NCBI RefSeq assembly: GCF_028993635.1
Contig: NZ_CP118631.1
Location: forward strand, 2,604,001 to 2,668,000
DNA from: Mucilaginibacter sp. SJ
GTDB taxonomy: Bacteria; Bacteroidota; Bacteroidia; Sphingobacteriales; Sphingobacteriaceae
Direction of reading: 5' to 3'
Length of the DNA stretch: 64,000 nucleotides
Shown here: piece after piece, positions 1-64,000 of the stretch
Layout of the letters: each line of letters starts with the position of its first letter
Numbering within the stretch: the first letter of the stretch is position 1
Made by a program: the position numbers and the translations under genes
The notes under the pieces: generated by a model
The model's database searches: none
Told to the model about the DNA's origin: nothing
Seen by the model: the letters and a program-made list of their open reading frames with translations, nothing else

Positions 1-293
1 TCCTTTTTGGTATCAGGATCAACTATGATATAAACAGATGAACCTTTCAGGTTGCTCAAAGTTGGTGCTACATCAAGTGTATCCAGCTTAGCGCCGCGGC
101 TTGTAAAAGCCTCGCCAAAGATCTTGAAACCGTTGTTGTCCGCTTCATCCCACAGATAATGAAAGCGTTCCGGTTGCCCGGTTACTCCTTTATGTACTTC
201 GTGGTTGAAGTAATAATCGAGCGTTACGGTTTGTGCACTTGCGGCAAAGCCGGCAAGGGAGAACAGGGTTATAATGGATAATCTTAGTTTCAT
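1..293 (-). CDS. DUF4350 / GH88-105-type secreted protein, N-terminal part
   Basis: Only the first 97 or so codons are in the window; the rest lies beyond base 1. The ATG at 293 is followed by a signal peptide (MKLRLSIITLFSLAGFAASAQ), then a segment with the pattern LDYYFNHE, FHYLWDEADNNGF, GAKLDTL and YIIVDPDT. This pattern is familiar from the DUF4350-like domain that often accompanies unsaturated rhamnogalacturonyl hydrolases (GH88/GH105) in Bacteroidota. The protein is therefore probably periplasmic and acts on pectin-derived oligosaccharides. The kduI and SDR genes just upstream fit that pathway. Whether a GH105 domain follows cannot be seen. The family call is moderately sure; the enzymatic role is inference. 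Confidence 0.6.
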   Translation of the reverse strand, partial: MKLRLSIITLFSLAGFAASAQTVTLDYYFNHEVHKGVTGQPERFHYLWDEADNNGFKIFGEAFTSRGAKLDTLDVAPTLSNLKGSSVYIIVDPDTKK

Positions 294-366
294 AGTAGGT
301 CTATTATTTGGTTAGCCTGTGGTAGGTGTTATCACCATAGATTTAACTTTTTTATCTATTTTCCAG

Positions 367-559
367 GTGTTCAATTTTTTTAGGTGTAAACACTTTCACT
401 TACCTTCAAAAAAACAATACTGATAATCAACAAGTTAACTTTATTAAAAAGCACCTCTTTAACAGAAATGAACACATACCCATTGATAATCAACAAGTTA
501 ATATTTTACAAGATCAAAAATTGAACACTGTGTTTTTTAAAAAATTGAACACTTGTGTT
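367..559. promoter_or_regulatory. Repeated operator-like motifs upstream of the DUF4350/GH gene
   Basis: The 412-base gap 294-705 has no gene. The motif AAAAATTGAACAC occurs at 516-528 and 539-552 in direct orientation (24 bases apart), and its reverse complement lies at 367-380. The two direct copies run into small palindromes: AACACTGTGTT (524-534) and AACAC-TT-GTGTT (548-559). A separate 18-base direct repeat, TGATAATCAACAAGTTAA, lies at 421-438 and 484-501, 63 bases apart. Such repeats immediately upstream of a secreted polysaccharide enzyme suggest regulator binding sites; the regulator is unknown. Confidence 0.4.
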
Positions 560-590
560 TGTGCCCAGTTTTACGGCCATATATCTCAGC

Positions 591-688
591 GGTCATGCTG
601 AACTTGTTTCAGCACCTCACTCGCCAGGTAACCGTCATGTATGAAGCCGACCTTAACAATGGGATCCCGAAATAAATTCGGGATGACC
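591..688. repeat. Intergenic palindromic repeat (two hairpins)
   Basis: Two short hairpins lie close together: GCTGAA-cttgt-TTCAGC (597-613) and ATCCCGAA-ataaa-TTCGGGAT (664-684). The wording (a GTCATGCTGAAC start and a GGGATGAC end) is typical of interspersed intergenic repeats that I recognise from Sphingobacteriaceae genomes. It sits just downstream of the SDR gene stop (706, minus strand), so it could also help end that transcript. Confidence 0.5.
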
Positions 689-705
689 TTAGTTATATTA
701 TTCCC

Positions 706-1521
706 CTAAACTCCTCCAAAAATCGAAAACCCTCCGTCAACGCAGATCATCGAACCGGTTACAAATACCGAGGCATCGCTCAGCAACCATACCAGTGCTC
801 CTTTCAGTTCGTCGGCATGGCCAAAGCGTTTAAAAGGTGTTTGTTTGATCACCAGTTCGCCCCTTTGGGTATAACCGCCTTCGGGTTTAGTGAGCAGGTA
901 ACGGTTTTGTTCTGTAAGGAAAAAACCAGGCGCCAACGCGTTCATCCTTATTGCATCACCATAACGGTTAGCCAGCTCAACCGCAAACCATTGGTTATAG
1001 CAATCAACAGCGGCCTTGCCTATATTATAGCCTAATACCTTGGTTATGGCGCGTTTTGAGTTCATTGATGATATATTAACGATGCTGCCCCTACCTGTTT
1101 TGGCAATGGCTTCGCCGAAAACCTGTGTAGGGATCAGTGTACCCCAAAGGTTCAGCTCCATTACTTTTTTCATGCCATCGATATTCATTTTAAAAATATC
1201 CTCATCGGGCTGTAAAACGCCTTCGGGCATGTTGCCGCCCGCACCGTTCACCAGGCCATCTATCCTGCCAAAAGCTGCCAGCAATTTATCTTTGGCGGCC
1301 ACCAGTTCAGCCTCGTTCATTACATCGGCCACCAATGCTATGGCTTTGCCCCCGGCTGCATTTATGGCGTTGGCACGTTCTTCTGCTACCTGGGCATTAC
1401 GGCCAAGAATGCCTACCGCGCCCCCCGCCTCAACAATACCATCTATAAATGCTTTGCCTAATATGCCTGTTCCGCCTGTTACTACAATTACTTTACCGGC
1501 TAATGAAAATTGATTCTCCAC
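706..1521 (-). CDS. SDR oxidoreductase, mannonate-oxidoreductase-like (KduD-type role)
   Basis: A classical short-chain dehydrogenase of 271 residues. The NAD(P) loop GGTGILG is at about residues 16-22, NGAGG at 92-96, the catalytic serine in the ISSMN stretch near 151, and Tyr165-x3-Lys169 in YNIGK. The stretches GNMPEG, LNLWGTLIPTQVF and APGFFLTEQNRYLL are characteristic of the bacterial D-mannonate oxidoreductase-like SDR group rather than of short KduD enzymes. Next to kduI (30 bases downstream of its stop, same strand) it probably reduces a keto-uronate intermediate on the way to 2-keto-3-deoxygluconate. The start is GTG at 1521 (codons GTG GAG AAT), with no better ATG in frame. The precise substrate is inference. 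Confidence 0.8.
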   Translation of the reverse strand: MENQFSLAGKVIVVTGGTGILGKAFIDGIVEAGGAVGILGRNAQVAEERANAINAAGGKAIALVADVMNEAELVAAKDKLLAAFGRIDGLVNGAGGNMPEGVLQPDEDIFKMNIDGMKKVMELNLWGTLIPTQVFGEAIAKTGRGSIVNISSMNSKRAITKVLGYNIGKAAVDCYNQWFAVELANRYGDAIRMNALAPGFFLTEQNRYLLTKPEGGYTQRGELVIKQTPFKRFGHADELKGALVWLLSDASVFVTGSMICVDGGFSIFGGV

Positions 1522-1551
1522 TTAAACTATATTTTTAAGGTTGATGTATAA

Positions 1552-2382
1552 TTATTTCAGATCTGTTATAGCTATGGCGTCCATGTCGGTGTAGTCGAGG
1601 TTTTCGCCTGCCATACCCCAAATAAAGCTGTAATTTGCCGTACCGCTGCCCGAGTGGATGCTCCACGGCGGCGATACCACAGCATCGTAATTATCCATGG
1701 TGATATGCCTCGTTTCCTGTCCTTCGCCCATATAATGAAAAATCTTCTGACCGGCAGGTACATCAAAATAAAAATATGCCTCCATACGCCTGTCGTGCAC
1801 ATGGGCCGGCATGGTATTCCAAACACTGCCTTCATGTAGTATGGTAAGGCCCATTACCAGCTGGCAGCTCCGTACACCTTCCAGGTGGATATATTTATTA
1901 ATAGTGCGTTTGTTTGCCGTTGCTACCGAACCCAGCTCAACCTTAACCGCATCGGCGTGCGTAAGCAGGGTTGTGGGGTATACCGCATGCGCCGGTGATG
2001 ACAGCAGATAAAATACAGCCGGTACTGATGGATCGGCACTTTCAAAAGTTACGTTTTTTGTCCCTTTACCAATGTACAGGCAATCAAGCTTGTTCACTTC
2101 AAAGACCTGCCCGTCGGCTTTTACTATACCGGGGCCGGCTACGCTGATGATCCCGATTTCGCGGCGTTCTAAAAAATATTCTGCACGCAGGTTTGGGTAA
2201 TTTGGCAGCTCAAGTGTTTTACTTACCGGGTTGGCCATACCTACAATCATTCTGTCGTAATGGGTATAGGTACAATTGATCTGGTCGGGCTGAACCTGTT
2301 TATCTATCAAAAATCTTTCGCGTATGGTAGTGGTATCGTAGCTTTTAAAATCCGTTGGGTGGACGCTGTGTATTGTTTTCAA
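1552..2382 (-). CDS. kduI: 5-dehydro-4-deoxy-D-glucuronate isomerase
   Basis: KduI converts 4-deoxy-L-threo-5-hexosulose uronate, released from pectin or glycosaminoglycan by lyases and unsaturated glucuronyl hydrolases, to 3-deoxy-D-glycero-2,5-hexodiulosonate. The 276-residue length is normal. The zinc site is visible: His194 and His196 in MPAHVHDRRMEAY, Glu201, and His243 in SPPWSIHSGSG. The start is an uncommon TTG at 2382: an in-frame TAA lies only five codons upstream, and the next ATG is after residue 40, inside conserved sequence. It is probably co-transcribed with the SDR gene, 30 bases away, and shares a divergent regulatory region with the YhcH-family gene. Cytoplasmic. Confidence 0.93.
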   Translation of the reverse strand: MKTIHSVHPTDFKSYDTTTIRERFLIDKQVQPDQINCTYTHYDRMIVGMANPVSKTLELPNYPNLRAEYFLERREIGIISVAGPGIVKADGQVFEVNKLDCLYIGKGTKNVTFESADPSVPAVFYLLSSPAHAVYPTTLLTHADAVKVELGSVATANKRTINKYIHLEGVRSCQLVMGLTILHEGSVWNTMPAHVHDRRMEAYFYFDVPAGQKIFHYMGEGQETRHITMDNYDAVVSPPWSIHSGSGTANYSFIWGMAGENLDYTDMDAIAITDLK

Positions 2383-2475
2383 AGCAAATATGTTTTAGAA
2401 AATCTTTTGTTAATAAATACAATTCTACAATCTTATAAACGATTTCAAAAGCCATTTAAGCCTTATTTTCACTCC

Positions 2476-2531
2476 AACGTTATAGTTTATCTGCCGTACA
2501 TTAGCACAAATAAAAATCAAACTATAACGTT
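2476..2531. promoter_or_regulatory. Paired inverted operator between kduI and yhcH-family gene
   Basis: A perfect 13-base inverted repeat, AACGTTATAGTTT at 2476-2488 and AAACTATAACGTT at 2519-2531, has arm centres 43 bases apart (about four helical turns). Each arm contains the self-complementary core AACGTT. A central CG in a short palindrome is typical of LacI-family operators. It sits in the divergent promoter region 2383-2648, so it may control both genes. Confidence 0.45.
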
Positions 2532-2648
2532 AAAGTAAATATTTAACGGTTAGTATATTGTTTTATTTATTTAAGCTTGTATAATTGATACTTAATGAGC
2601 TGCCGAACCAGGGCAACGCCAATTCAATAACCGGTAAACTAATAAACT

Positions 2649-3263
2649 ATGAAACAATTAGCAGCCTATAAAAACATCGCGCTACTAACCGTCTTTTTGC
2701 TTGTTGCAGGCATTGCTAATGCCCAGCAGCAGGAGCTTACAACTAAAAGCGCAAAAACATGGGTAAAAAGCCGCATCTGGGCTAATGGCTTAAAGCTTAA
2801 ATTAAACTCCTCAACCAATAACCTCGAATTTGCAAAACAATATGCCGCCAATAAAGCGGTATGGGATAAGGCTTTTGAATTTCTGCGCGAACGCAATCTT
2901 GACCAGATAGCTCCCGGTAAATATCCTATAGATGGCGATAATGTTTATGCATCCGTTACTGAAGGCCCTTCCAAAGAGTTTGAACAATCGGCCTGGGAAT
3001 CGCACCAAAACTATATCGACCTGCAATATGTAATCAAAGGCAAGGAAAAGATCGGTGTCGCCCCTATTGAAAGTCTTACGGTTACCAAACCCTATGACCC
3101 GGCTAAAGACGGTGCCAACTACAGCGGCGAGGGTAAATACTACACCGCCACTCCCGACGAGTTTTTCCTTTTTTTCCCCGGCGATGGTCACCGGCCTAAT
3201 ATCAAGGTTGACGGCTATGATAAGGTGAAGAAATTGGTTATTAAGATAAAAGTGGTGAAGTAA
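2649..3263 (+). CDS. YhcH/YjgK/YiaL family protein with signal peptide
   Basis: A 204-residue protein. The N-terminus (residues 1-25, ending NAQQQ) is a cleavable signal peptide, unlike most cytoplasmic family members, so this one is probably periplasmic. Residues 50-200 carry the DUF386 (YhcH/YjgK/YiaL, EbgC-like) cupin fold. Conserved points are ESHQNYIDLQYVIKGKE, the GxxYY stretch and FFLFFPGDGHRP, where Glu and His residues bind metal. Family members sit with genes for uronate, sialic acid and ketogulonate catabolism and probably act on sugar anomers or uronates. Divergent orientation to kduI across a shared operator supports a uronate role. Exact reaction unknown. Confidence 0.85.
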   Translation: MKQLAAYKNIALLTVFLLVAGIANAQQQELTTKSAKTWVKSRIWANGLKLKLNSSTNNLEFAKQYAANKAVWDKAFEFLRERNLDQIAPGKYPIDGDNVYASVTEGPSKEFEQSAWESHQNYIDLQYVIKGKEKIGVAPIESLTVTKPYDPAKDGANYSGEGKYYTATPDEFFLFFPGDGHRPNIKVDGYDKVKKLVIKIKVVK

Positions 3264-3323
3264 ATTTTACCTGTCATTGTGAGTGTTTAAATCCATGTAC
3301 TCTGAAGGTTAGATGAAAAAGGA

Positions 3324-3403
3324 GGGCTTGTCAGTCTGAGCCTGTCGAAGACTCGTGTGCAGAGGCCTGCCCGCCATACTTCGACGGGCTCAGTATGACA
3401 CCC
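3324..3403. repeat. Interspersed palindromic repeat, copy A
   Basis: Two arms of about 21 bases (GTCAGTCTGAGCCTGTCGAA at 3330 onward and TTCGACGGGCTCAGTATGAC ending near 3400) form a near-perfect hairpin with a GC-rich centre. A second copy of the same element is at 25366-25446, so this is a genome-interspersed REP/BIME-like family. The rest of the gap 3264-3743 holds a further inverted pair, CAATCGCA (3441-3448) and TGCGATTG (3475-3482), of another such family, and no gene I can support. Confidence 0.65.
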
Positions 3404-3743
3404 ATTTTTTAAGTTGTCATGGGTGGGAGGAACGACAAAGCAATCGCACGGAAACACAGCCGCTCTACATAGTATGCGATTGCCATGCTATCGCTTATAA
3501 CGACGTGATGGTAAGTTGCCGGTTATTAAATATATTTCTCGATCGATATTATAAATATGAGCGTTGCCTACGGCCCGTGCTATACGCTCATACTGCACAG
3601 GCATTAACCACATTGGCCGGTATCCGCTACTATCACTAACGCGCCCCACACACACCTCCGCTAAAATGTATTTTACAACTCATCACAGTTTTTTCAGGAT
3701 TCCCTGACGATTACTCACAATAACATATTTTTCAGGTATCTAC

Positions 3744-4262
3744 CTACACCTGCACCGTTTTCACCAGTTTCCTTACGTCAAATCCCTGATTGGCAGCCTG
3801 CACCACCAACTGATTATAGATCTGTTCATCAAGTGTTGAACGGCGGCTCAGGATCCATAAGTAATTTCTATTCGGGTGCCCTACCATGGCATAGCTGTAA
3901 TCATCAGCCAAAGCAATGATCCAGTATTTACCTTTAAACGGCCACTGAAATTGTACGTCCAACTTTGCGTTACTGGTTTTATCAGCAACAACAGCACTGC
4001 CCTCGGCAATTTTTATCTTAGTATCTTTTATACAACGGTTTTTAACAATGATACTACCATCTTTTGCTAAACCATAGGCTGCCGAAGTAAAACTGCAACC
4101 CGACTCAAAACATTGCGGGAAAGCTGCAATTTCAAACCAGGAACCAACATATTTTTTCAAATCTACATAAGGAACAGTTTCAAGCGGTTTGCAGCGGGTT
4201 GCCTGTAAGGCTAAAGCAGTTAAACCTAATGCTACAGAGGTTGCAATGATCTCTTTCTTCAT
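3744..4262 (-). CDS. Lipocalin family protein (Blc-like)
   Basis: A 172-residue bacterial lipocalin. After an N-terminal hydrophobic signal/anchor (residues 1-20) come the lipocalin signature VDLKKYVGSWFEIAAFP with the invariant G-x-W, a central beta-barrel region, and the second signature YSYAMVGHPNRNYLWILSR, close to that of E. coli Blc. The family binds fatty acids or lysophospholipids at the envelope. Two cysteines early in the mature part (CFESGC) could form a disulfide. No clear lipobox is present at the start, although a Cys sits at residue 24. A monocistronic gene, tail-to-none with its neighbours. Confidence 0.85.
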   Translation of the reverse strand: MKKEIIATSVALGLTALALQATRCKPLETVPYVDLKKYVGSWFEIAAFPQCFESGCSFTSAAYGLAKDGSIIVKNRCIKDTKIKIAEGSAVVADKTSNAKLDVQFQWPFKGKYWIIALADDYSYAMVGHPNRNYLWILSRRSTLDEQIYNQLVVQAANQGFDVRKLVKTVQV

Positions 4263-4343
4263 AAACCAATAACGCCTGTTATGCCCAAAAAGTTTAAAAC
4301 AAAAGCATATTAACGAAAGCCAAACGCCATATCATTATTTAAT

Positions 4344-4351
4344 TACCTTTG
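4344..4351 (+). promoter_or_regulatory. -7 box TACCTTTG of the epimerase gene
   Basis: TACCTTTG fits the Bacteroidota -7 consensus TAnnTTTG exactly and lies 24 bases upstream of the ATG at 4375. I see no clear -33 TTTG at the expected distance, so the call rests on one box and position. Confidence 0.4.
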
Positions 4352-4374
4352 CGCCAAAGCATTATTTTTATAAC

Positions 4375-5175
4375 ATGCCCGGTAAAACGAACATCAGTAT
4401 TTTGGGCTGCGGCTGGTACGGCAGCGCATTGGCTAAAGCGTTAATTGCCGATGGCATGCAGGTAAAAGGCTCAACCACTTCTACCGCAAAAATGGATAAC
4501 CTGGCTGCTTTGGGCATCCGGCCCTATGTAGTTAACTTTTCGCCGGGCGAGGAAATATATGATGCCGATTTTTTTGATTGCGATGTTTTGTGGATAGCCA
4601 TTCCGCCCAAAAGCCGCAGCGGTGAGGGTGATATTTTTTTAGAGAAGGTTAAAGGCATTGTCCATGCCATAAAAAGGTTTGCTATACAGCAGGTGATTTT
4701 CGTCAGCTCCACAGCGGTTTATGCCGATAACAACAGGCACGTGAATGAAGAAACCAATCCCCAGTCCAATACCGCAGCCGGCAAAATATTATTTGAAGCC
4801 GAGAACCTTTTCCGTGCTGAAGATAGCTTTAAAACAACCATTATCCGTTTTGCAGGGCTGATTGGCCCCGGACGCAATCCCGGCAGGTTTTTTGCCGGTA
4901 AAAAGGAGATCCCTAATGGATACGCGCCAGTGAACCTCATCCATCTTGATGATTGTATCGGCATTAGCAAAGCGATATTGGCGAAAGAAGCATTCGGTTA
5001 TCTTTTTAATGGATGCGCGCCGGTTCACCCTGCTAAGGCTGATTTTTATACACAGGCTGCTCTTGATTCGGACTTTGAAAAGCCGGAGTTTGTTCGTGAA
5101 TTGAAAGAATGGAAGATTGTGGACAGTGTAAATGTAGCAGTTGTGCTGGGTTATGAATATAAGACTTTGCTGTAG
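4375..5175 (+). CDS. NAD(P)-dependent SDR epimerase/dehydratase-like protein
   Basis: A 266-residue extended/atypical SDR. The dinucleotide-binding loop is at the N-terminus (SILGCGWYGSALAKAL, residues 8-23), followed by the strand-turn VKGSTTS that selects the cofactor phosphate. VIFVSSTAVY supplies the usual serine near residue 110; the Tyr-x3-Lys pair is not obvious, as in YeeZ-type members. RFAGLIGPGRNPGRF and VNLIHLDDCI match the epimerase family further on. The substrate cannot be told. It stands alone between the lipocalin (divergent) and the PUL end (convergent with GH3, 20 bases apart). Confidence 0.75.
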   Translation: MPGKTNISILGCGWYGSALAKALIADGMQVKGSTTSTAKMDNLAALGIRPYVVNFSPGEEIYDADFFDCDVLWIAIPPKSRSGEGDIFLEKVKGIVHAIKRFAIQQVIFVSSTAVYADNNRHVNEETNPQSNTAAGKILFEAENLFRAEDSFKTTIIRFAGLIGPGRNPGRFFAGKKEIPNGYAPVNLIHLDDCIGISKAILAKEAFGYLFNGCAPVHPAKADFYTQAALDSDFEKPEFVRELKEWKIVDSVNVAVVLGYEYKTLL

Positions 5176-5195
5176 CAACCATTAAAGCGCAACAG

Positions 5196-7502
5196 CTACT
5201 CTTTGTACTCAATTGTCTTTTTGAACACCACATCTTCGGCGGATCGTGCTATCATCACATCAAACATGCCCGGCTCGGTTACCAGTTTCATATTGTTGTT
5301 CCAAACGGCAATATCTTCGGGTTTTACAGTAAACTTTACCGTTTTGGTTTCGCCGGGTTTAAGAGTGATCTTGTCAAAACCTTTGAGTGCCATTACCGGC
5401 GTAGTTACCGAATTTACTTTGTTGTCCAGATACATTTGCACCACTTCCTTACCCGCCATACTGCCGCTGTTGGTTACATCTACCGAAACCGTTATAGCCT
5501 CATTTTTTCCGAACGACGCTGCCGATACCTGCAGATTACTGTATTTAAATGAAGTATAGCTCAAGCCATAACCAAAGGGGAACAGCGCATCCGGCGATGA
5601 AAAAACATAGTCTTGTCCCGGTTTTTCGGTTGAACCCGGATTGTGATAAAACCCTTTATTGGATGCCACATGGTTATAAAAAACCGGGATATGCCCGGTT
5701 GACTGCGGGATAGATACCGTAAGCCTGCCTGATGGGTTTACCTTGCCGAACAGGATGTTGGCAATGGCATTGCCTCCCCTTTCGCCGGGATACCAGGTCT
5801 CCACAATAGCCGGGATATTCTCTTTTTCCCAACTGATGCTTTGCGGCCTGCCGTGTACCAGTACCAAAACTACAGGTTTACCTGTTTTATAAACAGCCTG
5901 TAACAGTTCACGTTGTACCCCATCGGGATCAATGTCGGTTACATCATAGCCTTCGCCGCAGGTAAACGGGTCTTTAGGCTCGCTTTCGGGTGCATGCCCG
6001 TTCCAACCTACGCCGGAGAACACCACGCTGGTGGTGCCCAAAACTACTATTACGGCATCACTGTTTTTTGCAGCCGTGATGGCTTCGGCAAAGCCACTTT
6101 TGTCCGGGCCCGACAGGGCGCAGCCTTTAGCATAATTGATTTTTATTTTATTGCCGGTCAACTGTTTTATGCCATTAAGCACTGTTGTGCCCGAGCGGCT
6201 GTCGCGGGTTGAACTGTAATCGCCATACTGAACCTGGTTGGCATTTGGGCCTATTACCGCCAGCGATTTCAGGCTGTTCATATGGAGTGGCAAAAGCTGC
6301 TTATCATTTTTAAGCAGGATAATCGATTCTTCAGCAATCTGCTGCGACAGGGCGATATGCTCAGGCGTGTGTACCCGTTTTTTTAGCGCTGATGTATCGG
6401 GCAATGCCTTTTCAAACAAGCCTGCTTTAAATTTTATAGTAAGGATGCGGGCAACAGCGCTATCAATCAACGCCTCATTTACTTTTCCGCTTTTCACCAG
6501 GTCAATCAGTTTATTATATACATCGGGGCTTGGCGCTTCCAGGTCAACCCCGGAATTCAGGCCGATTGGAGCAGCGCCTTCGGCATCTTTAGCAATATGA
6601 TGAAAAGTGTATAAATGTTTTAAACCTTCATAGTCCGAAAAAACATAGCCTTTAAAACCCCATTCCTCCCGCAATATGGTTTGCAGCAGGAAATGGTTGG
6701 CATGTGCAGGCACGCCGTCAATTTCGTTGTAAGCCGGCATCACGGCATAAATATTTGCCTTTTGCACTGCATCTTTAAAAGGCGGTAAAAACATCGACCG
6801 TAGCTCTCTTTCCCCTACTGATGCCGGGGCTAAATTGATACCTGCCACAGGGATGCTGTAGGCCGCGAAATGCTTGGCTGTACACATCACTTTGTCTTTA
6901 CCAATGCCGTTTATTGTTTGCGAAGGATCACCCTGCATCCCAATTACAAACGAGGTACCCATCCTGCTCACGAGATATGGATCTTCGGCATAACATTCCT
7001 CATTACGGCCATAACGCGGGTCGCGGATGAGATCGAACAAAGGCGAAAGCGCCTGGTCAACTCCTGATGAGGACGCTTCATAAGCTATTACCGAACCCAT
7101 TTTTTCAATCAGCGCCGGGTTCCAGGTGCTGCCCTGCGCTATAGCCTGTGGAAAAATGGTAGCACCTGCCGCCAGTTGCCCATGCAGGCATTCGCCTATT
7201 TGGATAGGAGGGATGCCAAGTCTTGTTTTTTCTTTAGCATATTTTTTTGCAGCAATTGAGCGTGATGCTATATCATTGATATTGGTAAAAGGGCTTTCAC
7301 AAACGCCATAAGCAATTGGGTTTTGCATGGAACCTTTTAACGAGTTCATGCTCATCTGGCCCACCTTTTCTTCCAGCGTCATGCGGTTTAACAAGTCTTT
7401 TACCCGCTCGGCTACGGCCGCTTCAGGATTTTTGTAGATCTGCGCGCTGGTAATATTTATTACAAAAGCAAACGCGGTAAACAGGCATAATTTCTTTTGC
7501 AT
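5196..7502 (-). CDS. Glycoside hydrolase family 3 beta-glucosidase/xylosidase
   Basis: A secreted GH3 enzyme of 768 residues from the ATG at 7502, which gives a good signal peptide (MQKKLCLFTAFAFVINITSAQ); in-frame ATGs also exist at 7529 and 7526. The TIM-barrel domain carries the Lys-His motif (AKHFAAY), and the nucleophile Asp is about residue 290 in GYVFSDYEG. An alpha/beta sandwich domain follows, then a C-terminal fibronectin type III-like domain (EVVQMYLDNKV to the end). The family hydrolyses terminal beta-glucosides, xylosides or GlcNAc in the periplasm. It is the last gene of the PUL, separated from GH20 by a REP-like cluster, so it may be transcribed separately. Substrate specificity is not readable. 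Confidence 0.92.
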   Translation of the reverse strand: MQKKLCLFTAFAFVINITSAQIYKNPEAAVAERVKDLLNRMTLEEKVGQMSMNSLKGSMQNPIAYGVCESPFTNINDIASRSIAAKKYAKEKTRLGIPPIQIGECLHGQLAAGATIFPQAIAQGSTWNPALIEKMGSVIAYEASSSGVDQALSPLFDLIRDPRYGRNEECYAEDPYLVSRMGTSFVIGMQGDPSQTINGIGKDKVMCTAKHFAAYSIPVAGINLAPASVGERELRSMFLPPFKDAVQKANIYAVMPAYNEIDGVPAHANHFLLQTILREEWGFKGYVFSDYEGLKHLYTFHHIAKDAEGAAPIGLNSGVDLEAPSPDVYNKLIDLVKSGKVNEALIDSAVARILTIKFKAGLFEKALPDTSALKKRVHTPEHIALSQQIAEESIILLKNDKQLLPLHMNSLKSLAVIGPNANQVQYGDYSSTRDSRSGTTVLNGIKQLTGNKIKINYAKGCALSGPDKSGFAEAITAAKNSDAVIVVLGTTSVVFSGVGWNGHAPESEPKDPFTCGEGYDVTDIDPDGVQRELLQAVYKTGKPVVLVLVHGRPQSISWEKENIPAIVETWYPGERGGNAIANILFGKVNPSGRLTVSIPQSTGHIPVFYNHVASNKGFYHNPGSTEKPGQDYVFSSPDALFPFGYGLSYTSFKYSNLQVSAASFGKNEAITVSVDVTNSGSMAGKEVVQMYLDNKVNSVTTPVMALKGFDKITLKPGETKTVKFTVKPEDIAVWNNNMKLVTEPGMFDVMIARSAEDVVFKKTIEYKE

Positions 7503-7533
7503 AGTATCCAAATATTTAATTTTCATCATGTTC

Positions 7534-7569
7534 CCTCAGGGTCCTCTGCGAAAGACCCTGAGGTTTTTT
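7534..7569 (+). terminator. Hairpin with T-tail, facing against the PUL genes
   Basis: CCTCAGGGTC (7534-7543) pairs with GACCCTGAGG (7554-7563), followed by six T on the plus strand. No plus-strand gene precedes it closely. On the minus strand the same hairpin lies in the GH3 leader, immediately before the ATG cluster at 7526-7529, and its 3' arm contains the only purine-rich GAGGGA. It could be a terminator of antisense transcription or a leader hairpin. Confidence 0.4.
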
Positions 7570-7693
7570 GCGTTCTAAACATCTACCAGAATATTCAGAA
7601 CAGCGAACCAGCGTGGCGTAGACATCAGGGTCCTCTGCGAGTTTAAGTTTACCCACAAAATCAATAGTCAATTTGGGTAATCTTCATAAGTTG

Positions 7694-7872
7694 AACCCCT
7701 CCGGGGTTCGGGTAAGGGGTGTGACATTATTTCTACAAACCTTTTCCCCCTCCGGGGGGATTTTACAATTTAATAAACATATATTAATTGCTCAAGGACA
7801 GGTGCACCAGAGGTGCAAAAGGGTTGTAGCTTGTAAAGTTATAGAATATCCTTTGCCCCAGAGGGCCAAAAC
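7694..7872. repeat. Orphan REP-like cluster: transposon right end then left end
   Basis: Four hairpins sit in the GH3-GH20 gap: AACCCC-tcc-GGGGTT (7694-7708), CCCCC-tcc-GGGGG after CTACAAACCTTTT (7733-7760), TGCACC-aga-GGTGCA followed by AAAGGGTTGTAG (7803-7829), and GCCCC-aga-GGG (7854-7865). The first two reproduce the layout of the right end of the transposase element at 38038-38678, the last two its left end, both diverged. No transposase is present here. The remaining bases of 7530-7957 hold a second copy of CAGGGTCCTCTGCGA (7627-7641) and no gene. Confidence 0.6.
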
Positions 7873-7957
7873 ACAACGCCTTGCTGTTTAAGCGAGAAGC
7901 TTTGTGAGTAAACCTAAATCTGCGAGAGACCATGATGGGACGTTAATCTACTGAAAT

Positions 7958-10228
7958 TCAATGCATCAAATAAAACTTAGGATAAAGCTTTTCCCCTCCC
8001 TTCATTTTCAATTCAATCAGGGTTTGATTCTCATTGACCTTATCAGCAATATAATGTCCTCTTAAAGCGTAAACACCTTTTTTCAAGTGTAATAAGGCTT
8101 TCTGCGGTTCAACATAAATATTCATCCCCATTTTAATTACCGGCACTTCATCCAAAAACAAAGCAGGACTAACCTCAAAGCCGGTCGTCAATTCATAATC
8201 CGCTTCCTTATCTATTTTGATAAAACCTTTAATTTTAACCCAGTTAATAAAGCCTTCGGTAACAATTTTAACGGGTACAATCAGGCTTGTTTCGCCGGTT
8301 TCCGTTGGCTTTTCATTTTCCAGTTTATCTATATCACGTTCCCTCGTTTTAAAAACCTGGTAGGCCATGCCGGGTTTGAGGTTAGCAACTTTTTCATGTG
8401 CAGGCTTGATATTCACCCGCCTGATGTTGGCCATTTGGCGAATGTGCTGATCATTCAATGTCCAGGTGGTGAAGGTTCTTAAACCGATACTATCTTTTAA
8501 AGATACATTGATATTTACCGGGAAAGGTACAGCCACGCTATTGGCATCCGGCATTTTACCGTTTAACGCGTACCGCACTTTAGCTCCTTTCAGCGGGTAG
8601 CTCAGCGTTAGTTTAAACCGGCTTTTATTGGTAATTACATTGTCTACGCCGTCAATATCAGGCAGGCGGGCGTTGAAATCCCACAACTTAAACAGGCCGT
8701 ACTGGTTTTTCATTTTCCAGCCGAAGCGCTCCAGGTTTTTTTCATTTTTCGGGCTCCAGGTGAGTTCGGCCACGGCGAGGGCACGGGGGTAAACCATGTA
8801 TTGCAGGTGCTGCGCGTTGGGCACCTTTTCGTTCCAGATATTGCCCTGGGCACCTAAGATATACTCGGCTTCGGCATTGGTTAGTTCTTTCGACTGCGGC
8901 TCATAATTATAAACCATTTGCCAGGTAACCGGCGGGTTCCAGCCTATCGGTTCCAAATCTTCGTTAGCCTGCGGAGCATCAAAGTACATGTATGGCAGCG
9001 GTGTCATTACCACATGATGATGCATCCTGGCGGCAGCTATCCCTCCTGCTTCGCCCTGCCAGCTCATTACTGTTGCTGACTCGGCAAGGCCACCCTCCAA
9101 AATCTCGTCCCAACCAACCAACTTCTTATTTTTTGACAGCAGGAACCTTTCTATTCGTTTAATAAAATAACTCTGCACTTCCTTTTCGCTTTTCAGGTGC
9201 TCGCGCTTCATGAGTGCGACTGCTGTAGGGCTTTTGAGCCAGTCGGCCATTTCGGCCTCATCACCGCCAATGTGAACGTATTGGTTCGGGAACAGGGCTA
9301 TCACTTCTGTCAGCACATCTTCCATAAATTTGAAAGTATATTCACTCGGGTCAAGCATCCGCACGCGGTGTTTAGCCCCTGTCGAATCCTGGCAGCCCAG
9401 TTGCGGGTAAGCAAAAATAGCAGCCTCGCTATGACCCGGCATTTCAATTTCGGGCAGGATGGTCACAAATCTGTCCTGCGCATATTTGATCACATCCCTA
9501 ATTTCATCTTTGGTGTAAAAACCATCGCGACCGTCATCTATCAGGTTGTCCAGCTTGCGGAATTCGCCCCGTTTGGCATAGTAGCTGATCCTGGCGCCAA
9601 CTTCGGTGAGGCGGGGATATTTATCAATCTGGATGCGCCAGCCTTCATCATCGGTTAAGTGCCAGTGAAACACATTCAGTTTGTAATGTGCCATTACATC
9701 GATGTATTTTTTCACTTCATCAACCGTAAAAAAATGGCGGCTTACATCAAGGCTCAAGCCACGCCAGCCAAAACGTGGTTGATCAGCTATGGTACAGGCG
9801 GTAATTTTTAGGGGCGCAGTTTTATCTGTCGGCAACAACTGAATTAGTGATTGTACCCCGTAAAAAACACCGGCCCCGCTACCGCTGATACTCACCGATG
9901 CAGGATTTACATTCATGGTGTATGCACTCTCAGCATTTGACCAAACATTGTTTAACCTGATGGTTGTTTTGGCTGGGATCTTTTCAAAAACTTTTACCGT
10001 TGTTTGCAGGCCGTAGTTTTGATTAAGGTAATCCTGCAGGTATTTGCCTATCGGTTCAGTTTCTTTATTAACTCCGATCACAGCATACTTGCCTAAAATA
10101 AAACTCCCCTTCCCTGCTTTTAAACTTACCGGCTGCGGGATGATATGAAACTGTGCTTTTACCGTTATTCCCGATAAAAACAGTGAGGTGAAAAGTAAAA
10201 TATGTTTAAAAGATAGTGTTTTCTTCAT
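7958..10228 (-). CDS. Glycoside hydrolase family 20 beta-N-acetylhexosaminidase
   Basis: A secreted 756-residue enzyme with signal peptide (residues 1-25, ending VKAQ). A GH20b-type N-terminal domain (about 27-150) precedes the catalytic barrel, which starts at GWRGLSLDVSRHFF. The catalytic Asp323-Glu324 pair is in YVHIGGDEAEM, and HWHLTDDEGWR and PEIEMPGH are also typical. A C-terminal chitobiase-like beta region follows. It removes terminal beta-GlcNAc or GalNAc from oligosaccharides by substrate-assisted catalysis in the periplasm. It starts 22 bases after the stop of the DUF5009 gene and is therefore in the PUL operon. Same family as the gene at 25580, but not a close duplicate. Confidence 0.94.
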   Translation of the reverse strand: MKKTLSFKHILLFTSLFLSGITVKAQFHIIPQPVSLKAGKGSFILGKYAVIGVNKETEPIGKYLQDYLNQNYGLQTTVKVFEKIPAKTTIRLNNVWSNAESAYTMNVNPASVSISGSGAGVFYGVQSLIQLLPTDKTAPLKITACTIADQPRFGWRGLSLDVSRHFFTVDEVKKYIDVMAHYKLNVFHWHLTDDEGWRIQIDKYPRLTEVGARISYYAKRGEFRKLDNLIDDGRDGFYTKDEIRDVIKYAQDRFVTILPEIEMPGHSEAAIFAYPQLGCQDSTGAKHRVRMLDPSEYTFKFMEDVLTEVIALFPNQYVHIGGDEAEMADWLKSPTAVALMKREHLKSEKEVQSYFIKRIERFLLSKNKKLVGWDEILEGGLAESATVMSWQGEAGGIAAARMHHHVVMTPLPYMYFDAPQANEDLEPIGWNPPVTWQMVYNYEPQSKELTNAEAEYILGAQGNIWNEKVPNAQHLQYMVYPRALAVAELTWSPKNEKNLERFGWKMKNQYGLFKLWDFNARLPDIDGVDNVITNKSRFKLTLSYPLKGAKVRYALNGKMPDANSVAVPFPVNINVSLKDSIGLRTFTTWTLNDQHIRQMANIRRVNIKPAHEKVANLKPGMAYQVFKTRERDIDKLENEKPTETGETSLIVPVKIVTEGFINWVKIKGFIKIDKEADYELTTGFEVSPALFLDEVPVIKMGMNIYVEPQKALLHLKKGVYALRGHYIADKVNENQTLIELKMKGGEKLYPKFYLMH

Positions 10229-10250
10229 TTGGGTAGATGATGGATAAAGA

Positions 10251-11411
10251 TTATACCTTAATGGTAATATTCCTTTTGTAGAGGATCCAAACCGGGATAA
10301 AAATGATCAGCACAGTTAGGATAGCTCCGGCCAGTGAAGCGTTTTCGGGCGAGAGGTATGGTACAAACAAATGATTGTAAGTGAACGACCATAAATTGGT
10401 TTTACCTACCGGGATAGCGGCTATTAAAGCAGGGATAATATCGGCCAAAACATAGGCAGCAATGGCATTACGCCCGAACGCTAAAAATGGAGGCAGCAGG
10501 GCTTTATTCCCTTTGATATCAATAAACCAGTATGACAATGCAAGAATATTGATAGCCAGCCCGGCAGTAAGCAGAACAAACGAGCTTGTCCACAATTGTT
10601 TGTTGATTGGGAAAAATGGATTCCAGATCAAAGCCAGTATGATCAATACGATGCCGGCTCCCATTATTTTAAGCAGATCAGCACGGGTTGCAAGCTTGCC
10701 CATTTTGAGCCAGGTACCGGTGAATACACCTAACAAACAGGTAGCAACAGATGGGATTGTCCCAAGCAAACCCTCCGGGTCCCAGGTTTTGGAGGAACTC
10801 CAAAGGTGGTTTTCGGTAAATACCGATCTGTCAATCCAGGCGCCCAAATTGGTTGCCGGTTCAAGGTTAGGTGTACCGAAACCCGGTACAGGTGCCAGCG
10901 TCATCAATAAATAATAACCAATTAAACAGCTTACAGCAATGATTACCTGTGTACGGATGCCGGTTTTAACGTACAGCAGGGCAGTTATGCCAAAAACAAG
11001 CCCGATGCGCTGCAACACACCGGGAAAACGCAGATGCGCGAATTGAAAATCGTTGATCAGTGGTAAACAAACGCCAAGGGCTATGATAATCAGCGTGCGG
11101 CGCAGGGTGGATAACAGTAATTTGTTATGATTAGCTATATCCGCTTTTCTACTTTCCATGGCATATACGATAGATACGCCTACCATAAACAGGAAGAAAG
11201 GAAACACCAGGTCGGTTGGTGTACAGCCGTTCCAGTTGGAGTGTTCAAGCGGCCAGTAAATATGGCCCCAATCGCCGGGATCATTTACCAGGATCATAGC
11301 AGCTACGGTAAATCCCCTGAAAAAATCAAGCGACAAAAGTCTTGGGCGGCTTGCCTTTGCTGTGCCTGTGTTTTTAAGCGGTTCCTGCTGATTGATTACC
11401 ATAGTTGCCAT
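10251..11411 (-). CDS. DUF5009 / HGSNAT-like membrane acyltransferase
   Basis: A 386-residue polytopic membrane protein with about ten hydrophobic segments. It opens with RLLSLDFFRGFTVAAMILVNDPGDW and GCTPTDLVFPFFLFMVGVSI, the hallmark of the family related to heparan-alpha-glucosaminide N-acetyltransferase (HGSNAT; NagX/DUF5009 in bacteria). The human enzyme uses cytosolic acetyl-CoA to acetylate terminal glucosamine on the other side of the membrane. In bacteria these genes sit beside hexosaminidases, as here, where GH78 lies 14 bases upstream and GH20 22 bases downstream. A role in acetylating or handling amino sugars released by the PUL is inference; a permease role has also been proposed for NagX. 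Confidence 0.85.
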   Translation of the reverse strand: MATMVINQQEPLKNTGTAKASRPRLLSLDFFRGFTVAAMILVNDPGDWGHIYWPLEHSNWNGCTPTDLVFPFFLFMVGVSIVYAMESRKADIANHNKLLLSTLRRTLIIIALGVCLPLINDFQFAHLRFPGVLQRIGLVFGITALLYVKTGIRTQVIIAVSCLIGYYLLMTLAPVPGFGTPNLEPATNLGAWIDRSVFTENHLWSSSKTWDPEGLLGTIPSVATCLLGVFTGTWLKMGKLATRADLLKIMGAGIVLIILALIWNPFFPINKQLWTSSFVLLTAGLAINILALSYWFIDIKGNKALLPPFLAFGRNAIAAYVLADIIPALIAAIPVGKTNLWSFTYNHLFVPYLSPENASLAGAILTVLIIFIPVWILYKRNITIKV

Positions 11412-11425
11412 GTATTATAGTACCA

Positions 11426-14197
11426 TTAGGTGTTTTTTTTATGGGTTTTTAAAATGTATTTGAACTGGTAAGTACCCGAGCCCACATCCATCTGCATATC
11501 ACCGCCGTCCGGTTTGATGTTAGCGATATCTTTATTGGTATTAATGTCGATATTACTTTCTGTCACCGGGCCATCAACCGCCGGCAAAGTGATCGTAGCA
11601 GTAGTATTTGGCGGCACAATTACATCAAGGGTAAAAATGCCGTTATCAATACTCCAGGCCGATTTTACCTTTCCGTAAAGTGTTTCCAGCTCGGCATTGG
11701 CATTGGTCAATTTACCGCCGGGATGCGGGAAGATATTTATTTTATGAAAACCAGGGCCTCCCTCGTCAGTGTTGATCCCTGCAATAACCCGGTACATCCA
11801 ATCGCCAATGGCGCCGTAAGCATAGTGGTTAAAGGAGTTCATCTCCGGATCTTCAAATGTGCCGTTGGGTTTTATGCCATCCCAGCGCTCCCAAATGGTA
11901 GTTGCCCCGTTTTTTACAGGATAAAGCCATGACGGGTATGACTCTTTCATCAACAGGTCATAGGCAATATCGGTATGACCGAAACGACTCAACACATGGC
12001 AGATATAAGGTGTGCCTAAAAAGCCTGTTGTAATGTGTTCATCATAATCTTCAATATTGTTTACCAGCCTTTTAGCGGCAGATTCGCGCAGGTTCTCTGG
12101 CAGCAGGTCGAAGTTGAGGGCAAGTACATATGATGTTTGCGTACCCGAAATCATACGTCCGTTAGGTGTAACATATTCTGCCTGGAAAGCCTTTTTGATA
12201 TCAGCTAACAGCGCGGTATATTTTTTAACATCATCTTCCTTACCCAATATTGTGGCGGAATTAATAACCAATTGAGTTGAATAGGCATAAAAAGCCTGCG
12301 CTATCAGGTTTTTATCGGTAAGGGCAGCGCCATCCTCATAGTCGGTGCCAGCGTAAAACAGCCAGTCGCCAAAGTGGTTGCCGGTGTCCCAAAGGCCGTT
12401 TCGGGTATGCCGGGTAATATATCCTACCCAGGCGGTCATGCTTGGGTACTGGTTTTCCAATACCTTTTTATCGCCGTAAGCCAGGTAAATATTCCAGGGG
12501 ACAATAGTTGCCACATCGCTCCATCCTGAGGCTGCCGCCGACGCGCTATCCAGCATGTTAGGGATCACATAAGGTACCGCGCCGTTTTTATGCTGATCGG
12601 CCGAAAGATCTTTCAGCCATTTGGTAAAAAATCCGGCCACATCCATATTGAAGGTAGCGGTGCGGGAAAAGGCCTGGGCATCGCCCGTCCAGCCCATACG
12701 CTCGTCGCGTTGGGGGCAGTCGGTAGGTACATCAATAAAATTGCCCTTTTGCCCCCATTGAATATTATGCTGCAACTGGTTGATAAGCGGATTAGAGGTA
12801 GAGAACATACCCGTTTGCGCCATATCCGAGTACAAGGCAAAGGCAGCCACATTGGTCGAATCCAACTGGCCTTCATAGCCTTCAACCTTCAGGTACCTGA
12901 AGCCCTGGAAGGTAAAATGAGGTTCGAATGTTTCAACGCTATCGCCCTTAAAAACATAAACGTTTTCCTGCTTGGCTGTACGCAGGTTTTTTGTGTAGAA
13001 GTTCCCTTTCTGATCCAAAACCTCGGCATGGAACAGCTTTACCGTATCGCCTGCTTTTGCCTTTAATTTAAACTGTACCCAGCCAACCAGGTTTTGCCCA
13101 AAATCAACCACATGCTCGCCTGCAGGAGTGGTAAACACTTTAAGCGGCTTAAACATTTCGTGTTTGCGCACCGGCGGACCAAATGTGGCCACTAAATTAT
13201 CTTTAACGGTATCAATGGTGCGTACCGAATCCCAGTTTAAATCTTTGTAAGCAATGGTCGACCAGCCTTTCTTCTCCTTGCGGGCATCATAAACTTCGCC
13301 ATCAAAAAATGATGATGAACGGATCGGCCCATAAGCCACCTTCCAGGTTTTATCCGAATTAATGAGTATCCGTTTACCGTTAGTGTACACCACCTCTAAC
13401 TGAAAAAGCAAACCAAGCTTGGTGCCATACACATTCTTTTTTCGATTATAGGTATAACCCCGGTACCAGCCGTCGCCAAGGGTTACGCCAACAGCGTTAT
13501 CGCCTTTCAACAGATCGGCAGTTACATCATAAACCTGGTATTGCAGGCGTTTATTGTAACTCGTCCAACCGGGGGCAAAGTAGTCGCCGCTAATCCGTTT
13601 ACCATTAAATTGCGCCTCATATAAACCGTGGGCAGTAATGTATAAATGCGCCGCGCGCACCTTATGATCAAGCTTAAATGTTTTCCTGAACATGGGGCAT
13701 GGGCCACCGGTAGTGTCCGACAGGTAATTATTTTCTATCCATTTGGCGCTCCAGTCGGCGGGTTTAAGCAGGCCCATTTTCCATGAGTTAACCATGCTCC
13801 ATGGGGTAACCTGCTGCCTGTTGTTCCAAACACGTACCTGCCAGTAAACTTTTTGACGTGAAGCGAGTGCGGGGCCGCCATAGTAAACATGTAACGATTC
13901 GCTGGAGTTAACTTTTCCCGAGGTCCAGAGCAGGTCTTTGCCTTTCAGTAAGGACACGGCATTGCTGCCTACCCTTATTTCATAGGCAATTTGCTGAATG
14001 TTACGATCCCGGCTTATTAGTTTCCAGCCAAGACGGGGAGCGGCATCGTCGACAGAGATAGGATTTATTTTATACTCACAAACCAGGTTATCAACCCGGA
14101 ACGGCGGAGGAACCACCGGCACTTTTTGTGCTTGTACAATTATTGGCAGAAAAGAAAAAAATAATATAATGACGCGTGTGCATACCTTTTTACACAT
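11426..14197 (-). CDS. Glycoside hydrolase family 78 alpha-L-rhamnosidase
   Basis: A secreted 923-residue protein with a signal peptide ending QAQK. Domain order: N-terminal Ig-like region (LVCEYKINPISVDDAAPRLGWKL), the Bac_rhamnosid N domain with GDGWYRGYTYN, then the (alpha/alpha)6 barrel. The general acid lies in DVPTDCPQRDERMGWTGD and the base in GATTIWERWDG. The C-terminal beta domain ends in LDVIVPPNTTATITLP. It releases terminal alpha-L-rhamnose from polysaccharide side chains or glycosides. It is the first enzyme gene after susD, 176 bases away. The presence of rhamnosidase with hexosaminidase suggests a rhamnose- and HexNAc-containing glycan as PUL substrate. Confidence 0.94.
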   Translation of the reverse strand: MCKKVCTRVIILFFSFLPIIVQAQKVPVVPPPFRVDNLVCEYKINPISVDDAAPRLGWKLISRDRNIQQIAYEIRVGSNAVSLLKGKDLLWTSGKVNSSESLHVYYGGPALASRQKVYWQVRVWNNRQQVTPWSMVNSWKMGLLKPADWSAKWIENNYLSDTTGGPCPMFRKTFKLDHKVRAAHLYITAHGLYEAQFNGKRISGDYFAPGWTSYNKRLQYQVYDVTADLLKGDNAVGVTLGDGWYRGYTYNRKKNVYGTKLGLLFQLEVVYTNGKRILINSDKTWKVAYGPIRSSSFFDGEVYDARKEKKGWSTIAYKDLNWDSVRTIDTVKDNLVATFGPPVRKHEMFKPLKVFTTPAGEHVVDFGQNLVGWVQFKLKAKAGDTVKLFHAEVLDQKGNFYTKNLRTAKQENVYVFKGDSVETFEPHFTFQGFRYLKVEGYEGQLDSTNVAAFALYSDMAQTGMFSTSNPLINQLQHNIQWGQKGNFIDVPTDCPQRDERMGWTGDAQAFSRTATFNMDVAGFFTKWLKDLSADQHKNGAVPYVIPNMLDSASAAASGWSDVATIVPWNIYLAYGDKKVLENQYPSMTAWVGYITRHTRNGLWDTGNHFGDWLFYAGTDYEDGAALTDKNLIAQAFYAYSTQLVINSATILGKEDDVKKYTALLADIKKAFQAEYVTPNGRMISGTQTSYVLALNFDLLPENLRESAAKRLVNNIEDYDEHITTGFLGTPYICHVLSRFGHTDIAYDLLMKESYPSWLYPVKNGATTIWERWDGIKPNGTFEDPEMNSFNHYAYGAIGDWMYRVIAGINTDEGGPGFHKINIFPHPGGKLTNANAELETLYGKVKSAWSIDNGIFTLDVIVPPNTTATITLPAVDGPVTESNIDINTNKDIANIKPDGGDMQMDVGSGTYQFKYILKTHKKNT

Positions 14198-14373
14198 ACC
14201 TTTTTTGGGGTTTTAATAGTTCATGCTATTAAATATACTTTAACAGCAATATTGTTTTGATATGCACCTGAAATTTTTCATTGAGCCTGCCCACAAAACG
14301 TGCGTTCATCGCAATATACACCTATAAACGTAATATGGCCCGGTAAAAGTTTCACCCCGGCCATGTAACATTA

Positions 14374-15867
14374 TTAATGTTCGAGGTTTGCTTCATTTAA
14401 AGGATACTGGAACAGCAGGCGGATATTGCTATAGGCAGCAGAATTAATTTGCCATGAACCATTTTTATAGGCCCGTTCGCGGGTAGCATGCGCTTTCATT
14501 ACCTCTGTCGCTTTACCTGTACGCAAAAGATCAAACCAGCGGTGATTTTCAAAGGCAAGTTCAACCTGGCGTTCATGAGCTATCGCCGCGCGAAACCCAT
14601 CCTGGCTGGTAACATTTAAATCTGGATTAGCATTGCCCATTGATTTAGGTTCAAGACCGGCGCGCTGCCTAACCAGGTTTAAATATTTAAACGCGTCGCC
14701 GCCAGCTGCAAAACCCTGTTCGTTTAAACACTCGGCCAGCATCAGGTAAACATCTGCATAACGATAAACCGGGAAGTTGTTGCCGGTAATGCCTTGTACC
14801 GATCCGATGCTCTGATATTTCTTTATGAAAGGCAGATCGATACCGTACTCATCTGATGTAAAGTCAATTAGTGAAGCATCTTTCCTTTTATCGCCCTCTT
14901 CATAGGCATTTACGAGGTCCTGTGTAGGGATATTCCAACCGTTTTGCGCATTGTTACCAATGTAAAAGCCGGTAACGTCATTATCATAGTAATCCCAGGG
15001 GATAAAAGTATCTATAAAATCAGACCCCAGGCCGTTAGAGCCTTCAATATACTGAATTTCAAAAATTGACTCGGGGCCGTTTTCTTTTGTAATATCAAAA
15101 TTATCCGCATAATCAGCGTTAAGATTGTAAGCGCCAGATGATATAACACTGCGTAACAGCGGTATGGCCAAATCAAATTTCTTTTGGGTCATATAAACTT
15201 CGGCCAGCATGGTCTCGGCGGTACCTTTGGTTACCCTGCCTTTATTGGCGGTGGTTTGGTATTTTACAGGTAGTTTAGCTATGGCAGCCTGGGCATCTGC
15301 GATGATCTGCGTATAAACAGCAGCTGCCGGTGACTTAGTAGACAGGTCATAAGCATCACCCACCGATTTTGGCTCGACAAGCACCAGGGGTACATCACCA
15401 AACATGCGTACCAGGTTAAAATAATTGAACGCCCGTAAAAACAAAGCTTGCCCCCCTATAGTATCGGTAGTGGCGGCATCAAGCCTGGCAGCCGGCAAGC
15501 GATTGATGATAACATTGCACCGGCCGATACCGGTGAAACATGAGCTAAAGTACGCCTGCACAATATCATTATTATTCAATTCGCGAAACTCATCCAACTC
15601 CTCCTTATTGGTACCTGAACGATCATAAGGATCATATTCATATGAAGTATTATCAGACCGCATTTCACCCATTGCCCAAAACGACCCGGTATATAAACCC
15701 TGAAGAGGGGCATAAGCACCATTGATTGCCTGAACAAACTGGGCCTTTGTTTTAAAAAAGTTGGCGCTGTTTTGAGTATCTGTGGGTTGCAGGTTAAGAT
15801 AATCCTTTTTACAGCCGTAAAAACCAATAGCTGCGAGGCTAAGAAAAAGGTATATGTTTTTTTTCAT
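14374..15867 (-). CDS. SusD/RagB family glycan-binding lipoprotein
   Basis: A 497-residue outer-membrane lipoprotein. The signal peptide ends in the lipobox GFYGC, with the lipid-anchored Cys near residue 19, followed by KKDYLNLQPTD. Helical TPR-like SusD elements follow (FFKTKAQFVQAINGAYAPLQ, ALFLRAFNYFNLVRMFGDVPLV), and the C-terminal part has the typical YADVYLMLAECLNE and ERQVELAFENHRWFDLLRTGKA. It captures oligosaccharides at the cell surface and lids the SusC transporter, whose gene lies 53 bases upstream. The sugar bound cannot be predicted from sequence. Confidence 0.95.
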   Translation of the reverse strand: MKKNIYLFLSLAAIGFYGCKKDYLNLQPTDTQNSANFFKTKAQFVQAINGAYAPLQGLYTGSFWAMGEMRSDNTSYEYDPYDRSGTNKEELDEFRELNNNDIVQAYFSSCFTGIGRCNVIINRLPAARLDAATTDTIGGQALFLRAFNYFNLVRMFGDVPLVLVEPKSVGDAYDLSTKSPAAAVYTQIIADAQAAIAKLPVKYQTTANKGRVTKGTAETMLAEVYMTQKKFDLAIPLLRSVISSGAYNLNADYADNFDITKENGPESIFEIQYIEGSNGLGSDFIDTFIPWDYYDNDVTGFYIGNNAQNGWNIPTQDLVNAYEEGDKRKDASLIDFTSDEYGIDLPFIKKYQSIGSVQGITGNNFPVYRYADVYLMLAECLNEQGFAAGGDAFKYLNLVRQRAGLEPKSMGNANPDLNVTSQDGFRAAIAHERQVELAFENHRWFDLLRTGKATEVMKAHATRERAYKNGSWQINSAAYSNIRLLFQYPLNEANLEH

Positions 15868-15920
15868 GTCTTCTGATTCTTAATGTTGCTCAATTGTGTT
15901 TTCAAAAATCGCTGTACTGA

Positions 15921-18900
15921 CTAAAATGTTACGTTACAACCTAATGTGTAAATTGCCGAAACCGGATAGCCTGTAAAATTCACATTGGGTGATAACGAAC
16001 GGTTACCCTGTTGTCCCTCAATGCCAACCTCGGGGCTGCCTCCTTTATAACCTGTAATCAGGATGGCATTTTGAGCGCTGAAGTATACCCTGAAGTTTTT
16101 GCTGAATTTTGTTTTGAAATTGTAACCGAGATCAATATTCTTCACCATTAAATACGAGTTGCTCACTACCCAATATGAGGGATAAAAATCGCGGGCAAGG
16201 CCAGTGTTTGAAGTTGTGGTGGGCAATATGCCGGCTCCCGGCTGCTGCGGTGACCTCCAGCGGTTTATAACACTTTGCTCAACATTAAAAATACCATCCA
16301 AATTGGTTGTAAACTGTTTGTACATATCAAACACATGCCCCCCTACCGAGCCGGCCGAGATAATGTTCAGGTCAAATTGTTTATAACTGAAGTGGTTGTT
16401 AAAACCAAATGTAAATTTAGGCCAGGGGTTGCCAATAGGTACCTGGTCTTTACCATCAATAACGCCGTCATTATTAACATCCTTATACCTGATATTGCCT
16501 ACATTTTCACCTTCAAAATGCGGGTATTTGTCAAGTTCGGCCTGGCTTTGGAATATACCCTCGAAAATATATCCGTAAAACTGCCCAAGCGGCAACCCTA
16601 CCAGTGTAATACTGGTTGGGTTGTCATTCCGGGGCGCGTCATAGATTTGAGGTGTAGGGCCAAGGCTTATAACCTTATTACGATTTAACGATATATTAAA
16701 ATCTGTACTCCAGTTAAAAGCTTTGCTAACTATGTTTTTGGTTGTTACCGTAAACTCAAAACCGCGGTTACGCACGTTGCCAACATTTGATAAAGCATAT
16801 CCGTAGCCCGAAGCTATCGGCACGGGTATATATTGCAGTAACCGTTCGGTAAAGCGGTTATAATACTCGGCAATTAAGTAAACCCGGCCTTTAAATAAAG
16901 AAAGGTCCATGCCTATATCAAACTGTTTGGTTGTTTCCCAGCCAACTTCAGCATTACCGAGATCGGTAATTGACTTTCCGGGAGCCAGTGCTCCGCCAAA
17001 AGTATAATTGGTTTCGTCTACAGTGGCTATATAATCGTAGTTACCCACGCTGTTATTGCCCGCGTGACCGTAGCTGGCTGTGAATTTCAACTGATCGATC
17101 ACATTTGTTTTTGGGAAGAATGATTCGTCAGAGATCCGCCAGCCGCCCGATACCGAAGGGAAAGTTCCCCACCGGTGCCCCGGCGCGAATCTTGACGACC
17201 CGTCGCGGCGTATGGAGGCGCTTAATAAATACTTATCCTTATATGCATAGTTCACCCTTCCAATCAGCGATAATAGCCTCCATTCCTCGTCACCGGCATC
17301 AGCCGTGATAATGGTAGCGGCCCTTACCGAACGGACTACATCGTCGGGAAAACCGGTGCCATAGGTTAAACGATAGTGGCTGGTTTCCTGCTGTATCGAA
17401 TAGTCGCCCAAAACAGTTAAGGTATGATTGCCCCAGGTTTTTTTGTAGGTTACGGAGTTTTCGCTAAGCCAGTTGAAGGAATTAGACGAATTAAATGATC
17501 CTACAGCTTTGACCTGGGTTCCGTCCTTATTGGGAATGCGGAAGCTTCCTAAAAACGACGGACGGAAGTAATCGCCATTGCTATTCTGATAATCAATACC
17601 AAAAGTAGATTTTACATCTAAGCCTTTAATTATTTCCCAGTTAACGTATGTGTTAGCCAACGTGCGGAATTGTGAATACTTATTAGTGGTATTAACCAGC
17701 TCACTTACCGGATTGGCGTTAAGTGCTGTACCTGCAATATTCCCGTTTCCCTCCGAACCTACCACATTAGTATATGAACCGTCGGGCTGTTTTACCGGCG
17801 TAAGCGGGCTTTCAAGATAGGCCTGGCTTAATACAGCCTGGTCAAAATGCCCGTCTGTTTGTTGTAATTTACGCTGGCTGTAAGTTGGAGCGATGCTAAG
17901 GCCGGCCGTAACATTTTTAAACAGATCGGCATCCATATTGGCTTTTACCGAATATCTCCTGAATCCGGTATTAAGCACCGTACCCTGCTGATCAAAATAT
18001 CCCAATGAAAACAAAGAGCGCACTTTATCGGTACCATTTGAAACAGTAACATCATAATTTTGCATAGGCGCATTACGGGTAACTGCATCATACCAATCAG
18101 TACCTTTGCCAAGTACTTTTGGATTCCTGAACGCCTCTGGCACCTGGTCCATGCTGAACGGTACCCCGTTCACTTTATCCAGATCCTGCAAAGCTTCAAT
18201 ACGCCATTGCGCGTATTGCTCGGCTGTCATCATTTTTAATTTGCTTTTGGGCAATATGGTTTGGATTCCTGTTGAAGTATTTACCGTGACTGACGACTCA
18301 CCTTTTTTCGCCCTCCTGGTAGTGACCAAAATAACACCGTTTGACCCGCGCGAACCATAAATCGCTGTAGAAGCAGCATCTTTCAATACACTGATATTTT
18401 CAATATCATCCGGATTGATGGTACTTAAAGGATTTTGATATTGATCAAATCCCGGGGAAATGGGGAAACCATCTATTACATATAAAGGATCATCACCGGC
18501 ACCCACTGAACCGGCACCGCGTATATTTACAGAAACACCACCGCCCGGAGTACCGGTTACCTGGTTTACGGTCACACCCGCGAGCTGGCCGGCCAGTTTC
18601 AGATCAAGGCTCGCCGTTTTGATTTCCTTAACATTCGCCATTTTTACCGAACCAACAGCGCCTGTTACATCCTTACGCTCCTGGTTGCCGTAGCCTACAA
18701 CAACTACCTCTTTTAATTCCTTGTTATCTTCACTTAAAACAACGTTGATAGTTGTTCTTTTATTAACCGGTTCTTCTTTGGTTTGAAAACCGATAAATGT
18801 AAATACCAAAACTGCATTATCTTCGGCATTTAAGGTATACTTACCGTCCACCCCGGTTATGGCACCAACATTGGTACCTTTTACTTTAACATTAACACCT

Positions 18901-19337
18901 GGTAAGGGCTGATTTTTATCATCTACCACAATACCGCTTATGGTTATGGGTACCTGGGCAGTGCTTACATCGGGCGTTTTCTTTTTATTTACGATGATAT
19001 TTTTATCATCAATAATATACGTTAAGGGCTCATCCTTGAAGCATTGCTGCAACGCTTCCTGTAATGAAGCGTTAGTTAGTGAAAGATTAACCGGCTTGGT
19101 TTTTGAAATATCCTTATACCTGTAAAAGAAATAATAGCCGCTTTGCTTTTCAATTGCTTTAAAAGCTTTATCAAGTGCTATCCCCCTCGCATTGAGGGTT
19201 ATGGATTGTGAAAAGCTTTTTGCACTTAGCTGCAGGCAGCCGAGAGTTAATAATAAGACGGTTAATCTCATCGTCAAAAACAGTTTTGAATGTGTACCAA
19301 AGGCACTAAATACTTTACCAGTAAAGTTTAAATGCAT
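15921..19337 (-). CDS. SusC/RagA TonB-dependent transporter with STN domain
   Basis: A 1138-residue outer-membrane transporter. After the signal peptide (to about residue 44, KSFSQS) comes an STN domain (about 45-118: ALDKAFKAIEKQSGYYFFYRY to LTYIIDDKNIIV), which contacts an anti-sigma factor. A carboxypeptidase-regulatory-like Ig domain follows (about 128-210, GIVVDDKNQPLPGVNVKVKGT). The plug begins at VVVGYGNQERKDVTGAVGSV, contains DPLYVIDGFP and GSRGSNGVILVTT, and leads into the beta-barrel, which ends in VTF. It imports glycan fragments using TonB energy. The STN domain and the upstream fecR and ECF genes show that this is a signalling transporter that reports substrate binding across the envelope. 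Confidence 0.96.
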   Translation of the reverse strand: MHLNFTGKVFSAFGTHSKLFLTMRLTVLLLTLGCLQLSAKSFSQSITLNARGIALDKAFKAIEKQSGYYFFYRYKDISKTKPVNLSLTNASLQEALQQCFKDEPLTYIIDDKNIIVNKKKTPDVSTAQVPITISGIVVDDKNQPLPGVNVKVKGTNVGAITGVDGKYTLNAEDNAVLVFTFIGFQTKEEPVNKRTTINVVLSEDNKELKEVVVVGYGNQERKDVTGAVGSVKMANVKEIKTASLDLKLAGQLAGVTVNQVTGTPGGGVSVNIRGAGSVGAGDDPLYVIDGFPISPGFDQYQNPLSTINPDDIENISVLKDAASTAIYGSRGSNGVILVTTRRAKKGESSVTVNTSTGIQTILPKSKLKMMTAEQYAQWRIEALQDLDKVNGVPFSMDQVPEAFRNPKVLGKGTDWYDAVTRNAPMQNYDVTVSNGTDKVRSLFSLGYFDQQGTVLNTGFRRYSVKANMDADLFKNVTAGLSIAPTYSQRKLQQTDGHFDQAVLSQAYLESPLTPVKQPDGSYTNVVGSEGNGNIAGTALNANPVSELVNTTNKYSQFRTLANTYVNWEIIKGLDVKSTFGIDYQNSNGDYFRPSFLGSFRIPNKDGTQVKAVGSFNSSNSFNWLSENSVTYKKTWGNHTLTVLGDYSIQQETSHYRLTYGTGFPDDVVRSVRAATIITADAGDEEWRLLSLIGRVNYAYKDKYLLSASIRRDGSSRFAPGHRWGTFPSVSGGWRISDESFFPKTNVIDQLKFTASYGHAGNNSVGNYDYIATVDETNYTFGGALAPGKSITDLGNAEVGWETTKQFDIGMDLSLFKGRVYLIAEYYNRFTERLLQYIPVPIASGYGYALSNVGNVRNRGFEFTVTTKNIVSKAFNWSTDFNISLNRNKVISLGPTPQIYDAPRNDNPTSITLVGLPLGQFYGYIFEGIFQSQAELDKYPHFEGENVGNIRYKDVNNDGVIDGKDQVPIGNPWPKFTFGFNNHFSYKQFDLNIISAGSVGGHVFDMYKQFTTNLDGIFNVEQSVINRWRSPQQPGAGILPTTTSNTGLARDFYPSYWVVSNSYLMVKNIDLGYNFKTKFSKNFRVYFSAQNAILITGYKGGSPEVGIEGQQGNRSLSPNVNFTGYPVSAIYTLGCNVTF

Positions 19338-19406
19338 AACTTCGTGATGTTTGGGTTAAAAAAATCTGTTATTGAAAACTCAGGAAAGCTTGATCCAATT
19401 CATTAT

Positions 19407-19432
19407 GCCGGAAGCGTTGCAGCGCTTCCGGC
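19407..19432. other. 10-bp hairpin between fecR and susC
   Basis: GCCGGAAGCG (19407-19416) and CGCTTCCGGC (19423-19432) form a perfect stem with a six-base loop. The T-rich tail (TTTTCTTT) is on the plus strand, while both flanking genes are on the minus strand. In the susC leader RNA it would be a stable hairpin about 70 bases before the start codon. Confidence 0.45.
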
Positions 19433-19540
19433 TTTTCTTTCATTTAGATAAGGGGAGCTTAGGTTGGAATATTTTGAGATTTTATCGTCAGTGTTTCTTC
19501 ATAGTTTTGGGTTTAGCAGTTAAGAATCAGCTGCCGCTAT

Positions 19541-20701
19541 TTAAGGCGTAACAATTATTTTTTTGTTCTCAATCCTAAAACGCACGTGGCTTAATTCAAG
19601 AATGTGCAATACCTGCGATAGTTTTACATCCCTGCTGATCTTACCTACAAACTCATCATCAGGTATTTTACCTTCGTATACTACTTCGGTACCATACCAC
19701 CTCGAAAGCTGCTTCATAATATCTTGTATGTTTGCCCGCTCAAAGTCAAAGAAGCCATTTTTCCAGGCTACCGCTTCGTCGGTATCAACATCAATAATTT
19801 TAATGCCTTTATTGTTTATTACGCCCTGCTGACCGGGCTTTAACGTATTAGTTACATTACCCTGTGTTAATTTCACCGATCCTTCAAGAAGGGTGGTTTT
19901 AACAGCGGCCTCATCAGTATAGGCCATAATATTAAAATGTGTACCCAACACAGCTATTTCAATGTCTTTAACCTTCACATTAAAAGGCCTCGCTTTATTT
20001 TTAGCCACCTCAAAATATCCCTCGCCAGTGAGTTCAACTTCACGTTGGGCACCTGTAAATACCGTAGGGAATTTTAGTGACGAGGCAGAGTTAAGCCAAA
20101 CTTTTGAACCATCAGGAAGCACTACCCGGTACTGGCCGCCCCTGGGGGTGCTAATGGTGTTATAGGCAACCGGGCCGTTTTGCTGTTGGTCTTTATCCGC
20201 GGTGTAAACCACCTGCCCATCCTGCGTTTTATTAATGCTGATGTTACCCGATTGATTCAGCAAGCCGATCTTAGCCGAATCCAGTATCAGTTTGGAGCCA
20301 TTGGCAAGGGTTAAAACGGCCCGGTTATCACCAGGCTCGACATCGTGTTTTACAATTGCTTTGTTTTGAACAACCAGTTTTTGCTGCCAGTGTTTATTAC
20401 ACCAATGATAAACAGCAGTACCCGACACGGCCAACAGAATAACAGCAGCGGCAACATTTCTGAAAAAATGCAACCTTATAACTTTTGGACCCTTGTTAGC
20501 CACCGGCCCGGCTATCGCCTGCCTGATGTTGCTTAACATGCGGTCTTCCAGTTCCTGCTTTACATCAATTATTTTTTCATCCCATTCGTCGGTATCACCC
20601 TGAAAGCTTTCGAAAAAATTCAACAACTGCTCCTTCTCCGCGGCAGTTGCCTGCCCGGCCAGGTATTTATCTATCAATTGTAAAAATTCTTCTTTTTGCA
20701 C
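19541..20701 (-). CDS. FecR-family anti-sigma factor
   Basis: A 386-residue inner-membrane regulator. Residues 1-70 form the cytoplasmic anti-sigma part (FLQLIDKYLAGQATAAEKEQLLNFF). A single membrane span follows at about 84-103 (NVAAAVILLAVSGTAVYHW). The periplasmic FecR domain (about 180-285: TISTPRGGQYRVVLPDGSKVWLNSASSLKFP, RPFNVKVKDIEIAVLGTHFNI) leads to a C-terminal DUF4974-type secretin/STN-like domain. It holds the ECF sigma factor until the SusC STN domain signals. The start is GTG at 20701. The sigma gene lies 174 bases upstream and susC 203 bases downstream, so the three form one signalling unit. Confidence 0.95.
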   Translation of the reverse strand: MQKEEFLQLIDKYLAGQATAAEKEQLLNFFESFQGDTDEWDEKIIDVKQELEDRMLSNIRQAIAGPVANKGPKVIRLHFFRNVAAAVILLAVSGTAVYHWCNKHWQQKLVVQNKAIVKHDVEPGDNRAVLTLANGSKLILDSAKIGLLNQSGNISINKTQDGQVVYTADKDQQQNGPVAYNTISTPRGGQYRVVLPDGSKVWLNSASSLKFPTVFTGAQREVELTGEGYFEVAKNKARPFNVKVKDIEIAVLGTHFNIMAYTDEAAVKTTLLEGSVKLTQGNVTNTLKPGQQGVINNKGIKIIDVDTDEAVAWKNGFFDFERANIQDIMKQLSRWYGTEVVYEGKIPDDEFVGKISRDVKLSQVLHILELSHVRFRIENKKIIVTP

Positions 20702-20875
20702 AAGTATGGTTTTGTGAGGGAGAGTAAAAAAACAGGGGTATCCCCTACGCCGTAATGAAAAAAATTAAAATTAATTTCAGGCGGCAGAAAAAGAAAACGT
20801 TTTTACATTGCTATTTTCCCAATCGTCGATTGGGATATTACCAAATCATGAAAGATCGCCATAAAATAATTAGAA

Positions 20876-21460
20876 TTATTTATCTAAAAAAAACATCAAC
20901 GCTTCCAGGATAAAAGCGGAGCCCAACGAGCCGCGCAACTGACGAAGCGCTTTAGTTAAATGATTTTCGACGGTTTTAGTGGATATGTTCAGTTGCAGGG
21001 CTATTTCCTTATGGCTAAGACATTCTTCCCGGCTCAGTTTGTAAACTTCCCGGCATTTTTCGGGCAGGGTATCAATCACCTGGTTTATTTGCAATAGCAG
21101 TTCTTTATGCTCAATCGTGTTGTGGGTAGCCGGGGTGTGCAGGCGCTCTATCAGATCGTCAAAAATCTCGCTTCTTACGGGCGTCCCTGTGCGGATTTGC
21201 CTGTAAACCCCGTAACGTACCGATGCATACAGATAAGCTTTAAGCGATATAGTGATCTCCACTTCGGCCCGGCAATCCCAAAGCTTGATAAACAGTTCCT
21301 GGATAATATCCTCGCATGCCTGCCTGTCTTTCAAGATGTTATAAGCCGCTTTAAAAAGCAAAGCCCAGTACCTCCTGTAAACCATGGTAAGCGCCGCTTC
21401 ATCATCAGCCTTTAGCCGGCCAATGAGCTGCATATCGCTCATCACAATTTTGTCGGGCAT
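20876..21460 (-). CDS. ECF RNA polymerase sigma factor of the PUL
   Basis: A 194-residue ECF sigma factor of the Bacteroidota FecI-like group. Region 2 is residues about 22-90 (MVYRRYWALLFKAAYNILKDRQACEDIIQELFIKLWD, with the -10 recognition helix around LKAYLYASVRYGVYRQI). Region 4 is about 125-178 (LPEKCREVYKLSREECLSHKEIALQLNISTKTVENHLTKAL) and binds the -35/-33 element. It should direct transcription of susC and the downstream PUL genes once released by the FecR protein. A second in-frame ATG (MSDMQL) seven residues on is a possible start. A group II intron lies 215 bases upstream. Confidence 0.95.
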   Translation of the reverse strand: MPDKIVMSDMQLIGRLKADDEAALTMVYRRYWALLFKAAYNILKDRQACEDIIQELFIKLWDCRAEVEITISLKAYLYASVRYGVYRQIRTGTPVRSEIFDDLIERLHTPATHNTIEHKELLLQINQVIDTLPEKCREVYKLSREECLSHKEIALQLNISTKTVENHLTKALRQLRGSLGSAFILEALMFFLDK

Positions 21461-21675
21461 AGTTTACCAATTAAGTTCGTCCGGGAAACAAAGGCTAAAA
21501 TTACTTAAATATTAATTTAATATATTTAAAAAGTAAAAATAAGCTTACCTGCTAATTATGAATCCCTTAACCATCATTTCAAACTACCGGTTATTAATAT
21601 AAAATAACCTAAAGGTTATCAAAAAGCATAAGCATAACTTATTTATTATACAGGTTAGTCAATACTATCCGGCAA

Positions 21676-23594
21676 ATCGAGTAGGAAGTAAGGGAGTGAA
21701 ATTCTCCCTTACCGTCCGCTCACACCACCGTACGTACCGGTCTGGTATACGGCGGTTTGTCAGAATATAGATAACTGGTGTTTAGTTTTCCAAAAGTATC
21801 TGTTCTCGAACCCTGTGTATCCTAAGTTATTAAAGTACAGATTGTTAAGCGTGGTTTGCAGTATGGGGCTGTGGGCTACCCGACAGTATCCCTTACTGCT
21901 ATTTCCCCACTCATAAGCTTTCCTTTTCTTAACGCCCAGCTTTATTAGCCGCTTCACCCTTGCTTTTGGTAGCTTCCATTGTTTCCATTGGCATATCCGT
22001 AAACGGGTTCGTACCAGTTCATCCAACATTCGCATCTGCGATTTTGCCGTGGCTATCCAAAAATAATTTATCCAGCCCATGATGACCGTCTCCAATTCTC
22101 TTATCTTTTCGGCTATTGGGTTCGGGTGCTTCCGCTCCGTATGCCGGCGAATCTTACCTTGAATCCGTTTTACCGTCAGATTCGATAGCCGTATCTCCCA
22201 TTTTCCTTTGCTGCGATAGAAAGAGAAGCCTAAAAGCGTGCTTTTCGCCGGGGCGCTGACTTTCGTCTTTGTCCTGTTCACTTTTAGCTTAAGCTCCTTT
22301 TCTACGTACCGGATAATACTGCCTTCTACCCTATGAGCTGATTTCCAGTTCTTAAGGTAGATGCTGCAATCGTCGGCGTACCTCACAAAGCTGTGCCCGC
22401 GCCGTATAAGTTCTCTGTCCAGTTCATCTAACATAATGTTGGAAAGTAGAGGGCTAAGCGGTGAACCCTGTGGGGTGCCTTCCAATCGGACGCTTGAAAC
22501 CCCGCCTTCCATAATACCGCTGCGCAGATAGCTGCCGATCAACGCAAGGATGCGTTTATCTTTTACCTTTCTTGATAGCGATCCCATGAGTTTGTCGTGG
22601 TTGACACGGTCGAAGAACTTTTCCAAGTCCAACTCTACTATCCTTGTTTTACCTTCATTGAGGTACTCCTGGGCCTGCATGACCGCCTGACGGGCGTTCT
22701 TGCCTGGCCTGAAACCGTAACTTGTTTTGGAAAACTCCGGTTCGTATTGCGGACTTAGCCATTGACTGATGGCTTGTTGAAGGAGCCTGTCGATTACGGT
22801 TGGTATGCCTAACATCCGGCGACCGCCTGTGGGCTTGGGGATTTCTACTTTCCGTACCGGGCTTGGTTGATAACTGCCCTCTAAAATACTTGTTTTGAGC
22901 GGACGCCAGTGCTCGTTCAGGTAGTCGCGAAGTTCATCGGTCTGCATACCGTCAACCCCACCAGCGCCTTTATTGCTCATTACCTGTTTCAGCGCTTTGC
23001 TGATGTTCCTGTAATCAAGTATTTCTTCGAGCATACTTCTTTTAAAAAAAAAACATTTGTTTCCGGCTTACAGCCGCCTTGTTCGCATGTCGCACCTCAA
23101 CTCCTCCTGCACTTTACTTTCGGCTTCCGGCCTATCCTCCTGCAGGCAGTTCGCTTATGGGGTTCCGTTGTTAGCGGTGACGACACAGAGCCATCAGCGT
23201 CTTGGCCAATTCTAACATGCAGTCCTTCATCCTTTTGTGAGACCTCTCCGCTTTGCGGAGCTCGTTTCGGAACTAATATGACGTTTGCTGACTTCTGCGC
23301 TTTACGAACTCGTCGTTACGCAGACCTCCCAGGGTAAGTGTGTCCGCTTTCCGTTCATGTAGCCTCTGCATTTACGTTATAGTATCCTGTACAGTGTCGG
23401 GCTTTTGCTTCTTTTGCAGCATCACCCATACTATCCCGCCTGATATGCAGTTTCTGTTCGTAGGCTCGAACTTTTGCCGCTGGCTTCCTTCAGATTTGTG
23501 TTCACACACTTTCTCCTTGCCTTAAGCTAAGACTTCCCACTGTAATGCGTCTTCGGGACTTGCACCCTATAGATGACACACGTGCCTGGCACAC
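21676..23594 (-). mobile_element. Group II intron (class C-like), complete copy 1
   Basis: A ribozyme-type retroelement of 1919 bases. On the minus strand it starts with GTGTGCCAGG, fitting the GUGYG 5' consensus, at 23594. It carries a reverse transcriptase in domain IV (21760-23034). It ends with a domain V hairpin (CCGTATACCAGACC-GGTACGTACGG, about 21720-21765) and a domain VI stem (GTAAGGGAG/CTCCCTTAC), closing in GAT at 21676. The 3' boundary is uncertain by one T. The region 23035-23594 is ribozyme 5' domain, not coding. It sits immediately after the T-tract of a terminator, the site preference known for class C introns. A second copy starts at 63266 with the same sequence as far as visible. 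Confidence 0.88.
21760..23034 (-). CDS. ltrA: Group II intron reverse transcriptase/maturase
   Basis: A 424-residue intron-encoded protein. The reverse transcriptase domain holds RT1-7 blocks: RRMLGIPTVIDRLLQQAI, YGFRPGKNARQAV, ELDLEKFFDRVNHDKL, EGTPQGSPLSPLLSN, and the active-site Tyr219-Ala-Asp-Asp222 in RYADDCSIY. The maturase X region and thumb follow (KRIQGKIRRHTERK, MGWINYFW). There is no C-terminal HNH endonuclease, as usual for class C introns. It binds the intron RNA, helps splicing, and copies the intron into DNA during retrotransposition. All catalytic motifs look intact. Confidence 0.94.
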   Translation of the reverse strand: MLEEILDYRNISKALKQVMSNKGAGGVDGMQTDELRDYLNEHWRPLKTSILEGSYQPSPVRKVEIPKPTGGRRMLGIPTVIDRLLQQAISQWLSPQYEPEFSKTSYGFRPGKNARQAVMQAQEYLNEGKTRIVELDLEKFFDRVNHDKLMGSLSRKVKDKRILALIGSYLRSGIMEGGVSSVRLEGTPQGSPLSPLLSNIMLDELDRELIRRGHSFVRYADDCSIYLKNWKSAHRVEGSIIRYVEKELKLKVNRTKTKVSAPAKSTLLGFSFYRSKGKWEIRLSNLTVKRIQGKIRRHTERKHPNPIAEKIRELETVIMGWINYFWIATAKSQMRMLDELVRTRLRICQWKQWKLPKARVKRLIKLGVKKRKAYEWGNSSKGYCRVAHSPILQTTLNNLYFNNLGYTGFENRYFWKTKHQLSIF

Positions 23595-23624
23595 AAAAAA
23601 AGAGCCGCCCCTCCGGGCAGCTCT
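23595..23624 (-). terminator. Rho-independent terminator, intron 5' exon
   Basis: On the minus strand AGAGCTGCCC-GGAG-GGGCGGCTCT forms a 10-bp stem (one G.T wobble), followed directly by seven T and then the intron 5' end GTGTG. It ends transcription of the mhqED-like pair and is also the insertion target of the intron. Confidence 0.85.
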
Positions 23625-23654
23625 CCACTCTTAAACACTCAACTTTGAAAACAA

Positions 23655-24278
23655 TCAATTCTTCAGTATCTCGTTTGCCAGCACAATTTCTTCATGGGAA
23701 ATAGTATGCTGGCGGCCTTTATATATTTTGAGGGTTACATTCGCATTTAATTCTTTTAATATTTCAACACTGTCATTAACCCTGCTAACTGGTACATGCG
23801 GGTCGGGGTCGCCGGTGGTGACCAGTACCGGGGTATTGTTAAAATCGCCTTTATAGTTTTCCTTAACCAGCTCCTCTCCTATCAATCCGCCGGTGAAAGC
23901 GATAATCCCCCCGTACCTGCCGGCATTGCGGCCGGTATAGTCAAGCGTTAAACATGCGCCCTGCGAAAAACCAAGAAAATAGATATTTTCCTGTGCTATT
24001 CCTTTTTGCCTGAGGTCCTCAACCAGTTCGTCAATTACTTCAAGGGCCGAGTCCAATGCCGGTTGATTATTTTGAACCGGGGCCATAAAGCTGTAGGGAT
24101 ACCAGCTATGTTGATTGGCCTGTGGTGCATAGATAGCGTACCCATCTAATTCAAGATGATCCTTAAGCGAGATCATGCTGCTTGCCGATGCGCCGCGGCC
24201 ATGCAGCATAATGATGGCTTTTTTGGCCTGTTCGGCGGGAACTCCCGCCGAAACAACCTGTTTTGTGTGCCTGTACAT
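23655..24278 (-). CDS. Phospholipase/carboxylesterase family hydrolase (MhqD/YpfH-like)
   Basis: A 207-residue alpha/beta hydrolase. The nucleophile Ser is in GFSQGACL (about residue 110), the Asp in TGDPDPHVP and the His in RQHTISHEE; MLHGRGASASSM near the start forms the oxyanion region. No signal peptide, so cytoplasmic. It begins eight bases after the stop of the ring-cleaving dioxygenase gene. The same pairing exists in the Bacillus subtilis mhqED operon, where MhqD is a carboxylesterase induced by quinones. Role in detoxifying quinone or catechol compounds is therefore a reasonable inference; the actual ester substrate is unknown. Confidence 0.85.
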   Translation of the reverse strand: MYRHTKQVVSAGVPAEQAKKAIIMLHGRGASASSMISLKDHLELDGYAIYAPQANQHSWYPYSFMAPVQNNQPALDSALEVIDELVEDLRQKGIAQENIYFLGFSQGACLTLDYTGRNAGRYGGIIAFTGGLIGEELVKENYKGDFNNTPVLVTTGDPDPHVPVSRVNDSVEILKELNANVTLKIYKGRQHTISHEEIVLANEILKN

Positions 24279-24286
24279 CTATTTGA

Positions 24287-25222
24287 TTAAACTAATGATG
24301 GTAATATTTTCTCCAACTCGCCGCGCAGGTTTTCATACTGTGCAGGTAATTTTAATCCTGTGCCCAATAATTCGGCTGGTTCATCAACCGCGAAGCCTGG
24401 GTTATCGGTTGCTATCTCAAACAAAACACCACCTGGTTCGCGGAAGTATAATGAGTAAAAATAGTTTCTGTCTATTTTATCGGTGATATGCAAGCCAAGG
24501 TTGGCTATCTTTTCACGGTATTCCATCAATACTTTTTCGTTTGGTACGCGGAACGCAACGTGGTGAACAGAACCACCTGCTACATGACCGGCAACTTCTC
24601 CCGGAACTTCCACCAAATCAACTATAGCTGCATTTTCGACAGCATCAGTAATAAACCTGTAGCGGTTAACATGCTGTTCCAGTAAGCGATAGCCTAATAC
24701 ACCGGTTAATATTTTGGCAGTAGCCTCAATTTTATTTGATGTAATAGTAATGCTGTGAAAACCTTTGGTTGCATTGGCTGCGGTTACTTCGGCAGTTTCC
24801 CATGGCGTACGGTTATCGGCTTTTTGGGGAACGATAAGCTCAAATTTCAAACCATCAGGATCGAGGAAAGTAAGATACTGCTCACCAAATTTTTCGGCCG
24901 GTTTGTTGTAGATCACATTGTTATCCTCAAACCTTTTCAACCAGAAATCCAAGCTACCTTCAGGTACCGAATAACCAATTTCAGTTACCTGCCTTGCACC
25001 CCGGCGACCTGCTGTGATGCCTTCCCAGGGGAAGAAAGTAAGGATAGAGCCGGGAGTACCGTTCCCATCGCCATAATACAAGTGATAAGTACCGGGGTCG
25101 TCAAAGTTTACGGTTTTTTTAACCAACCTTAAGCCTAATACACGGGTATAAAAATCATAGTTTTTTTTAGCATTGCCTGCAATTGCAGTGATGTGGTGAA
25201 TGCCGTTTATAGTGTTTTCCAT
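24287..25222 (-). CDS. Ring-cleaving dioxygenase, glyoxalase family (MhqO/MhqE-like)
   Basis: A vicinal-oxygen-chelate protein of 311 residues, made of two glyoxalase modules. Module one opens with NGIHHITAIAGNAKKNYDFYTRVLGLRLVKKTVNFDDP and module two with TKGFHSITITSNKIEATAKILTGVLGY. Metal-binding residues include the His in GIHHITA, the His in GSVHHVAFRV and the Glu in GGVLFEIATD. The chosen start is ATG at 25222, preceded by AAGGA six bases away; the longer reading to 25360 adds a low-quality N-terminus. Family members cleave hydroquinone/catechol-like rings. Followed at eight bases by the esterase, as in mhqED. Confidence 0.87.
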   Translation of the reverse strand: MENTINGIHHITAIAGNAKKNYDFYTRVLGLRLVKKTVNFDDPGTYHLYYGDGNGTPGSILTFFPWEGITAGRRGARQVTEIGYSVPEGSLDFWLKRFEDNNVIYNKPAEKFGEQYLTFLDPDGLKFELIVPQKADNRTPWETAEVTAANATKGFHSITITSNKIEATAKILTGVLGYRLLEQHVNRYRFITDAVENAAIVDLVEVPGEVAGHVAGGSVHHVAFRVPNEKVLMEYREKIANLGLHITDKIDRNYFYSLYFREPGGVLFEIATDNPGFAVDEPAELLGTGLKLPAQYENLRGELEKILPSLV

Positions 25223-25270
25223 TGTTTTCCTTGTTTTAAATATTTTAATACTTGCTGTGTTATTATGATT

Positions 25271-25278
25271 CAAAATTA
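25271..25278 (-). promoter_or_regulatory. -7 box TAATTTTG of the mhqED-like operon
   Basis: Minus-strand TAATTTTG matches TAnnTTTG exactly and lies about 49 bases before the ATG at 25222. No convincing -33 box seen. Confidence 0.4.
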
Positions 25279-25365
25279 CGGTCAAAATCGCCGGCAGCAC
25301 TTGATGTAGGATAAGAAAAACGGGGGAGTGTTTTTTTATTGAGAAGGTAAAGGTTTTCATTTAAG

Positions 25366-25446
25366 GAGGCCTGTCAGTCTGAGCTTGTCGAAGACTCGCG
25401 CGCAAAGGCCTGCCCACCATACTTCGACAAGCTCAGTATGACACCC
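25366..25446. repeat. Interspersed palindromic repeat, copy B
   Basis: Same family as 3324-3403. Arms GTCAGTCTGAGCTTGTCGAA and TTCGACAAGCTCAGTATGAC pair with two mismatches around a GC-rich centre (AAGACTCGCGCGCAAAGG). A further small hairpin, TTCGCT-CTTTAT-AGCGAA, lies at about 25484-25501. The gap 25223-25579 otherwise holds only the mhqED promoter region. Confidence 0.65.
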
Positions 25447-25579
25447 CCCGTTTTTACTTCTCATGGTAGGACTAAGCACCCGCTTCGCTCTTTATAGCGA
25501 AACTGTTTGTCGGAGGAGACAATAATTTCTTTATCTGCCTTTCTGCAAAAAAAGTATATTCGGCTTTACATTTACTTTG

Positions 25580-27871
25580 ATGGTCAAGCTGTTTACATCC
25601 CGTATTTTTTTCAGTTGTATTTTATTGTGCATCCTTTTTGCAATGGTTGCGCATGCACAGGTTAAGGAAGAAGGTATTATTCCGAGACCCGTTAAGATGG
25701 TAAAAACAAACGAGGTTTTTACGTTTAACAAATCAACAACCATAGGAACTGCTCAAAAGATCGATGCGGATGAACTTACGTTTTTCAATGCTTATTTTAA
25801 ATCTGCTGCCGGTTTTAGTCTTCCTGTAAGTCATAAGTTGAATACTTCCATTTACTTAACTATTGACAGTGAAGCAGTAACCCATCCCGAAGGATACAAG
25901 CTGTCTATTACAGCTAAAAAGATCAAGATCATTGCTCATGATGAAGCAGGTGTGTTTTATGGTTTGCAATCGCTTATCCAATTACTAAAAGTATCCAATG
26001 GAAAAGTAACGGTCCAAAGCTGCGCCATTATGGATTACCCCTGTTTTGCCTACCGCGGAATGCATTTAGATGTAAGCCGTCATTTTTTCAAGCCCGAAGC
26101 TATCAAAAAATGGATAGACCTGCTGGCACTATACAAGATCAATACTTTTCACTGGCACTTAACTGATGACCAGGGCTGGCGCATCGAAATAAAAAAATAT
26201 CCTTTACTGCAAAGCATTTCGGCTTACCGCGATGAAACTATTATCGGTCATAAAAAGGATAGTCCGCATAAGTTTGATGGCGTACGTTATGGCGGTTATT
26301 ATACCCAGGATGAGGTTAAGGAAATTGTAAAGTATGCCACTCAAAGGCACATCACTGTGATCCCGGAAATTGAAATGCCGGGCCATGCATTGGCGGCGCT
26401 GGCCGCTTATCCGCAATTGGGCTGCACCGGCGGGCCGTATAAAACCGCAACATTTTGGGGCATTTTTGACGATGTGTATTGCGCCGGCAATGACGAAACG
26501 TTTACCTTTTTACAAAATGTGATGGATGAGGTATTGCCGTTGTTCCCTTCAAAATATATCCATATAGGTGGCGATGAATGCCCTAAAACCAAATGGAAGG
26601 CCTGCCCCAAATGCCAGCAGCGCATTAAGGACGAGCATCTGAAAGATGAAAAGGAACTGCAAAGCTATTTCATCGGCAGGATGGAAAAATACCTGAACAG
26701 CAAAGGCCGGCAGATCATAGGCTGGGACGAGATCCTGGAAGGCGGGCTTACCCCCGGTGCAACCGTCATGAGCTGGACTGGCGAAGAAGGTGGTATAGCT
26801 GCCGCCAAACAACATCATGATGCCATCATGACGCCCGAAAAATATGTTTACCTTGACTATTACCAATCGCTTTACCCCGCCGAGCCATTAGCAGGCGGAG
26901 GTTATACACCACTAAGCAAGGTCTATAATTATGAACCAATAACCGGCGACCTGAGCGGCGATGAAGCTAAATATATCAAAGGCGTACAAGCTAATGCCTG
27001 GAGCGAATACATGGCCAATCCCGCACAGGCCGAGCGGCAATTGTTTCCGCGGATGCTGGCTTTGGCTGAAGTTGCCTGGAGTTCAAAGAAAAATAAAAGC
27101 TATCCGGATTTTTTGAAACGACTAAGGTACCAGCAGCCTTTGCTCAAAAAGTTAAATATAAACGCGGCTGATGTATTTGATGAGATCACCGATTCGGTAA
27201 CAGAAACTGTAGATCATCAAGTGGCGCTGAACCTTCAAACAACTTTACCCAACAGCAAAATTTATTATTCAAACGATGGTAGTACACCTGGTTTAAATAG
27301 CAAGATTTATGCGGGTGCAATTACCATAACCTCATCGGGGATTATTAAAGCAGCTGTTTTTAATAATGGCAGGCAGCAGGGCCGGACCTATGAAAAGTCA
27401 TTTACCATTCATAAAGCCATAGGCAAAACGGTAACGCTTAAAAACCAGCCGCAAGGAGGGTTTAGTCCGGGTAATACCTTTGGTTTGGTAAACGGCATCT
27501 TCGGCAGCAAGCTTTATAATGACGGGCAATGGTATGGTTTCAGCGGAGATGATCTTGAAGCGGTAGTTGACCTTGGAAACGTGCAAAGCATATCAAAGCT
27601 TGGCATTAACATATTAAAATACCACTGGCAAAAAATGTGGGAGCCAACATTGCTCACGTTCGAGGTATCAACAGATGGCAGTAATTATACCGAAGTTTAC
27701 CGCCAGACTGATTTCCCGGATAACGGCATCAACGCTGTAAGGGCAAACATCAAAACACAGCAGGCAAGATATATCAGGGTAAAAGCAACTAACAAAGGGA
27801 TTATTCCGCCGGGTGAATACATCGCCGGCGCGAAGGCTTGGTTGATGGTGGATGAGATAATTGTGAATTAA
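25580..27871 (+). CDS. Glycoside hydrolase family 20 beta-N-acetylhexosaminidase with discoidin-like tail
   Basis: A secreted 763-residue enzyme. The signal peptide covers residues 1-26 (ends AHAQ). The GH20b domain (about 30-150) precedes the catalytic barrel (YRGMHLDVSRHFF, HWHLTDDQGWR), with the catalytic Asp332-Glu333 in YIHIGGDECPKTKW. A C-terminal module (about 540-620) resembles the chitobiase/Fn3 insert (SKIYYSNDGSTPG). The last 140 residues resemble an F5/8 type C carbohydrate-binding domain (DDLEAVVDLGNVQSISKLGINIL, FEVSTDGSNYTEV, ARYIRVKA). It stands alone on the plus strand, divergent from the mhqED-like pair, and is not in the PUL operon. The ATG at 25580 was preferred to the TTG just before it. 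Confidence 0.93.
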   Translation: MVKLFTSRIFFSCILLCILFAMVAHAQVKEEGIIPRPVKMVKTNEVFTFNKSTTIGTAQKIDADELTFFNAYFKSAAGFSLPVSHKLNTSIYLTIDSEAVTHPEGYKLSITAKKIKIIAHDEAGVFYGLQSLIQLLKVSNGKVTVQSCAIMDYPCFAYRGMHLDVSRHFFKPEAIKKWIDLLALYKINTFHWHLTDDQGWRIEIKKYPLLQSISAYRDETIIGHKKDSPHKFDGVRYGGYYTQDEVKEIVKYATQRHITVIPEIEMPGHALAALAAYPQLGCTGGPYKTATFWGIFDDVYCAGNDETFTFLQNVMDEVLPLFPSKYIHIGGDECPKTKWKACPKCQQRIKDEHLKDEKELQSYFIGRMEKYLNSKGRQIIGWDEILEGGLTPGATVMSWTGEEGGIAAAKQHHDAIMTPEKYVYLDYYQSLYPAEPLAGGGYTPLSKVYNYEPITGDLSGDEAKYIKGVQANAWSEYMANPAQAERQLFPRMLALAEVAWSSKKNKSYPDFLKRLRYQQPLLKKLNINAADVFDEITDSVTETVDHQVALNLQTTLPNSKIYYSNDGSTPGLNSKIYAGAITITSSGIIKAAVFNNGRQQGRTYEKSFTIHKAIGKTVTLKNQPQGGFSPGNTFGLVNGIFGSKLYNDGQWYGFSGDDLEAVVDLGNVQSISKLGINILKYHWQKMWEPTLLTFEVSTDGSNYTEVYRQTDFPDNGINAVRANIKTQQARYIRVKATNKGIIPPGEYIAGAKAWLMVDEIIVN

Positions 27872-27883
27872 TGAACTATGGTC

Positions 27884-27973
27884 GTCTGAACTCGAATTTA
27901 TTGAGTTAGGGAATTTATTGAATTTGCTGAGCATTCTGTCCATTCTTTTAATTCAATAAATTCGAGTTCAGAC
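27884..27973. repeat. Perfect 21-bp inverted repeat, MITE-like
   Basis: Arms at 27884-27904 (begins GTCTGAACTCGAATTT) and 27953-27973 are perfect reverse complements, 48 bases apart. An internal partial repeat (GAATTTATTGAATTTG) lies between. It directly follows the GH20 stop and could act as a transcript end, but the arm length and GTCTGAAC ends look like a small mobile or interspersed repeat. Confidence 0.6.
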
Positions 27974-27981
27974 AACATTCA

Positions 27982-28020
27982 TAATCAGCGTAATCAACGA
28001 AATCACCCTAATCAGCGGTT
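27982..28020. repeat. 9-base periodic AATCA repeat
   Basis: TAATCAGCG, TAATCAACG, AAATCACCC, TAATCAGCG follow one another with a nine-base period. A related, less regular run is at 51490-51565. The remainder of 28021-28119 is A/T-rich leader of the kinase operon with no box I trust. Confidence 0.5.
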
Positions 28021-28119
28021 ATTTTTTTATATTTTTATACCAAACACTAATGCCTGCGTTATGTTGAGTAAAAAGTTTTTAATATTTGTCACGAATACTC
28101 ATTCCCCAAGTATAACTCA

Positions 28120-29547
28120 ATGAGCAAAGTATTTACTATTACCGAAGGTTTGGAAAACATGGGGGCTTTACGAACGGGCGGCCAGGGCTCTGTTTATAAA
28201 GGTCGCCGTTATGGGCCTATTATCACAGCGGTAAAGCTCCTGCCCACTCCTATTCACACCGAAAGCACCGACGATAAAAATTTTCGCAATTTCCAGAACG
28301 AGGTTGAAAAACTAAAAAAGGTAAACGAAGAGCCTAACCCAAATGTGGTTAAGATCCTTAATTCGGGTATTACCGAAAGTGGTTCGTTCCCGTTTATCGA
28401 AATGGAATATATTGATGGCCCCGATTTGGAAGACCTGCTGAAACCACCTCATGAGGCTATCTTCAGCATTAAAGAGATCATCAAACTGGCCGATCAGCTG
28501 GCAAACGCGTTATCGCACTGCCACAAAGTTTCGGTAAAGCATGGCGACATCAAAAGCAACAATGTAAAGTTCAACGTACATACCGGAAATTACGTGCTGC
28601 TTGACTTTGGTCTTTCGGCCATGTCTGATGATCAGCGCCGTACCAGTATACGTCATGCGGGCGCTATTGAATTTATGGCGCCCGAACAAAACGAGGGCCT
28701 GATGTATTTTCAAACCGATGTTTACAGCTATGGCATCATCCTGTATGAATTGATTGGAGGGCAAGTGCCCTTCCCGCTAAAAGATAATGGCGAAACTGCC
28801 CGCAACGCCGTGATGCTGGCCCATATGGAGTCGGAGATGCCTGATGTAATGGAACTGCGCCGCAAAAACCTGCCCGAAAGCTGGTCGGACGAAAAAAAGG
28901 AAATGCAAATGCAGGTTCCGGCCTGGCTATTGCAGATTGTAGCTAAATGCCTGCAAAAAGACATCAATAACAGGTATGCCAACGGTATTGAATTACAGGA
29001 AGCTTTGATGCAGGGCAGTATCGGCGCTATCAGCCCAACGCACCCCGATGAATCGTGGAACACCGAAGTTTTATTGAAGGAAAATGAACGCCTGCAGGGG
29101 CTGGTGCTATATTACCAGGAAAACGAGAACAAGCAACCGGCACAGGTAGTTAACAGCGAACCTGTGGACAATAAAGCGGTGCGCATGTCAAAGCCAATTT
29201 TTGTTTTGTTCATGATATTGCTTTGCGGTTTCACCGTTTTCTCTGCAGTGGTGATGGATAAGTTTGGCGGGCGTATTTATAATGGGGTGGTTAGCAGGCT
29301 GTTTAAACCTTCGAAAAAGGCAAGCGATTCGGCTGCAAGTAGTAAAATTATCCCCTCCCAAAAAAAAGACTCTGTACAGCAGCCTAAGGCCAGTGATTAC
29401 AAAGATGAGAGCAATATTCCACCGGAAGTTGATTCAACCGCCGATTCGATATTGCGTAACATACAACGGGCAAAACAACAAAAGGAAGATACGCAGTTTT
29501 ATCGCGATAGTGTGAAAAAAGCGGATACCTCTAACTTAAACTTTTAA
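28120..29547 (+). CDS. Membrane Ser/Thr protein kinase
   Basis: A 475-residue Hanks-type kinase. The glycine loop TGGQGSVYKG is at 19-28, the ATP lysine is Lys39 in TAVKLL, and the catalytic loop is His141-Gly-Asp143 (HGDIKSNNV, so a non-RD kinase). The metal loop is Asp162-Phe-Gly and the APE-like motif is MAPEQ at 186-190. One membrane span (359-378) separates the cytoplasmic kinase from about 95 extracytoplasmic residues rich in Ser, Lys and Asp, with no PASTA domains. It is the first gene of a packed plus-strand operon with FhaA-like, PP2C, SEDS-PBP and FHA genes. It probably phosphorylates partners encoded alongside to set cell-wall synthesis; that role is inference from context. Confidence 0.93.
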   Translation: MSKVFTITEGLENMGALRTGGQGSVYKGRRYGPIITAVKLLPTPIHTESTDDKNFRNFQNEVEKLKKVNEEPNPNVVKILNSGITESGSFPFIEMEYIDGPDLEDLLKPPHEAIFSIKEIIKLADQLANALSHCHKVSVKHGDIKSNNVKFNVHTGNYVLLDFGLSAMSDDQRRTSIRHAGAIEFMAPEQNEGLMYFQTDVYSYGIILYELIGGQVPFPLKDNGETARNAVMLAHMESEMPDVMELRRKNLPESWSDEKKEMQMQVPAWLLQIVAKCLQKDINNRYANGIELQEALMQGSIGAISPTHPDESWNTEVLLKENERLQGLVLYYQENENKQPAQVVNSEPVDNKAVRMSKPIFVLFMILLCGFTVFSAVVMDKFGGRIYNGVVSRLFKPSKKASDSAASSKIIPSQKKDSVQQPKASDYKDESNIPPEVDSTADSILRNIQRAKQQKEDTQFYRDSVKKADTSNLNF

Positions 29548-29565
29548 TGATTTAGCAAATACAGC

Positions 29566-30531
29566 ATGGAACCTAAATCAACATTTTGGAAACGGATAGG
29601 CCTTCAGGACTGGTTTTTACCAAACGGAAAACCAGTAAACGAGGAGGCTGTAAAAATAAAAGCGCTAACGCCCGATGACGTGTATTTATACATCATCGAA
29701 AAATTCAAGGAATCGATCAAGCAGCTTTCTTTTGCCGACAGGATAGTTTTTTACCATGAATTTATCATCAGCTTTAACGAGGAAGATTACCAGGATTTTG
29801 TAAATAACCGCTCTGGCTTGTTCGGCATTATTGTTAATGAATCTGTAAAAAAGTTTTATGAATTGCTGCGCGAACACCAGGAAGTAGGCAAAAAGGTGGA
29901 ACCTTCAAGCTCAAAATGGGTATTCAGGCTGGTATCACACCCGGATTATAAACGCGGCGATAAGGGCTTCATAGGCAAACTGCTGCCCGGCACAAGCGCC
30001 AAAAAAGAAGAGAACCTGCGGGTTACCTTCATTCCGCGCCAAACGGGTGTTGCCCAAACGCTGGATATCAGCAATGAGGTTTTAAAAGGCTTTACTTATT
30101 ACAGCGAGGGTTATTATGAATTGCCTTATGCTAATGACCTGCAGCACAACGAAAAGGACGTAGTTAAGCCCGGAACCAAGGTGCTGGCCCGGCTGGAAAC
30201 CATTATGCCCGATAAGCAGTTTGTTGGCCGCAAGGTGGAGTACCTGATCAAGGATGATGATATTGTTGTATCGGGCAGTGATGAGGAAAGGGACGAGCAG
30301 GCCGTGTTTAAGGTACCGTCTGAATGGGTGAACACCCCCCACCTGCGCATCCGATTAAATAAAGCCGATGGCAAGTTTTACATGGCATCTTTTGGCGAGC
30401 GTACCCTGATCAACGAATTGGAAGTAGCCGGTAGCGACGTGAATTCGCCGCAATGGGTTGAGCTGCCGTTCAACTCCAGGATCCTGCTCAATGGCATAGT
30501 AGGTATTAACATATTTAAACCCGAACCATAA
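29566..30531 (+). CDS. FhaA-like cytoplasmic protein with degenerate FHA-type C-terminus
   Basis: A 321-residue protein with no membrane span. Residues about 35-145 have a helix, a strand FIISFNEEDYQDF, a second helix and the strand WVFRLVSHPD. This order resembles the DUF3662-type N-domain of actinobacterial FhaA. Residues about 225-318 read like an FHA fold: VEYLIKDDDIVV, then VNTPHLRIRL where an intact domain would have SRxHxxI, then GERTLINELEV in place of GTFVNG, then SRILLNGIVGINIF. The usual Gly-Arg and Ser-Arg phosphothreonine contacts are not preserved, so binding to phospho-proteins is doubtful. The gene is 18 bases after the kinase and overlaps the next start by one base. The FhaA relation is my reading, not a search result. 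Confidence 0.55.
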   Translation: MEPKSTFWKRIGLQDWFLPNGKPVNEEAVKIKALTPDDVYLYIIEKFKESIKQLSFADRIVFYHEFIISFNEEDYQDFVNNRSGLFGIIVNESVKKFYELLREHQEVGKKVEPSSSKWVFRLVSHPDYKRGDKGFIGKLLPGTSAKKEENLRVTFIPRQTGVAQTLDISNEVLKGFTYYSEGYYELPYANDLQHNEKDVVKPGTKVLARLETIMPDKQFVGRKVEYLIKDDDIVVSGSDEERDEQAVFKVPSEWVNTPHLRIRLNKADGKFYMASFGERTLINELEVAGSDVNSPQWVELPFNSRILLNGIVGINIFKPEP

Positions 30532-30617
30532 TGTCACAGGTATTATCAATAGGGCTGCTGGCAATATGTGTGCTGTTATTGGTAGCTCATTTTATCGACA
30601 TAAAAAAATCCAGTTAA
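30531..30617 (+). CDS. 28-residue single-span membrane peptide
   Basis: The stop of the previous gene and this start overlap as TAATG (ATG at 30531), and the next gene starts four bases after its TAA. The product MSQVLSIGLLAICVLLLVAH, then FIDIKKSS, is one hydrophobic helix followed by a short basic tail. This is the look of a small regulatory or stabilising membrane subunit. It is below usual annotation length. The packed arrangement, one-base overlap and clean topology support translation; there is no homology evidence. Confidence 0.55.
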   Translation: MSQVLSIGLLAICVLLLVAHFIDIKKSS

Positions 30618-30621
30618 AACC

Positions 30622-32055
30622 ATGGCAAATAATTTTTTCGGGATAACAGATACCGGTAAGCAAAGGCAAAACAACGAGGACGTTTTTATTGCCGAAAAAT
30701 CTGGTGATGGTAATTTTATCATTGCCTGTGTGGTTGATGGGGTTGGCGGTTATGCCGGTGGCGAAATAGCTGCCGAAATTGCCCGCGCCACCATCCTGGA
30801 GCAATTGCAATATATAGCCGGCGATATTGTGCCGCTGCTGGTAAATACTTTTACCATTGCCAATCAACGGATCTACGACGAAAAAGTACAAAACAAAGAT
30901 CTTGAAAACATGGCCTGTGTGCTTACGCTGGCCGTGGTTGATGTGATCAACAATAAATTTTATTATGCCCACGTTGGGGACACGCGCCTGTACCTGCTGC
31001 GCGATTATTCGCTGATCAAGATCTCGAAAGATCATTCTTTTGTAGGCTTCCTGGAAGATTCGGGCCGGCTGACCGAGGAAGCGGCCATGGACCATCCCAA
31101 ACGCAATGAAATTAATAAAGCCCTTGGCTTTGCCGGGCAGATAGGCCAGGATCCCGATTTTGTGGAGACTGGTAACTCGCCCTTTTTACCGGGTGATATC
31201 CTGCTCATTTGCAGCGACGGCTTAACCGATCTGGTTGATAAAAGCAAGATCACCAGTATCCTTACCAGCAGCGATAACCTGCCCGAAAAGGGAAAAAAAC
31301 TAATTGATGCAGCCAATAACCGTGGTGGAAAGGATAATGTGACCGTGGTACTGGTACATAACGATAAGGAGCGCAAGCAACACAGCGCCACTAAACCAGT
31401 GGTAGCTGCTGTAAAAGCGCCCGAACAGCAGGAAGCAATTACGCCCGCCCCGGTAAAAAGGCCGGAAGAGCCTGATCCTGTGGTGAAAACCAAAGGCAAC
31501 GGCGGCACAGTAGCTGTACTTACCCTGCTTTGCTTTATCTTTTTGGGTGGATTTATCTGGCAGTTTAAAAAGAACGCCGATCAGGCTGCTATTCCTAAAA
31601 AAACAGATACGTTGGTAGCTCAGCATATTAAAAACGCGGTAGAGCTCAAGCTTCAGGATACTATTAACAAATTAAAAGGCCATACGCTGTTACTTTCGGC
31701 GGCTGATTTTCAGCAGCCTATTGTGCTGAGCGATACGCTGCATATCAATAAGGATAGCCTGTATATTAAAACAAAGGGTGCCGTCGTATTTAAGAAAGAT
31801 TCTACCTATTCGGGCCCGGCTATCGCGCTGGCTGCTAATTGTAAATATGTAGTGTTGGATAGCGTTGCTTTTGACGGCTTCCGCACAGCCATTATTACAC
31901 ACAACGATGCCTTGGTGCTGAAAAATGTGCAGTTTAATAACTGCTTAACGCCGGTCCAGGCATCGTACATGTTCCCTAATAAAAAATACATATCAGGCAG
32001 ATTGTTTGGCAGCATGTTCAAAACTGATTCTGTTCCAACTAAAGCTACCCACTGA
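30622..32055 (+). CDS. PP2C-family Ser/Thr phosphatase with membrane span and outer beta domain
   Basis: A 477-residue protein. The PP2C/Stp1 domain spans about 1-245: RQNNEDVF (metal Asp), VVDGVGGYAGGEIA, YAHVGDTRLYLL, ICSDGLTDLV and GGKDNVTVVLV, all metal ligands present. A Pro/Lys-rich linker leads to one membrane span (about 293-313, TVAVLTLLCFIFLGGFIWQF). About 160 extracytoplasmic residues follow, with beta-helix-like repeats (LYIKTKGAVVFKKDSTYSG, YVVLDSVAFDGF, ALVLKNVQFNNC). It should reverse the kinase on the cytoplasmic side, as PstP/Stp do. The outer domain is unusual for this family and could sense the wall. The downstream gene starts three bases after its stop. Confidence 0.92.
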   Translation: MANNFFGITDTGKQRQNNEDVFIAEKSGDGNFIIACVVDGVGGYAGGEIAAEIARATILEQLQYIAGDIVPLLVNTFTIANQRIYDEKVQNKDLENMACVLTLAVVDVINNKFYYAHVGDTRLYLLRDYSLIKISKDHSFVGFLEDSGRLTEEAAMDHPKRNEINKALGFAGQIGQDPDFVETGNSPFLPGDILLICSDGLTDLVDKSKITSILTSSDNLPEKGKKLIDAANNRGGKDNVTVVLVHNDKERKQHSATKPVVAAVKAPEQQEAITPAPVKRPEEPDPVVKTKGNGGTVAVLTLLCFIFLGGFIWQFKKNADQAAIPKKTDTLVAQHIKNAVELKLQDTINKLKGHTLLLSAADFQQPIVLSDTLHINKDSLYIKTKGAVVFKKDSTYSGPAIALAANCKYVVLDSVAFDGFRTAIITHNDALVLKNVQFNNCLTPVQASYMFPNKKYISGRLFGSMFKTDSVPTKATH

Positions 32056-32058
32056 TAA

Positions 32059-35000
32059 ATGGCCCAGGAAAATCCCAAGGTACCCGGCAGGAGAATGGAA
32101 CGGCTGTTCCTGTTGCTTACAGGCATATTACTGGCCGTTTTATTTTTGAAGCTCTATAGCGTATTGCAACTTAAATTCACTGATGTTGATAAGCGCCTGA
32201 AGGACGGTACTATCGTAAATCTTAACTCGCCCAATACCGCTCAAAACGTAAAGGCGCTGCTTAAAAAGGGTTATTATTTCGATGATCCCAGGGATGTTGA
32301 TTACATTGAATCGGTAATAGCATCGCGTAAAACAACCGGCGACCTGGTTGATAATACCGGCGAACTTAACAAACGTAAATACTACGTAAATGCCGACGAG
32401 GCCTTTGAAAAAGGCGGTGAAACTTTCAAGAAACGCGTACTTACCTCCCGCACACTTTTAGGCTATACCGGCGATGATTCCATCCGCTTTGAACAGGAAT
32501 TGAAAAATCCACCATCATTGGGTGCCCAAACCGATCTCAACCTTGGCGAATACAGCATTAAAGGTACAATAGCCCACAAAGGCGAACCTGTGCCCGGTGT
32601 ACTGGTAAAGCTCACCATGATTTTGCCCCGCGACAGCATTTTCAGCGATGAGGAGACCGGGGCTAAAACCTCCTATTCGGAAAATGCCTCATCATACAAA
32701 AAACTGTATGTACTTAACGATCAGAAAAAGAAGGTACTGCAGTCATTAACCGCCTTTGCCCGTACCGATGAACAGGGGCGGTTTGTATTTGCCAAACTGC
32801 CAACCGGCAAAGCATTTTCGGTATTGCCCATGCAGCCCGGCTTTGAGTTTGGCCGCTCGCAGGGCGTTGACGAACTGGACAAAGACGTAACCTTTAAATT
32901 TAACCAGGCACCTCATAGTATCAAGCTACTCTCTACCCGCGATTTTAACATCCTGAAAAAAGAGGGTGCCTTTATCGTGCGCTACCAGGAAGAGTTTAAC
33001 ATGTGGTACTGGATTATAGCCGGAAGCTTTTTTGCAAGCTTTATCATCGTACACCTGTTACTCAGCGCCCGGTATCCTAATGCCGATCAGATCATTTTAC
33101 CCCTGATCATGATGCTTACCGGTATCTCATTCCTTACGCTTTTAAGCCTGCAAGACCCACTGCGCGATAGGTTCCTGGCTAAGGATACGCTTGTTTATTT
33201 GGGCATCGGTATGGCGGGGATCTGCATCATTCAGCTATTTAACCTTCGCCGTCTTAACCCCGACTCAGGCTTTTACCGTTTGCTTATTTTTAAATGGAGC
33301 AGGAGTGCCGCCAATGGCTGGCCCTGGGCTATTGTTGCCATGGGCATCCTCTTTTCCACTATCTTGTTTGGTACCGGCCCCGAGGGTAGCGGTGTAAAAG
33401 TTAACCTGCTGGGTTTTCAGCCAAGTGAAATTGTAAAATACCTCATTGTTATCTTCCTTGCGGGATTTTTTGCCACCAACGAAAAATTCATCAGTCAATA
33501 CGCCAGCTGGGGCAAGCGTTGGTCGTTCTTTTCTTTTGCACTTATAGCCACAATAATAACCCTGCTGCTGTTTTTGGTTTTAGGCGATCTGGGTCCGGCC
33601 ATGGTGATCTGTTTTACGTTCATCATCCTGTTCTCTTTTTCCCGCGGCGATTTCCTTTATATGGCGGGCTTTGTGGTGCTATTTGTGCTCACTACCTGGT
33701 TTTTTGATAATATATGGCTTAGCGCGGGCATCACATTTTTTTCGCTCGGGAGCGTAGTATTTTTCAGGCGGAGGAGGTTGAGTGAATCGGCCATTATGGC
33801 GCTCGTAGTGATCACTGCTTTTTTAACCATCGATAAAATTCCGGGGCTCGATAAAATTATCCCCGGTCCGGTGGAACGCCTGGTTGAGCGTAAGGCCATT
33901 TGGCAAGACGCCTGGAATAATGAAGTTTATGGCGGCGACCAGGTAGCTAACGGACTTTGGGCCATGGCCAGTGGAGGGGTAAGCGGACAAGGTGTTGGTC
34001 AGGGCTTTGCCAAAACTATCCCCGAGGCACATACCGATATGATATTGCCATCCATTGGCGAAGAGTTTGGCTGGGCCGGCATGGCCGCGGTGTTCATCTT
34101 GTTTTTGTTGTACCTGCACCGCTCCATCATCATAGGTCGGCAAACGGGGATGCCCCTGCTGTTTTACCTCAGCGCAGGTATCGGGGTATGTACCTTTGTG
34201 CAGTTTTTGCTGATTGCGGGCGGCTCTATCGGAGCATTGCCATTATCCGGGGTTTCCCTTCCTTTTGAAAGTTACGGCGGCTCATCATTGGTAATAAATC
34301 TGCTGGCAGCGGGCTTCCTGTTGTCGGTATCATCTGTTAGGGGTACGACTGTGCAAATGGATTATATCACCAAACAACAGGATAAAAACCTGGTACCTGC
34401 ATTGGCAGCCGCGCTTGCCGGAGTGGTATTATTGGTGGTGAATGTATCGCGTTACACAACAGATAATAAGCAATGGGTTGTAAAACCTGCTTTGGTTGCC
34501 GATAAAAGCGGCCTGCGAATGTTTAGCTATAACCCACGTATAGCCATATTGATGAACAGGTTGCAGGCCGGTACCATCTATGACCGTAACGGCCTTATCC
34601 TCGCTACCAGCAAACCCGAGCTTATCGAAAAACAAAAAAACAAATTAAGCGCTTCGGGCATGCTACATTATGACCTGGATTCGGCTATGCACAAGCGTTT
34701 GGACAGGTTTTATCCTTTTGAAGAACAAATGTTTTTTTGGACGGGCGATCAAAACACCGGTGTCTTCAACGGCAGCACCAACGGTTATTTTGCCGAGTAT
34801 GAACATGCCGCCGAACTTCGCGGGTTTCATATGCCTATCACCAATTATAATGTGAAGGCATCACGTTACCAGGAAGACCGGTTCCTGCCCCGCGGAATGA
34901 AAGAAATGACCGTAGCTAAAAAGGACTACAGCGCCTTGGCCAATCTCCTTGTAAGTGATATCAACGGCCCAGAGGTAGAGGCTTTCAAAAACAAAAACCG

Positions 35001-36135
35001 CGATGTAAAGCTCACGATGGATGCCGATCTCCAAACCAGTATTCAGCAATCTATCGCTTCCGACACTTCGCTGTATGATAACAGGGTTTCAGTAGTTATC
35101 GTGGAATCCAACACCGGCGATGTGCTTACATCGGCACAATACCCGCTGCCTCCTGTGCACAACTGGGACCAGTTGACTATGCCACTGGCCGATCAGAATA
35201 AACTGGCTACCTGGTTAACCACTACCGATCTGGGTTTTACCTATGCCAGTCAGCCTGGTTCAACGGCCAAAGTTTTAACGGCGATGTCGGCATTTAATAA
35301 ATTAGGCATCGCTGCATCTGAAATACAATATCATGTGAGCACCCAGGAGCGGATCCGTACCAAGGGCATTGAGCCCGACGAGACAGGGATGATCACCATG
35401 GAGCGCGCCATTGCCAAATCAAACAACGTATATTTTATTAAACTGGCCAACCAGGAACACCTGGAAGAGTACATGGCAACGCTGTACCTTAAAACAGGGA
35501 TGTTTTTGCATGGCGTAGGCGGTTACTATTATAATAAACCGGTATTGAATGCCACTCAGGAAGATAAGTGGCGCACCTTATGGCGTAAAACCGAATTTAA
35601 TACCAAACCACGGTACGATCCTAACAATATCCATAAAACAAGGGCAAAAGGTATTTCGGGCATGGCCTGGGGGCAGGGCGAGCTGATTGCTACCCCCGCG
35701 GCGGTAGCAAGGCTGGTATCAGGCGTGGCTAACGACGGTATGTTACTGGCAAACAGGTACGCGCTAAAAATTGCCGATTCAACAGTGGCTGTAAAAAGCG
35801 GTATCAAGCTGGCCGAAGATCCGCGTTATGCTGCTTTGTTAAAACAATATATGATTGAGCAAAGTGCGCCTAAAACGCCTATATTAGGCATCAAGGTAGC
35901 GGGCAAAACCGGTACGCCGGAACGTATTGTAAGGAACCAGAGCGTTAACGATGGCTGGTATGTTTTCTTTGCACCAAAAGAAAAAGGCAGCGGCTATTTG
36001 GTGGTTTGTATCCGGGTAGAATCAACCCGCGGATCATCAGACGCGGTACACCTGGCCGGCAATCATGTGATCCCTTTCCTGCTGAAAAAAGGTTATATAA
36101 AAAGCATGGAAACGGAAACCACTACCGAAGAATAG
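32059..36135 (+). CDS. SEDS glycosyltransferase - class B PBP transpeptidase fusion
   Basis: A 1358-residue single chain. Residues 13-33 span the membrane. Residues 35-310 are extracytoplasmic and include a carboxypeptidase-regulatory-like beta domain (YSIKGTIAHKGEPVPGVLVKL, about 165-260). A SEDS (RodA/FtsW/SpoVE) body of about ten spans follows (315-760) with LLGFQPSEIVK, GDLGPAM, PEAHTD with the catalytic Asp660, IGEEFGWAG and GVSLPFESYGGSS. A further span (779-795) leads to a class B PBP: GTIYDRNGLIL and the transpeptidase motifs Ser1068-Thr-Ala-Lys1071, Ser1121-Asn-Asn1123 and Lys1283-Thr-Gly1285. SEDS polymerises lipid II and the PBP crosslinks it; the two are normally separate proteins. 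All catalytic residues are present, so it is probably active. Confidence 0.93.
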   Translation: MAQENPKVPGRRMERLFLLLTGILLAVLFLKLYSVLQLKFTDVDKRLKDGTIVNLNSPNTAQNVKALLKKGYYFDDPRDVDYIESVIASRKTTGDLVDNTGELNKRKYYVNADEAFEKGGETFKKRVLTSRTLLGYTGDDSIRFEQELKNPPSLGAQTDLNLGEYSIKGTIAHKGEPVPGVLVKLTMILPRDSIFSDEETGAKTSYSENASSYKKLYVLNDQKKKVLQSLTAFARTDEQGRFVFAKLPTGKAFSVLPMQPGFEFGRSQGVDELDKDVTFKFNQAPHSIKLLSTRDFNILKKEGAFIVRYQEEFNMWYWIIAGSFFASFIIVHLLLSARYPNADQIILPLIMMLTGISFLTLLSLQDPLRDRFLAKDTLVYLGIGMAGICIIQLFNLRRLNPDSGFYRLLIFKWSRSAANGWPWAIVAMGILFSTILFGTGPEGSGVKVNLLGFQPSEIVKYLIVIFLAGFFATNEKFISQYASWGKRWSFFSFALIATIITLLLFLVLGDLGPAMVICFTFIILFSFSRGDFLYMAGFVVLFVLTTWFFDNIWLSAGITFFSLGSVVFFRRRRLSESAIMALVVITAFLTIDKIPGLDKIIPGPVERLVERKAIWQDAWNNEVYGGDQVANGLWAMASGGVSGQGVGQGFAKTIPEAHTDMILPSIGEEFGWAGMAAVFILFLLYLHRSIIIGRQTGMPLLFYLSAGIGVCTFVQFLLIAGGSIGALPLSGVSLPFESYGGSSLVINLLAAGFLLSVSSVRGTTVQMDYITKQQDKNLVPALAAALAGVVLLVVNVSRYTTDNKQWVVKPALVADKSGLRMFSYNPRIAILMNRLQAGTIYDRNGLILATSKPELIEKQKNKLSASGMLHYDLDSAMHKRLDRFYPFEEQMFFWTGDQNTGVFNGSTNGYFAEYEHAAELRGFHMPITNYNVKASRYQEDRFLPRGMKEMTVAKKDYSALANLLVSDINGPEVEAFKNKNRDVKLTMDADLQTSIQQSIASDTSLYDNRVSVVIVESNTGDVLTSAQYPLPPVHNWDQLTMPLADQNKLATWLTTTDLGFTYASQPGSTAKVLTAMSAFNKLGIAASEIQYHVSTQERIRTKGIEPDETGMITMERAIAKSNNVYFIKLANQEHLEEYMATLYLKTGMFLHGVGGYYYNKPVLNATQEDKWRTLWRKTEFNTKPRYDPNNIHKTRAKGISGMAWGQGELIATPAAVARLVSGVANDGMLLANRYALKIADSTVAVKSGIKLAEDPRYAALLKQYMIEQSAPKTPILGIKVAGKTGTPERIVRNQSVNDGWYVFFAPKEKGSGYLVVCIRVESTRGSSDAVHLAGNHVIPFLLKKGYIKSMETETTTEE

Positions 36136-36160
36136 TGTTTAAGCAGAAAGGAAAGAGCAA

Positions 36161-36955
36161 ATGGCATTTAGTTTATTTAAAAGGAGCGGCGAAAAACAAC
36201 CCTGGGATGTAAAAAGCTTACGTGAGGCTATATTACGTTTCATTAAAGAATCGTTACAAAAGATAGAAGGTGGAGAAGGTGGCCATATCAAAGAGCTGAA
36301 GCTTTTTATAGTTGCCGATGCCGAGGATAAGCCTATTTATGAGGGCGCGGTTTATGTACATGATAAAGCGTTGTTCAAAAACGAGGTTCAAAAAATAGCC
36401 GACGATTTTGACATCAATTTGCCCCCTGACTGGACGCTGGACGTTGAGTTCACGGAAGAACTCCCGGCGGAAGCGAAAAGGATTCCCGATCTGGATGCAG
36501 CCTTTATCATGAATACCCGCAAGCAGGTTGCTCATAATGCGGCCTCCTTTACAGCCTATTTACGGATCCTGAGCGGTGAGGCCGAAAAAGAAGAATACCT
36601 GATTAAAGCTACCGACCCCAAACTCTACATTGGGCGAGATAAAAAGTCCGTTACCGAAAATGGATCGTTCAGGCTAAATCAATTTGTTTTTCCGGGAGAG
36701 AGCAGGGACGAAAGTAATAAATACATCAGCAGGCAGCATGCCCATATTGAATGGGATGCAGAAAGCGAGCGCTTCATGATCTTTGCTGATGAAGGCGGCG
36801 TACCTCCGCGCAATAAAACCAAGATCCATATCGCGGCCGATGGTAAGATGATCAAACTCAATTCCACTCAAATTGGCCACCCCCTAAGTGAAGGCGACCA
36901 GGTAATATTGGGAGAATCGGCGGTGTTTTTGTATACTACGATAGCAAACCGATAG
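36161..36955 (+). CDS. FHA-domain protein, FhaA-like
   Basis: A 264-residue cytoplasmic protein, 25 bases after the SEDS-PBP stop, with AGGAAAG before its ATG. The N-terminal part (about 15-110) has a helix, then LKLFIVADAEDKPIYEGAVYVHDKALFKNEVQKIADDFD and WTLDVEFTEEL. This is again reminiscent of the FhaA DUF3662-type domain. The C-terminal FHA domain (about 135-262) contains LYIGRDKKS and NKYISRQHAHIEWD, with the Arg, Ser and His that contact phosphothreonine intact, and ends in GDQVILGESAVFLYT. It would dock onto the phosphorylated kinase or another phospho-partner. In actinobacteria FhaA links such kinases to wall synthesis (MviN, PBPA); a parallel job here is inference. Confidence 0.87.
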   Translation: MAFSLFKRSGEKQPWDVKSLREAILRFIKESLQKIEGGEGGHIKELKLFIVADAEDKPIYEGAVYVHDKALFKNEVQKIADDFDINLPPDWTLDVEFTEELPAEAKRIPDLDAAFIMNTRKQVAHNAASFTAYLRILSGEAEKEEYLIKATDPKLYIGRDKKSVTENGSFRLNQFVFPGESRDESNKYISRQHAHIEWDAESERFMIFADEGGVPPRNKTKIHIAADGKMIKLNSTQIGHPLSEGDQVILGESAVFLYTTIANR

Positions 36956-37039
36956 AGCTGAGAAAAGAACGGGCGTTAGGAAGCGAAAGAAAAATCCCTA
37001 ACCATGCACTGTCGAAATGACCTTCCTACCGGCATATGG

Positions 37040-37837
37040 TTAAAGGGAACTTATTTCCTGTACTTTAATCGCTTCCAAAATCCCATCCCAAAGTGCAATG
37101 CGCGCCTGTAATGCTTCTTTAACAGCAACAGTCGCTTCGGCCCATTTGCTGTCATCATCGCCGCAAAGTTCGGCGGTCATTTGATAGGCCAGTTGGGAAT
37201 GATGATCGCCGTCAACTTCTATATGGCGCTCAAGGTAGTATAACAATATATCAACCTTACCCGGCAATTGTTGGCTCAGCTCCTTTACTATGCTTACAAA
37301 CATATCCGGAATCAGGTCTTCACGGCCAAAGGTGAATACTGCAGCTTGCAGATGATCTTTATTGGTACCGATAACATCAAATGTGTGCTGCACAAAATTT
37401 CGGGCGGCAACAGGAATATTGGCAATGATCAGCGCTTCATCAATATGCTTACCGAAGTTTAATTCATTAAACAGGTTATTGATGCCTTCGGCGGTACTCC
37501 CCGCTTGCTGCATGGCACGCAGGTAAAGCTCAAAATGGCTTGCACGGTTTCCCTGCTCATCCATATCGCTTTCTTCGCCCGCAACAATTTCATTAATAAG
37601 ATAACGGGTATTGGCGTTCCCGGTTGGCATCCATGGGGTGACGGTGCAGGTAAGTTTTTGCTGCAAAGCTTTTAACAACGACATAAAATCCCAAACAGCA
37701 AACACATGATGCTCCATAAAAACAGTAAGCTCATCAAGCGATGTAATATTTTTATAAAGCTCGTGACTGATAAGCTGATCGCGTAAAGGCTGGATCTCGT
37801 TTTTTAACTGTGCAATGCGGTTGCTGTAATTTGCCAT
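37040..37837 (-). CDS. DUF3050 family protein (haem-oxygenase-like fold)
   Basis: A 265-residue all-helical cytoplasmic protein. It carries the DUF3050 signature: [38 protein letters not shown] and [18 protein letters not shown]. Later helices contain [24 protein letters not shown] and ALWDGIL. Conserved Glu and His residues ([17 protein letters not shown]) are placed like the di-iron ligands of haem-oxygenase-like oxidases, so an oxidase activity is possible, but the function of the family is not known to me. Monocistronic. It has a clear -7 box just upstream. Confidence 0.85.
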
Positions 37838-37859
37838 ATATCAAAAATTGTATGGGTGG

Positions 37860-37867
37860 CAAAAATA
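37860..37867 (-). promoter_or_regulatory. -7 box TATTTTTG of the DUF3050 gene
   Basis: Minus-strand TATTTTTG matches TAnnTTTG exactly, 22 bases before the ATG at 37837. No clear -33 element. Confidence 0.4.
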
Positions 37868-38037
37868 GCAAACAACGTGGCCGCTAATGAAATGATTATT
37901 TTTTTTGACGACGGGGTGATGGGGGGATTATTTAATCATAATTACTTTAATAAGGATTAAAAGCACAGCTAACTCGGAACGGATCAGATTACTGCTACAA
38001 GCGATATCATTAACTTAAATTTAAGAAATTGACAGGC

Positions 38038-38678
38038 TGCCCCAGAGGGGCAAAAGGTTTGTAGAAAAATAATGTAAATTTGATTAGAGCACCAGAGGTG
38101 CTCAACTTAACGAACCTGATCACGAAGGATGGCAAGAACACTTATTCTCAGTTACATATCCACATCGTTTTCGCCGTAAAATATCGTATGGCGTTAATTG
38201 AAGATACCTGGGCCGAGCGGTTAAGAATGTACATAACTTCGATTATTCAAAACCAAGGGCACAAATTAATAGCTATTAACAACATGCCCGATCATCTGCA
38301 TTTATTTATCGGATTAAATCCCAATCAATCTATTTCTGAAATTGTGCGCATCATAAAAAGCGACTCATCCGAATGGATTAATAAACAAAAATTAGCCAAT
38401 GGCGGATTTCAGTGGCAGGAAGGATATGGAGCTTTTAGTAATAGCAGGTCACAAATTGATAAGGTGGTAAACTACATAGCAAACCAGCAAGGGCATCATC
38501 GAAAAATTACATTTTTAGACGAATACAGGAAAATGCTAAATGATTTCAATATCGAATTTGACGAACAATATATCTTTAAATTGCCTCAATAATTAACTTG
38601 TTGGCTTTGTTCAGCCCCTCTGGGGCTGTAAAAGGAGGGGCATTTATTTTTCTACAAACCTTTTGCCCCTCTGGGGCA
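38038..38678 (+). mobile_element. IS200/REP-associated transposase element with inverted ends
   Basis: About 641 bases. The left end (38038-38072) is the hairpin TGCCCC-aga-GGGGCA followed by AAAGGTTTGTAGAAAAATAA. The right end (38644-38678) is its reverse complement, a match of about 35 bases. Each end has a second, inner hairpin: GAGCACC-aga-GGTGCTC (38087-38103) and AGCCCC-tct-GGGGCT (38613-38627). A tyrosine transposase lies between. IS200/IS605 elements normally have unlike subterminal hairpins, whereas RAYT genes are flanked by inverted REP sequences, which is the arrangement seen here. Confidence 0.75.
38080..38592 (+). CDS. Y1 tyrosine transposase (IS200/RAYT type), start uncertain
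   Basis: A 170-residue HUH-type single-strand transposase. The metal-binding His72-Leu-His74 is in NMPDHLHLFIG and the catalytic Tyr132 in KVVNYIANQQGHHRK; QWQEGYGAFSNS is also typical of the Y1_Tnp family. Conserved sequence begins at NTYSQLHIHIVFAVKYR (residue 20). No in-frame ATG precedes that point; only a TTG (38080) and a GTG (38098), both inside a hairpin region. An ATG at 38129 is out of frame, and removing two bases near 38134 would give the usual MANTYSQ start, so the gene may carry a small frameshift at its 5' end. Catalytic residues are intact. Confidence 0.85.
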   Translation: MIRAPEVLNLTNLITKDGKNTYSQLHIHIVFAVKYRMALIEDTWAERLRMYITSIIQNQGHKLIAINNMPDHLHLFIGLNPNQSISEIVRIIKSDSSEWINKQKLANGGFQWQEGYGAFSNSRSQIDKVVNYIANQQGHHRKITFLDEYRKMLNDFNIEFDEQYIFKLPQ

Positions 38679-38754
38679 GATCGTCATGCTTAATAATTCA
38701 CCTCCATAAGTTTACCATAAAGATTCGAAGCATCACTACCTTTCACATAACTCC

Positions 38755-39486
38755 TTACTTCCCCACCACTATCTTCTCCCCCATTCGTACGTTGATATCC
38801 GAACCAAGTGCATAAAAAGCAGAAACCGGCTCTTTTTCCAAAAACGGCTTAAAAGCTGCGCCATAGAGTGCGGCAACATCAGCGTCAAAAACATACTCGC
38901 GCACCAAACCCGTTTGCCATGAAACATGCTCAACCTGGTACTCCATTGTTTTTATTTCACTTAAACCGTTGTATCCCCAGTAATGTTCTAAAATAAACTC
39001 TTCCGGGCTGCCGGGCTTAATATCAACCAGGGTGTCGCTTGCCGTAGCGCCAAGCTTGTTCCAGCGCCCCTTAAGTTTCCATTCGTATAAAAATTGGGTA
39101 TGGTGATCTGTTGTCGCGGTTATAAAGCTACGCATGGGCAGTGCACGGTAATGTTCCTTATAAAGATTGTTGGCAATGAGCGCAATCATGCTTTTAGGTA
39201 CTATTTCGCTTATAAAAACGGCGCCGCGCTTCCATTCGGTACCATTAAAGTATCGCACGTAAAACCGCAGGTTAACTTCTTCAAAGTTTATATGCCAGGG
39301 CCATTTAATACCCAGTACCCGGGTATCCAAAAACATGAAGCCAACCATGCTTACCAGCGCTTTTCCTTCCCAAAGGTCGAACAGCGTTCCTGCCGGCGTA
39401 TAAGGTTTTAATATTGCCGCATCAACCTCGTAATTGAGCATTACGAGGTTTTTCCACTGGGCCTTTAAAAATTCTTTTTTAGCCAT
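38755..39486 (-). CDS. DUF2071 family protein (YqjF-like)
   Basis: A 243-residue protein from ATG 39486 (MAKKEFLKAQWKNLVMLNYEVD). The conserved DUF2071 pattern is visible: WKNLVMLNYEVDAAILKPYTPAGTLFDLWEGKALVSMVGFMF at the start, INFEEVNLRFYVRY, and RGAVFISEIVPKSMIALIANNLYKEHY in the middle. It resembles acetoacetate-decarboxylase-like folds, but its activity is not known. No signal peptide. The terminator of the upstream M48 gene lies just before its start, so it must have its own promoter or depend on read-through. A longer reading from 39522 would cross that terminator and is less likely. Confidence 0.82.
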   Translation of the reverse strand: MAKKEFLKAQWKNLVMLNYEVDAAILKPYTPAGTLFDLWEGKALVSMVGFMFLDTRVLGIKWPWHINFEEVNLRFYVRYFNGTEWKRGAVFISEIVPKSMIALIANNLYKEHYRALPMRSFITATTDHHTQFLYEWKLKGRWNKLGATASDTLVDIKPGSPEEFILEHYWGYNGLSEIKTMEYQVEHVSWQTGLVREYVFDADVAALYGAAFKPFLEKEPVSAFYALGSDINVRMGEKIVVGK

Positions 39487-39491
39487 AAAAG

Positions 39492-39519
39492 AAAAATCCC
39501 GCCTTTTCACGGGCGGGAT
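39492..39519 (-). terminator. Terminator of the plsY-M48 operon
   Basis: Minus-strand ATCCCGCC-cgtgaaaa-GGCGGGAT stem followed by five T. It lies 17 bases after the M48 stop and just before the DUF2071 ATG. Confidence 0.85.
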
Positions 39520-39535
39520 CAAATAAAATGATTAA

Positions 39536-40336
39536 TTATTTTTTATAATATTTCATGGCCTCGGGTATGAGGTTTTGGATATTGGCAATACGGGTTGCAT
39601 CAGCAGGGTGCGTGCTCAAAAATTCGGGTGGAGCACCTCCTTTATTTTGGGCTGCCATGCGTTGCCAAAAAGCAATGGCATTATGCGGGTCATAACCGGC
39701 CATAGCCATAAAGGTTAAACCTAAACGGTCGGCCTCCGATTCCTGGTTACGTGAATAGGCCAATAATTTCAGCTGGCTTCCTACTCCATATAAAGTACTT
39801 ATGGCAGTTTGCGTAGCCTGCGATTGCTGGCTTGTGGCTGCGCCTACTAACTGACCACCGCCTTGTACCAACATCTCCTGTGAGATCCGTTCGGCCGAGT
39901 GGCGGGCAATGGCATGCCCAATTTCATGGCCCATAACTACAGCAAGATAGGCATCGGTATTGGCAACAGGCAATAAGCCGCTGTAAACCGCAACTTTACC
40001 GCCAGGCATGCACCAGGCGTTAACCTCATTGCTTTGAATCAGGTTAAACTCCCATTGAAAGCTATACTGATCGCCATAACCGTTTTCTTTGAGGTATTTT
40101 TCAATGGCTACAGCCAGCCTGTTACCAATGGTTTTAACGCGTTGCGCGTCGGCGCCGCTGGCCACCACTTTGGTTTTAGGGTCGGAGAGCAGTTGCTTAT
40201 AACTTGCCGCGGCCGACTGGTTCACTTCGGCATCGCCAACAAGGCTTAATTGTTTACGGCCGGTTAAGGGCACAGTTGAGCAGGAAAAGACAGCCATGAT
40301 GGCTATCAGGACTAATACAGGTTTAAACTTTTTCAT
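39536..40336 (-). CDS. M48 family metallopeptidase lipoprotein
   Basis: A 266-residue envelope zinc protease. The signal peptide ends in the lipobox VFSC (Cys19). The zinc site is HEIGH (about 145-149, MGHEIGHAIARHSAERIS), and the third ligand Glu is in NQESEADRLGLTFMA. NEVNAWCMPGGKVAVYSGLL is the usual substrate-cleft segment. Relatives (BepA, LoiP, YcaL) degrade misfolded outer-membrane proteins in the periplasm. It starts five bases after the plsY stop and is followed by a terminator, so the two form an operon. HPADATRIANI near the C-terminus is typical of the family. Confidence 0.9.
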   Translation of the reverse strand: MKKFKPVLVLIAIMAVFSCSTVPLTGRKQLSLVGDAEVNQSAAASYKQLLSDPKTKVVASGADAQRVKTIGNRLAVAIEKYLKENGYGDQYSFQWEFNLIQSNEVNAWCMPGGKVAVYSGLLPVANTDAYLAVVMGHEIGHAIARHSAERISQEMLVQGGGQLVGAATSQQSQATQTAISTLYGVGSQLKLLAYSRNQESEADRLGLTFMAMAGYDPHNAIAFWQRMAAQNKGGAPPEFLSTHPADATRIANIQNLIPEAMKYYKK

Positions 40337-40341
40337 GGTGA

Positions 40342-40995
40342 TCAGGCAGCTGTTGTTTTCTTCTTAAAAAAATTAACTTTCGATTCTTTGCCTCTTATTA
40401 AGCGTTCAATGTTTTTTTGGTGGGTTACCAGCACAAGCACGCAAATACACATGCCATAAATTACTATCGACCGGATAGGTGTCGGAAAAACAAATGTAAC
40501 GCCTATAGGATAAGTAAAGGCAGCTGCAATTGAACTAAGCGACACATATTTTGAGATCAGTAACACCGTTATAAAAACCACTATACATAATAAGGCAGCA
40601 TGAAAATGTATAGCCAAAATCATTCCAAACAAAGTTGCAACGCCTTTACCGCCCCTGAAACCTGCAAAAATAGGGAACAGGTGGCCCATAACTGCCGCTA
40701 TGCCTAAAGCCAGTTCATAATTGGTATATGCGGTTGAATTGATAGCACCTGTAGCAGATGCGCCAATGAAATAAGCAAAGTTTGTAGCTGCCCAGCCTTT
40801 AAATATATCAAGCAGCATCACAGGGATACCTGCTTGTTTGCCAAGCACCCGAAAAGTATTTGTTGCACCGGCATTACCGCTTCCGTACTCGCGTACATCC
40901 ACATTGTAAAAAGCCATACCAATCCAAACAGCCGTAGGTATTGAGCCGCACAGATAAGCCATTATAAGTGCTGTAACAGAGTAAACGGTTATCAT
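40342..40995 (-). CDS. plsY: Acyl-phosphate:glycerol-3-phosphate acyltransferase
   Basis: A 217-residue inner-membrane protein with about five to seven spans. It makes lysophosphatidic acid from acyl-phosphate and glycerol-3-phosphate, the first step of phospholipid synthesis. PlsY motifs: AYLCGSIPTAVWIG, REYGSGNAGATNTFRVLG (phosphate-binding loop), MGHLFPIFAGFRGGKGVATLFG and the C-terminal EKNIERLIRGKE-like end (KNIERLIRGKES). A good Shine-Dalgarno (AGGAGA) lies directly upstream of the ATG, unusual in this window. Operon with the M48 gene. Confidence 0.95.
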   Translation of the reverse strand: MITVYSVTALIMAYLCGSIPTAVWIGMAFYNVDVREYGSGNAGATNTFRVLGKQAGIPVMLLDIFKGWAATNFAYFIGASATGAINSTAYTNYELALGIAAVMGHLFPIFAGFRGGKGVATLFGMILAIHFHAALLCIVVFITVLLISKYVSLSSIAAAFTYPIGVTFVFPTPIRSIVIYGMCICVLVLVTHQKNIERLIRGKESKVNFFKKKTTAA

Positions 40996-41098
40996 TCTCC
41001 TGCAATATTACAAAATTGAAGCGGTAAAAGCGTTTTAATCATAGCGCTTTTACCACTAAACTTTGTTTAACAATGTGTTATTTGATATTTTAATTACC

Positions 41099-41944
41099 CT
41101 ATTTTACGGCTTTCAGGCTAAGGTCAAGGCTTTTAACCGAATGGGTAAGCGCCCCAACAGAAATATAATCGACCCCGCAATCGGCATATTCACGTATACT
41201 ATCAATGGCGATACCGCCCGAAGCTTCGGTAATATAACGCCCTTGTATTATACCAACAGCCTGCCGCAGGTCATCAAAATTGAAATTATCAAGCAGTATG
41301 CGGTTCACCCGGCCGGTTTGTAAAACCTGCTCCAGTTCATCAAGGTTACGTACCTCAATTTCAATGGCAAGTTTTTTTCCATTGTCGGTTAAATATTGAT
41401 TAGCGCTTTCAATAGCTTGCCTTATTCCGCCCGCATAATCTACATGGTTATCCTTAATCAGGATCATATCGTACAAACCAAATCTGTGGTTTACGCCTCC
41501 CCCTATACGCACCGCCCATTTTTCGAGATAACGAAGCCCCGGCGTGGTTTTACGGGTATCTAAAACTTTAGTATTGGTTCCTTTCAGCAAATCAACTATC
41601 TGCCGGGTTTTTGTAGCAATTCCCGACATACGTTGCATACAATTTAGTACCAAACGCTCGGCGGTCAAAATGCTGCGCGAATTGCCCTCAACCTCAAAAG
41701 CTATGTCTTTATATTTAACTGGGGCTCCGTCCTGCAAAAACACATTAAGTTTAAGGCTTGGATCAACCACATGAAATATTTCGGCAGCCAATTCAACACC
41801 GGCCAATATTCCTTCGTCCTTAACTAAAAGTTTTGCTTTGCCGGTAGCGTTGGCAGGGATGGTTGAAAGGGAGGTATGATCGCCATCGCCCACATCCTCA
41901 CTTAAAGCATTATTTATAAACTGGTGTATTAGTTCTTTATCCAA
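41099..41944 (-). CDS. nadC: Nicotinate-nucleotide pyrophosphorylase (carboxylating)
   Basis: A 281-residue cytoplasmic enzyme that turns quinolinate and PRPP into nicotinate mononucleotide in NAD synthesis. Motifs: DHTSLSTIPANATGKAKLLVKDEGILAG at the N-terminus, LNCMQRMSGIATKTRQIV, DTRKTTPGLRYLEKWAVRIGGGVNHRFGLYDMILIKDNH (quinolinate and PRPP site), EIEVRNLDEL, and EASGGIAIDSIREYADCGVDYISVGALTHS at the end. The start is TTG at 41944 (no in-frame ATG before the conserved region). It lies downstream of the DUF4783 gene on the same strand, a pairing I recall from other Bacteroidota, with its own promoter box in between. Confidence 0.95.
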   Translation of the reverse strand: MDKELIHQFINNALSEDVGDGDHTSLSTIPANATGKAKLLVKDEGILAGVELAAEIFHVVDPSLKLNVFLQDGAPVKYKDIAFEVEGNSRSILTAERLVLNCMQRMSGIATKTRQIVDLLKGTNTKVLDTRKTTPGLRYLEKWAVRIGGGVNHRFGLYDMILIKDNHVDYAGGIRQAIESANQYLTDNGKKLAIEIEVRNLDELEQVLQTGRVNRILLDNFNFDDLRQAVGIIQGRYITEASGGIAIDSIREYADCGVDYISVGALTHSVKSLDLSLKAVK

Positions 41945-41963
41945 TTGTGTACTTTTTGAGTGT

Positions 41964-41971
41964 CAAAAGTA
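41964..41971 (-). promoter_or_regulatory. -7 box TACTTTTG of nadC
   Basis: Minus-strand TACTTTTG is an exact TAnnTTTG match, 19 bases before the nadC TTG start. The nearby stretch 42013-42110 holds an imperfect inverted GTTCATGG/CCATGAAC repeat. Confidence 0.42.
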
Positions 41972-42112
41972 ACAACAATTTTTAAATGGAGGGGTTTGAT
42001 TATGGTAAAGATAATGGTTCATTGTTCATGGTTCATGGCAAATCTCTGACTATGAAAACGGTTCAGCTCCAAACAGGTGCTATGAACCATTAACTATGAT
42101 CCATGAACTACG

Positions 42113-42508
42113 TCACTTCACCTTTTCATCCTCAATCTTCAGCTCAACAACGTTAGTGCCTTTACCCGCGTCTTTAAGCGTGATGGCAACCCGAAATTCG
42201 CCTTTATCTGTATTCAAAATATAAACACCAAAATGATAATTACCCCCCGAATTTATTTTATGTAACAGCTTAATACTTTTAGGCTTATTCCTGGCGAAGA
42301 ACTTATCCAGTATAACCGTAGCCTGGTTTTGCGAGTAAACATTCTCGTCTTCCATAATGGTGATCTCCACATTATTGGCAAATAGTTTGGAAAGCTCTTT
42401 TGTATTACCTGTTTTTAAAAGATTGGCCACGTTATCTATGGCATCTGCCGTTGAGGCATATGGAAGCAGCAGTAAAAAAATAAACGACGGCAGGTATATT
42501 AATTTCAT
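42113..42508 (-). CDS. DUF4783 family secreted protein
   Basis: A 131-residue protein with a signal peptide (residues 1-22, MKLIYLPSFIFLLLLPYASTADA). The mature part has an NTF2/SnoaL-like layout: DNVANLLKTGNTKELSKLFANNVEITI, then YSQNQATVILDKFFARNKPKSIKLLH and YHFGVYILNTDKGEFRVAITLK. This is the DUF4783 pattern of Bacteroidota. No catalytic residues stand out, so a binding role in the periplasm is possible. Function unknown. It precedes nadC on the same strand by 168 bases. Confidence 0.8.
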   Translation of the reverse strand: MKLIYLPSFIFLLLLPYASTADAIDNVANLLKTGNTKELSKLFANNVEITIMEDENVYSQNQATVILDKFFARNKPKSIKLLHKINSGGNYHFGVYILNTDKGEFRVAITLKDAGKGTNVVELKIEDEKVK

Positions 42509-42692
42509 ACAATAATAACGTACTAATTGGTGCTAAAGTTACAAAGAGCAGTTAAGTGTTTACTTGCTTTTCAATAAACTAAAAAGCTGTGTTTCTTAAA
42601 ACTGTATAATAAACACTAACAGTATAATTTAAGTTTTATTTCAGACTGCTAACCTAAATTAAAAAATTATATATAAAGTACCCCGTTGCCTT

Positions 42693-42700
42693 TATATTTG
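42693..42700 (+). promoter_or_regulatory. -7 box TATATTTG directly before gpmI start
   Basis: TATATTTG is an exact TAnnTTTG match that ends only four bases before the GTG start at 42705. The expected transcription start would fall on or next to the start codon. Confidence 0.45.
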
Positions 42701-42704
42701 CATT

Positions 42705-44228
42705 GTGGAAAACAAAAAGAAACTCGCACTAATAATACTTGATGGCTGGGGTTATGGCCGCAACGATCAATCAAACGCTATACTGGCTGCCAATACTCCT
42801 TTTGTTGATGGCCTGCTTAAGCAATATCCAAATTCAAAACTTGAAGCCTCAGGAACATCGGTAGGTTTACCTGCCGGGCAAATGGGCAATTCGGAAGTTG
42901 GTCACATGAATCTTGGCGCCGGTCGCGTAGTTTACCAGGAGCTTGGCCGTATTCATAAAGCGGTTGATGATAATGAGCTGCCAACCATCCCGGTATTAAA
43001 AGATGCCTTTGAATACGCCAAACAAAACAATAAAGATGTACACTTCATCGGTTTAGTATCTGATGGTGGTGTACATTCGCACATTCGCCATGTAAAAGGC
43101 CTTTGTGATGCTGCTAAACAACTGGATGTTAACAATGTATACATCCATGCTTTTTTAGATGGCCGCGATACCGACCCTAAATCGGGTTTGGGTTTTGTTA
43201 CCGAATTAGAAGAGCATATTGCCGGTACCGGCGCTAAAATTGCTTCGGCAATTGGCAGGTACTATGCTATGGACCGCGATAACCGCTGGGAGCGCGTTAA
43301 ACTGGCTTATGACCTGTTGGTAAACGGTATAGGTGCACCAACTCAAAACGTTACCGATTTAATCAAGCATTCATACCTTGAGGATGTTACCGATGAGTTT
43401 GTAAAACCGATAGTTGCTGTTGATGACGCAGGAAAACCTTTAGCCGTGATTAAAGATGGCGATGTGGTGATCTGCTTTAACTTCCGTACCGACAGGGGCC
43501 GCGAAATCAGCATCGCGTTAACTCAAAAATCATTCCCTGAATATAATTTACACCCGCTGGATATCCGTTACATCACCATGACACCATATGATGAAACGTT
43601 TAAGAATGTTCAGGTTGTTTTCAACAAGGAAGATCTGACCAAAACATTGGGCGAGATCCTGCAAAACGCAGGTAAATCACAGATCAGGATTGCCGAAACC
43701 GAAAAATATCCTCACGTAACCTTCTTCTTTTCGGGTGGGCGCGAAAAAGAATTTGATAACGAAAAACGTTTATTAGTACCATCACCAAAAGTGGCTACTT
43801 ATGATCTTCAGCCAGAAATGAGCGCTGCGGGTATCCGTGATGCCATTATCCCTGAACTGGAAACCGGCTGGCCTGATTTTGTTTGCCTTAACTTTGCCAA
43901 CACCGATATGGTGGGCCATACCGGTGTTTTTAGCGCCGTAGTTAAAGCAGCCGAAACTGCCGACAGCTGCACCAAAGCTGTTGTTGAAGCAGGTTTGGCC
44001 AACGGCTATTCGTTTATTATCCTGGCCGACCATGGCAATGCCGATTACATGATCAACGAAGACGGATCGCCCAATACGGCACATACTACCAACCTGGTAC
44101 CATGTATTGTGATTGACAAAGATGTAAAAGAGGTAAAAGACGGAAAACTGGGCGATGTGGCGCCAACCATATTAAGCATATTAGGTGTTGCCATCCCTCC
44201 CGAAATGACTGGTAATGTATTGGTGTAA
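42705..44228 (+). CDS. gpmI: 2,3-bisphosphoglycerate-independent phosphoglycerate mutase
   Basis: A 507-residue cytoplasmic glycolytic enzyme that interconverts 3- and 2-phosphoglycerate with two Mn2+. The N-terminal ALIILDGWGYG holds a metal Asp. GNSEVGHMNLGAGRVVYQEL supplies the Ser that is transiently phosphorylated. HAFLDGRDTDPKSG, IGRYYAMDRDNRWERVKLAY, FNFRTDRGREIS and CLNFANTDMVGHTGVF carry the remaining metal and substrate ligands, and LADHGNADYM is near the end. The start is GTG (MENKKKLAL); no ATG lies nearby. A strong terminator follows and overlaps the next gene. Confidence 0.97.
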   Translation: MENKKKLALIILDGWGYGRNDQSNAILAANTPFVDGLLKQYPNSKLEASGTSVGLPAGQMGNSEVGHMNLGAGRVVYQELGRIHKAVDDNELPTIPVLKDAFEYAKQNNKDVHFIGLVSDGGVHSHIRHVKGLCDAAKQLDVNNVYIHAFLDGRDTDPKSGLGFVTELEEHIAGTGAKIASAIGRYYAMDRDNRWERVKLAYDLLVNGIGAPTQNVTDLIKHSYLEDVTDEFVKPIVAVDDAGKPLAVIKDGDVVICFNFRTDRGREISIALTQKSFPEYNLHPLDIRYITMTPYDETFKNVQVVFNKEDLTKTLGEILQNAGKSQIRIAETEKYPHVTFFFSGGREKEFDNEKRLLVPSPKVATYDLQPEMSAAGIRDAIIPELETGWPDFVCLNFANTDMVGHTGVFSAVVKAAETADSCTKAVVEAGLANGYSFIILADHGNADYMINEDGSPNTAHTTNLVPCIVIDKDVKEVKDGKLGDVAPTILSILGVAIPPEMTGNVLV

Positions 44229-44781
44229 TCCAAAAAACATAAGCAAAGCCGCCCTGATGGGCGGCTTTTTATTGTTAATAGCAAATTTATATTCCTGCCG
44301 GCCCGATAACAGGCAAAGCGGTGCCAAACTGGTTTACTTCGACCTGAAAGAATTTTTCAGGGCCGATTCGGCACGGCTTACCAGGCTAAACCCCGAAGTA
44401 AACAAAACGGTTACCCACAATGGCGTTACCGAAACCAAAATAGTACACATTGGCAACTGGAACCAGGAGCTTAATTTGTTTATCCAGTCGGACATTAACC
44501 GCCCGGCCTGGAAAAACAGCTATACAGTTAGTACAAGTGATAGCGCTATTATTTATAAGGCCCGTACCCCCGAGCTTAAAACCCGCCGCATCATTATCAA
44601 AAAAGCCGGCGATAAAGTGGAGTGGATCCTGATCTACAACCACACAAAAAACTTACTGTACGAAACCAACGAAAAGTTGAGTTATTTTCCCGATTCACTC
44701 TACCTGATCCAAAAAACACAACACGTGAAACTGATGGGTCGGAACGATTACAAGGTGCAGGGAACGTTGCCCAAAAGATAA
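44215..44781 (+). CDS. Putative lipoprotein overlapping gpmI
   Basis: A 188-residue protein of unknown family. From the ATG at 44215, which overlaps the gpmI stop by 14 bases, it reads MYWCNPKNISKAALMGGFLL and on to LIANLYSC. This is a lipoprotein signal with positive residues and a Cys at 28. An alternative ATG at 44257 gives a shorter signal without charge. The mature part (KLVYFDLKEFFRADSARLTRLNP, VEWILIYNHTKNLLYETNEKLSYFPDSLYLIQKTQHVKLMGRNDY) is beta-rich with no motif I recognise. Its signal sequence is read from the terminator hairpin of gpmI. Convergent with the TPR gene, 22 bases apart. Confidence 0.68.
   Translation: MYWCNPKNISKAALMGGFLLLIANLYSCRPDNRQSGAKLVYFDLKEFFRADSARLTRLNPEVNKTVTHNGVTETKIVHIGNWNQELNLFIQSDINRPAWKNSYTVSTSDSAIIYKARTPELKTRRIIIKKAGDKVEWILIYNHTKNLLYETNEKLSYFPDSLYLIQKTQHVKLMGRNDYKVQGTLPKR
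44245..44270 (+). terminator. gpmI terminator inside the lipoprotein reading frame
   Basis: AAAGCCGCCC (44245-44254), loop TGAT, GGGCGGCTTT (44259-44268), with five T at 44266-44270: a 10-bp perfect stem 17 bases after the gpmI stop. The ATG at 44257 begins inside the loop. Confidence 0.85.
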
Positions 44782-44803
44782 AAGAAAAAATTCAAAAAAA
44801 TTC

Positions 44804-45448
44804 TTAATGCTTCACCAGCGTATTGCTTGTAGTAGCCTGGATCAATTTTTCTTTCGACTGATCGATCAGCGCAGAAATATCCATACGGCTTGGGTTATCG
44901 GAAAGCACCTTTTCCAGGTCGGCGATAGATGCTTTTAATGAATTGATACCTCTTGCTCTATCGAAAAAATGGGAGGTTGGTTGTAATTTAAACATACCAT
45001 AGTCGCGGTAAGCTATGCCCCTGTTTTGGTAGTATTTGTTATCCCTGAGATCGCTGTTAATAGAGATGGCTTTTGTAAGATCCACAATAGCGCCTAACAG
45101 GTAAAGCTCCTTGTCCGCCGCCGAAGCCTGGCTGTCTCTGCCAAGGTAGCTTTTTGCCCTTGCCCTGTAATAGTAAGCGGTCGCATCGGCCGGCTTTATA
45201 GCAATTACTTTGGTATATGCCAGTATCGATTTTTTGTAGTTATCGCTGTGGTAGTATGAGTAGCCCAGCATCCACATGGCATTGGCGTTTGTTGAATCAG
45301 TTATGCACGCCTTTTCCAGGTGTGACACTGCCGAGCGGAAGTCGCCATCCATGAGTGCCTGCTGGCCAAGCCGTACATAAGCGTTTTGCGCTATAGCCGA
45401 CTCAAGCGAAGACATGATCAGAAGGGGCAGGATAACTGATAACTTCAT
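44804..45448 (-). CDS. Secreted TPR protein
   Basis: A 214-residue protein with a signal peptide (MKLSVILPLLIMSSLESAIAQ). At least three tetratricopeptide units follow: ALMDGDFRSAVSHLEKACITDSTNANAMWMLGYSYYHSD, YKKSILAYTKVIAIKPADATAYYYRARAKSYLG, and a looser one to ISINSDLRDNKYYQNRGIAYRDYG. The C-terminal part (ARGINSLKASIADLEKVLSDNP) is another helical pair. Probably a periplasmic scaffold; partner unknown. Convergent with the lipoprotein gene. Confidence 0.85.
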   Translation of the reverse strand: MKLSVILPLLIMSSLESAIAQNAYVRLGQQALMDGDFRSAVSHLEKACITDSTNANAMWMLGYSYYHSDNYKKSILAYTKVIAIKPADATAYYYRARAKSYLGRDSQASAADKELYLLGAIVDLTKAISINSDLRDNKYYQNRGIAYRDYGMFKLQPTSHFFDRARGINSLKASIADLEKVLSDNPSRMDISALIDQSKEKLIQATTSNTLVKH

Positions 45449-45698
45449 TAAACGGATTACTGGTAAAACAAAAATGGTATAATATTAACTATTAATACAT
45501 CAAATTATTATGCCTTATCGCGGTTTTGTTTAAATATTTTCACACGTAAAAATAATTTGAGCACAGCGATACTATGACTTTTTTTCATCTTTACCAATAA
45601 AATCTTATTTATTTACAATTCGTTTTACAAATTTGTAACAAACATGTACCCAGTACGTTAAATCACCAAATTAATTGTTGTTATTTATTATCGTAACT

Positions 45699-45742
45699 TG
45701 GCACAGCTCTTGAACCATTGTTATGTGCGATTGATAATCGCA
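45699..45742 (+). promoter_or_regulatory. Sigma-54-like promoter and inverted repeat upstream of lon
   Basis: TGGCAC-agctc-TTGA (45699-45713) matches the sigma-54 -24/-12 pattern TGGCAC-N5-TTGC with one mismatch in the -12 GC and correct spacing. Thirteen bases further on, TGCGATT-gat-AATCGCA (45726-45742) is a perfect inverted repeat. They lie about 75-118 bases before the lon ATG. The rest of the gap 45449-45816 is A/T-rich with no gene. Confidence 0.45.
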
Positions 45743-45816
45743 ATTTAACCTGTAATTGAAGTGGATACTATCTTGCAGGCTGACAACATGACGTTTTATT
45801 CTACTAAAATATAATA

Positions 45817-48291
45817 ATGAATTTCGATCCGTTTGATTTTAAAAATGCCTTACCGGTTATAAATGAGGATTCAGAGTTTTTCCCGCTAATGTCATCGGAA
45901 GATGAGGAGGAGATGAATAATGAGGAACTGCCCGATGTAATGCCTATTTTACCCTTGCGCAATACCGTACTTTTCCCTGGTGTTGTGATCCCAATTACAG
46001 TTGGCAGGGATAAATCAATAAAACTAATCCGCGATGCCAATAAAGGCAGCCGCATGATTGGGGTGGTTTCGCAACAGGATGTGGGGATTGAAGACCCTAC
46101 TTTTAACCAGCTTAACAAAGTTGGCACTATAGCACTCATTATAAAAATGCTGCAAATGCCTGATGGTAACACCACCGTTATCATCCAGGGTAAAAAACGT
46201 TTTTATTTAAAAGAAGAAGTACAGAGCGAGCCCTATATAAAAGCCACAGTTGAACCCTTCCATGAAATAAAAACCAAGGAAGATAAAGAGTTTAAAGCCA
46301 TGGTATCATCCATTAAGGATATGGCCATGAATATTATCCAGCTTTCGCCAAATATCCCGAGTGAAGCAGGGATCGCAATCCGCAATATTGAAAGCACATC
46401 GTTCCTGATCAACTTCATATCATCAAATATGAACGCTGATATGACGGCTAAGCAACACTTACTTGAAATTGCCAACCTGCGTGAACGTGCCAACCTTGTG
46501 CTTGAGCATTTAACGCTCGACCTGCAAATGCTGGAATTAAAAAACCAGATCCAGACCAAAGTACGCGTTGACCTTGACAAACAGCAAAGAGATTATTTCC
46601 TTAACCAGCAGCTAAAAACTATACAGGAAGAGTTGGGCGGCAATACGCCCGACCTGGAAATTGAGAGCCTGCGCCAGCGTGGCATCAAAAAGAAATGGGC
46701 AAAGGAAGTTAAAGATCATTTTAACAAAGAGCTTGAAAAACTGAGCCGCACCAATCCCGCAGCCGCCGATTACTCGGTACAGATCAATTATCTTGAACTG
46801 CTGCTTGATTTACCATGGAACGAGTTTACCAAAGATAACTTTGACCTTAAGCGTGCACAAAGGATCCTTGATAAAGATCACTTTGGTTTGGATAAGGTAA
46901 AACAACGTATTATCGAATACCTGGCCGTGTTAAAATTAAAGCACGACATGAAAGCTCCGATACTTTGTTTGGTTGGCCCCCCGGGGGTTGGCAAAACATC
47001 GTTAGGTAAATCAATAGCCAAAGCTTTGGGCCGTAAATATGTGCGCATGGCATTAGGCGGAATCCGTGATGAAGCGGAGATCCGTGGCCACCGTAAAACA
47101 TATATTGGTGCCATGCCGGGCCGTATTATCCAGTCGATAAAAAAAGCGGGCGCATCAAACCCGGTATTTATTTTAGATGAGATAGATAAAGTAGGCAACG
47201 ATTTCAGAGGCGATCCTTCATCGGCCCTGCTTGAGGTACTTGACCCCGAACAAAACGGCACTTTCTCTGATCACTATGTTGAAATGGACTATGACCTTTC
47301 AAACGTGATGTTTATCGCTACTGCCAATTCGCTGAGCACTGTCCAGCCTGCTTTGTTAGACAGGATGGAGATCATTGAAGTGAACGGGTATACCATTGAA
47401 GAAAAAATTGAGATAGCCAAGCAACACCTTGTACCTAAACAGCGCGAAGCACATGGCTTAAAAATAAAAGATGTAAGCCTTAAAGCAGATGTGATCGAAA
47501 AGGTGATAGTTGATTACACCCGCGAATCGGGTGTACGTTCACTGGAGAAAAAGATTGGCTCGGTTGTGCGCGGAGTGGCCAAGAGCATAGCGATGGAAGA
47601 GCCTTACAATAGCGTTGTTAGTAAAAAAGATGTTGAAAAGATACTGGGCGCGCCTATTTTTGATAAAGATCTTTATGAAGGCAATGATGTTGCAGGCGTT
47701 GTAACAGGGCTGGCCTGGACTTCTGTAGGCGGCGACATCCTGTTCATTGAAGCCAGTTTAAGTCCCGGAAAAGGCCGCTTAACGCTTACAGGCAGCCTTG
47801 GCGATGTGATGAAAGAGTCAGTAACCATTGCCCTTGCTTACCTGCGCGCCCATGCTGCCGATTTTGACATCAACCCTAAACTGTTTGATCAATGGGATGT
47901 ACACGTACATGTACCGGCAGGGGCTACGCCTAAAGATGGCCCGTCGGCGGGTGTTACCATGCTTACAGCGCTGGTTTCGGCATTTACGCAGCGTAAAGTA
48001 AAGCCTAATTTGGCCATGACGGGCGAGATCACCCTCCGAGGTCGGGTTTTGCCTGTAGGCGGTATCAAAGAAAAGATCCTGGCAGCAAAACGCGCCAACA
48101 TAAAAGAGATCATCCTGTGTAAATCAAACCAAAAAGATATTCTGGAAATTAAGGAAGATTACATCAAAGACCTTAGCTTTCATTACGTTACCGATATGAG
48201 AGATGTGATAACCCTGGCCCTGCTTAATGAAAAGGTTAAAAATCCGATAAATCTTACCGTTAAAGAAGACGAAAAAACAGCCATTAATTAA
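45817..48291 (+). CDS. lon: ATP-dependent protease La
   Basis: An 824-residue LonA protease. The N-terminal substrate domain is about 40-245 (VMPILPLRNTVLFPGVVIPITVGR). A coiled/helical linker contains RVDLDKQQRDYFLNQQLKTIQEELGG. The AAA+ domain has Walker A GPPGVGKTS (about 388-396) and Walker B VFILDEIDKV. The serine protease domain has Ser710 in PKDGPSAGVTM and Lys753 in GGIKEKILAAK, the catalytic dyad. It degrades damaged and regulatory proteins in the cytoplasm. An acidic N-terminal extension (DSEFFPLMSSEDEEEMNNEELPD) precedes the domain, as in other Bacteroidota. A strong terminator follows. Confidence 0.97.
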   Translation: MNFDPFDFKNALPVINEDSEFFPLMSSEDEEEMNNEELPDVMPILPLRNTVLFPGVVIPITVGRDKSIKLIRDANKGSRMIGVVSQQDVGIEDPTFNQLNKVGTIALIIKMLQMPDGNTTVIIQGKKRFYLKEEVQSEPYIKATVEPFHEIKTKEDKEFKAMVSSIKDMAMNIIQLSPNIPSEAGIAIRNIESTSFLINFISSNMNADMTAKQHLLEIANLRERANLVLEHLTLDLQMLELKNQIQTKVRVDLDKQQRDYFLNQQLKTIQEELGGNTPDLEIESLRQRGIKKKWAKEVKDHFNKELEKLSRTNPAAADYSVQINYLELLLDLPWNEFTKDNFDLKRAQRILDKDHFGLDKVKQRIIEYLAVLKLKHDMKAPILCLVGPPGVGKTSLGKSIAKALGRKYVRMALGGIRDEAEIRGHRKTYIGAMPGRIIQSIKKAGASNPVFILDEIDKVGNDFRGDPSSALLEVLDPEQNGTFSDHYVEMDYDLSNVMFIATANSLSTVQPALLDRMEIIEVNGYTIEEKIEIAKQHLVPKQREAHGLKIKDVSLKADVIEKVIVDYTRESGVRSLEKKIGSVVRGVAKSIAMEEPYNSVVSKKDVEKILGAPIFDKDLYEGNDVAGVVTGLAWTSVGGDILFIEASLSPGKGRLTLTGSLGDVMKESVTIALAYLRAHAADFDINPKLFDQWDVHVHVPAGATPKDGPSAGVTMLTALVSAFTQRKVKPNLAMTGEITLRGRVLPVGGIKEKILAAKRANIKEIILCKSNQKDILEIKEDYIKDLSFHYVTDMRDVITLALLNEKVKNPINLTVKEDEKTAIN

Positions 48292-48317
48292 AGCGGGGCT
48301 ATTTCCCGGCATAAAAC

Positions 48318-48354
48318 AAAAAAGTTTTACAGGTACACGCTGTAAAACTTTTTT
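48318..48354 (+). terminator. Terminator of lon (bidirectional form)
   Basis: A 15-bp perfect stem: 48318-48332 (ends GTTTTACAG), loop GTACACG, 48340-48354 (CTGTAAAAC then T-run). Both strands carry a T-tract, so it can also end leftward transcription from the DUF1801 gene. Confidence 0.85.
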
Positions 48355-48426
48355 GTTTTAGAAGTTCTTCATGACAAGGTATCAAAATATAATGCCCAAC
48401 TTAAAATAGTGTTCGCGGCTTGAAGT

Positions 48427-48858
48427 TTAATTTTCACTTGTAATCTCAACCCCGTCCCTTATTGCCGCTTCAAGTATATCAATGTTTATATCTTTTAAAT
48501 TATTGAACTTAATACAATACCCCGTCACGCTCGCTTTACCTATTTCTTTTCCATATGTTTGGGATAAATAATTTTTATCCTTAATACCAAGTATGTAGAT
48601 AGAAATCCCCGTAGTGTTGGCGCTCATACCAACCTGAAAAAACTCCCTGATTGTTCCGTTAGCATATTTTATGGTGTAAGATCCATATCCCACATTAGGG
48701 TTGCTAACAACCCGGCCGTCAGTGTTTCTACCATCCTCAAACCATAATTTACATCCCGGTAATACTTGAAGTATGCGCCTATGCAAAATTTGCATATCAC
48801 TACGTTTTGGTTCAGGTTGGCTGGTGATGTACTCTTCGGTTTGTTGCTGCACGTTCAT
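48427..48858 (-). CDS. DUF1801 domain protein
   Basis: A 143-residue cytoplasmic protein. The order TEEYITSQPEPKRSDMQILHRRILQVLPGCKLWFEDG, then YGSYTIKYANGTIREFFQVGMSANTTGISIYILG and YGKEIGKASVTGYCIKFNNLKDINIDILEAAIRDG, is the DUF1801 (YdhG-like) pattern. The family has a compact alpha/beta fold of unknown function, sometimes linked to stress. Monocistronic. It is convergent with lon, and the shared terminator lies between. Confidence 0.82.
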   Translation of the reverse strand: MNVQQQTEEYITSQPEPKRSDMQILHRRILQVLPGCKLWFEDGRNTDGRVVSNPNVGYGSYTIKYANGTIREFFQVGMSANTTGISIYILGIKDKNYLSQTYGKEIGKASVTGYCIKFNNLKDINIDILEAAIRDGVEITSEN

Positions 48859-49081
48859 ATAAATATGGGATTATGGTTGCTTACTTGTCTTTTAAATTTC
48901 GTTTTATTTTTAGTAAAACCCTAATTCATTCTTTTACTTTTTATCGTTGTAATTTTCTCTTTGTTTTGATTCATCAGGCAAATTTTGAACTGAAACATTA
49001 GCTAAATTTATAACTGCTTTATTTGCATCGGGTTTTTTATATATTAGCGCACATATATACTATTATACTATATAAACCCCA

Positions 49082-50041
49082 ATGCCTAATAAACTATTTT
49101 TAACACTGGTATGCCTGCTAAGCGCTACCTGTTTATTTGCACAAACCCGCGGTCATGAATTTGGTATCCAATCTGACAATGATTCATTCCTTGGTCAGGG
49201 ATCTGACAGGTACTACACCAATGGTATTTTCTTTTACTACCGAAAGGCGTTAACCGTAAAGCCATCCGAAAATTCGCTCCAAAACAAAGTTTTAGGGTTC
49301 GAGTTAGGGCAAAAAATGTTCAATCCCCAATCGGGCTTTGTACGCGGGCCATTTGATATTGACAGGCCGTTTGCTGCATATACTTATTTAGGCTCAACCC
49401 TTAACTTACTGTACAAAAACGAAAGTAACCTGAAGCTTGGTGCCCAGATAGGCCTGGTAGGCCCGGCCGCAGGCGGCGAACCTGTGCAAAAGCTTATTCA
49501 CAACACCTTTGGTTTTTACAAACTTAACGGCTGGCAATACCAGATCAAAAACGATGTGGAGCTCAACCTTTCAGCCGAGTATAATAAGCTGCTGGCCCGT
49601 GCCTCATGGATTGACCTGAGCTTTAGCTCGTATGCCAGCCTGGGTAACGGCTTTACAGGCGCGGGTGCCGGGGGTATCGTACGCCTGGGAAATTTCAACC
49701 AACTGTTCAATTCCATCAGTACCCAAAGTACGGTATCAACCGGCGGCGAAGAAAAATTACTGCACAAGCACGAGATCTTTTTTTACTACAAGCCTTTAGC
49801 TAATTTGGTTGGTTATGATGCAACCATCCAGGGCAGCCTGTTCCGCAAACATGACGACCCAAACAGTCTGGAAGTTGTTTCAGAAAAGAAACCGTTTATA
49901 TTTAGCCAGCAGGTAGGTATAGCTTTTACAACCAGCCGTTTTGCGTTTGATATAGCAGCTATATTCCACACCAAAGACACTAAAGAAATGCTCCGCTCGC
50001 ATCAATGGGGATCAATTACCGGATTTTATAGGTTTAAGTAA
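49082..50041 (+). CDS. LpxR-family lipid A deacylase
   Basis: A 319-residue outer-membrane beta-barrel. The signal peptide covers 1-20 (ends LFAQ). The mature start EFGIQSDNDSFLGQGSDRYYTNGIFFYYRKAL has the Asn, Asp and Thr positions conserved in LpxR (DUF2219). It is followed by GFELGQKMFNPQ, RPFAAYTYLGS, the amphipathic strand segments of a 12-stranded barrel and a C-terminal Phe-x-Lys end (GFYRFK). LpxR removes the 3'-acyloxyacyl chain of lipid A. Family membership is well supported; activity in this organism is inference. It stands alone. Confidence 0.87.
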   Translation: MPNKLFLTLVCLLSATCLFAQTRGHEFGIQSDNDSFLGQGSDRYYTNGIFFYYRKALTVKPSENSLQNKVLGFELGQKMFNPQSGFVRGPFDIDRPFAAYTYLGSTLNLLYKNESNLKLGAQIGLVGPAAGGEPVQKLIHNTFGFYKLNGWQYQIKNDVELNLSAEYNKLLARASWIDLSFSSYASLGNGFTGAGAGGIVRLGNFNQLFNSISTQSTVSTGGEEKLLHKHEIFFYYKPLANLVGYDATIQGSLFRKHDDPNSLEVVSEKKPFIFSQQVGIAFTTSRFAFDIAAIFHTKDTKEMLRSHQWGSITGFYRFK

Positions 50042-50176
50042 TGTCGTAATTTGAAAATGCGTTGATTTGAAATTTGAAGATAGTCCTGCCATTTTTCACA
50101 GAATCGGTGGCTCAATTTAAGCTTACATATGCACTTTTCATTTTCAAATTTCCAAATTGGCGAATTTTCAAATTAA

Positions 50177-50587
50177 CTACTCCCTAAAATCATTTTTCCT
50201 ATTCTCCTTCTTTACCGATTGCATTTTCTTGCTGTCCAGCCTCGCAGCTTTGGCGGCTTTACTTACTTTAGTGGGTTTACGCATTTTGGGCTTTTGAAGG
50301 GCTTTTGTTAGCAGCGATGTTAACTTTTCAATTGCTTTTTCTTTATTGAGATACTGGCTTCGCTCTTCATCACATATTACCTGCACATAACCATCTTTGT
50401 TAAGCCGGTTTTGAAGTTTTTCGGTTAGCAGCAGCTTTTCCTCATCGTTAAACAAAGCGGACGAACCAATTGAAAATAACAGTTCAACCTTGCTCGAAAC
50501 CTTATTTACATTTTGGCCGCCCTTTCCCCCGCTTCTTGATGTTTTGTAGCTCGTTTCCTTTTGGAGATCGGCTTTGTTAAAATTCAT
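50177..50587 (-). CDS. arfB: Ribosome-rescue peptidyl-tRNA hydrolase
   Basis: A 136-residue release-factor-like protein (ArfB/YaeJ). The catalytic GGQ motif is in SRSGGKGGQNVNKVSSKVELLF (about residues 18-40). The domain ends at about 105 and is followed by a basic tail (PKMRKPTKVSKAAKAARLDSKK) that inserts in the empty mRNA channel of stalled ribosomes. It hydrolyses peptidyl-tRNA on non-stop complexes. I place the start at ATG 50587 (MNFNKADL); the TTG two codons earlier overlaps a perfect -7 box. Divergent from cmk. Confidence 0.92.
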   Translation of the reverse strand: MNFNKADLQKETSYKTSRSGGKGGQNVNKVSSKVELLFSIGSSALFNDEEKLLLTEKLQNRLNKDGYVQVICDEERSQYLNKEKAIEKLTSLLTKALQKPKMRKPTKVSKAAKAARLDSKKMQSVKKENRKNDFRE

Positions 50588-50590
50588 CTT

Positions 50591-50598
50591 CAAAAATA
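50591..50598 (-). promoter_or_regulatory. -7 box TATTTTTG directly before arfB ATG
   Basis: Minus-strand TATTTTTG, an exact TAnnTTTG match, ends four bases before the A of the ATG at 50587. Transcription would begin at about the start codon. Confidence 0.4.
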
Positions 50599-50658
50599 AG
50601 TCTTATTGACTTACCACTATCGGGCCATTTGCTAATAATTTACTATTTTAGCGGCTCT

Positions 50659-51336
50659 ATGAACAACAATATCGTAGTAGCCATTGATGGTTATTCTTCG
50701 TGCGGGAAAAGCACCCTGGCAAAAGCCTTAGCAAAAGAGCTTCATTTTATCTATGTTGATAGCGGCGCTATGTACCGTGCCGTAACCTTATACTTTTTAA
50801 GGCATAACATTGACCTTGAAGATCATGCCCAGATAGCGGACGCGTTGCATAATATCCATCTTAATTTTCATACGCAAAACCATAAAACCTTTATTACCTT
50901 AAATGAAGAGGACGTGTCTGAAGAGATTCGCCAGATGCACGTAGCTGATAAAGTTAGCTCGGTAGCAGCTATAAAAGAAGTGCGCGCAGCCATGGTAAGG
51001 CAACAGCAGCGTTTAGGCCGCTCCAAAAATATTATTATGGATGGCCGCGATATCGGTACAGTAGTATTCCCGGATGCCCAGGTGAAACTGTTCATGACTG
51101 CCGATCCGAAGATCCGCGCCGAACGTAGATATAAAGAGTTGTCACCAACCAATCCTAATATTACTTTAGAAGAAGTTTTTGATAACCTTGCACACCGCGA
51201 TTACCAGGACACCACGCGCGAGGAAAGTCCCCTTACCCGCGCCGAAGATGCCATTATATTAGATAACACCGACCTGAGCCAGGATGAGCAATTGATGTTT
51301 GCCATAAGCCATATTGAACCGTTTATTGCGGAGTAG
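50659..51336 (+). CDS. cmk: Cytidylate kinase
   Basis: A 225-residue cytoplasmic enzyme that phosphorylates CMP and dCMP. The P-loop IDGYSSCGKSTLAKALA is at the N-terminus. FIYVDSGAMYRAVTLY is the CMP site, and NIIMDGRDIGTVVFPDAQVKLFMTADPKIRAERRYKE holds the Arg and Asp of the second half-site and lid. RDYQDTTREESPLTRAEDAIILDNTDLS is the usual C-terminal block. ATG 50659 (MNNNIVVAI) is the natural start; a ten-residue longer reading is unlikely. A perfect terminator follows at 51407. Confidence 0.96.
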   Translation: MNNNIVVAIDGYSSCGKSTLAKALAKELHFIYVDSGAMYRAVTLYFLRHNIDLEDHAQIADALHNIHLNFHTQNHKTFITLNEEDVSEEIRQMHVADKVSSVAAIKEVRAAMVRQQQRLGRSKNIIMDGRDIGTVVFPDAQVKLFMTADPKIRAERRYKELSPTNPNITLEEVFDNLAHRDYQDTTREESPLTRAEDAIILDNTDLSQDEQLMFAISHIEPFIAE

Positions 51337-51350
51337 CGGTTGGTGATTGG

Positions 51351-51392
51351 AGGTTAGAGATTGGAGATTAGTTTCTTTTCAGAGATAAGAGA
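51351..51392. repeat. GAGATTAG repeat run after cmk
   Basis: AGGTTAGAGATTGGAGATTAG (51351-51371) and AGAGATAAGAGATTAG (51381-51396) are variants of one short repeat. Related copies are at 52022-52041 and, inverted, at 52089-52114, so the family flanks the dCMP deaminase gene. Confidence 0.5.
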
Positions 51393-51406
51393 TTAGATTT
51401 ACCCTT

Positions 51407-51453
51407 GAATAAAAAAGCGTCATAAGCAAAAACCTTATGACGCTTTTTTATTC
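51407..51453. terminator. Bidirectional terminator between cmk and dCMP deaminase
   Basis: A perfect 20-bp stem (51407-51426 and 51434-51453; ends GCGTCATAAG / CTTATGACGC) with a seven-base loop and A/T-runs on both sides. It serves the convergent cmk (plus) and dCMP deaminase (minus) genes. Confidence 0.9.
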
Positions 51454-51489
51454 AGAAACTGATGATTATATCAGAAGCCAATCTCCCCA

Positions 51490-51565
51490 ATTAATCAGTG
51501 TAATCAAAAATCAATCGGTGAAATCTCGGAAAAAAATCAACGTAATCAAAAAAATCAACGGTTAA
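51490..51565. repeat. AATCA-type A/T-rich repeat
   Basis: Runs of TAATCAGTG, TAATCAAAA, AATCAACG, TAATCAAAA and AATCAACGG resemble the nine-base periodic repeat at 27982-28020. The last bases overlap the 3' end of the dCMP deaminase gene. Confidence 0.45.
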
Positions 51566-52010
51566 ACTTCTCCGCCTTCACCCCAAACCTATTCAAAAAA
51601 TCTACCCCCTCGTCGCTCGCTAAGCCTTTATATTCGGCATATGATTTATCATAATAAACCTGGGTAATCCCGGCCGAATAGATGAGCCTTGCGCAAGGCA
51701 AACATGGCGACAGCGTGGTATACAAGGTAGCGCCTTCAAGTCGCGCGCCATTTTTTACCGCATAAAGTATCGCGTTTTCTTCGGCATGCAATGCAAGTGA
51801 ACAGCTGCCTTTTGAATCGCGCGCACAACCTGTCTCCGGCCATTCCACATCACAATTATGTGTACCCGCCGGCGGGCCGTTATAGCCTATGGAAATAATC
51901 CGCGTATCACGCGTTAAAACCGCCCCCACATGCGCCTTAACACAATGCGACCGCTCGGCCAGATCAGTGGCCAGGTTCATGAAAATCTGATCGAAGCTGG
52001 GTTTTGTCAT
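51555..52010 (-). CDS. dCMP deaminase (cytidine/deoxycytidylate deaminase family)
   Basis: A 151-residue zinc enzyme that deaminates dCMP to dUMP for thymidylate synthesis. The zinc ligands and catalytic Glu are in SLALHAEENAILYAV (His-Ala-Glu) and LSPCLPCARLIYSAGI (Pro-Cys-x2-Cys). SKGSC and GCARDSKG form the usual insertion that binds the allosteric or second zinc region. It is similar to ComEB/Dcd-type deaminases. Convergent with cmk, another pyrimidine gene, across a shared terminator. Confidence 0.92.
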   Translation of the reverse strand: MTKPSFDQIFMNLATDLAERSHCVKAHVGAVLTRDTRIISIGYNGPPAGTHNCDVEWPETGCARDSKGSCSLALHAEENAILYAVKNGARLEGATLYTTLSPCLPCARLIYSAGITQVYYDKSYAEYKGLASDEGVDFLNRFGVKAEKFNR

Positions 52011-52021
52011 CGGTGATCGGA

Positions 52022-52114
52022 GGTTAGAGATTTGAGATTAGTTAAAATTATTATAAAAAGAAAGAGGTTGAAAATTAAAGGCCTAACCTCTAATCTCCAA
52101 CCTCTAATCTCTAA
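52022..52114. repeat. GAGATTAG repeats in inverted orientation
   Basis: GGTTAGAGATTTGAGATTAG (52022-52041) and the inverted CTAATCTCCAACCTCTAATC (52090-52109) can pair as a hairpin. They fill the gap between the FucP-like gene and the dCMP deaminase gene. Confidence 0.5.
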
Positions 52115-52119
52115 AAATA

Positions 52120-53754
52120 TTAATGTCCGCCTTTAACTTCAACGTGGTCAAGGTCGATACCCTGATGACGGAGTTCGCGGCTAACTTTCCATGCAAAATA
52201 AGCAAGATATGCAAAGCCTAATACAGGTACTATGTAAGAGAAATGGATCCCGCTCATACCTGGTATAACATTACTTGCGCCATCGGCAACTTTGCCTTGC
52301 AACGGCGGGATGATAGAACCCCCTAAGATCATCATGATCAAAAATGCCGAGCCCTGGCTGGTGTATTTACCCAAACCTGTAATAGCTAATGAGAAAATTG
52401 ATGGCCACATGATAGAGCAGCATAAACCACCGCTAATAAAAGCAAAGGTAGCTACCTTACCTGTAGTAAATAAACCAATAAGCATGAACGCAACGCCCAG
52501 CAAACCAAGTACAGATAAGGTACGGGTTGGCTTTTGCTGACCGATAAAGAAAGCAACGATCAGGATAGCTACGCAAATTGCATAAGCGTAAAGATGGCTT
52601 ACATTAGCACCTGAAAAAATATTCACGAGCAATACTATGCCAAATGCAAGGAAAGGAATTAAAACATATAAAATGTACTTAACCGATTTTGAGAGATTGA
52701 ACGCGTCGATAGATCCGGCAAAACGCCCGATCATCAAACTACCCCAGTATAATGAAATATACGGTGCAATATCCGATTCGGCGAAAGAACCAAACTCCGG
52801 GGTTTTCAATAATGAACCCATGTTACTTTGAATAGTTACCTCGGTACCTACATAAGTAAATATGGCCAGCATACCTAATATTAACTGTGGATATTGCATG
52901 GCGCCCCAGCCTTCCTTACTCTTTTTAGCGGCGAAAATAGTACCTATCAGTGTAAATACAATTATAGCTAACGAAGCATATACAAAATATTGGCTTGGTA
53001 TGCCTATAGCTTTGCTGATAGGATCGGCTGCAAGTATCAAACAAAACGCTACAAACATCACCAGCAATGGTGTATTTGCTTTTGAGCTTGATTCGATCTT
53101 TTCATCGCTGGTAACCTTTGGCAGGTTCGAAAACCAGAAGAACAAAGCAACTGCTATGAACAAGCCTGCTAACAGATAATACAGGTTATTGATTGATGAT
53201 ATTTTAACATCAGCCGCGGCAGTTTTAGCCGTGGCCGAACCAAATAATACCACACTTACTACCACGGGGCCCAATAAAGCGCCAATGTTGTTGATACTGC
53301 CTGCAAAGTTTAAACGATTTGAACCGGTTTCGGGAGGTCCTAATGCAACAACAAATGGGTTTGCAGCTGTTTGCTGTAACGAAAAACCAACAGCGATAAT
53401 AAAGAATACAGCCAGGATAAAACCAAACGCGCCAGAAGCTACGGCAGGGATCATAGCCAATGCACCAACAGCCGAAACAACGAGGCCTAAAATGATACCA
53501 TTTTTGTAACCTAACTTGTTCATGATATCAACCTTGCTTGCCTGAGAAGCAAAGTAAAGTATCAATGAACCGATGAAATACCCACCGTAAAATGTAAAGT
53601 CGATAAGTTGTGATTCGAACTGGGTAAGGTGAAAGTGCTCTTTACAGAAAGGTATGAAAATACCATTGGAGGCGGCTAAAAAGCCCCAAAAGAAAAACAC
53701 GGTAATCAGCGTATACAGGGCTGTACCGTAGTTCTTAGCATTGTTTTGTTCCAT
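52120..53754 (-). CDS. FucP-like MFS sugar transporter
   Basis: A 544-residue inner-membrane symporter with at least 12 spans. It has the pattern of the fucose/glucose/galactose:H+ symporter family: [89 protein letters not shown], and [17 protein letters not shown] in the second half. The length is greater than FucP (about 440), mainly from an extended central region with extra hydrophobic segments. The sugar carried is not readable. It is monocistronic, with GAGATTAG repeats after its stop. Confidence 0.9.
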
Positions 53755-53922
53755 TTTAAAATAGGTTGTACAGATTTGATTTTTGAATTTCTAAACATAA
53801 TTCAATTTTGGTAAAACTCTCTGGTCTTTTTTTAAATAAATTAAATCACAATTTTAACTTTCGTTGTTTATGAGATAAAATTGCATATTCGCAATGTTCA
53901 AAAAAGAACAAAGCTTAACTTA

Positions 53923-54579
53923 ATGATAAAAGCCATTGTTTCGGGTATCGGGTTTGGATTAGTACTTACATTTATTACCGGCCCGGTTTTTTTTGCGCTC
54001 ATTAAAACCAGTATCGAAAAAGGGTTTCATGCCGGTGTTTCGCTTGCCCTTGGTGTGGTTTGCAGCGATGTGGTTTTTGTAGGAGCAATCCTGTTTGGTT
54101 CGCAATATATCGATGTATCTGACCATACCAAAGTTATAGCAGGCGTTGTAGGCAGCGCCATATTATTCGCGCTTGGCCTATATTACATGTTCAAAAAAAG
54201 CGAGATCAATTATGAAAACAAAGTCCCATCAGGCGCCGACCGCTTTGGTTACGTACTTAAAGGTTTCCTGATGTGCATTTTTAACCCTACCCTCCTCTTC
54301 CACTGGACGGTAGTGATCGGCGCGGCCAGTACCACATTCCTGGTGGGTACCCCGCACAGGTCGTTTCATATAGCTGTTATGTTTTTAACCATACTGATCA
54401 TCCAGTTTGGTATGGATACCCTCAAAGCCTTTTACGCCAATAAGCTCCGGGCACGCATTTCGGTTAAGTTTATCCACCGTTTAAATGAGGTTGCAGGTAT
54501 TGCCCTTATTATCGCCTCGCTGGTGTTGATTGATAAGCTGGTTACCCATTTTGTATTTGCGGCACCGGCAGGATCATAG
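53923..54579 (+). CDS. LysE-family exporter
   Basis: A 218-residue membrane protein with about six spans. The LysE/RhtB start is clear (KAIVSGIGFGLVLTFITGPVFFALIKTSIEKGFHAGVSLALGVVCSDVVFVGA), including the conserved GPxxF segment. FLMCIFNPTLLFHWTVVIGAAS is the mid-protein motif and IHRLNEVAGIALIIASLVL ends it. The family exports amino acids or related metabolites. ATG 53923 (MIKAIVSG) was chosen over a 14-residue longer reading. Divergent from the FucP-like gene. Confidence 0.88.
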   Translation: MIKAIVSGIGFGLVLTFITGPVFFALIKTSIEKGFHAGVSLALGVVCSDVVFVGAILFGSQYIDVSDHTKVIAGVVGSAILFALGLYYMFKKSEINYENKVPSGADRFGYVLKGFLMCIFNPTLLFHWTVVIGAASTTFLVGTPHRSFHIAVMFLTILIIQFGMDTLKAFYANKLRARISVKFIHRLNEVAGIALIIASLVLIDKLVTHFVFAAPAGS

Positions 54580-54634
54580 GAAACTTTTCTATCAGTATTC
54601 ACTACATTTACTTTAAACCATAAACCTTATTGTC

Positions 54635-55030
54635 ATGTTCCAGGAAAGCATTTATATACTTCTTTTTATTGCGGTTGATTTAGTTGTTTATTCAAAACTG
54701 AATAAAACCGGATGGGTAAATGCAAAACAATTCAAGCTATTTCTTATAGGCACTATATTATTGATTTTACTACATTTTTTCAACCTGCCATTCCTAATCC
54801 TAATGCCAATGCGTACTTTTTCAGGGCTTATTTTCTTTTCATTATTTCCCCTGTTCGCTTATTTCTGGTTTACTTATTTTGCGGTCAAAAGAATACACAG
54901 GATAACAACACCGCAAAACGAAAACTTTATTTCTACCGGCCTAAAAATATTCTCCTTCTTTTTTTTAAAGCTTGTTTATGCAATGACTTTGATTATGCAA
55001 GTATCGATTATCCTTTCACTCATAAAATAA
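54635..55030 (+). CDS. Small integral membrane protein of unknown function
   Basis: A 131-residue protein with four clear hydrophobic helices: about 4-19 (YILLFIAVDLVVYS), 33-52 (FKLFLIGTILLILLHFFNL), 56-82 (LMPMRTFSGLIFFSLFPLFAYFWFTYF) and 108-128 (FSFFFLKLVYAMTLIMQVSIIL). It has basic loops (KRIHRITTPQNEN). No known motif. It follows lysE by 55 bases on the same strand and may be co-transcribed. The A/T-rich codon use fits its neighbours. Confidence 0.6.
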   Translation: MFQESIYILLFIAVDLVVYSKLNKTGWVNAKQFKLFLIGTILLILLHFFNLPFLILMPMRTFSGLIFFSLFPLFAYFWFTYFAVKRIHRITTPQNENFISTGLKIFSFFFLKLVYAMTLIMQVSIILSLIK

Positions 55031-55114
55031 AACTTTCGTGGTTGTTGGTATTGTCACTACGTGCGCTGTGACATATTTCTCGTCATTACCTAAACAATGA
55101 TTTTCTTTTAAAAC

Positions 55115-55142
55115 AAAAAAGGCGATGAAAAACTCATCGCCT
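55115..55142 (-). terminator. Terminator of purF
   Basis: Minus-strand GGCGATGA-gtttt-TCATCGCC stem followed by six T (55115-55120 on plus). It lies about 36 bases after the purF stop. Confidence 0.85.
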
Positions 55143-55177
55143 CGTATATCATTCCCCCTTTAGGGGGTTAGGGGGCA

Positions 55178-57085
55178 TTACATATAAGCTCTTTGGTTTT
55201 TACCTTCCATCCAGTTAACAAAGGCGCGGTTAACAACCTTGTTACCGCCCGGAGTTGGGTAATCACCACTAAAATACCAATCGCCAAGGTTATCAGGGCA
55301 AGCAATATGCAGGTTGTCTAATGTTTGATAAATTACCTGTACCTCGCAATTCACATTTTTAGGTGTGATGATCTGCGCAATACGGTCAGAGATCTGCTGA
55401 TCGGTAAACAAGGCATAAATCTCTTTCACATAATTTTCAACTTCTTCCTTCGGCAGTTTCTGGCTGTCTTTACATTTTTGATAAACATCCAGGATCACAT
55501 CTTCCCTGTCCATCTCTTTTAACAGGCTGATTGCTGCCTCAAAGGCCACAAACTCACCCATACGTGACATGTCAATACCATAGCAATCGGGGTAACGGAT
55601 CTGCGGAGCAGACGAAACCACAACTACTTTTTTAGGGCCAAGCCTGTCAAGAATTTTCAGGATACTTTGTTTTAGTGTAGTACCACGAACTATAGAGTCA
55701 TCCAATACCACTAAGGTATCGGTGCCTTTTTTGATCAATCCGTAAGTAGTATCGTATACGTGTGCCACCATTTCGCTGCGATCCGCGTCCTGGGTAATGA
55801 AAGTACGCAGTTTAACATCCTTAATGGCTATTTTTTCAACCCTTGGAGCTACCTGTAATATTTCGGTAAGCTTTTCTTCGGTAATGTCGCTTCCAAGCTC
55901 AAGCAGTTTTTCGTGCTGATATTTCTTTACATACTTATGCATGCCCTCAACCATGCCATAAAAGGCAACTTCGGCGGTGTTTGGTATGTAAGAGAATACC
56001 GTGTTTTTAATATCATGATTCACGAAATCCAATATCTGCGGGCAAAGCAGGCGACCTAATTGCTTACGCTCACGGTAAATGGCCGAATCGCTGCCGCGCG
56101 AAAAGTAGATCCGCTCAAAAGAACAGGCTTTCTTTTCTTTTGGCTCGCTGAACATATCCTCGGTTATCTTACCATTCTTTTTAACGATCAGCGCGTGGCC
56201 GGGCCTGATTTCCCTGATCTCCTCCATCGGCACGTTAAATGCCGTTTGGATAGCGGGGCGTTCAGACGCCGCAACAACGATCTCATCATTATAATAATAA
56301 AATGCCGGACGGATACCCACCGGATCGCGCATTACAAAAGCATCACCATGGCCCAGGATCCCGGCAATGGTATAGCCACCATCCCAGTTCTTTGCAGATT
56401 TACGGAGGATCTTGGCAACATCCATATCATTAGCTATAAGCTTACTGATCTCCCTGTTATCGTCCAATCCTTCGCGTTTGTACTGATCAAATAAGCCCTG
56501 GTTTTCGGTATCGATAAAGTGCCCTATTTTCTCGAGCACTGTAACCGTATCGGCTTTTTCTTTTGGATGCTGGCCTAATGCATACAGTTGTTGCAGTAAT
56601 TCATCAACATTGGTCATGTTAAAATTACCGGCAATAACCAGGTTACGGGTCATCCAGTTGTTTTGTCTTAAAAACGGATGGCAGCTTTCAATGCTGTTTT
56701 TGCCATGGGTACCATAACGCAGGTGCCCTAACAAAACCTCGCCGGTAAAGCTAACATGTTCTTTAAGCCACTCAGCGTCCGCCATTTTTTCGGGGGTCTC
56801 TTTCTGAATGTCCGCAAATTTCTTTTGGATATATTCAAAAATATCGGCAACGGCATTTGAGGCCATTGAGCGGTGACGGCTGATGTATCTTTTGCCAGGT
56901 TCAATATCCAGTTTAATGGTAGCAACACCTGCGCCATCCTGGCCGCGGTTGTGTTGTTTTTCCATTAAGAGATAAAGTTTGTTCAGGCCGTACAGTGCAG
57001 TTCCGTACTTTTTCTGATAATAAGATAGTGGCTTTAGTAAGCGGATAAATGCCACACCGCATTCATGTTTAATCTGATCGCTCAT
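55178..57085 (-). CDS. purF: Amidophosphoribosyltransferase-like protein
   Basis: A 635-residue enzyme of the PurF family, longer than the usual 470-510. A short propeptide (MSDQIKHE) precedes the N-terminal nucleophile Cys9 (CGVAFIRL), so processing is expected. The glutaminase half has KQHNRGQDGAGVAT, GHLRYGTHGKNSIESCHPF and AGNFNMTN. The transferase half has the PRPP loop TLVVLDDSIVRGTTLKQSI and VVVVSSAPQIRYPDCYGID. It makes 5-phosphoribosylamine, the first step of purine synthesis. Bacteroidota often have this long form beside a short PurF, so this may be a paralogue. A perfect -7 box lies just upstream. Confidence 0.9.
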   Translation of the reverse strand: MSDQIKHECGVAFIRLLKPLSYYQKKYGTALYGLNKLYLLMEKQHNRGQDGAGVATIKLDIEPGKRYISRHRSMASNAVADIFEYIQKKFADIQKETPEKMADAEWLKEHVSFTGEVLLGHLRYGTHGKNSIESCHPFLRQNNWMTRNLVIAGNFNMTNVDELLQQLYALGQHPKEKADTVTVLEKIGHFIDTENQGLFDQYKREGLDDNREISKLIANDMDVAKILRKSAKNWDGGYTIAGILGHGDAFVMRDPVGIRPAFYYYNDEIVVAASERPAIQTAFNVPMEEIREIRPGHALIVKKNGKITEDMFSEPKEKKACSFERIYFSRGSDSAIYRERKQLGRLLCPQILDFVNHDIKNTVFSYIPNTAEVAFYGMVEGMHKYVKKYQHEKLLELGSDITEEKLTEILQVAPRVEKIAIKDVKLRTFITQDADRSEMVAHVYDTTYGLIKKGTDTLVVLDDSIVRGTTLKQSILKILDRLGPKKVVVVSSAPQIRYPDCYGIDMSRMGEFVAFEAAISLLKEMDREDVILDVYQKCKDSQKLPKEEVENYVKEIYALFTDQQISDRIAQIITPKNVNCEVQVIYQTLDNLHIACPDNLGDWYFSGDYPTPGGNKVVNRAFVNWMEGKNQRAYM

Positions 57086-57102
57086 GATTCGGAATGAGGC
57101 TG

Positions 57103-57110
57103 CAAAGGTA
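57103..57110 (-). promoter_or_regulatory. -7 box TACCTTTG of purF
   Basis: Minus-strand TACCTTTG is an exact TAnnTTTG match, 17 bases before the ATG at 57085, implying a very short leader. Confidence 0.42.
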
Positions 57111-57258
57111 TCATTTTAAAATGAAGTATCGGTAAAATCTATTGTCATAAATTAGTAGTTTATTGATTGCCAGGTTGATTTGGTGAATGGTTGATTTAGT
57201 GAGTAGTTATTACACTGAAAACCAACCATTAATCTAATCAACCCAATAAACCACACAC

Positions 57259-59238
57259 CTATTTCTTAAACCCAACCATCTGGTGCAGCTTAACCGGGTC
57301 ATAGATCCTGCCCTCTTTTATTACTACTGATACCTTCCTGATCTCCCTGATATTGCGCAGTGGATCACCATCGATAATAACAAGGTCGGCTTGCTTTCCC
57401 GCTTCAACCGAACCTGTTATTTTATCAAGCCCCATAACTATAGCAGGTGTTATCGTTGCTGTTTTGATAGCCTGCGCCGGGGTAAGACCGGCTTCAACAT
57501 ATAATTCAAGTTCGCGGTCAAGACTATAGCCGGGGAACCCCATATCTGTGCCCGCGACAATAGTAACTCCGGCATCATGCAATACCTTAACGGTTTTCTT
57601 CATGCTTTCATACAAGGGTTTCAGCCCAGCGGCCTTCTCCGGTTCTTCGCCCATGTTTTTAAACAATGCCTGGAGCGGCAACGGTAGGGTATAATAGTTA
57701 GGCTCCAATTTGGTTATATCATCCTTAACATTGCGGAACGCAAGCTCGAAAACACCTATGGTAGGATCAATTACCACGTGATGGTCTTTTATAAACTTAA
57801 TAGCCGCGATACTTACCGAATCATCGAAAATAACCGATCTATCCTTATCCCGCTTCATTATGGAATACACATACTGAATATGGTTAACCATATTCATCCC
57901 CGAATCAACCCCTTGCTGCAGGGTCATCCCCTGCGGGATATGGCCTGTTACGGTTAAACCCAATCGGTGTGCCTCATCACAAATAACTTTAACTATAGCC
58001 GGTTTTACCGAACTATAGATCTTGATCTGCTGAAAGCCATTTTCTTTATAACGGTCTACTGCCTTTATAGCCTCTTCCTTAGTATCAGCCTGGATTATCC
58101 CCAATGCATAAGGCCCTTTGCCGTCAATAATGCCGGCTTTAATAATGTTAGGGCCAACGCCTTTGCCGCCATCAATAGCGGCTTTTATAGCATTAATATA
58201 CCCAAATTCGTTGCCGCAATCGCGCACGGTAGTTACCCCTGCTGCAAGGTAGGCCGGCCCCCACTCGGCCTGCTCAAAGTGCGAGTGCATATCCCACAGG
58301 CCCGGTAAAATGGTTTTCCCTTTGGCGTCAATGAGCTTAGCCCCTGCCGGTATTTTAACCTCACCAACCTTGCCTGTTTGTTTGATAATGCCATTTTCTA
58401 TCAATACAACAGCATTAGGTATGCTTATACCTGTATTTACGTCAATTAGATTGCCACCAGTAACAGCTGTCACTTTATCAGCCATACCTGGTGGTGAAGC
58501 TGCCTTGGCAAACAGTTCCATACCGTAGGTAGCCGCCTTGCTGATGAGCTGCGGTAACAGCTCTTCGTAAGGCACCCGCATCATTTCCAGTTTGTCGCCT
58601 TCGGCATCATTAGTGATCAGGCAAATAAGTTTACCTTCATTATCAGTCCAAACCAATTCGTTGCCCCAAACCAGTCCGCTTATGGTGAGCCGGTTAAGTG
58701 TAAGCGGTTTACCGTTAAACGTAAGCTGATCAATGCCTGCTTTTTTGATCTGTACCGCGCCAAATGGCAGTGTATGGATACTTGCAGGTTGTTTATGTTT
58801 ATTCCAATATTGGATGAGCACCTGCTGCACAGTGCCCGGCGAATAGCCCGCTACCGGGAAGCTGAGCGGCAGTACTTTTTGTGTATAAGATGAATCATTA
58901 ACCCTGATAGCTGCTTTAGATCCGCGAATGGTCACCTGATCATCAATGGTCGAAAACCTTGAAGTATTGCCTTTTATGGTCAATTCCAGCGGATCGGCTA
59001 CGGGGTTCACCTTCAACTCGGCAGTAAGCGGCACCGGCGAACCGCGGTCAACGAACTTAAAATCGATATTATAATGAATAGCATCTTTATACTTGTGCAC
59101 GTAATAGGTTTCCTTACCAATGTGTTGCTCAAACTTATGCAGAAAAAAGGTACCACTATCGGTTGGCAAATCGGTTTGGGCGTTGGCGTTTGTTATTAAG
59201 GCCGAAAAGGCGGCAAATAATAATAAAGGTGTTTTCAT
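57259..59238 (-). CDS. Secreted amidohydrolase family protein
   Basis: A 659-residue protein from ATG 59238 (MKTPLLLFAAFSALITNANAQ, a good signal peptide); the longer reading to 59343 adds a poor N-terminus. Residues about 30-250 are a beta-rich N-domain. The imidazolonepropionase-like metal hydrolase follows: LPGLWDMHSHFEQAEWG (metal His-x-His), GITDG-type loops, LGLTVTGHIPQGM and VNHIQYVYS (metal His), and AGVTIVAGTDMGFPGY (metal Asp). The C-terminal GSVEAGKQADLVIIDGDPLRNI is typical. It hydrolyses an amide or cyclic bond, perhaps in peptides, in the periplasm; the substrate is unknown. Confidence 0.88.
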   Translation of the reverse strand: MKTPLLLFAAFSALITNANAQTDLPTDSGTFFLHKFEQHIGKETYYVHKYKDAIHYNIDFKFVDRGSPVPLTAELKVNPVADPLELTIKGNTSRFSTIDDQVTIRGSKAAIRVNDSSYTQKVLPLSFPVAGYSPGTVQQVLIQYWNKHKQPASIHTLPFGAVQIKKAGIDQLTFNGKPLTLNRLTISGLVWGNELVWTDNEGKLICLITNDAEGDKLEMMRVPYEELLPQLISKAATYGMELFAKAASPPGMADKVTAVTGGNLIDVNTGISIPNAVVLIENGIIKQTGKVGEVKIPAGAKLIDAKGKTILPGLWDMHSHFEQAEWGPAYLAAGVTTVRDCGNEFGYINAIKAAIDGGKGVGPNIIKAGIIDGKGPYALGIIQADTKEEAIKAVDRYKENGFQQIKIYSSVKPAIVKVICDEAHRLGLTVTGHIPQGMTLQQGVDSGMNMVNHIQYVYSIMKRDKDRSVIFDDSVSIAAIKFIKDHHVVIDPTIGVFELAFRNVKDDITKLEPNYYTLPLPLQALFKNMGEEPEKAAGLKPLYESMKKTVKVLHDAGVTIVAGTDMGFPGYSLDRELELYVEAGLTPAQAIKTATITPAIVMGLDKITGSVEAGKQADLVIIDGDPLRNIREIRKVSVVIKEGRIYDPVKLHQMVGFKK

Positions 59239-59363
59239 AAGGTCAGTAATGTTAATGTAAGATAGTGGTTTGTTTAGGATGTTACAAAACAGTTTTTTTG
59301 TGCAGAGATGCATAATTGCGCCTTCCGTTTTCCGACCAACCACATCATCAAAGCAGAAAATTT

Positions 59364-59972
59364 TTACCCAATTCTTCTAAACGTTATATTAATCCTTGCC
59401 CCCTGCATCCTGCTTGTTTTGGGTACCTGATGAAGCCAGTGATGCTGTGTTTGCCCCTGCATGATCAGCAGATCACCGTTGTTAAGTACGACAGAGGCTT
59501 TAGCATTCTTTTGCCGCTTATGTTTAAACTGAAAAACCCGCGAAGCACCAAATGATACCGAAGCTATGACAGGGTTATCGCCAAGTTCGCTTTCATCATC
59601 ACTATGCCAACCCATGCTATCGCTGCCATCACGATAATAATTAAGCAGCGCTGTATTAAACCGGTGACCGCACTGCTGCTCCGCCGCCTGCTTAATGCTA
59701 TTAAGCAGCGGACTAAACTTAACCGGCACATTTACCACACCTGAATATACATATACTTCATCGCGCTCTCCGTACCAGGCCGTAAGCCGCGGGAAGTTCA
59801 CCTCCTTGCCATAGATCTTCATTTTATCCTGCTTCCATGGGGTTTCCTCAACCAGCCGCGTAAATACATCGTCCTTATAAAAATGGGGATAAAGCAATAC
59901 CTCACCATTAAAAGGTAATAGGTTTTTTGGCGCACCAAACAGGTTCAGCTGGTCATTATTGAATAGATCCAT
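59364..59972 (-). CDS. AlkB-like 2-oxoglutarate/Fe(II) dioxygenase
   Basis: A 202-residue DNA/RNA dealkylation enzyme. The iron ligands are in MGWHSDDESELG (His-x-Asp) and HHWLHQVPK (distal His), and the 2-oxoglutarate Arg in INITFRRIG. PRLTAWYGE is the nucleotide-flip/substrate segment and ASVSFGASRVFQFKHK the core strand. It repairs 1-methyladenine and 3-methylcytosine by oxidation. ATG 59972 is the likely start; a TTG two codons earlier overlaps a near-consensus promoter box. An operator array lies 47-118 bases upstream. Confidence 0.92.
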   Translation of the reverse strand: MDLFNNDQLNLFGAPKNLLPFNGEVLLYPHFYKDDVFTRLVEETPWKQDKMKIYGKEVNFPRLTAWYGERDEVYVYSGVVNVPVKFSPLLNSIKQAAEQQCGHRFNTALLNYYRDGSDSMGWHSDDESELGDNPVIASVSFGASRVFQFKHKRQKNAKASVVLNNGDLLIMQGQTQHHWLHQVPKTSRMQGARINITFRRIG

Positions 59973-60018
59973 GTTCAAATATCAGTAATACATAAATAAA
60001 ACGCGATGGCCTGTCCTA

Positions 60019-60090
60019 TTATCAGAATGATAAAACCTATCATTTTGATAGCTTTTCCTCATATTGATAAAATCTTTCTCATTTTGATAA
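60019..60090. promoter_or_regulatory. Four-site operator array TATCA-N3-TGATA between alkB and kup
   Basis: Four copies of one palindrome stand in a row: TTATCA-gaa-TGATAA (centre 60026), CTATCA-ttt-TGATAG (60044), TCA-tat-TGATAA (60063) and CTCA-ttt-TGATAA (60083). Spacings are 18, 19 and 20 bases. The first two are perfect 15-base palindromes; the last two have weaker left halves. The gap 59973-60287 holds nothing else I can name. An antisense reading frame across it overlaps kup and is not credible. Confidence 0.55.
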
Positions 60091-60287
60091 ACTCCTATAA
60101 AACAAGGCTCTAAATAAAACAAAAACGCTGTGGCATGCTTATTGGCCATGCGGCATTCACAGTACAAAATATAATTTACGATGGCATTGTTTATCGCTGC
60201 TACAACAAAATTCACAAAACGGACAATAAGTTCCTTCATTGCAGTTGGTATCATCTCCTCTTTTTCCCCTAACAATTTATACACTTC

Positions 60288-62297
60288 ATGAATTCGCACG
60301 TTAAGCAACTCACTTTCGCGGGTATGATCGTTACCCTCGGTATTATTTTTGGCGATATCGGTACCTCTCCTCTTTATGTTTTTCAAACCCTGTTGGTTGA
60401 AGGCGGTAAGGTAAACTCCGCGCTGGTATTAGGCTCTATTTCCTGTATCTTCTGGACACTCACTTTGCAAACCACATTCAAGTATATCGTTATTACGCTG
60501 CAGGCTGATAACAAAGGCGAGGGCGGTATTTTTTCATTATATGCGCTGGTAAGGCGTTATGGCAAATGGCTGGCCATTCCTGCCATTATAGGCGCGGGTA
60601 CTCTACTTGCCGATGGTATCATCACCCCGCCCATCTCTGTAACCTCGGCAATTGAGGGTTTAAATTTAGTACCGGCATTTTCAACCGTTATTGTCCCCGG
60701 CAATAACCTGATCCTCATTATTGTAATTACCATCATTTTATTGCTGTTCTTTTTTCAGCAGTTTGGTACCAAGGTGGTTGGCTCGGCATTCGGCCCGGTT
60801 ATGCTGATGTGGTTTATCATGCTGGGTGTATTGGGCAGTATACAGGTAGCACATTTCCCCACTATTTTTAAAGCTCTCAATCCTTATTATGGCGCCCATT
60901 TACTGATGGACCATCCTAAAGGTTTCTGGCTGTTAGGCGCGGTATTTTTATGTACTACAGGTGCCGAAGCCCTGTACTCCGACCTGGGCCATTGCGGCAG
61001 GCGTAACATCCAGGTAAGCTGGATCTTTGTAAAAACAACCCTGATATTAAACTACCTGGGGCAGGGCGCCTGGGTGCTGTCACAAGCTCCGGATAAGAAC
61101 TTTACCGGCGTTAACCCATTCTTTGAAATCGTTCCTCATTTCTTCTTATTACCCGCGATAGCTTTGGCAACATTGGCAACCATTATTGCCAGCCAGGCTT
61201 TGATCAGCGGCTCGTTTACGCTCATCAGTGAGGCGGTAAGCATGAACTTTTGGCCAAGGATCACCATCAAATACCCGTCAAATATCCGCGGGCAGATCTA
61301 TATCCCCAGCATTAACTGGATGCTGTGCATCGGCTGCATCCTGGTATCGCTGTATTTCCGTACCTCAAGCGCTATGACAGCTGCTTATGGCTTCAGCATC
61401 ACCATTGCTATGCTTAGCACTACCATTTTAATGTATTACTTTATGCGCTATGTAAAGCACTGGCCTGTATGGCTGGTTACCATTATCCTATGCTTATTTG
61501 TAACCGTTGAATTCTCCTTTTTTGTAGCTAACGCCGTTAAGATCTTAAAACGTTTGTTTTTTGTGGGATTTGAAGTTGGCCTGATCTTTACGATGTACAC
61601 CTGGTTTAAGGCCCGTAAAATCAATAACCGCTTCCTTAATTTTACCGATATTAAGGAGAAACTGCCTTTACTAAATGCGCTGAGCAATGATACTACCATA
61701 AACAAATACGCTACGCATCTGATCTATCTTACCAAAGCCAATAATGGCAAACAAATTGAAGAAAAGATCATCTACTCCATCATGAGCCGCCGTCCTAAAC
61801 GCGCCGACACCTATTGGTTTGTGCACATTGAACGTACCGACGAGCCATATACCATGGAGTACAGTGTTGACCAAATTGAGCCGGGCAAGGTGATCCGGAT
61901 CGAGTTCCGCCTCGGGTTCAGAATCCAGCCAAGGGTAAACGTACTATTCCGCAAAGTGGTAGAAGATATGGTTGAGCGCGGCGAAGTGAACATTACCAGC
62001 CAGTACGAATCATTGAAGCAATACAATATGGCTGCCGATTTCAGGTTTGTGATCATGGAAAAATTCCTGTCGTACAATAACCTGTTCAATGTATCGGAAA
62101 GCTTTATCCTCAACAGCTATTTTGCCATTAAAAAACTGGCCCAGTCGGAAGCTAAAGCTTTTGGACTTGATACCAGTGAAACACGAATTGAAAAGATCCC
62201 GCTGGTGGTAAAACCGGTTAATAATATCCACATAAAAAGGGTTGACCCGGTTACGCATAAAGCGGTTGAAGGTATGGGTAAGAAAGTTTTTGCGTAG
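60288..62297 (+). CDS. kup: KUP/HAK family potassium transporter
   Basis: A 669-residue inner-membrane K+ uptake protein. The KUP signature GIIFGDIGTSPLYVFQTLL is at 19-37, followed by FKYIVITLQADNKGEGGIFSLYALV, GAGTLLADGIITPPISVTSAIEGL and AVFLCTTGAEALYSDLGHCG. About 12 spans extend to residue 445, and a cytoplasmic C-terminal domain (about 450-669) follows. The family takes up K+ (and Cs+) with H+. Divergent from alkB across the operator array. A terminator follows at 62333. Confidence 0.96.
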   Translation: MNSHVKQLTFAGMIVTLGIIFGDIGTSPLYVFQTLLVEGGKVNSALVLGSISCIFWTLTLQTTFKYIVITLQADNKGEGGIFSLYALVRRYGKWLAIPAIIGAGTLLADGIITPPISVTSAIEGLNLVPAFSTVIVPGNNLILIIVITIILLLFFFQQFGTKVVGSAFGPVMLMWFIMLGVLGSIQVAHFPTIFKALNPYYGAHLLMDHPKGFWLLGAVFLCTTGAEALYSDLGHCGRRNIQVSWIFVKTTLILNYLGQGAWVLSQAPDKNFTGVNPFFEIVPHFFLLPAIALATLATIIASQALISGSFTLISEAVSMNFWPRITIKYPSNIRGQIYIPSINWMLCIGCILVSLYFRTSSAMTAAYGFSITIAMLSTTILMYYFMRYVKHWPVWLVTIILCLFVTVEFSFFVANAVKILKRLFFVGFEVGLIFTMYTWFKARKINNRFLNFTDIKEKLPLLNALSNDTTINKYATHLIYLTKANNGKQIEEKIIYSIMSRRPKRADTYWFVHIERTDEPYTMEYSVDQIEPGKVIRIEFRLGFRIQPRVNVLFRKVVEDMVERGEVNITSQYESLKQYNMAADFRFVIMEKFLSYNNLFNVSESFILNSYFAIKKLAQSEAKAFGLDTSETRIEKIPLVVKPVNNIHIKRVDPVTHKAVEGMGKKVFA

Positions 62298-62332
62298 CGC
62301 TTTTGATTCACCCCCACGTCGCTATACTTATT

Positions 62333-62363
62333 AGGGGCTGTCTCAAATAGACTGCCCCTTTTT
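62333..62363 (+). terminator. Terminator of kup
   Basis: AGGGGCTGTCT / AGACTGCCCCT stem with one mismatch and a five-base loop, followed by five T (62359-62363), 36 bases after the kup stop. Confidence 0.75.
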
Positions 62364-62477
62364 GCGCTCATTTTAAACGAGTGCTTATTGCGGCTGGGCA
62401 ATTGTACTGCTTTTCGCGTTTTAAACGCCCCCTGTTAAACATTCGTTGCAAATGAGCGCGGGACGAATACTTCTAAA

Positions 62478-62546
62478 ATGTCGCAATCATAACGGTATAA
62501 TGTCGTGATCATGCCTTATTCTGCAGCCGCTGGGCCTGTAACTTTG
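62478..62546 (+). promoter_or_regulatory. Direct repeats and -7 box upstream of the DHFR-family gene
   Basis: ATGTCG-ca-ATCAT (62478-62490) and ATGTCG-tg-ATCAT (62500-62512) are repeated 22 bases apart, about two helical turns, as in activator binding sites. TAACTTTG (62539-62546) is an exact TAnnTTTG box, 30 bases before the ATG at 62577. Confidence 0.42.
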
Positions 62547-62576
62547 TAATATCAATTTACCCTAAAACGGATCGGC

Positions 62577-63101
62577 ATGAGAAAGTTAAAATTACAAATG
62601 AACCTTGCACTCAACAATAAATGGGACAGCGGAATGTCTGATTTCAGTATCGACAATCTTAAGAATGTGGACTGTATTTTACATGGACGAAAAACAGGTG
62701 AAGGTTTTATTCCCTATTGGACAGCAATAGCAAACAACCCCAATGACGCTGAATATAAGCTGGGAAGGCGTTTCGCGGATATTCCAAATGTTGTTTTTTC
62801 AAACACCCTCAAAGTAAGCCCATGGGACAACACAACAATTATAAGCGGCGACATAAAAGCGGCGATAGAAGCATTGAAAAAGAAAAATGGTAAAGACATC
62901 CTTGTTTATGGAGGAGATTCGTTTGTATCATCCTTAATTCAGCATGATTTGGTTGATGAGTTTTATTTGCTTGTAAACCCCGCTGAAATTGGTAACGGAC
63001 AACAAACCTTTAACCCTTTAAAAAATGATTTAGAGTTAAAATTGGTGAATTGTAAACCATTTGCCTGTGGTGCGGTTTTGCTTTCTTATACAAGGGCGTA
63101 A
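62577..63101 (+). CDS. Dihydrofolate reductase family (RibD C-terminal-like) protein
   Basis: A 174-residue protein. Most of the fold is clear: VDCILHGRKTGEGFIPYWTAIANNP, VVFSNTLKVSPWDNTTIISGDI, KDILVYGGDSFVSSLIQHDLVDEFYLLVNP and IGNGQQTF. The family usually opens with MRKLxLQMxxSxDGFVAGPNGELDW; here MRKLKLQMNLALNNKWDSGM passes straight into the first helix, so roughly 15-20 residues of the N-terminal cofactor/substrate loop are missing. This may be a natural variant or a partly decayed gene. Activity on a folate or flavin precursor is not shown for the family. Confidence 0.8.
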   Translation: MRKLKLQMNLALNNKWDSGMSDFSIDNLKNVDCILHGRKTGEGFIPYWTAIANNPNDAEYKLGRRFADIPNVVFSNTLKVSPWDNTTIISGDIKAAIEALKKKNGKDILVYGGDSFVSSLIQHDLVDEFYLLVNPAEIGNGQQTFNPLKNDLELKLVNCKPFACGAVLLSYTRA

Positions 63102-63265
63102 AAAGAGGCTCACTCCTCCGCGCCCCATCTCAAGAGGAGATTTTTAAGTTTTTCTCCCCAATGGCGTCACGCTTACCATAATATCAGGGGGCGTGTATGC
63201 TCCTGTTAAAAAGTCATTCAAGCGTGGGCGCTTGAACCCGCGTTAATATTTTAAATTCCTCCCTA

Positions 63266-64000
63266 ATCGAGTAGGAAGTAAGGGAGTGAAATTCTCCCTT
63301 ACCGTCCGCTCACACCACCGTACGTACCGGTCTGGTATACGGCGGTTTGTCAGAATATAGATAACTGGTGTTTAGTTTTCCAAAAGTATCTGTTCTCGAA
63401 CCCTGTGTATCCTAAGTTATTAAAGTACAGATTGTTAAGCGTGGTTTGCAGTATGGGGCTGTGGGCTACCCGACAGTATCCCTTACTGCTATTTCCCCAC
63501 TCATAAGCTTTCCTTTTCTTAACGCCCAGCTTTATTAGCCGCTTCACCCTTGCTTTTGGTAGCTTCCATTGTTTCCATTGGCATATCCGTAAACGGGTTC
63601 GTACCAGTTCATCCAACATTCGCATCTGCGATTTTGCCGTGGCTATCCAAAAATAATTTATCCAGCCCATGATGACCGTCTCCAATTCTCTTATCTTTTC
63701 GGCTATTGGGTTCGGGTGCTTCCGCTCCGTATGCCGGCGAATCTTACCTTGAATCCGTTTTACCGTCAGATTCGATAGCCGTATCTCCCATTTTCCTTTG
63801 CTGCGATAGAAAGAGAAGCCTAAAAGCGTGCTTTTCGCCGGGGCGCTGACTTTCGTCTTTGTCCTGTTCACTTTTAGCTTAAGCTCCTTTTCTACGTACC
63901 GGATAATACTGCCTTCTACCCTATGAGCTGATTTCCAGTTCTTAAGGTAGATGCTGCAATCGTCGGCGTACCTCACAAAGCTGTGCCCGCGCCGTATAAG
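63266..64000 (-). mobile_element. Group II intron copy 2 (truncated by window end)
   Basis: From 63266 to the window end the sequence corresponds base for base to 21676-22410 (offset 41590), as far as I can compare by eye. It includes domain VI, domain V and the 3' half of the maturase. The flanking bases differ (CTCCCT before AATCGAG here, CCGGCA at copy 1), so it is a separate insertion. Its 5' end is outside. A small hairpin, TTCAAGCG-tggg-CGCTTGAA (63217-63236), lies in its 3' exon. Confidence 0.88.
63350..64000 (-). CDS. ltrA: Group II intron maturase, partial (3' part)
   Basis: The C-terminal 217 or so residues of the same maturase as at 21760-23034: from just before the YADD active site through the maturase X region to KTKHQLSIF. 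The translation is identical to copy 1 over the shared part. The N-terminal reverse transcriptase blocks lie past base 64000, so this is a truncation by the window, not evidence of a broken gene. Confidence 0.9.
   Translation of the reverse strand, partial: LIRRGHSFVRYADDCSIYLKNWKSAHRVEGSIIRYVEKELKLKVNRTKTKVSAPAKSTLLGFSFYRSKGKWEIRLSNLTVKRIQGKIRRHTERKHPNPIAEKIRELETVIMGWINYFWIATAKSQMRMLDELVRTRLRICQWKQWKLPKARVKRLIKLGVKKRKAYEWGNSSKGYCRVAHSPILQTTLNNLYFNNLGYTGFENRYFWKTKHQLSIF

Follow-up and report, generated by a model that had tools for sequence, protein, structure and literature searches.

A Bacteroidota operon that links a SEDS-PBP fusion to Ser/Thr kinase, PP2C and FHA genes, with apparent partial kinship to the actinobacterial fhaA-pknB cluster

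Ser/Thr-kinase control of wall synthesis is a field of study in Actinobacteria and Firmicutes. The operon described here raises the question of whether the actinobacterial fhaA-fhaB-pstP-rodA-pbpA-pknA-pknB cluster has a counterpart in the Bacteroidota, and what such a counterpart would do. Within the window (the whole stretch of 64,000 nucleotides of Mucilaginibacter sp. SJ DNA that was analyzed), six genes form one operon on the plus strand from 28120 to 36955, with intergenic gaps of 18, -1, 4, 3 and 25 in that order. A sequence-only reading had described this arrangement, and all ORFs, the strand and the gaps matched it exactly; the six products it had named were likewise borne out, the kinase, PP2C, SEDS and FHA parts being tied to the named families by profile, tree and fold. 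We propose that the operon probably encodes an accessory peptidoglycan synthase controlled by its own Ser/Thr phosphorylation circuit. The genes are as follows:

28120..29547, plus strand: membrane Ser/Thr protein kinase, 475 aa (Pfam Pkinase)
29566..30531, plus strand: FhaA-type adaptor, 321 aa (profile chain and FHA fold)
30531..30617, plus strand: single-TM membrane peptide, 28 aa (conserved hydrophobic ORF)
30622..32055, plus strand: membrane PP2C Ser/Thr phosphatase of PstP/Stp1 type, 477 aa (NCBIfam Stp1_PP2C_phos)
32059..36135, plus strand: SEDS-PBP fusion, 1358 aa (Pfam, TM scan, conserved catalytic residues, trees)
36161..36955, plus strand: second FHA protein, 264 aa (invariant pocket residues and AlphaFold2/Foldseek fold)

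Gene order was counted in relatives, as the earlier reading had recommended. All 75 complete loci showed the order FhaA-PP2C-fusion-FHA on one strand, the second FHA gene coming after the fusion in each of them, and a kinase was present within the examined stretch at 76 of 79 loci. The FhaA-type gene and the fusion occurred in an identical set of genomes, 41 of the 201 in the family, and in other families the gene set remains together at 34-58% identity. The distribution of the module is patchy and accessory, and in one relative, Spirosoma, the complete gene set is located on a plasmid. A chance cluster, which a lack of co-occurrence or of any family relation would have suggested, is ruled out by the 75 conserved loci and the shared 41 genomes, and deep orthologues of the FhaA-type protein carry FhaA_N (see below). 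At L119-L121 the fusion is accompanied by FhaA and FHA genes, but PP2C and kinase are not adjacent, an observation that counts against the proposed explanation.

The fusion is a single 1358-aa frame that matched FTSW_RODA_SPOVE (3.3e-41) and Transpeptidase (1.7e-23) in Pfam. It is laid out as a TM segment (18-36), an outside domain of ~280 aa, a second TM segment (319-337) and the SEDS region (~348-759), followed by the PBP half with TM 778-796 and the transpeptidase at 1011-1322. Catalytic residues were kept in 101 sequences (Asp660, S1068-K1071, S1121-N1123 and K1283-G1285, the last as K[TS]G); the SEDS aspartate and the SxxK/SxN/KTG set of the PBP are the motifs of a SEDS-class B PBP synthase, and the active sites are intact. 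With SEDS and class B PBP domains in one frame, the claim that RodA and PbpA functions are merged here holds, the PbpA identity of the PBP half aside. In one relative (L123), PP2C, SEDS and PBP are all fused in-frame in one protein. Synthetic SEDS-PBP fusions work, and natural single-ORF fusions are on record (PMC10449877). A SEDS-PBP fusion on a Rhodococcus plasmid (NZ_CP070615.1, L140) is likewise one frame and plasmid-borne; it was rejected as a relative because its SEDS and PBP halves do not fall within the clade of Bacteroidota fusions. The 25 kb examined there contain no annotated kinase, PP2C or FHA gene.

For ancestry, actinobacterial comparison clusters were taken from Nocardia farcinica (L139) and Tsukamurella (L147). 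In the SEDS tree the fusion halves formed one clade with RodA of Nocardia, Tsukamurella and Monoglobus (100/99), and tree tests rejected placing them with the RodA (p 0.009) or the FtsW (p 0.008) of Bacteroidota. Two more single-domain SEDS genes (RodA and FtsW) are present in the genome, each alongside its own PBP gene. Judged by motif, these canonical RodA-PBP2 and FtsW-FtsI pairs have the same two activities as the fusion, but they are encoded separately and the tree rejects the fusion with either Bacteroidota SEDS type, which agrees with the earlier proposal of a synthase distinct from the standard pairs. In the clostridial trio of Monoglobus (L146), an FHA gene adjoins a class B PBP gene and a SEDS gene of the fusion clade; in contrast to the operon, SEDS and PBP are separate there and the FHA protein has just 112 aa, and no kinase or PP2C is annotated in the examined stretch. 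For the PBP half, the best topology united the fusion with PbpA at a support of just 74/59, with FtsI rejected (p 0.03) and PBP2 not rejected (p about 0.2); this loose attachment to PbpA is a further point against the proposed explanation. PBP2a and PBP5 were among the PDB sequence matches of the PBP half. These matches, like the accessory, patchy distribution and the plasmid carriage, would suit a fusion whose main role is that of a back-up synthase of low affinity and beta-lactam tolerance, switched on by wall damage that the kinase senses. We consider such a main role unlikely; the PBP2a and PBP5 matches are weak (E about 1e-5) and common to many class B PBPs, and affinity is unreadable from sequence. 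A back-up role and a phospho-controlled accessory synthase can coexist.

The FhaA-type protein (29566 product) had no match in Pfam, and residues 204-321 of its AlphaFold2 model showed an FHA fold in a structural search (MDC1 FHA, Z 14). That search covered the FHA part, the N-terminal model being of low confidence, so that the missing FhaA_N match is uninformative, and an FhaA_N fold in this protein was dropped as a structural claim. AlphaFold2 models, which the earlier reading had proposed as a check, place a C-terminal FHA fold in the 29566 product and in the 36161 product alike. A profile chain led from the window family to Cytophagales-type orthologues (E 9e-32) and on to deep orthologues (E 1.3e-16), of which L119 and L120 matched FhaA_N with 27.4 and 26.5 bits, above the 25-bit cut-off, plus FHA in Pfam. 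FhaA_N together with FHA is found in the deep orthologues, to which the window protein, its N-terminal region being read as FhaA_N-derived, is linked only by transitivity; when the profile of the Sphingobacteriales FhaA-type family was compared directly with actinobacterial FhaA, the match was not significant (probability 2%), and the stepwise chain alone connects them. FhaA_N was present in 4 of 395 genomes of the phylum, adjoining a fusion every time, and among control genomes in Corynebacterium only.

The link to the actinobacterial cluster appears to go beyond analogy, because deep orthologues have FhaA_N and FHA and the SEDS half falls in with the FHA-linked RodA of Actinobacteria and clostridia. 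Both sets comprise an FhaA-type protein, a membrane Ser/Thr kinase, a one-TM PP2C, a same-clade SEDS protein and a class B PBP, and the operon and the Nocardia cluster share the order FhaA - TM slot - PP2C - SEDS - PBP. The linked gene order of the actinobacterial cluster is present here except for FhaB, an extra FHA gene and the place of the kinase: the Bacteroidota slot holds a 22-31 aa TM peptide instead of FhaB, the additional FHA gene lies past the PBP, and the kinase is often first. Also in contrast to the actinobacterial cluster, SEDS is fused to the PBP and carries an additional N-terminal outside module, PASTA is lacking, the FhaA pocket has decayed in Sphingobacteriales, and the PBP half is not firmly PbpA. 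The claim of a Bacteroidota counterpart thus stood for the shared ancestry of FhaA and RodA and for the matching order, but not for FhaB, PASTA or the FhaA pocket, and only loosely for PbpA; the operon may be described as a counterpart with common ancestry in FhaA and RodA that does not belong to the actinobacterial cluster in full. Independent assembly, in which a local SEDS-PBP pair of the Bacteroidota fused and gathered genes for a kinase, a phosphatase and FHA proteins, the likeness to Actinobacteria being convergent, would fit the loose joining of the PBP half to PbpA, a kinase domain make-up unlike PknB and the failed direct profile match of FhaA. We regard it as very unlikely, given that same-locus deep orthologues have FhaA_N, absent otherwise from the sampled phylum, that the SEDS halves join cluster RodA apart from Bacteroidota SEDS, and that the order is that of Nocardia. 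One paper (PMC6554272) describes linkage of fhaA and pknB in Actinobacteria and Firmicutes only, and our search of a literature collection returned no relevant paper on FhaA in Bacteroidetes or on a SEDS-PBP fusion with FHA/PP2C, which does not prove unpublished status.

The 28-aa peptide sits where fhaB sits in actinobacteria. At 69 of 75 loci this slot is filled by an equivalent hydrophobic ORF with an ...HFxDIKxS end, and same-slot TM peptides were also found in the distant relatives L116, L118, L119, L122, L123 and L129; judged by this conservation, the peptide is a genuine gene product. It had no Pfam match and no FHA domain, and the FhaB combination of N-terminal TM and FHA is missing at this locus. 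Sequence relation to FhaB was undetectable, the best fraction against the FhaB TM being 0.04 (reached by two deep peptides with only one of the pair of references), and an FhaB relic was rejected as TM similarity was no better than to other TM segments; position alone still fits. The second FHA protein (36161 product) matched Pfam FHA weakly (E 0.005, 17.6 bits, below cut-off), and its C-terminus has an FHA fold (AlphaFold2 model; Foldseek E 6e-6) with intact phosphothreonine-pocket residues, GR158-159 and SRxH190-193, that are invariant among homologues. In a PDB sequence search, this protein alone gave no match and its profile one weak irrelevant match.

The kinase (28120 product) matched Pkinase at 2.9e-35 (Pfam), with its domain at ~18-287, one TM at 360-378 and then an outside tail of ~97 aa, and is the genome's strongest kinase gene. 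It reached 147 bits against NCBIfam PknB_PASTA_kin, under the cut-off of 450, and no PASTA domain turned up in it or in five kinases from relatives' loci. Its catalytic loop is non-RD (HGD), and the HxD and DFG motifs are conserved among homologues (conservation of catalytic and pocket residues holds in 91-129 homologues). Because PASTA is lacking and the loop is non-RD, input and activation are predicted to differ from those of PknB. In relatives' loci the kinase gene may lie on either flank and frequently occurs in duplicate; this mobility, like the missing PASTA and the non-RD loop, speaks against the proposed explanation. The phosphatase (30622 product) matched PP2C_2 (8.6e-12, Pfam) and Stp1_PP2C_phos (8.1e-61, NCBIfam), the latter with 205.5 bits just under the 230-bit cut-off, as was Nocardia PstP with 226.5 bits. 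Its catalytic domain (~9-245), with metal-site aspartates conserved among homologues, is followed by TM 294-312 and an outside C-terminal region, so that the Stp1-type PP2C with one TM that characterizes PstP is found here.

In mycobacteria, PstP, the kinases and FhaA/FhaB influence wall synthesis and division, and these same kinases and PstP have many non-wall targets as well (PMC6554272). The latter would favor a kinase, phosphatase and FHA proteins that govern another process, such as the timing of division or the general response to stress, with the fusion merely an operon neighbor; this we hold to be improbable in view of the strict joint inheritance of a patchy gene set, found once on a plasmid, the in-frame fusion in L123 that couples the circuit to the synthase, and the whole-genome search, in which the operon phosphatase was the only PP2C_2 match and no further FHA match rose above the thresholds used. 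For a phosphorylation-controlled accessory synthase, we infer the enzyme activities, the kinase-substrate pairs and the use of phosphorylation as a wall-synthesis switch. The SEDS half would polymerize lipid II and the transpeptidase half would cross-link it, while the membrane kinase would phosphorylate threonines of its operon partners, namely itself, the FhaA-type protein and cytoplasmic parts of the synthase. The mark would be read by the intact FHA protein and erased by the PP2C enzyme, and the FhaA-type protein and the small membrane peptide may serve as structural adaptors that keep the circuit at the synthase.

Phosphate-controlled wall growth may extend far past the lineages now known to have it. 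In mycobacteria, with their many kinases and several synthases, the kinase-phosphatase-synthase question is harder; the mobile Bacteroidota version would be a minimal system, in which a single kinase, a single phosphatase and a single synthase are testable together. More tentatively, and with somewhat more doubt than confidence, we suggest a self-contained, horizontally mobile, phosphorylation-gated synthase module across Bacteroidota that shares ancestry with the mycobacterial cluster and commits nearly all of the host's Ser/Thr phosphorylation machinery to a single fused enzyme, the Sphingobacteriales FhaA being a phospho-independent pseudo-FHA adaptor and the second FHA protein now the reader. 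In the 29566 product the G-R and S-R-x-H residues of the FHA pocket are lost, now reading VSG and NTPH, and this want of canonical phosphothreonine-binding residues is itself a point against the proposed explanation. The FhaA pocket decays in grades, from GR/SREH through AR/SNPH to SG/NTPH, a natural set in which to examine the role of an FhaA that does not bind phosphopeptides.

The genome of Mucilaginibacter sp. SJ is a single 6.82 Mb contig; a near relative is Mucilaginibacter gossypii, and the fusion in locus L073 is 99% identical. The sequence-only reading had described a packed plus-strand operon of six genes, and our analysis reproduced all six, with gaps of 18, -1, 4, 3 and 25 bases:

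28120-29547 (+), kinase
29566-30531 (+), FhaA-type protein, 321 aa
30531-30617 (+), 28-aa membrane peptide
30622-32055 (+), PP2C phosphatase
32059-36135 (+), SEDS-PBP fusion
36161-36955 (+), second FHA protein, 264 aa

Pfam matched the protein kinase, the PP2C phosphatase and, within the single 1358-aa frame of the fusion, consecutive SEDS and transpeptidase domains. The second FHA protein gave an FHA match below threshold, and the Pfam search with the FhaA-type protein gave no match. AlphaFold2 models of these two products, built from orthologue alignments, were compared with known structures; each model predicted a C-terminal FHA fold, in the FhaA-type protein at residues 204-321 (Z 14 to MDC1 and Z 12 to the FHA domain of FhaA) and in the second FHA protein with a Foldseek E of 6e-6 to FHA domains, the structure matches being restricted to the C-terminal parts, with the N-terminal parts outside them. 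Hydropathy placed one transmembrane (TM) segment each in the kinase, PP2C protein and peptide, while in the fusion TM segments 18-36 and 319-337 flank an outside region of about 280 aa that is followed by the SEDS bundle and a PBP anchor (778-796). This outside module (window 32166-33012) showed weak carboxypeptidase-regulatory/transthyretin-like matches (E 0.02 and 0.14) and could be a sensor or wall-binding part. For the PP2C protein, the C-terminal region outside the membrane (window 31516-32055) weakly matched a pectate-lyase-like beta-helix (PF12708, E 0.007). About 1.1 kb beyond the operon, the ORF at 38080-38592 (+) has a translation (HLHLFIGLNP...) that looks IS200/REP-associated transposase-like, by eye only.

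The gene grouping is not confined to this genome. A single scan of 84,980 species genomes returned 79 loci, and in all 75 core-complete loci the FhaA-type, PP2C, fusion and FHA genes lie in the same order on one strand; the remaining four are short contig pieces. The kinase gene lies upstream only in 27 loci, downstream only in 10 and on both sides in 39. The FhaA-type profile and the fusion were found in the same 41 of 201 family genomes, as matched by eye between the two genome lists, so the co-occurrence supposed in the sequence-only reading holds among relatives. The set is patchy, being present in 24 of 35 sampled genus genomes, 41/201 of the family, 7/295 of the class and about 15/395 of the phylum. 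In other families, fusions of 34-58% identity are still accompanied by FhaA-type and FHA genes and, in most cases, by PP2C and kinase genes, and Spirosoma oryzicola carries a complete set on a 137-kb plasmid. In the Bacteroidota locus L123, an in-frame PP2C-SEDS-PBP triple fusion of 1384 aa (L123:7262-11416, +) is flanked by an FhaA-type gene with a TM peptide and by an FHA gene. Both L123 and L122 have a LysM + SLT lytic-transglycosylase gene directly 5' of the FhaA-type gene (L122:3072-5342, L123:3949-6153), which adds a predicted wall hydrolase to the cluster. Their second-FHA orthologues (L122:11435-12805, L123:11479-12753) carry an N-terminal Swt1-like HEPN domain (PF18731, 1.5e-25 in L122, with the L123 protein aligning across the same region) that is absent from the window protein. 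A kinase-FHA fusion (L118:14654-16042, FHA 3.4e-10) directly follows the cluster's FHA gene in another relative.

Active-site residues are intact throughout: the SEDS aspartate Asp660 (TD...GEE) and the transpeptidase motifs SxxK, SxN and K[TS]G in 101 fusion sequences, the PP2C metal site in 91 sequences (one partial row aside), the kinase HxD, DFG and APE motifs in 129 (with HGD replacing HRD in the Sphingobacteriales group), and the GR and SRxH residues of the second FHA protein in 88. The FhaA-type protein of deep branches keeps its FHA pocket (IGR...SREH); this pocket is half gone in the Spirosoma-type group (IAR...SNPH) and has disappeared from Sphingobacteriales and Chitinophagaceae (VSG...NTPH).

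We then asked how far the operon is a counterpart of the actinobacterial cluster, which was read directly in Nocardia (fhaA, fhaB, pstP, rodA, pbpA, pknA, pknB) and in Tsukamurella. Direct comparison of the FhaA-type protein with actinobacterial FhaA was not significant. The FhaA-type protein of the operon reaches its deepest Bacteroidota orthologues (L119, L120) through two successive profile matches, with E 9e-32 and 1.3e-16, that span most of the sequence. L119 and L120 match Pfam FhaA_N over cut-off and FHA at 46-47 bits; the FhaA_N match of the L122 and L123 orthologues is below cut-off. FhaA_N occurs in 4/395 phylum genomes, each with a match no more than a few kb from a fusion, and among 14 control genomes in Corynebacterium only. 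The SEDS halves form one clade with cluster RodA of Nocardia, Tsukamurella and Monoglobus (100/99), and the PBP half is monophyletic and joins PbpA weakly (74/59), with thin actinobacterial and clostridial sampling of three SEDS and four PBP sequences. Trees placing the fusions with Bacteroidota RodA (p 0.009) or FtsW (p 0.008) were rejected. A separate SEDS-PBP fusion gene on the Rhodococcus pseudokoreensis linear plasmid NZ_CP070615.1 (L140:10249-13089), with no kinase, PP2C or FHA gene annotated within the 25 kb read, falls outside the Bacteroidota fusion clade.

A hydrophobic ORF corresponding to the peptide is conserved in 69 of 75 loci. Distant relatives have TM peptides of 22-31 aa in the same slot, including L119, where PP2C does not follow and translation probably starts inside the longer ORF found. 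FhaB is absent from the operon and the TM peptide fills its slot; position alone would suggest a relic of FhaB, as similarity to the FhaB anchor does not exceed that of other TM segments. FhaA_N in the deep orthologues, its distribution and the SEDS clade together argue for partly shared ancestry, and to that extent the proposed counterpart stands. Unlike the actinobacterial cluster, however, the operon has SEDS and PBP fused, lacks FhaB and has an additional FHA gene after the fusion; neither the window kinase nor any of five kinases from the loci of relatives contains a PASTA domain. Because of these differences and the FhaA pocket loss we do not count it among the members of that cluster; it is a Bacteroidota variant with partly shared ancestry. 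SEDS-PBP fusions are known to occur naturally (PMC10449877) and fhaA-pknB linkage is described in Actinobacteria and some Firmicutes (PMC6554272); our literature search found no description of such a combination in Bacteroidota.

The genome holds two further SEDS genes, both with a PBP gene of their own alongside, and the fusion is therefore an extra synthase, separate from the standard pairs as had been proposed. In a genome search with PP2C_2, a profile distinct from that of SpoIIE-type phosphatases, the locus phosphatase was the sole match; the locus kinase is the stronger of two kinase matches over cut-off, and a genome search for FHA gave no other domain at threshold. The simplest interpretation is a dedicated phosphorylation circuit at the synthase, in which the kinase would add phosphate and PP2C would take it off, the intact FHA protein would act as reader, and the FhaA-type protein and peptide would keep the parts at the synthase. 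Growth and division of mycobacteria are controlled by the homologous proteins, and pstP shares a transcript with rodA and pbpA (PMC6554272). By analogy, structure 3oun, the FHA domain of FhaA in complex with the intracellular part of Rv3910, shows what such a putative FHA reader does.
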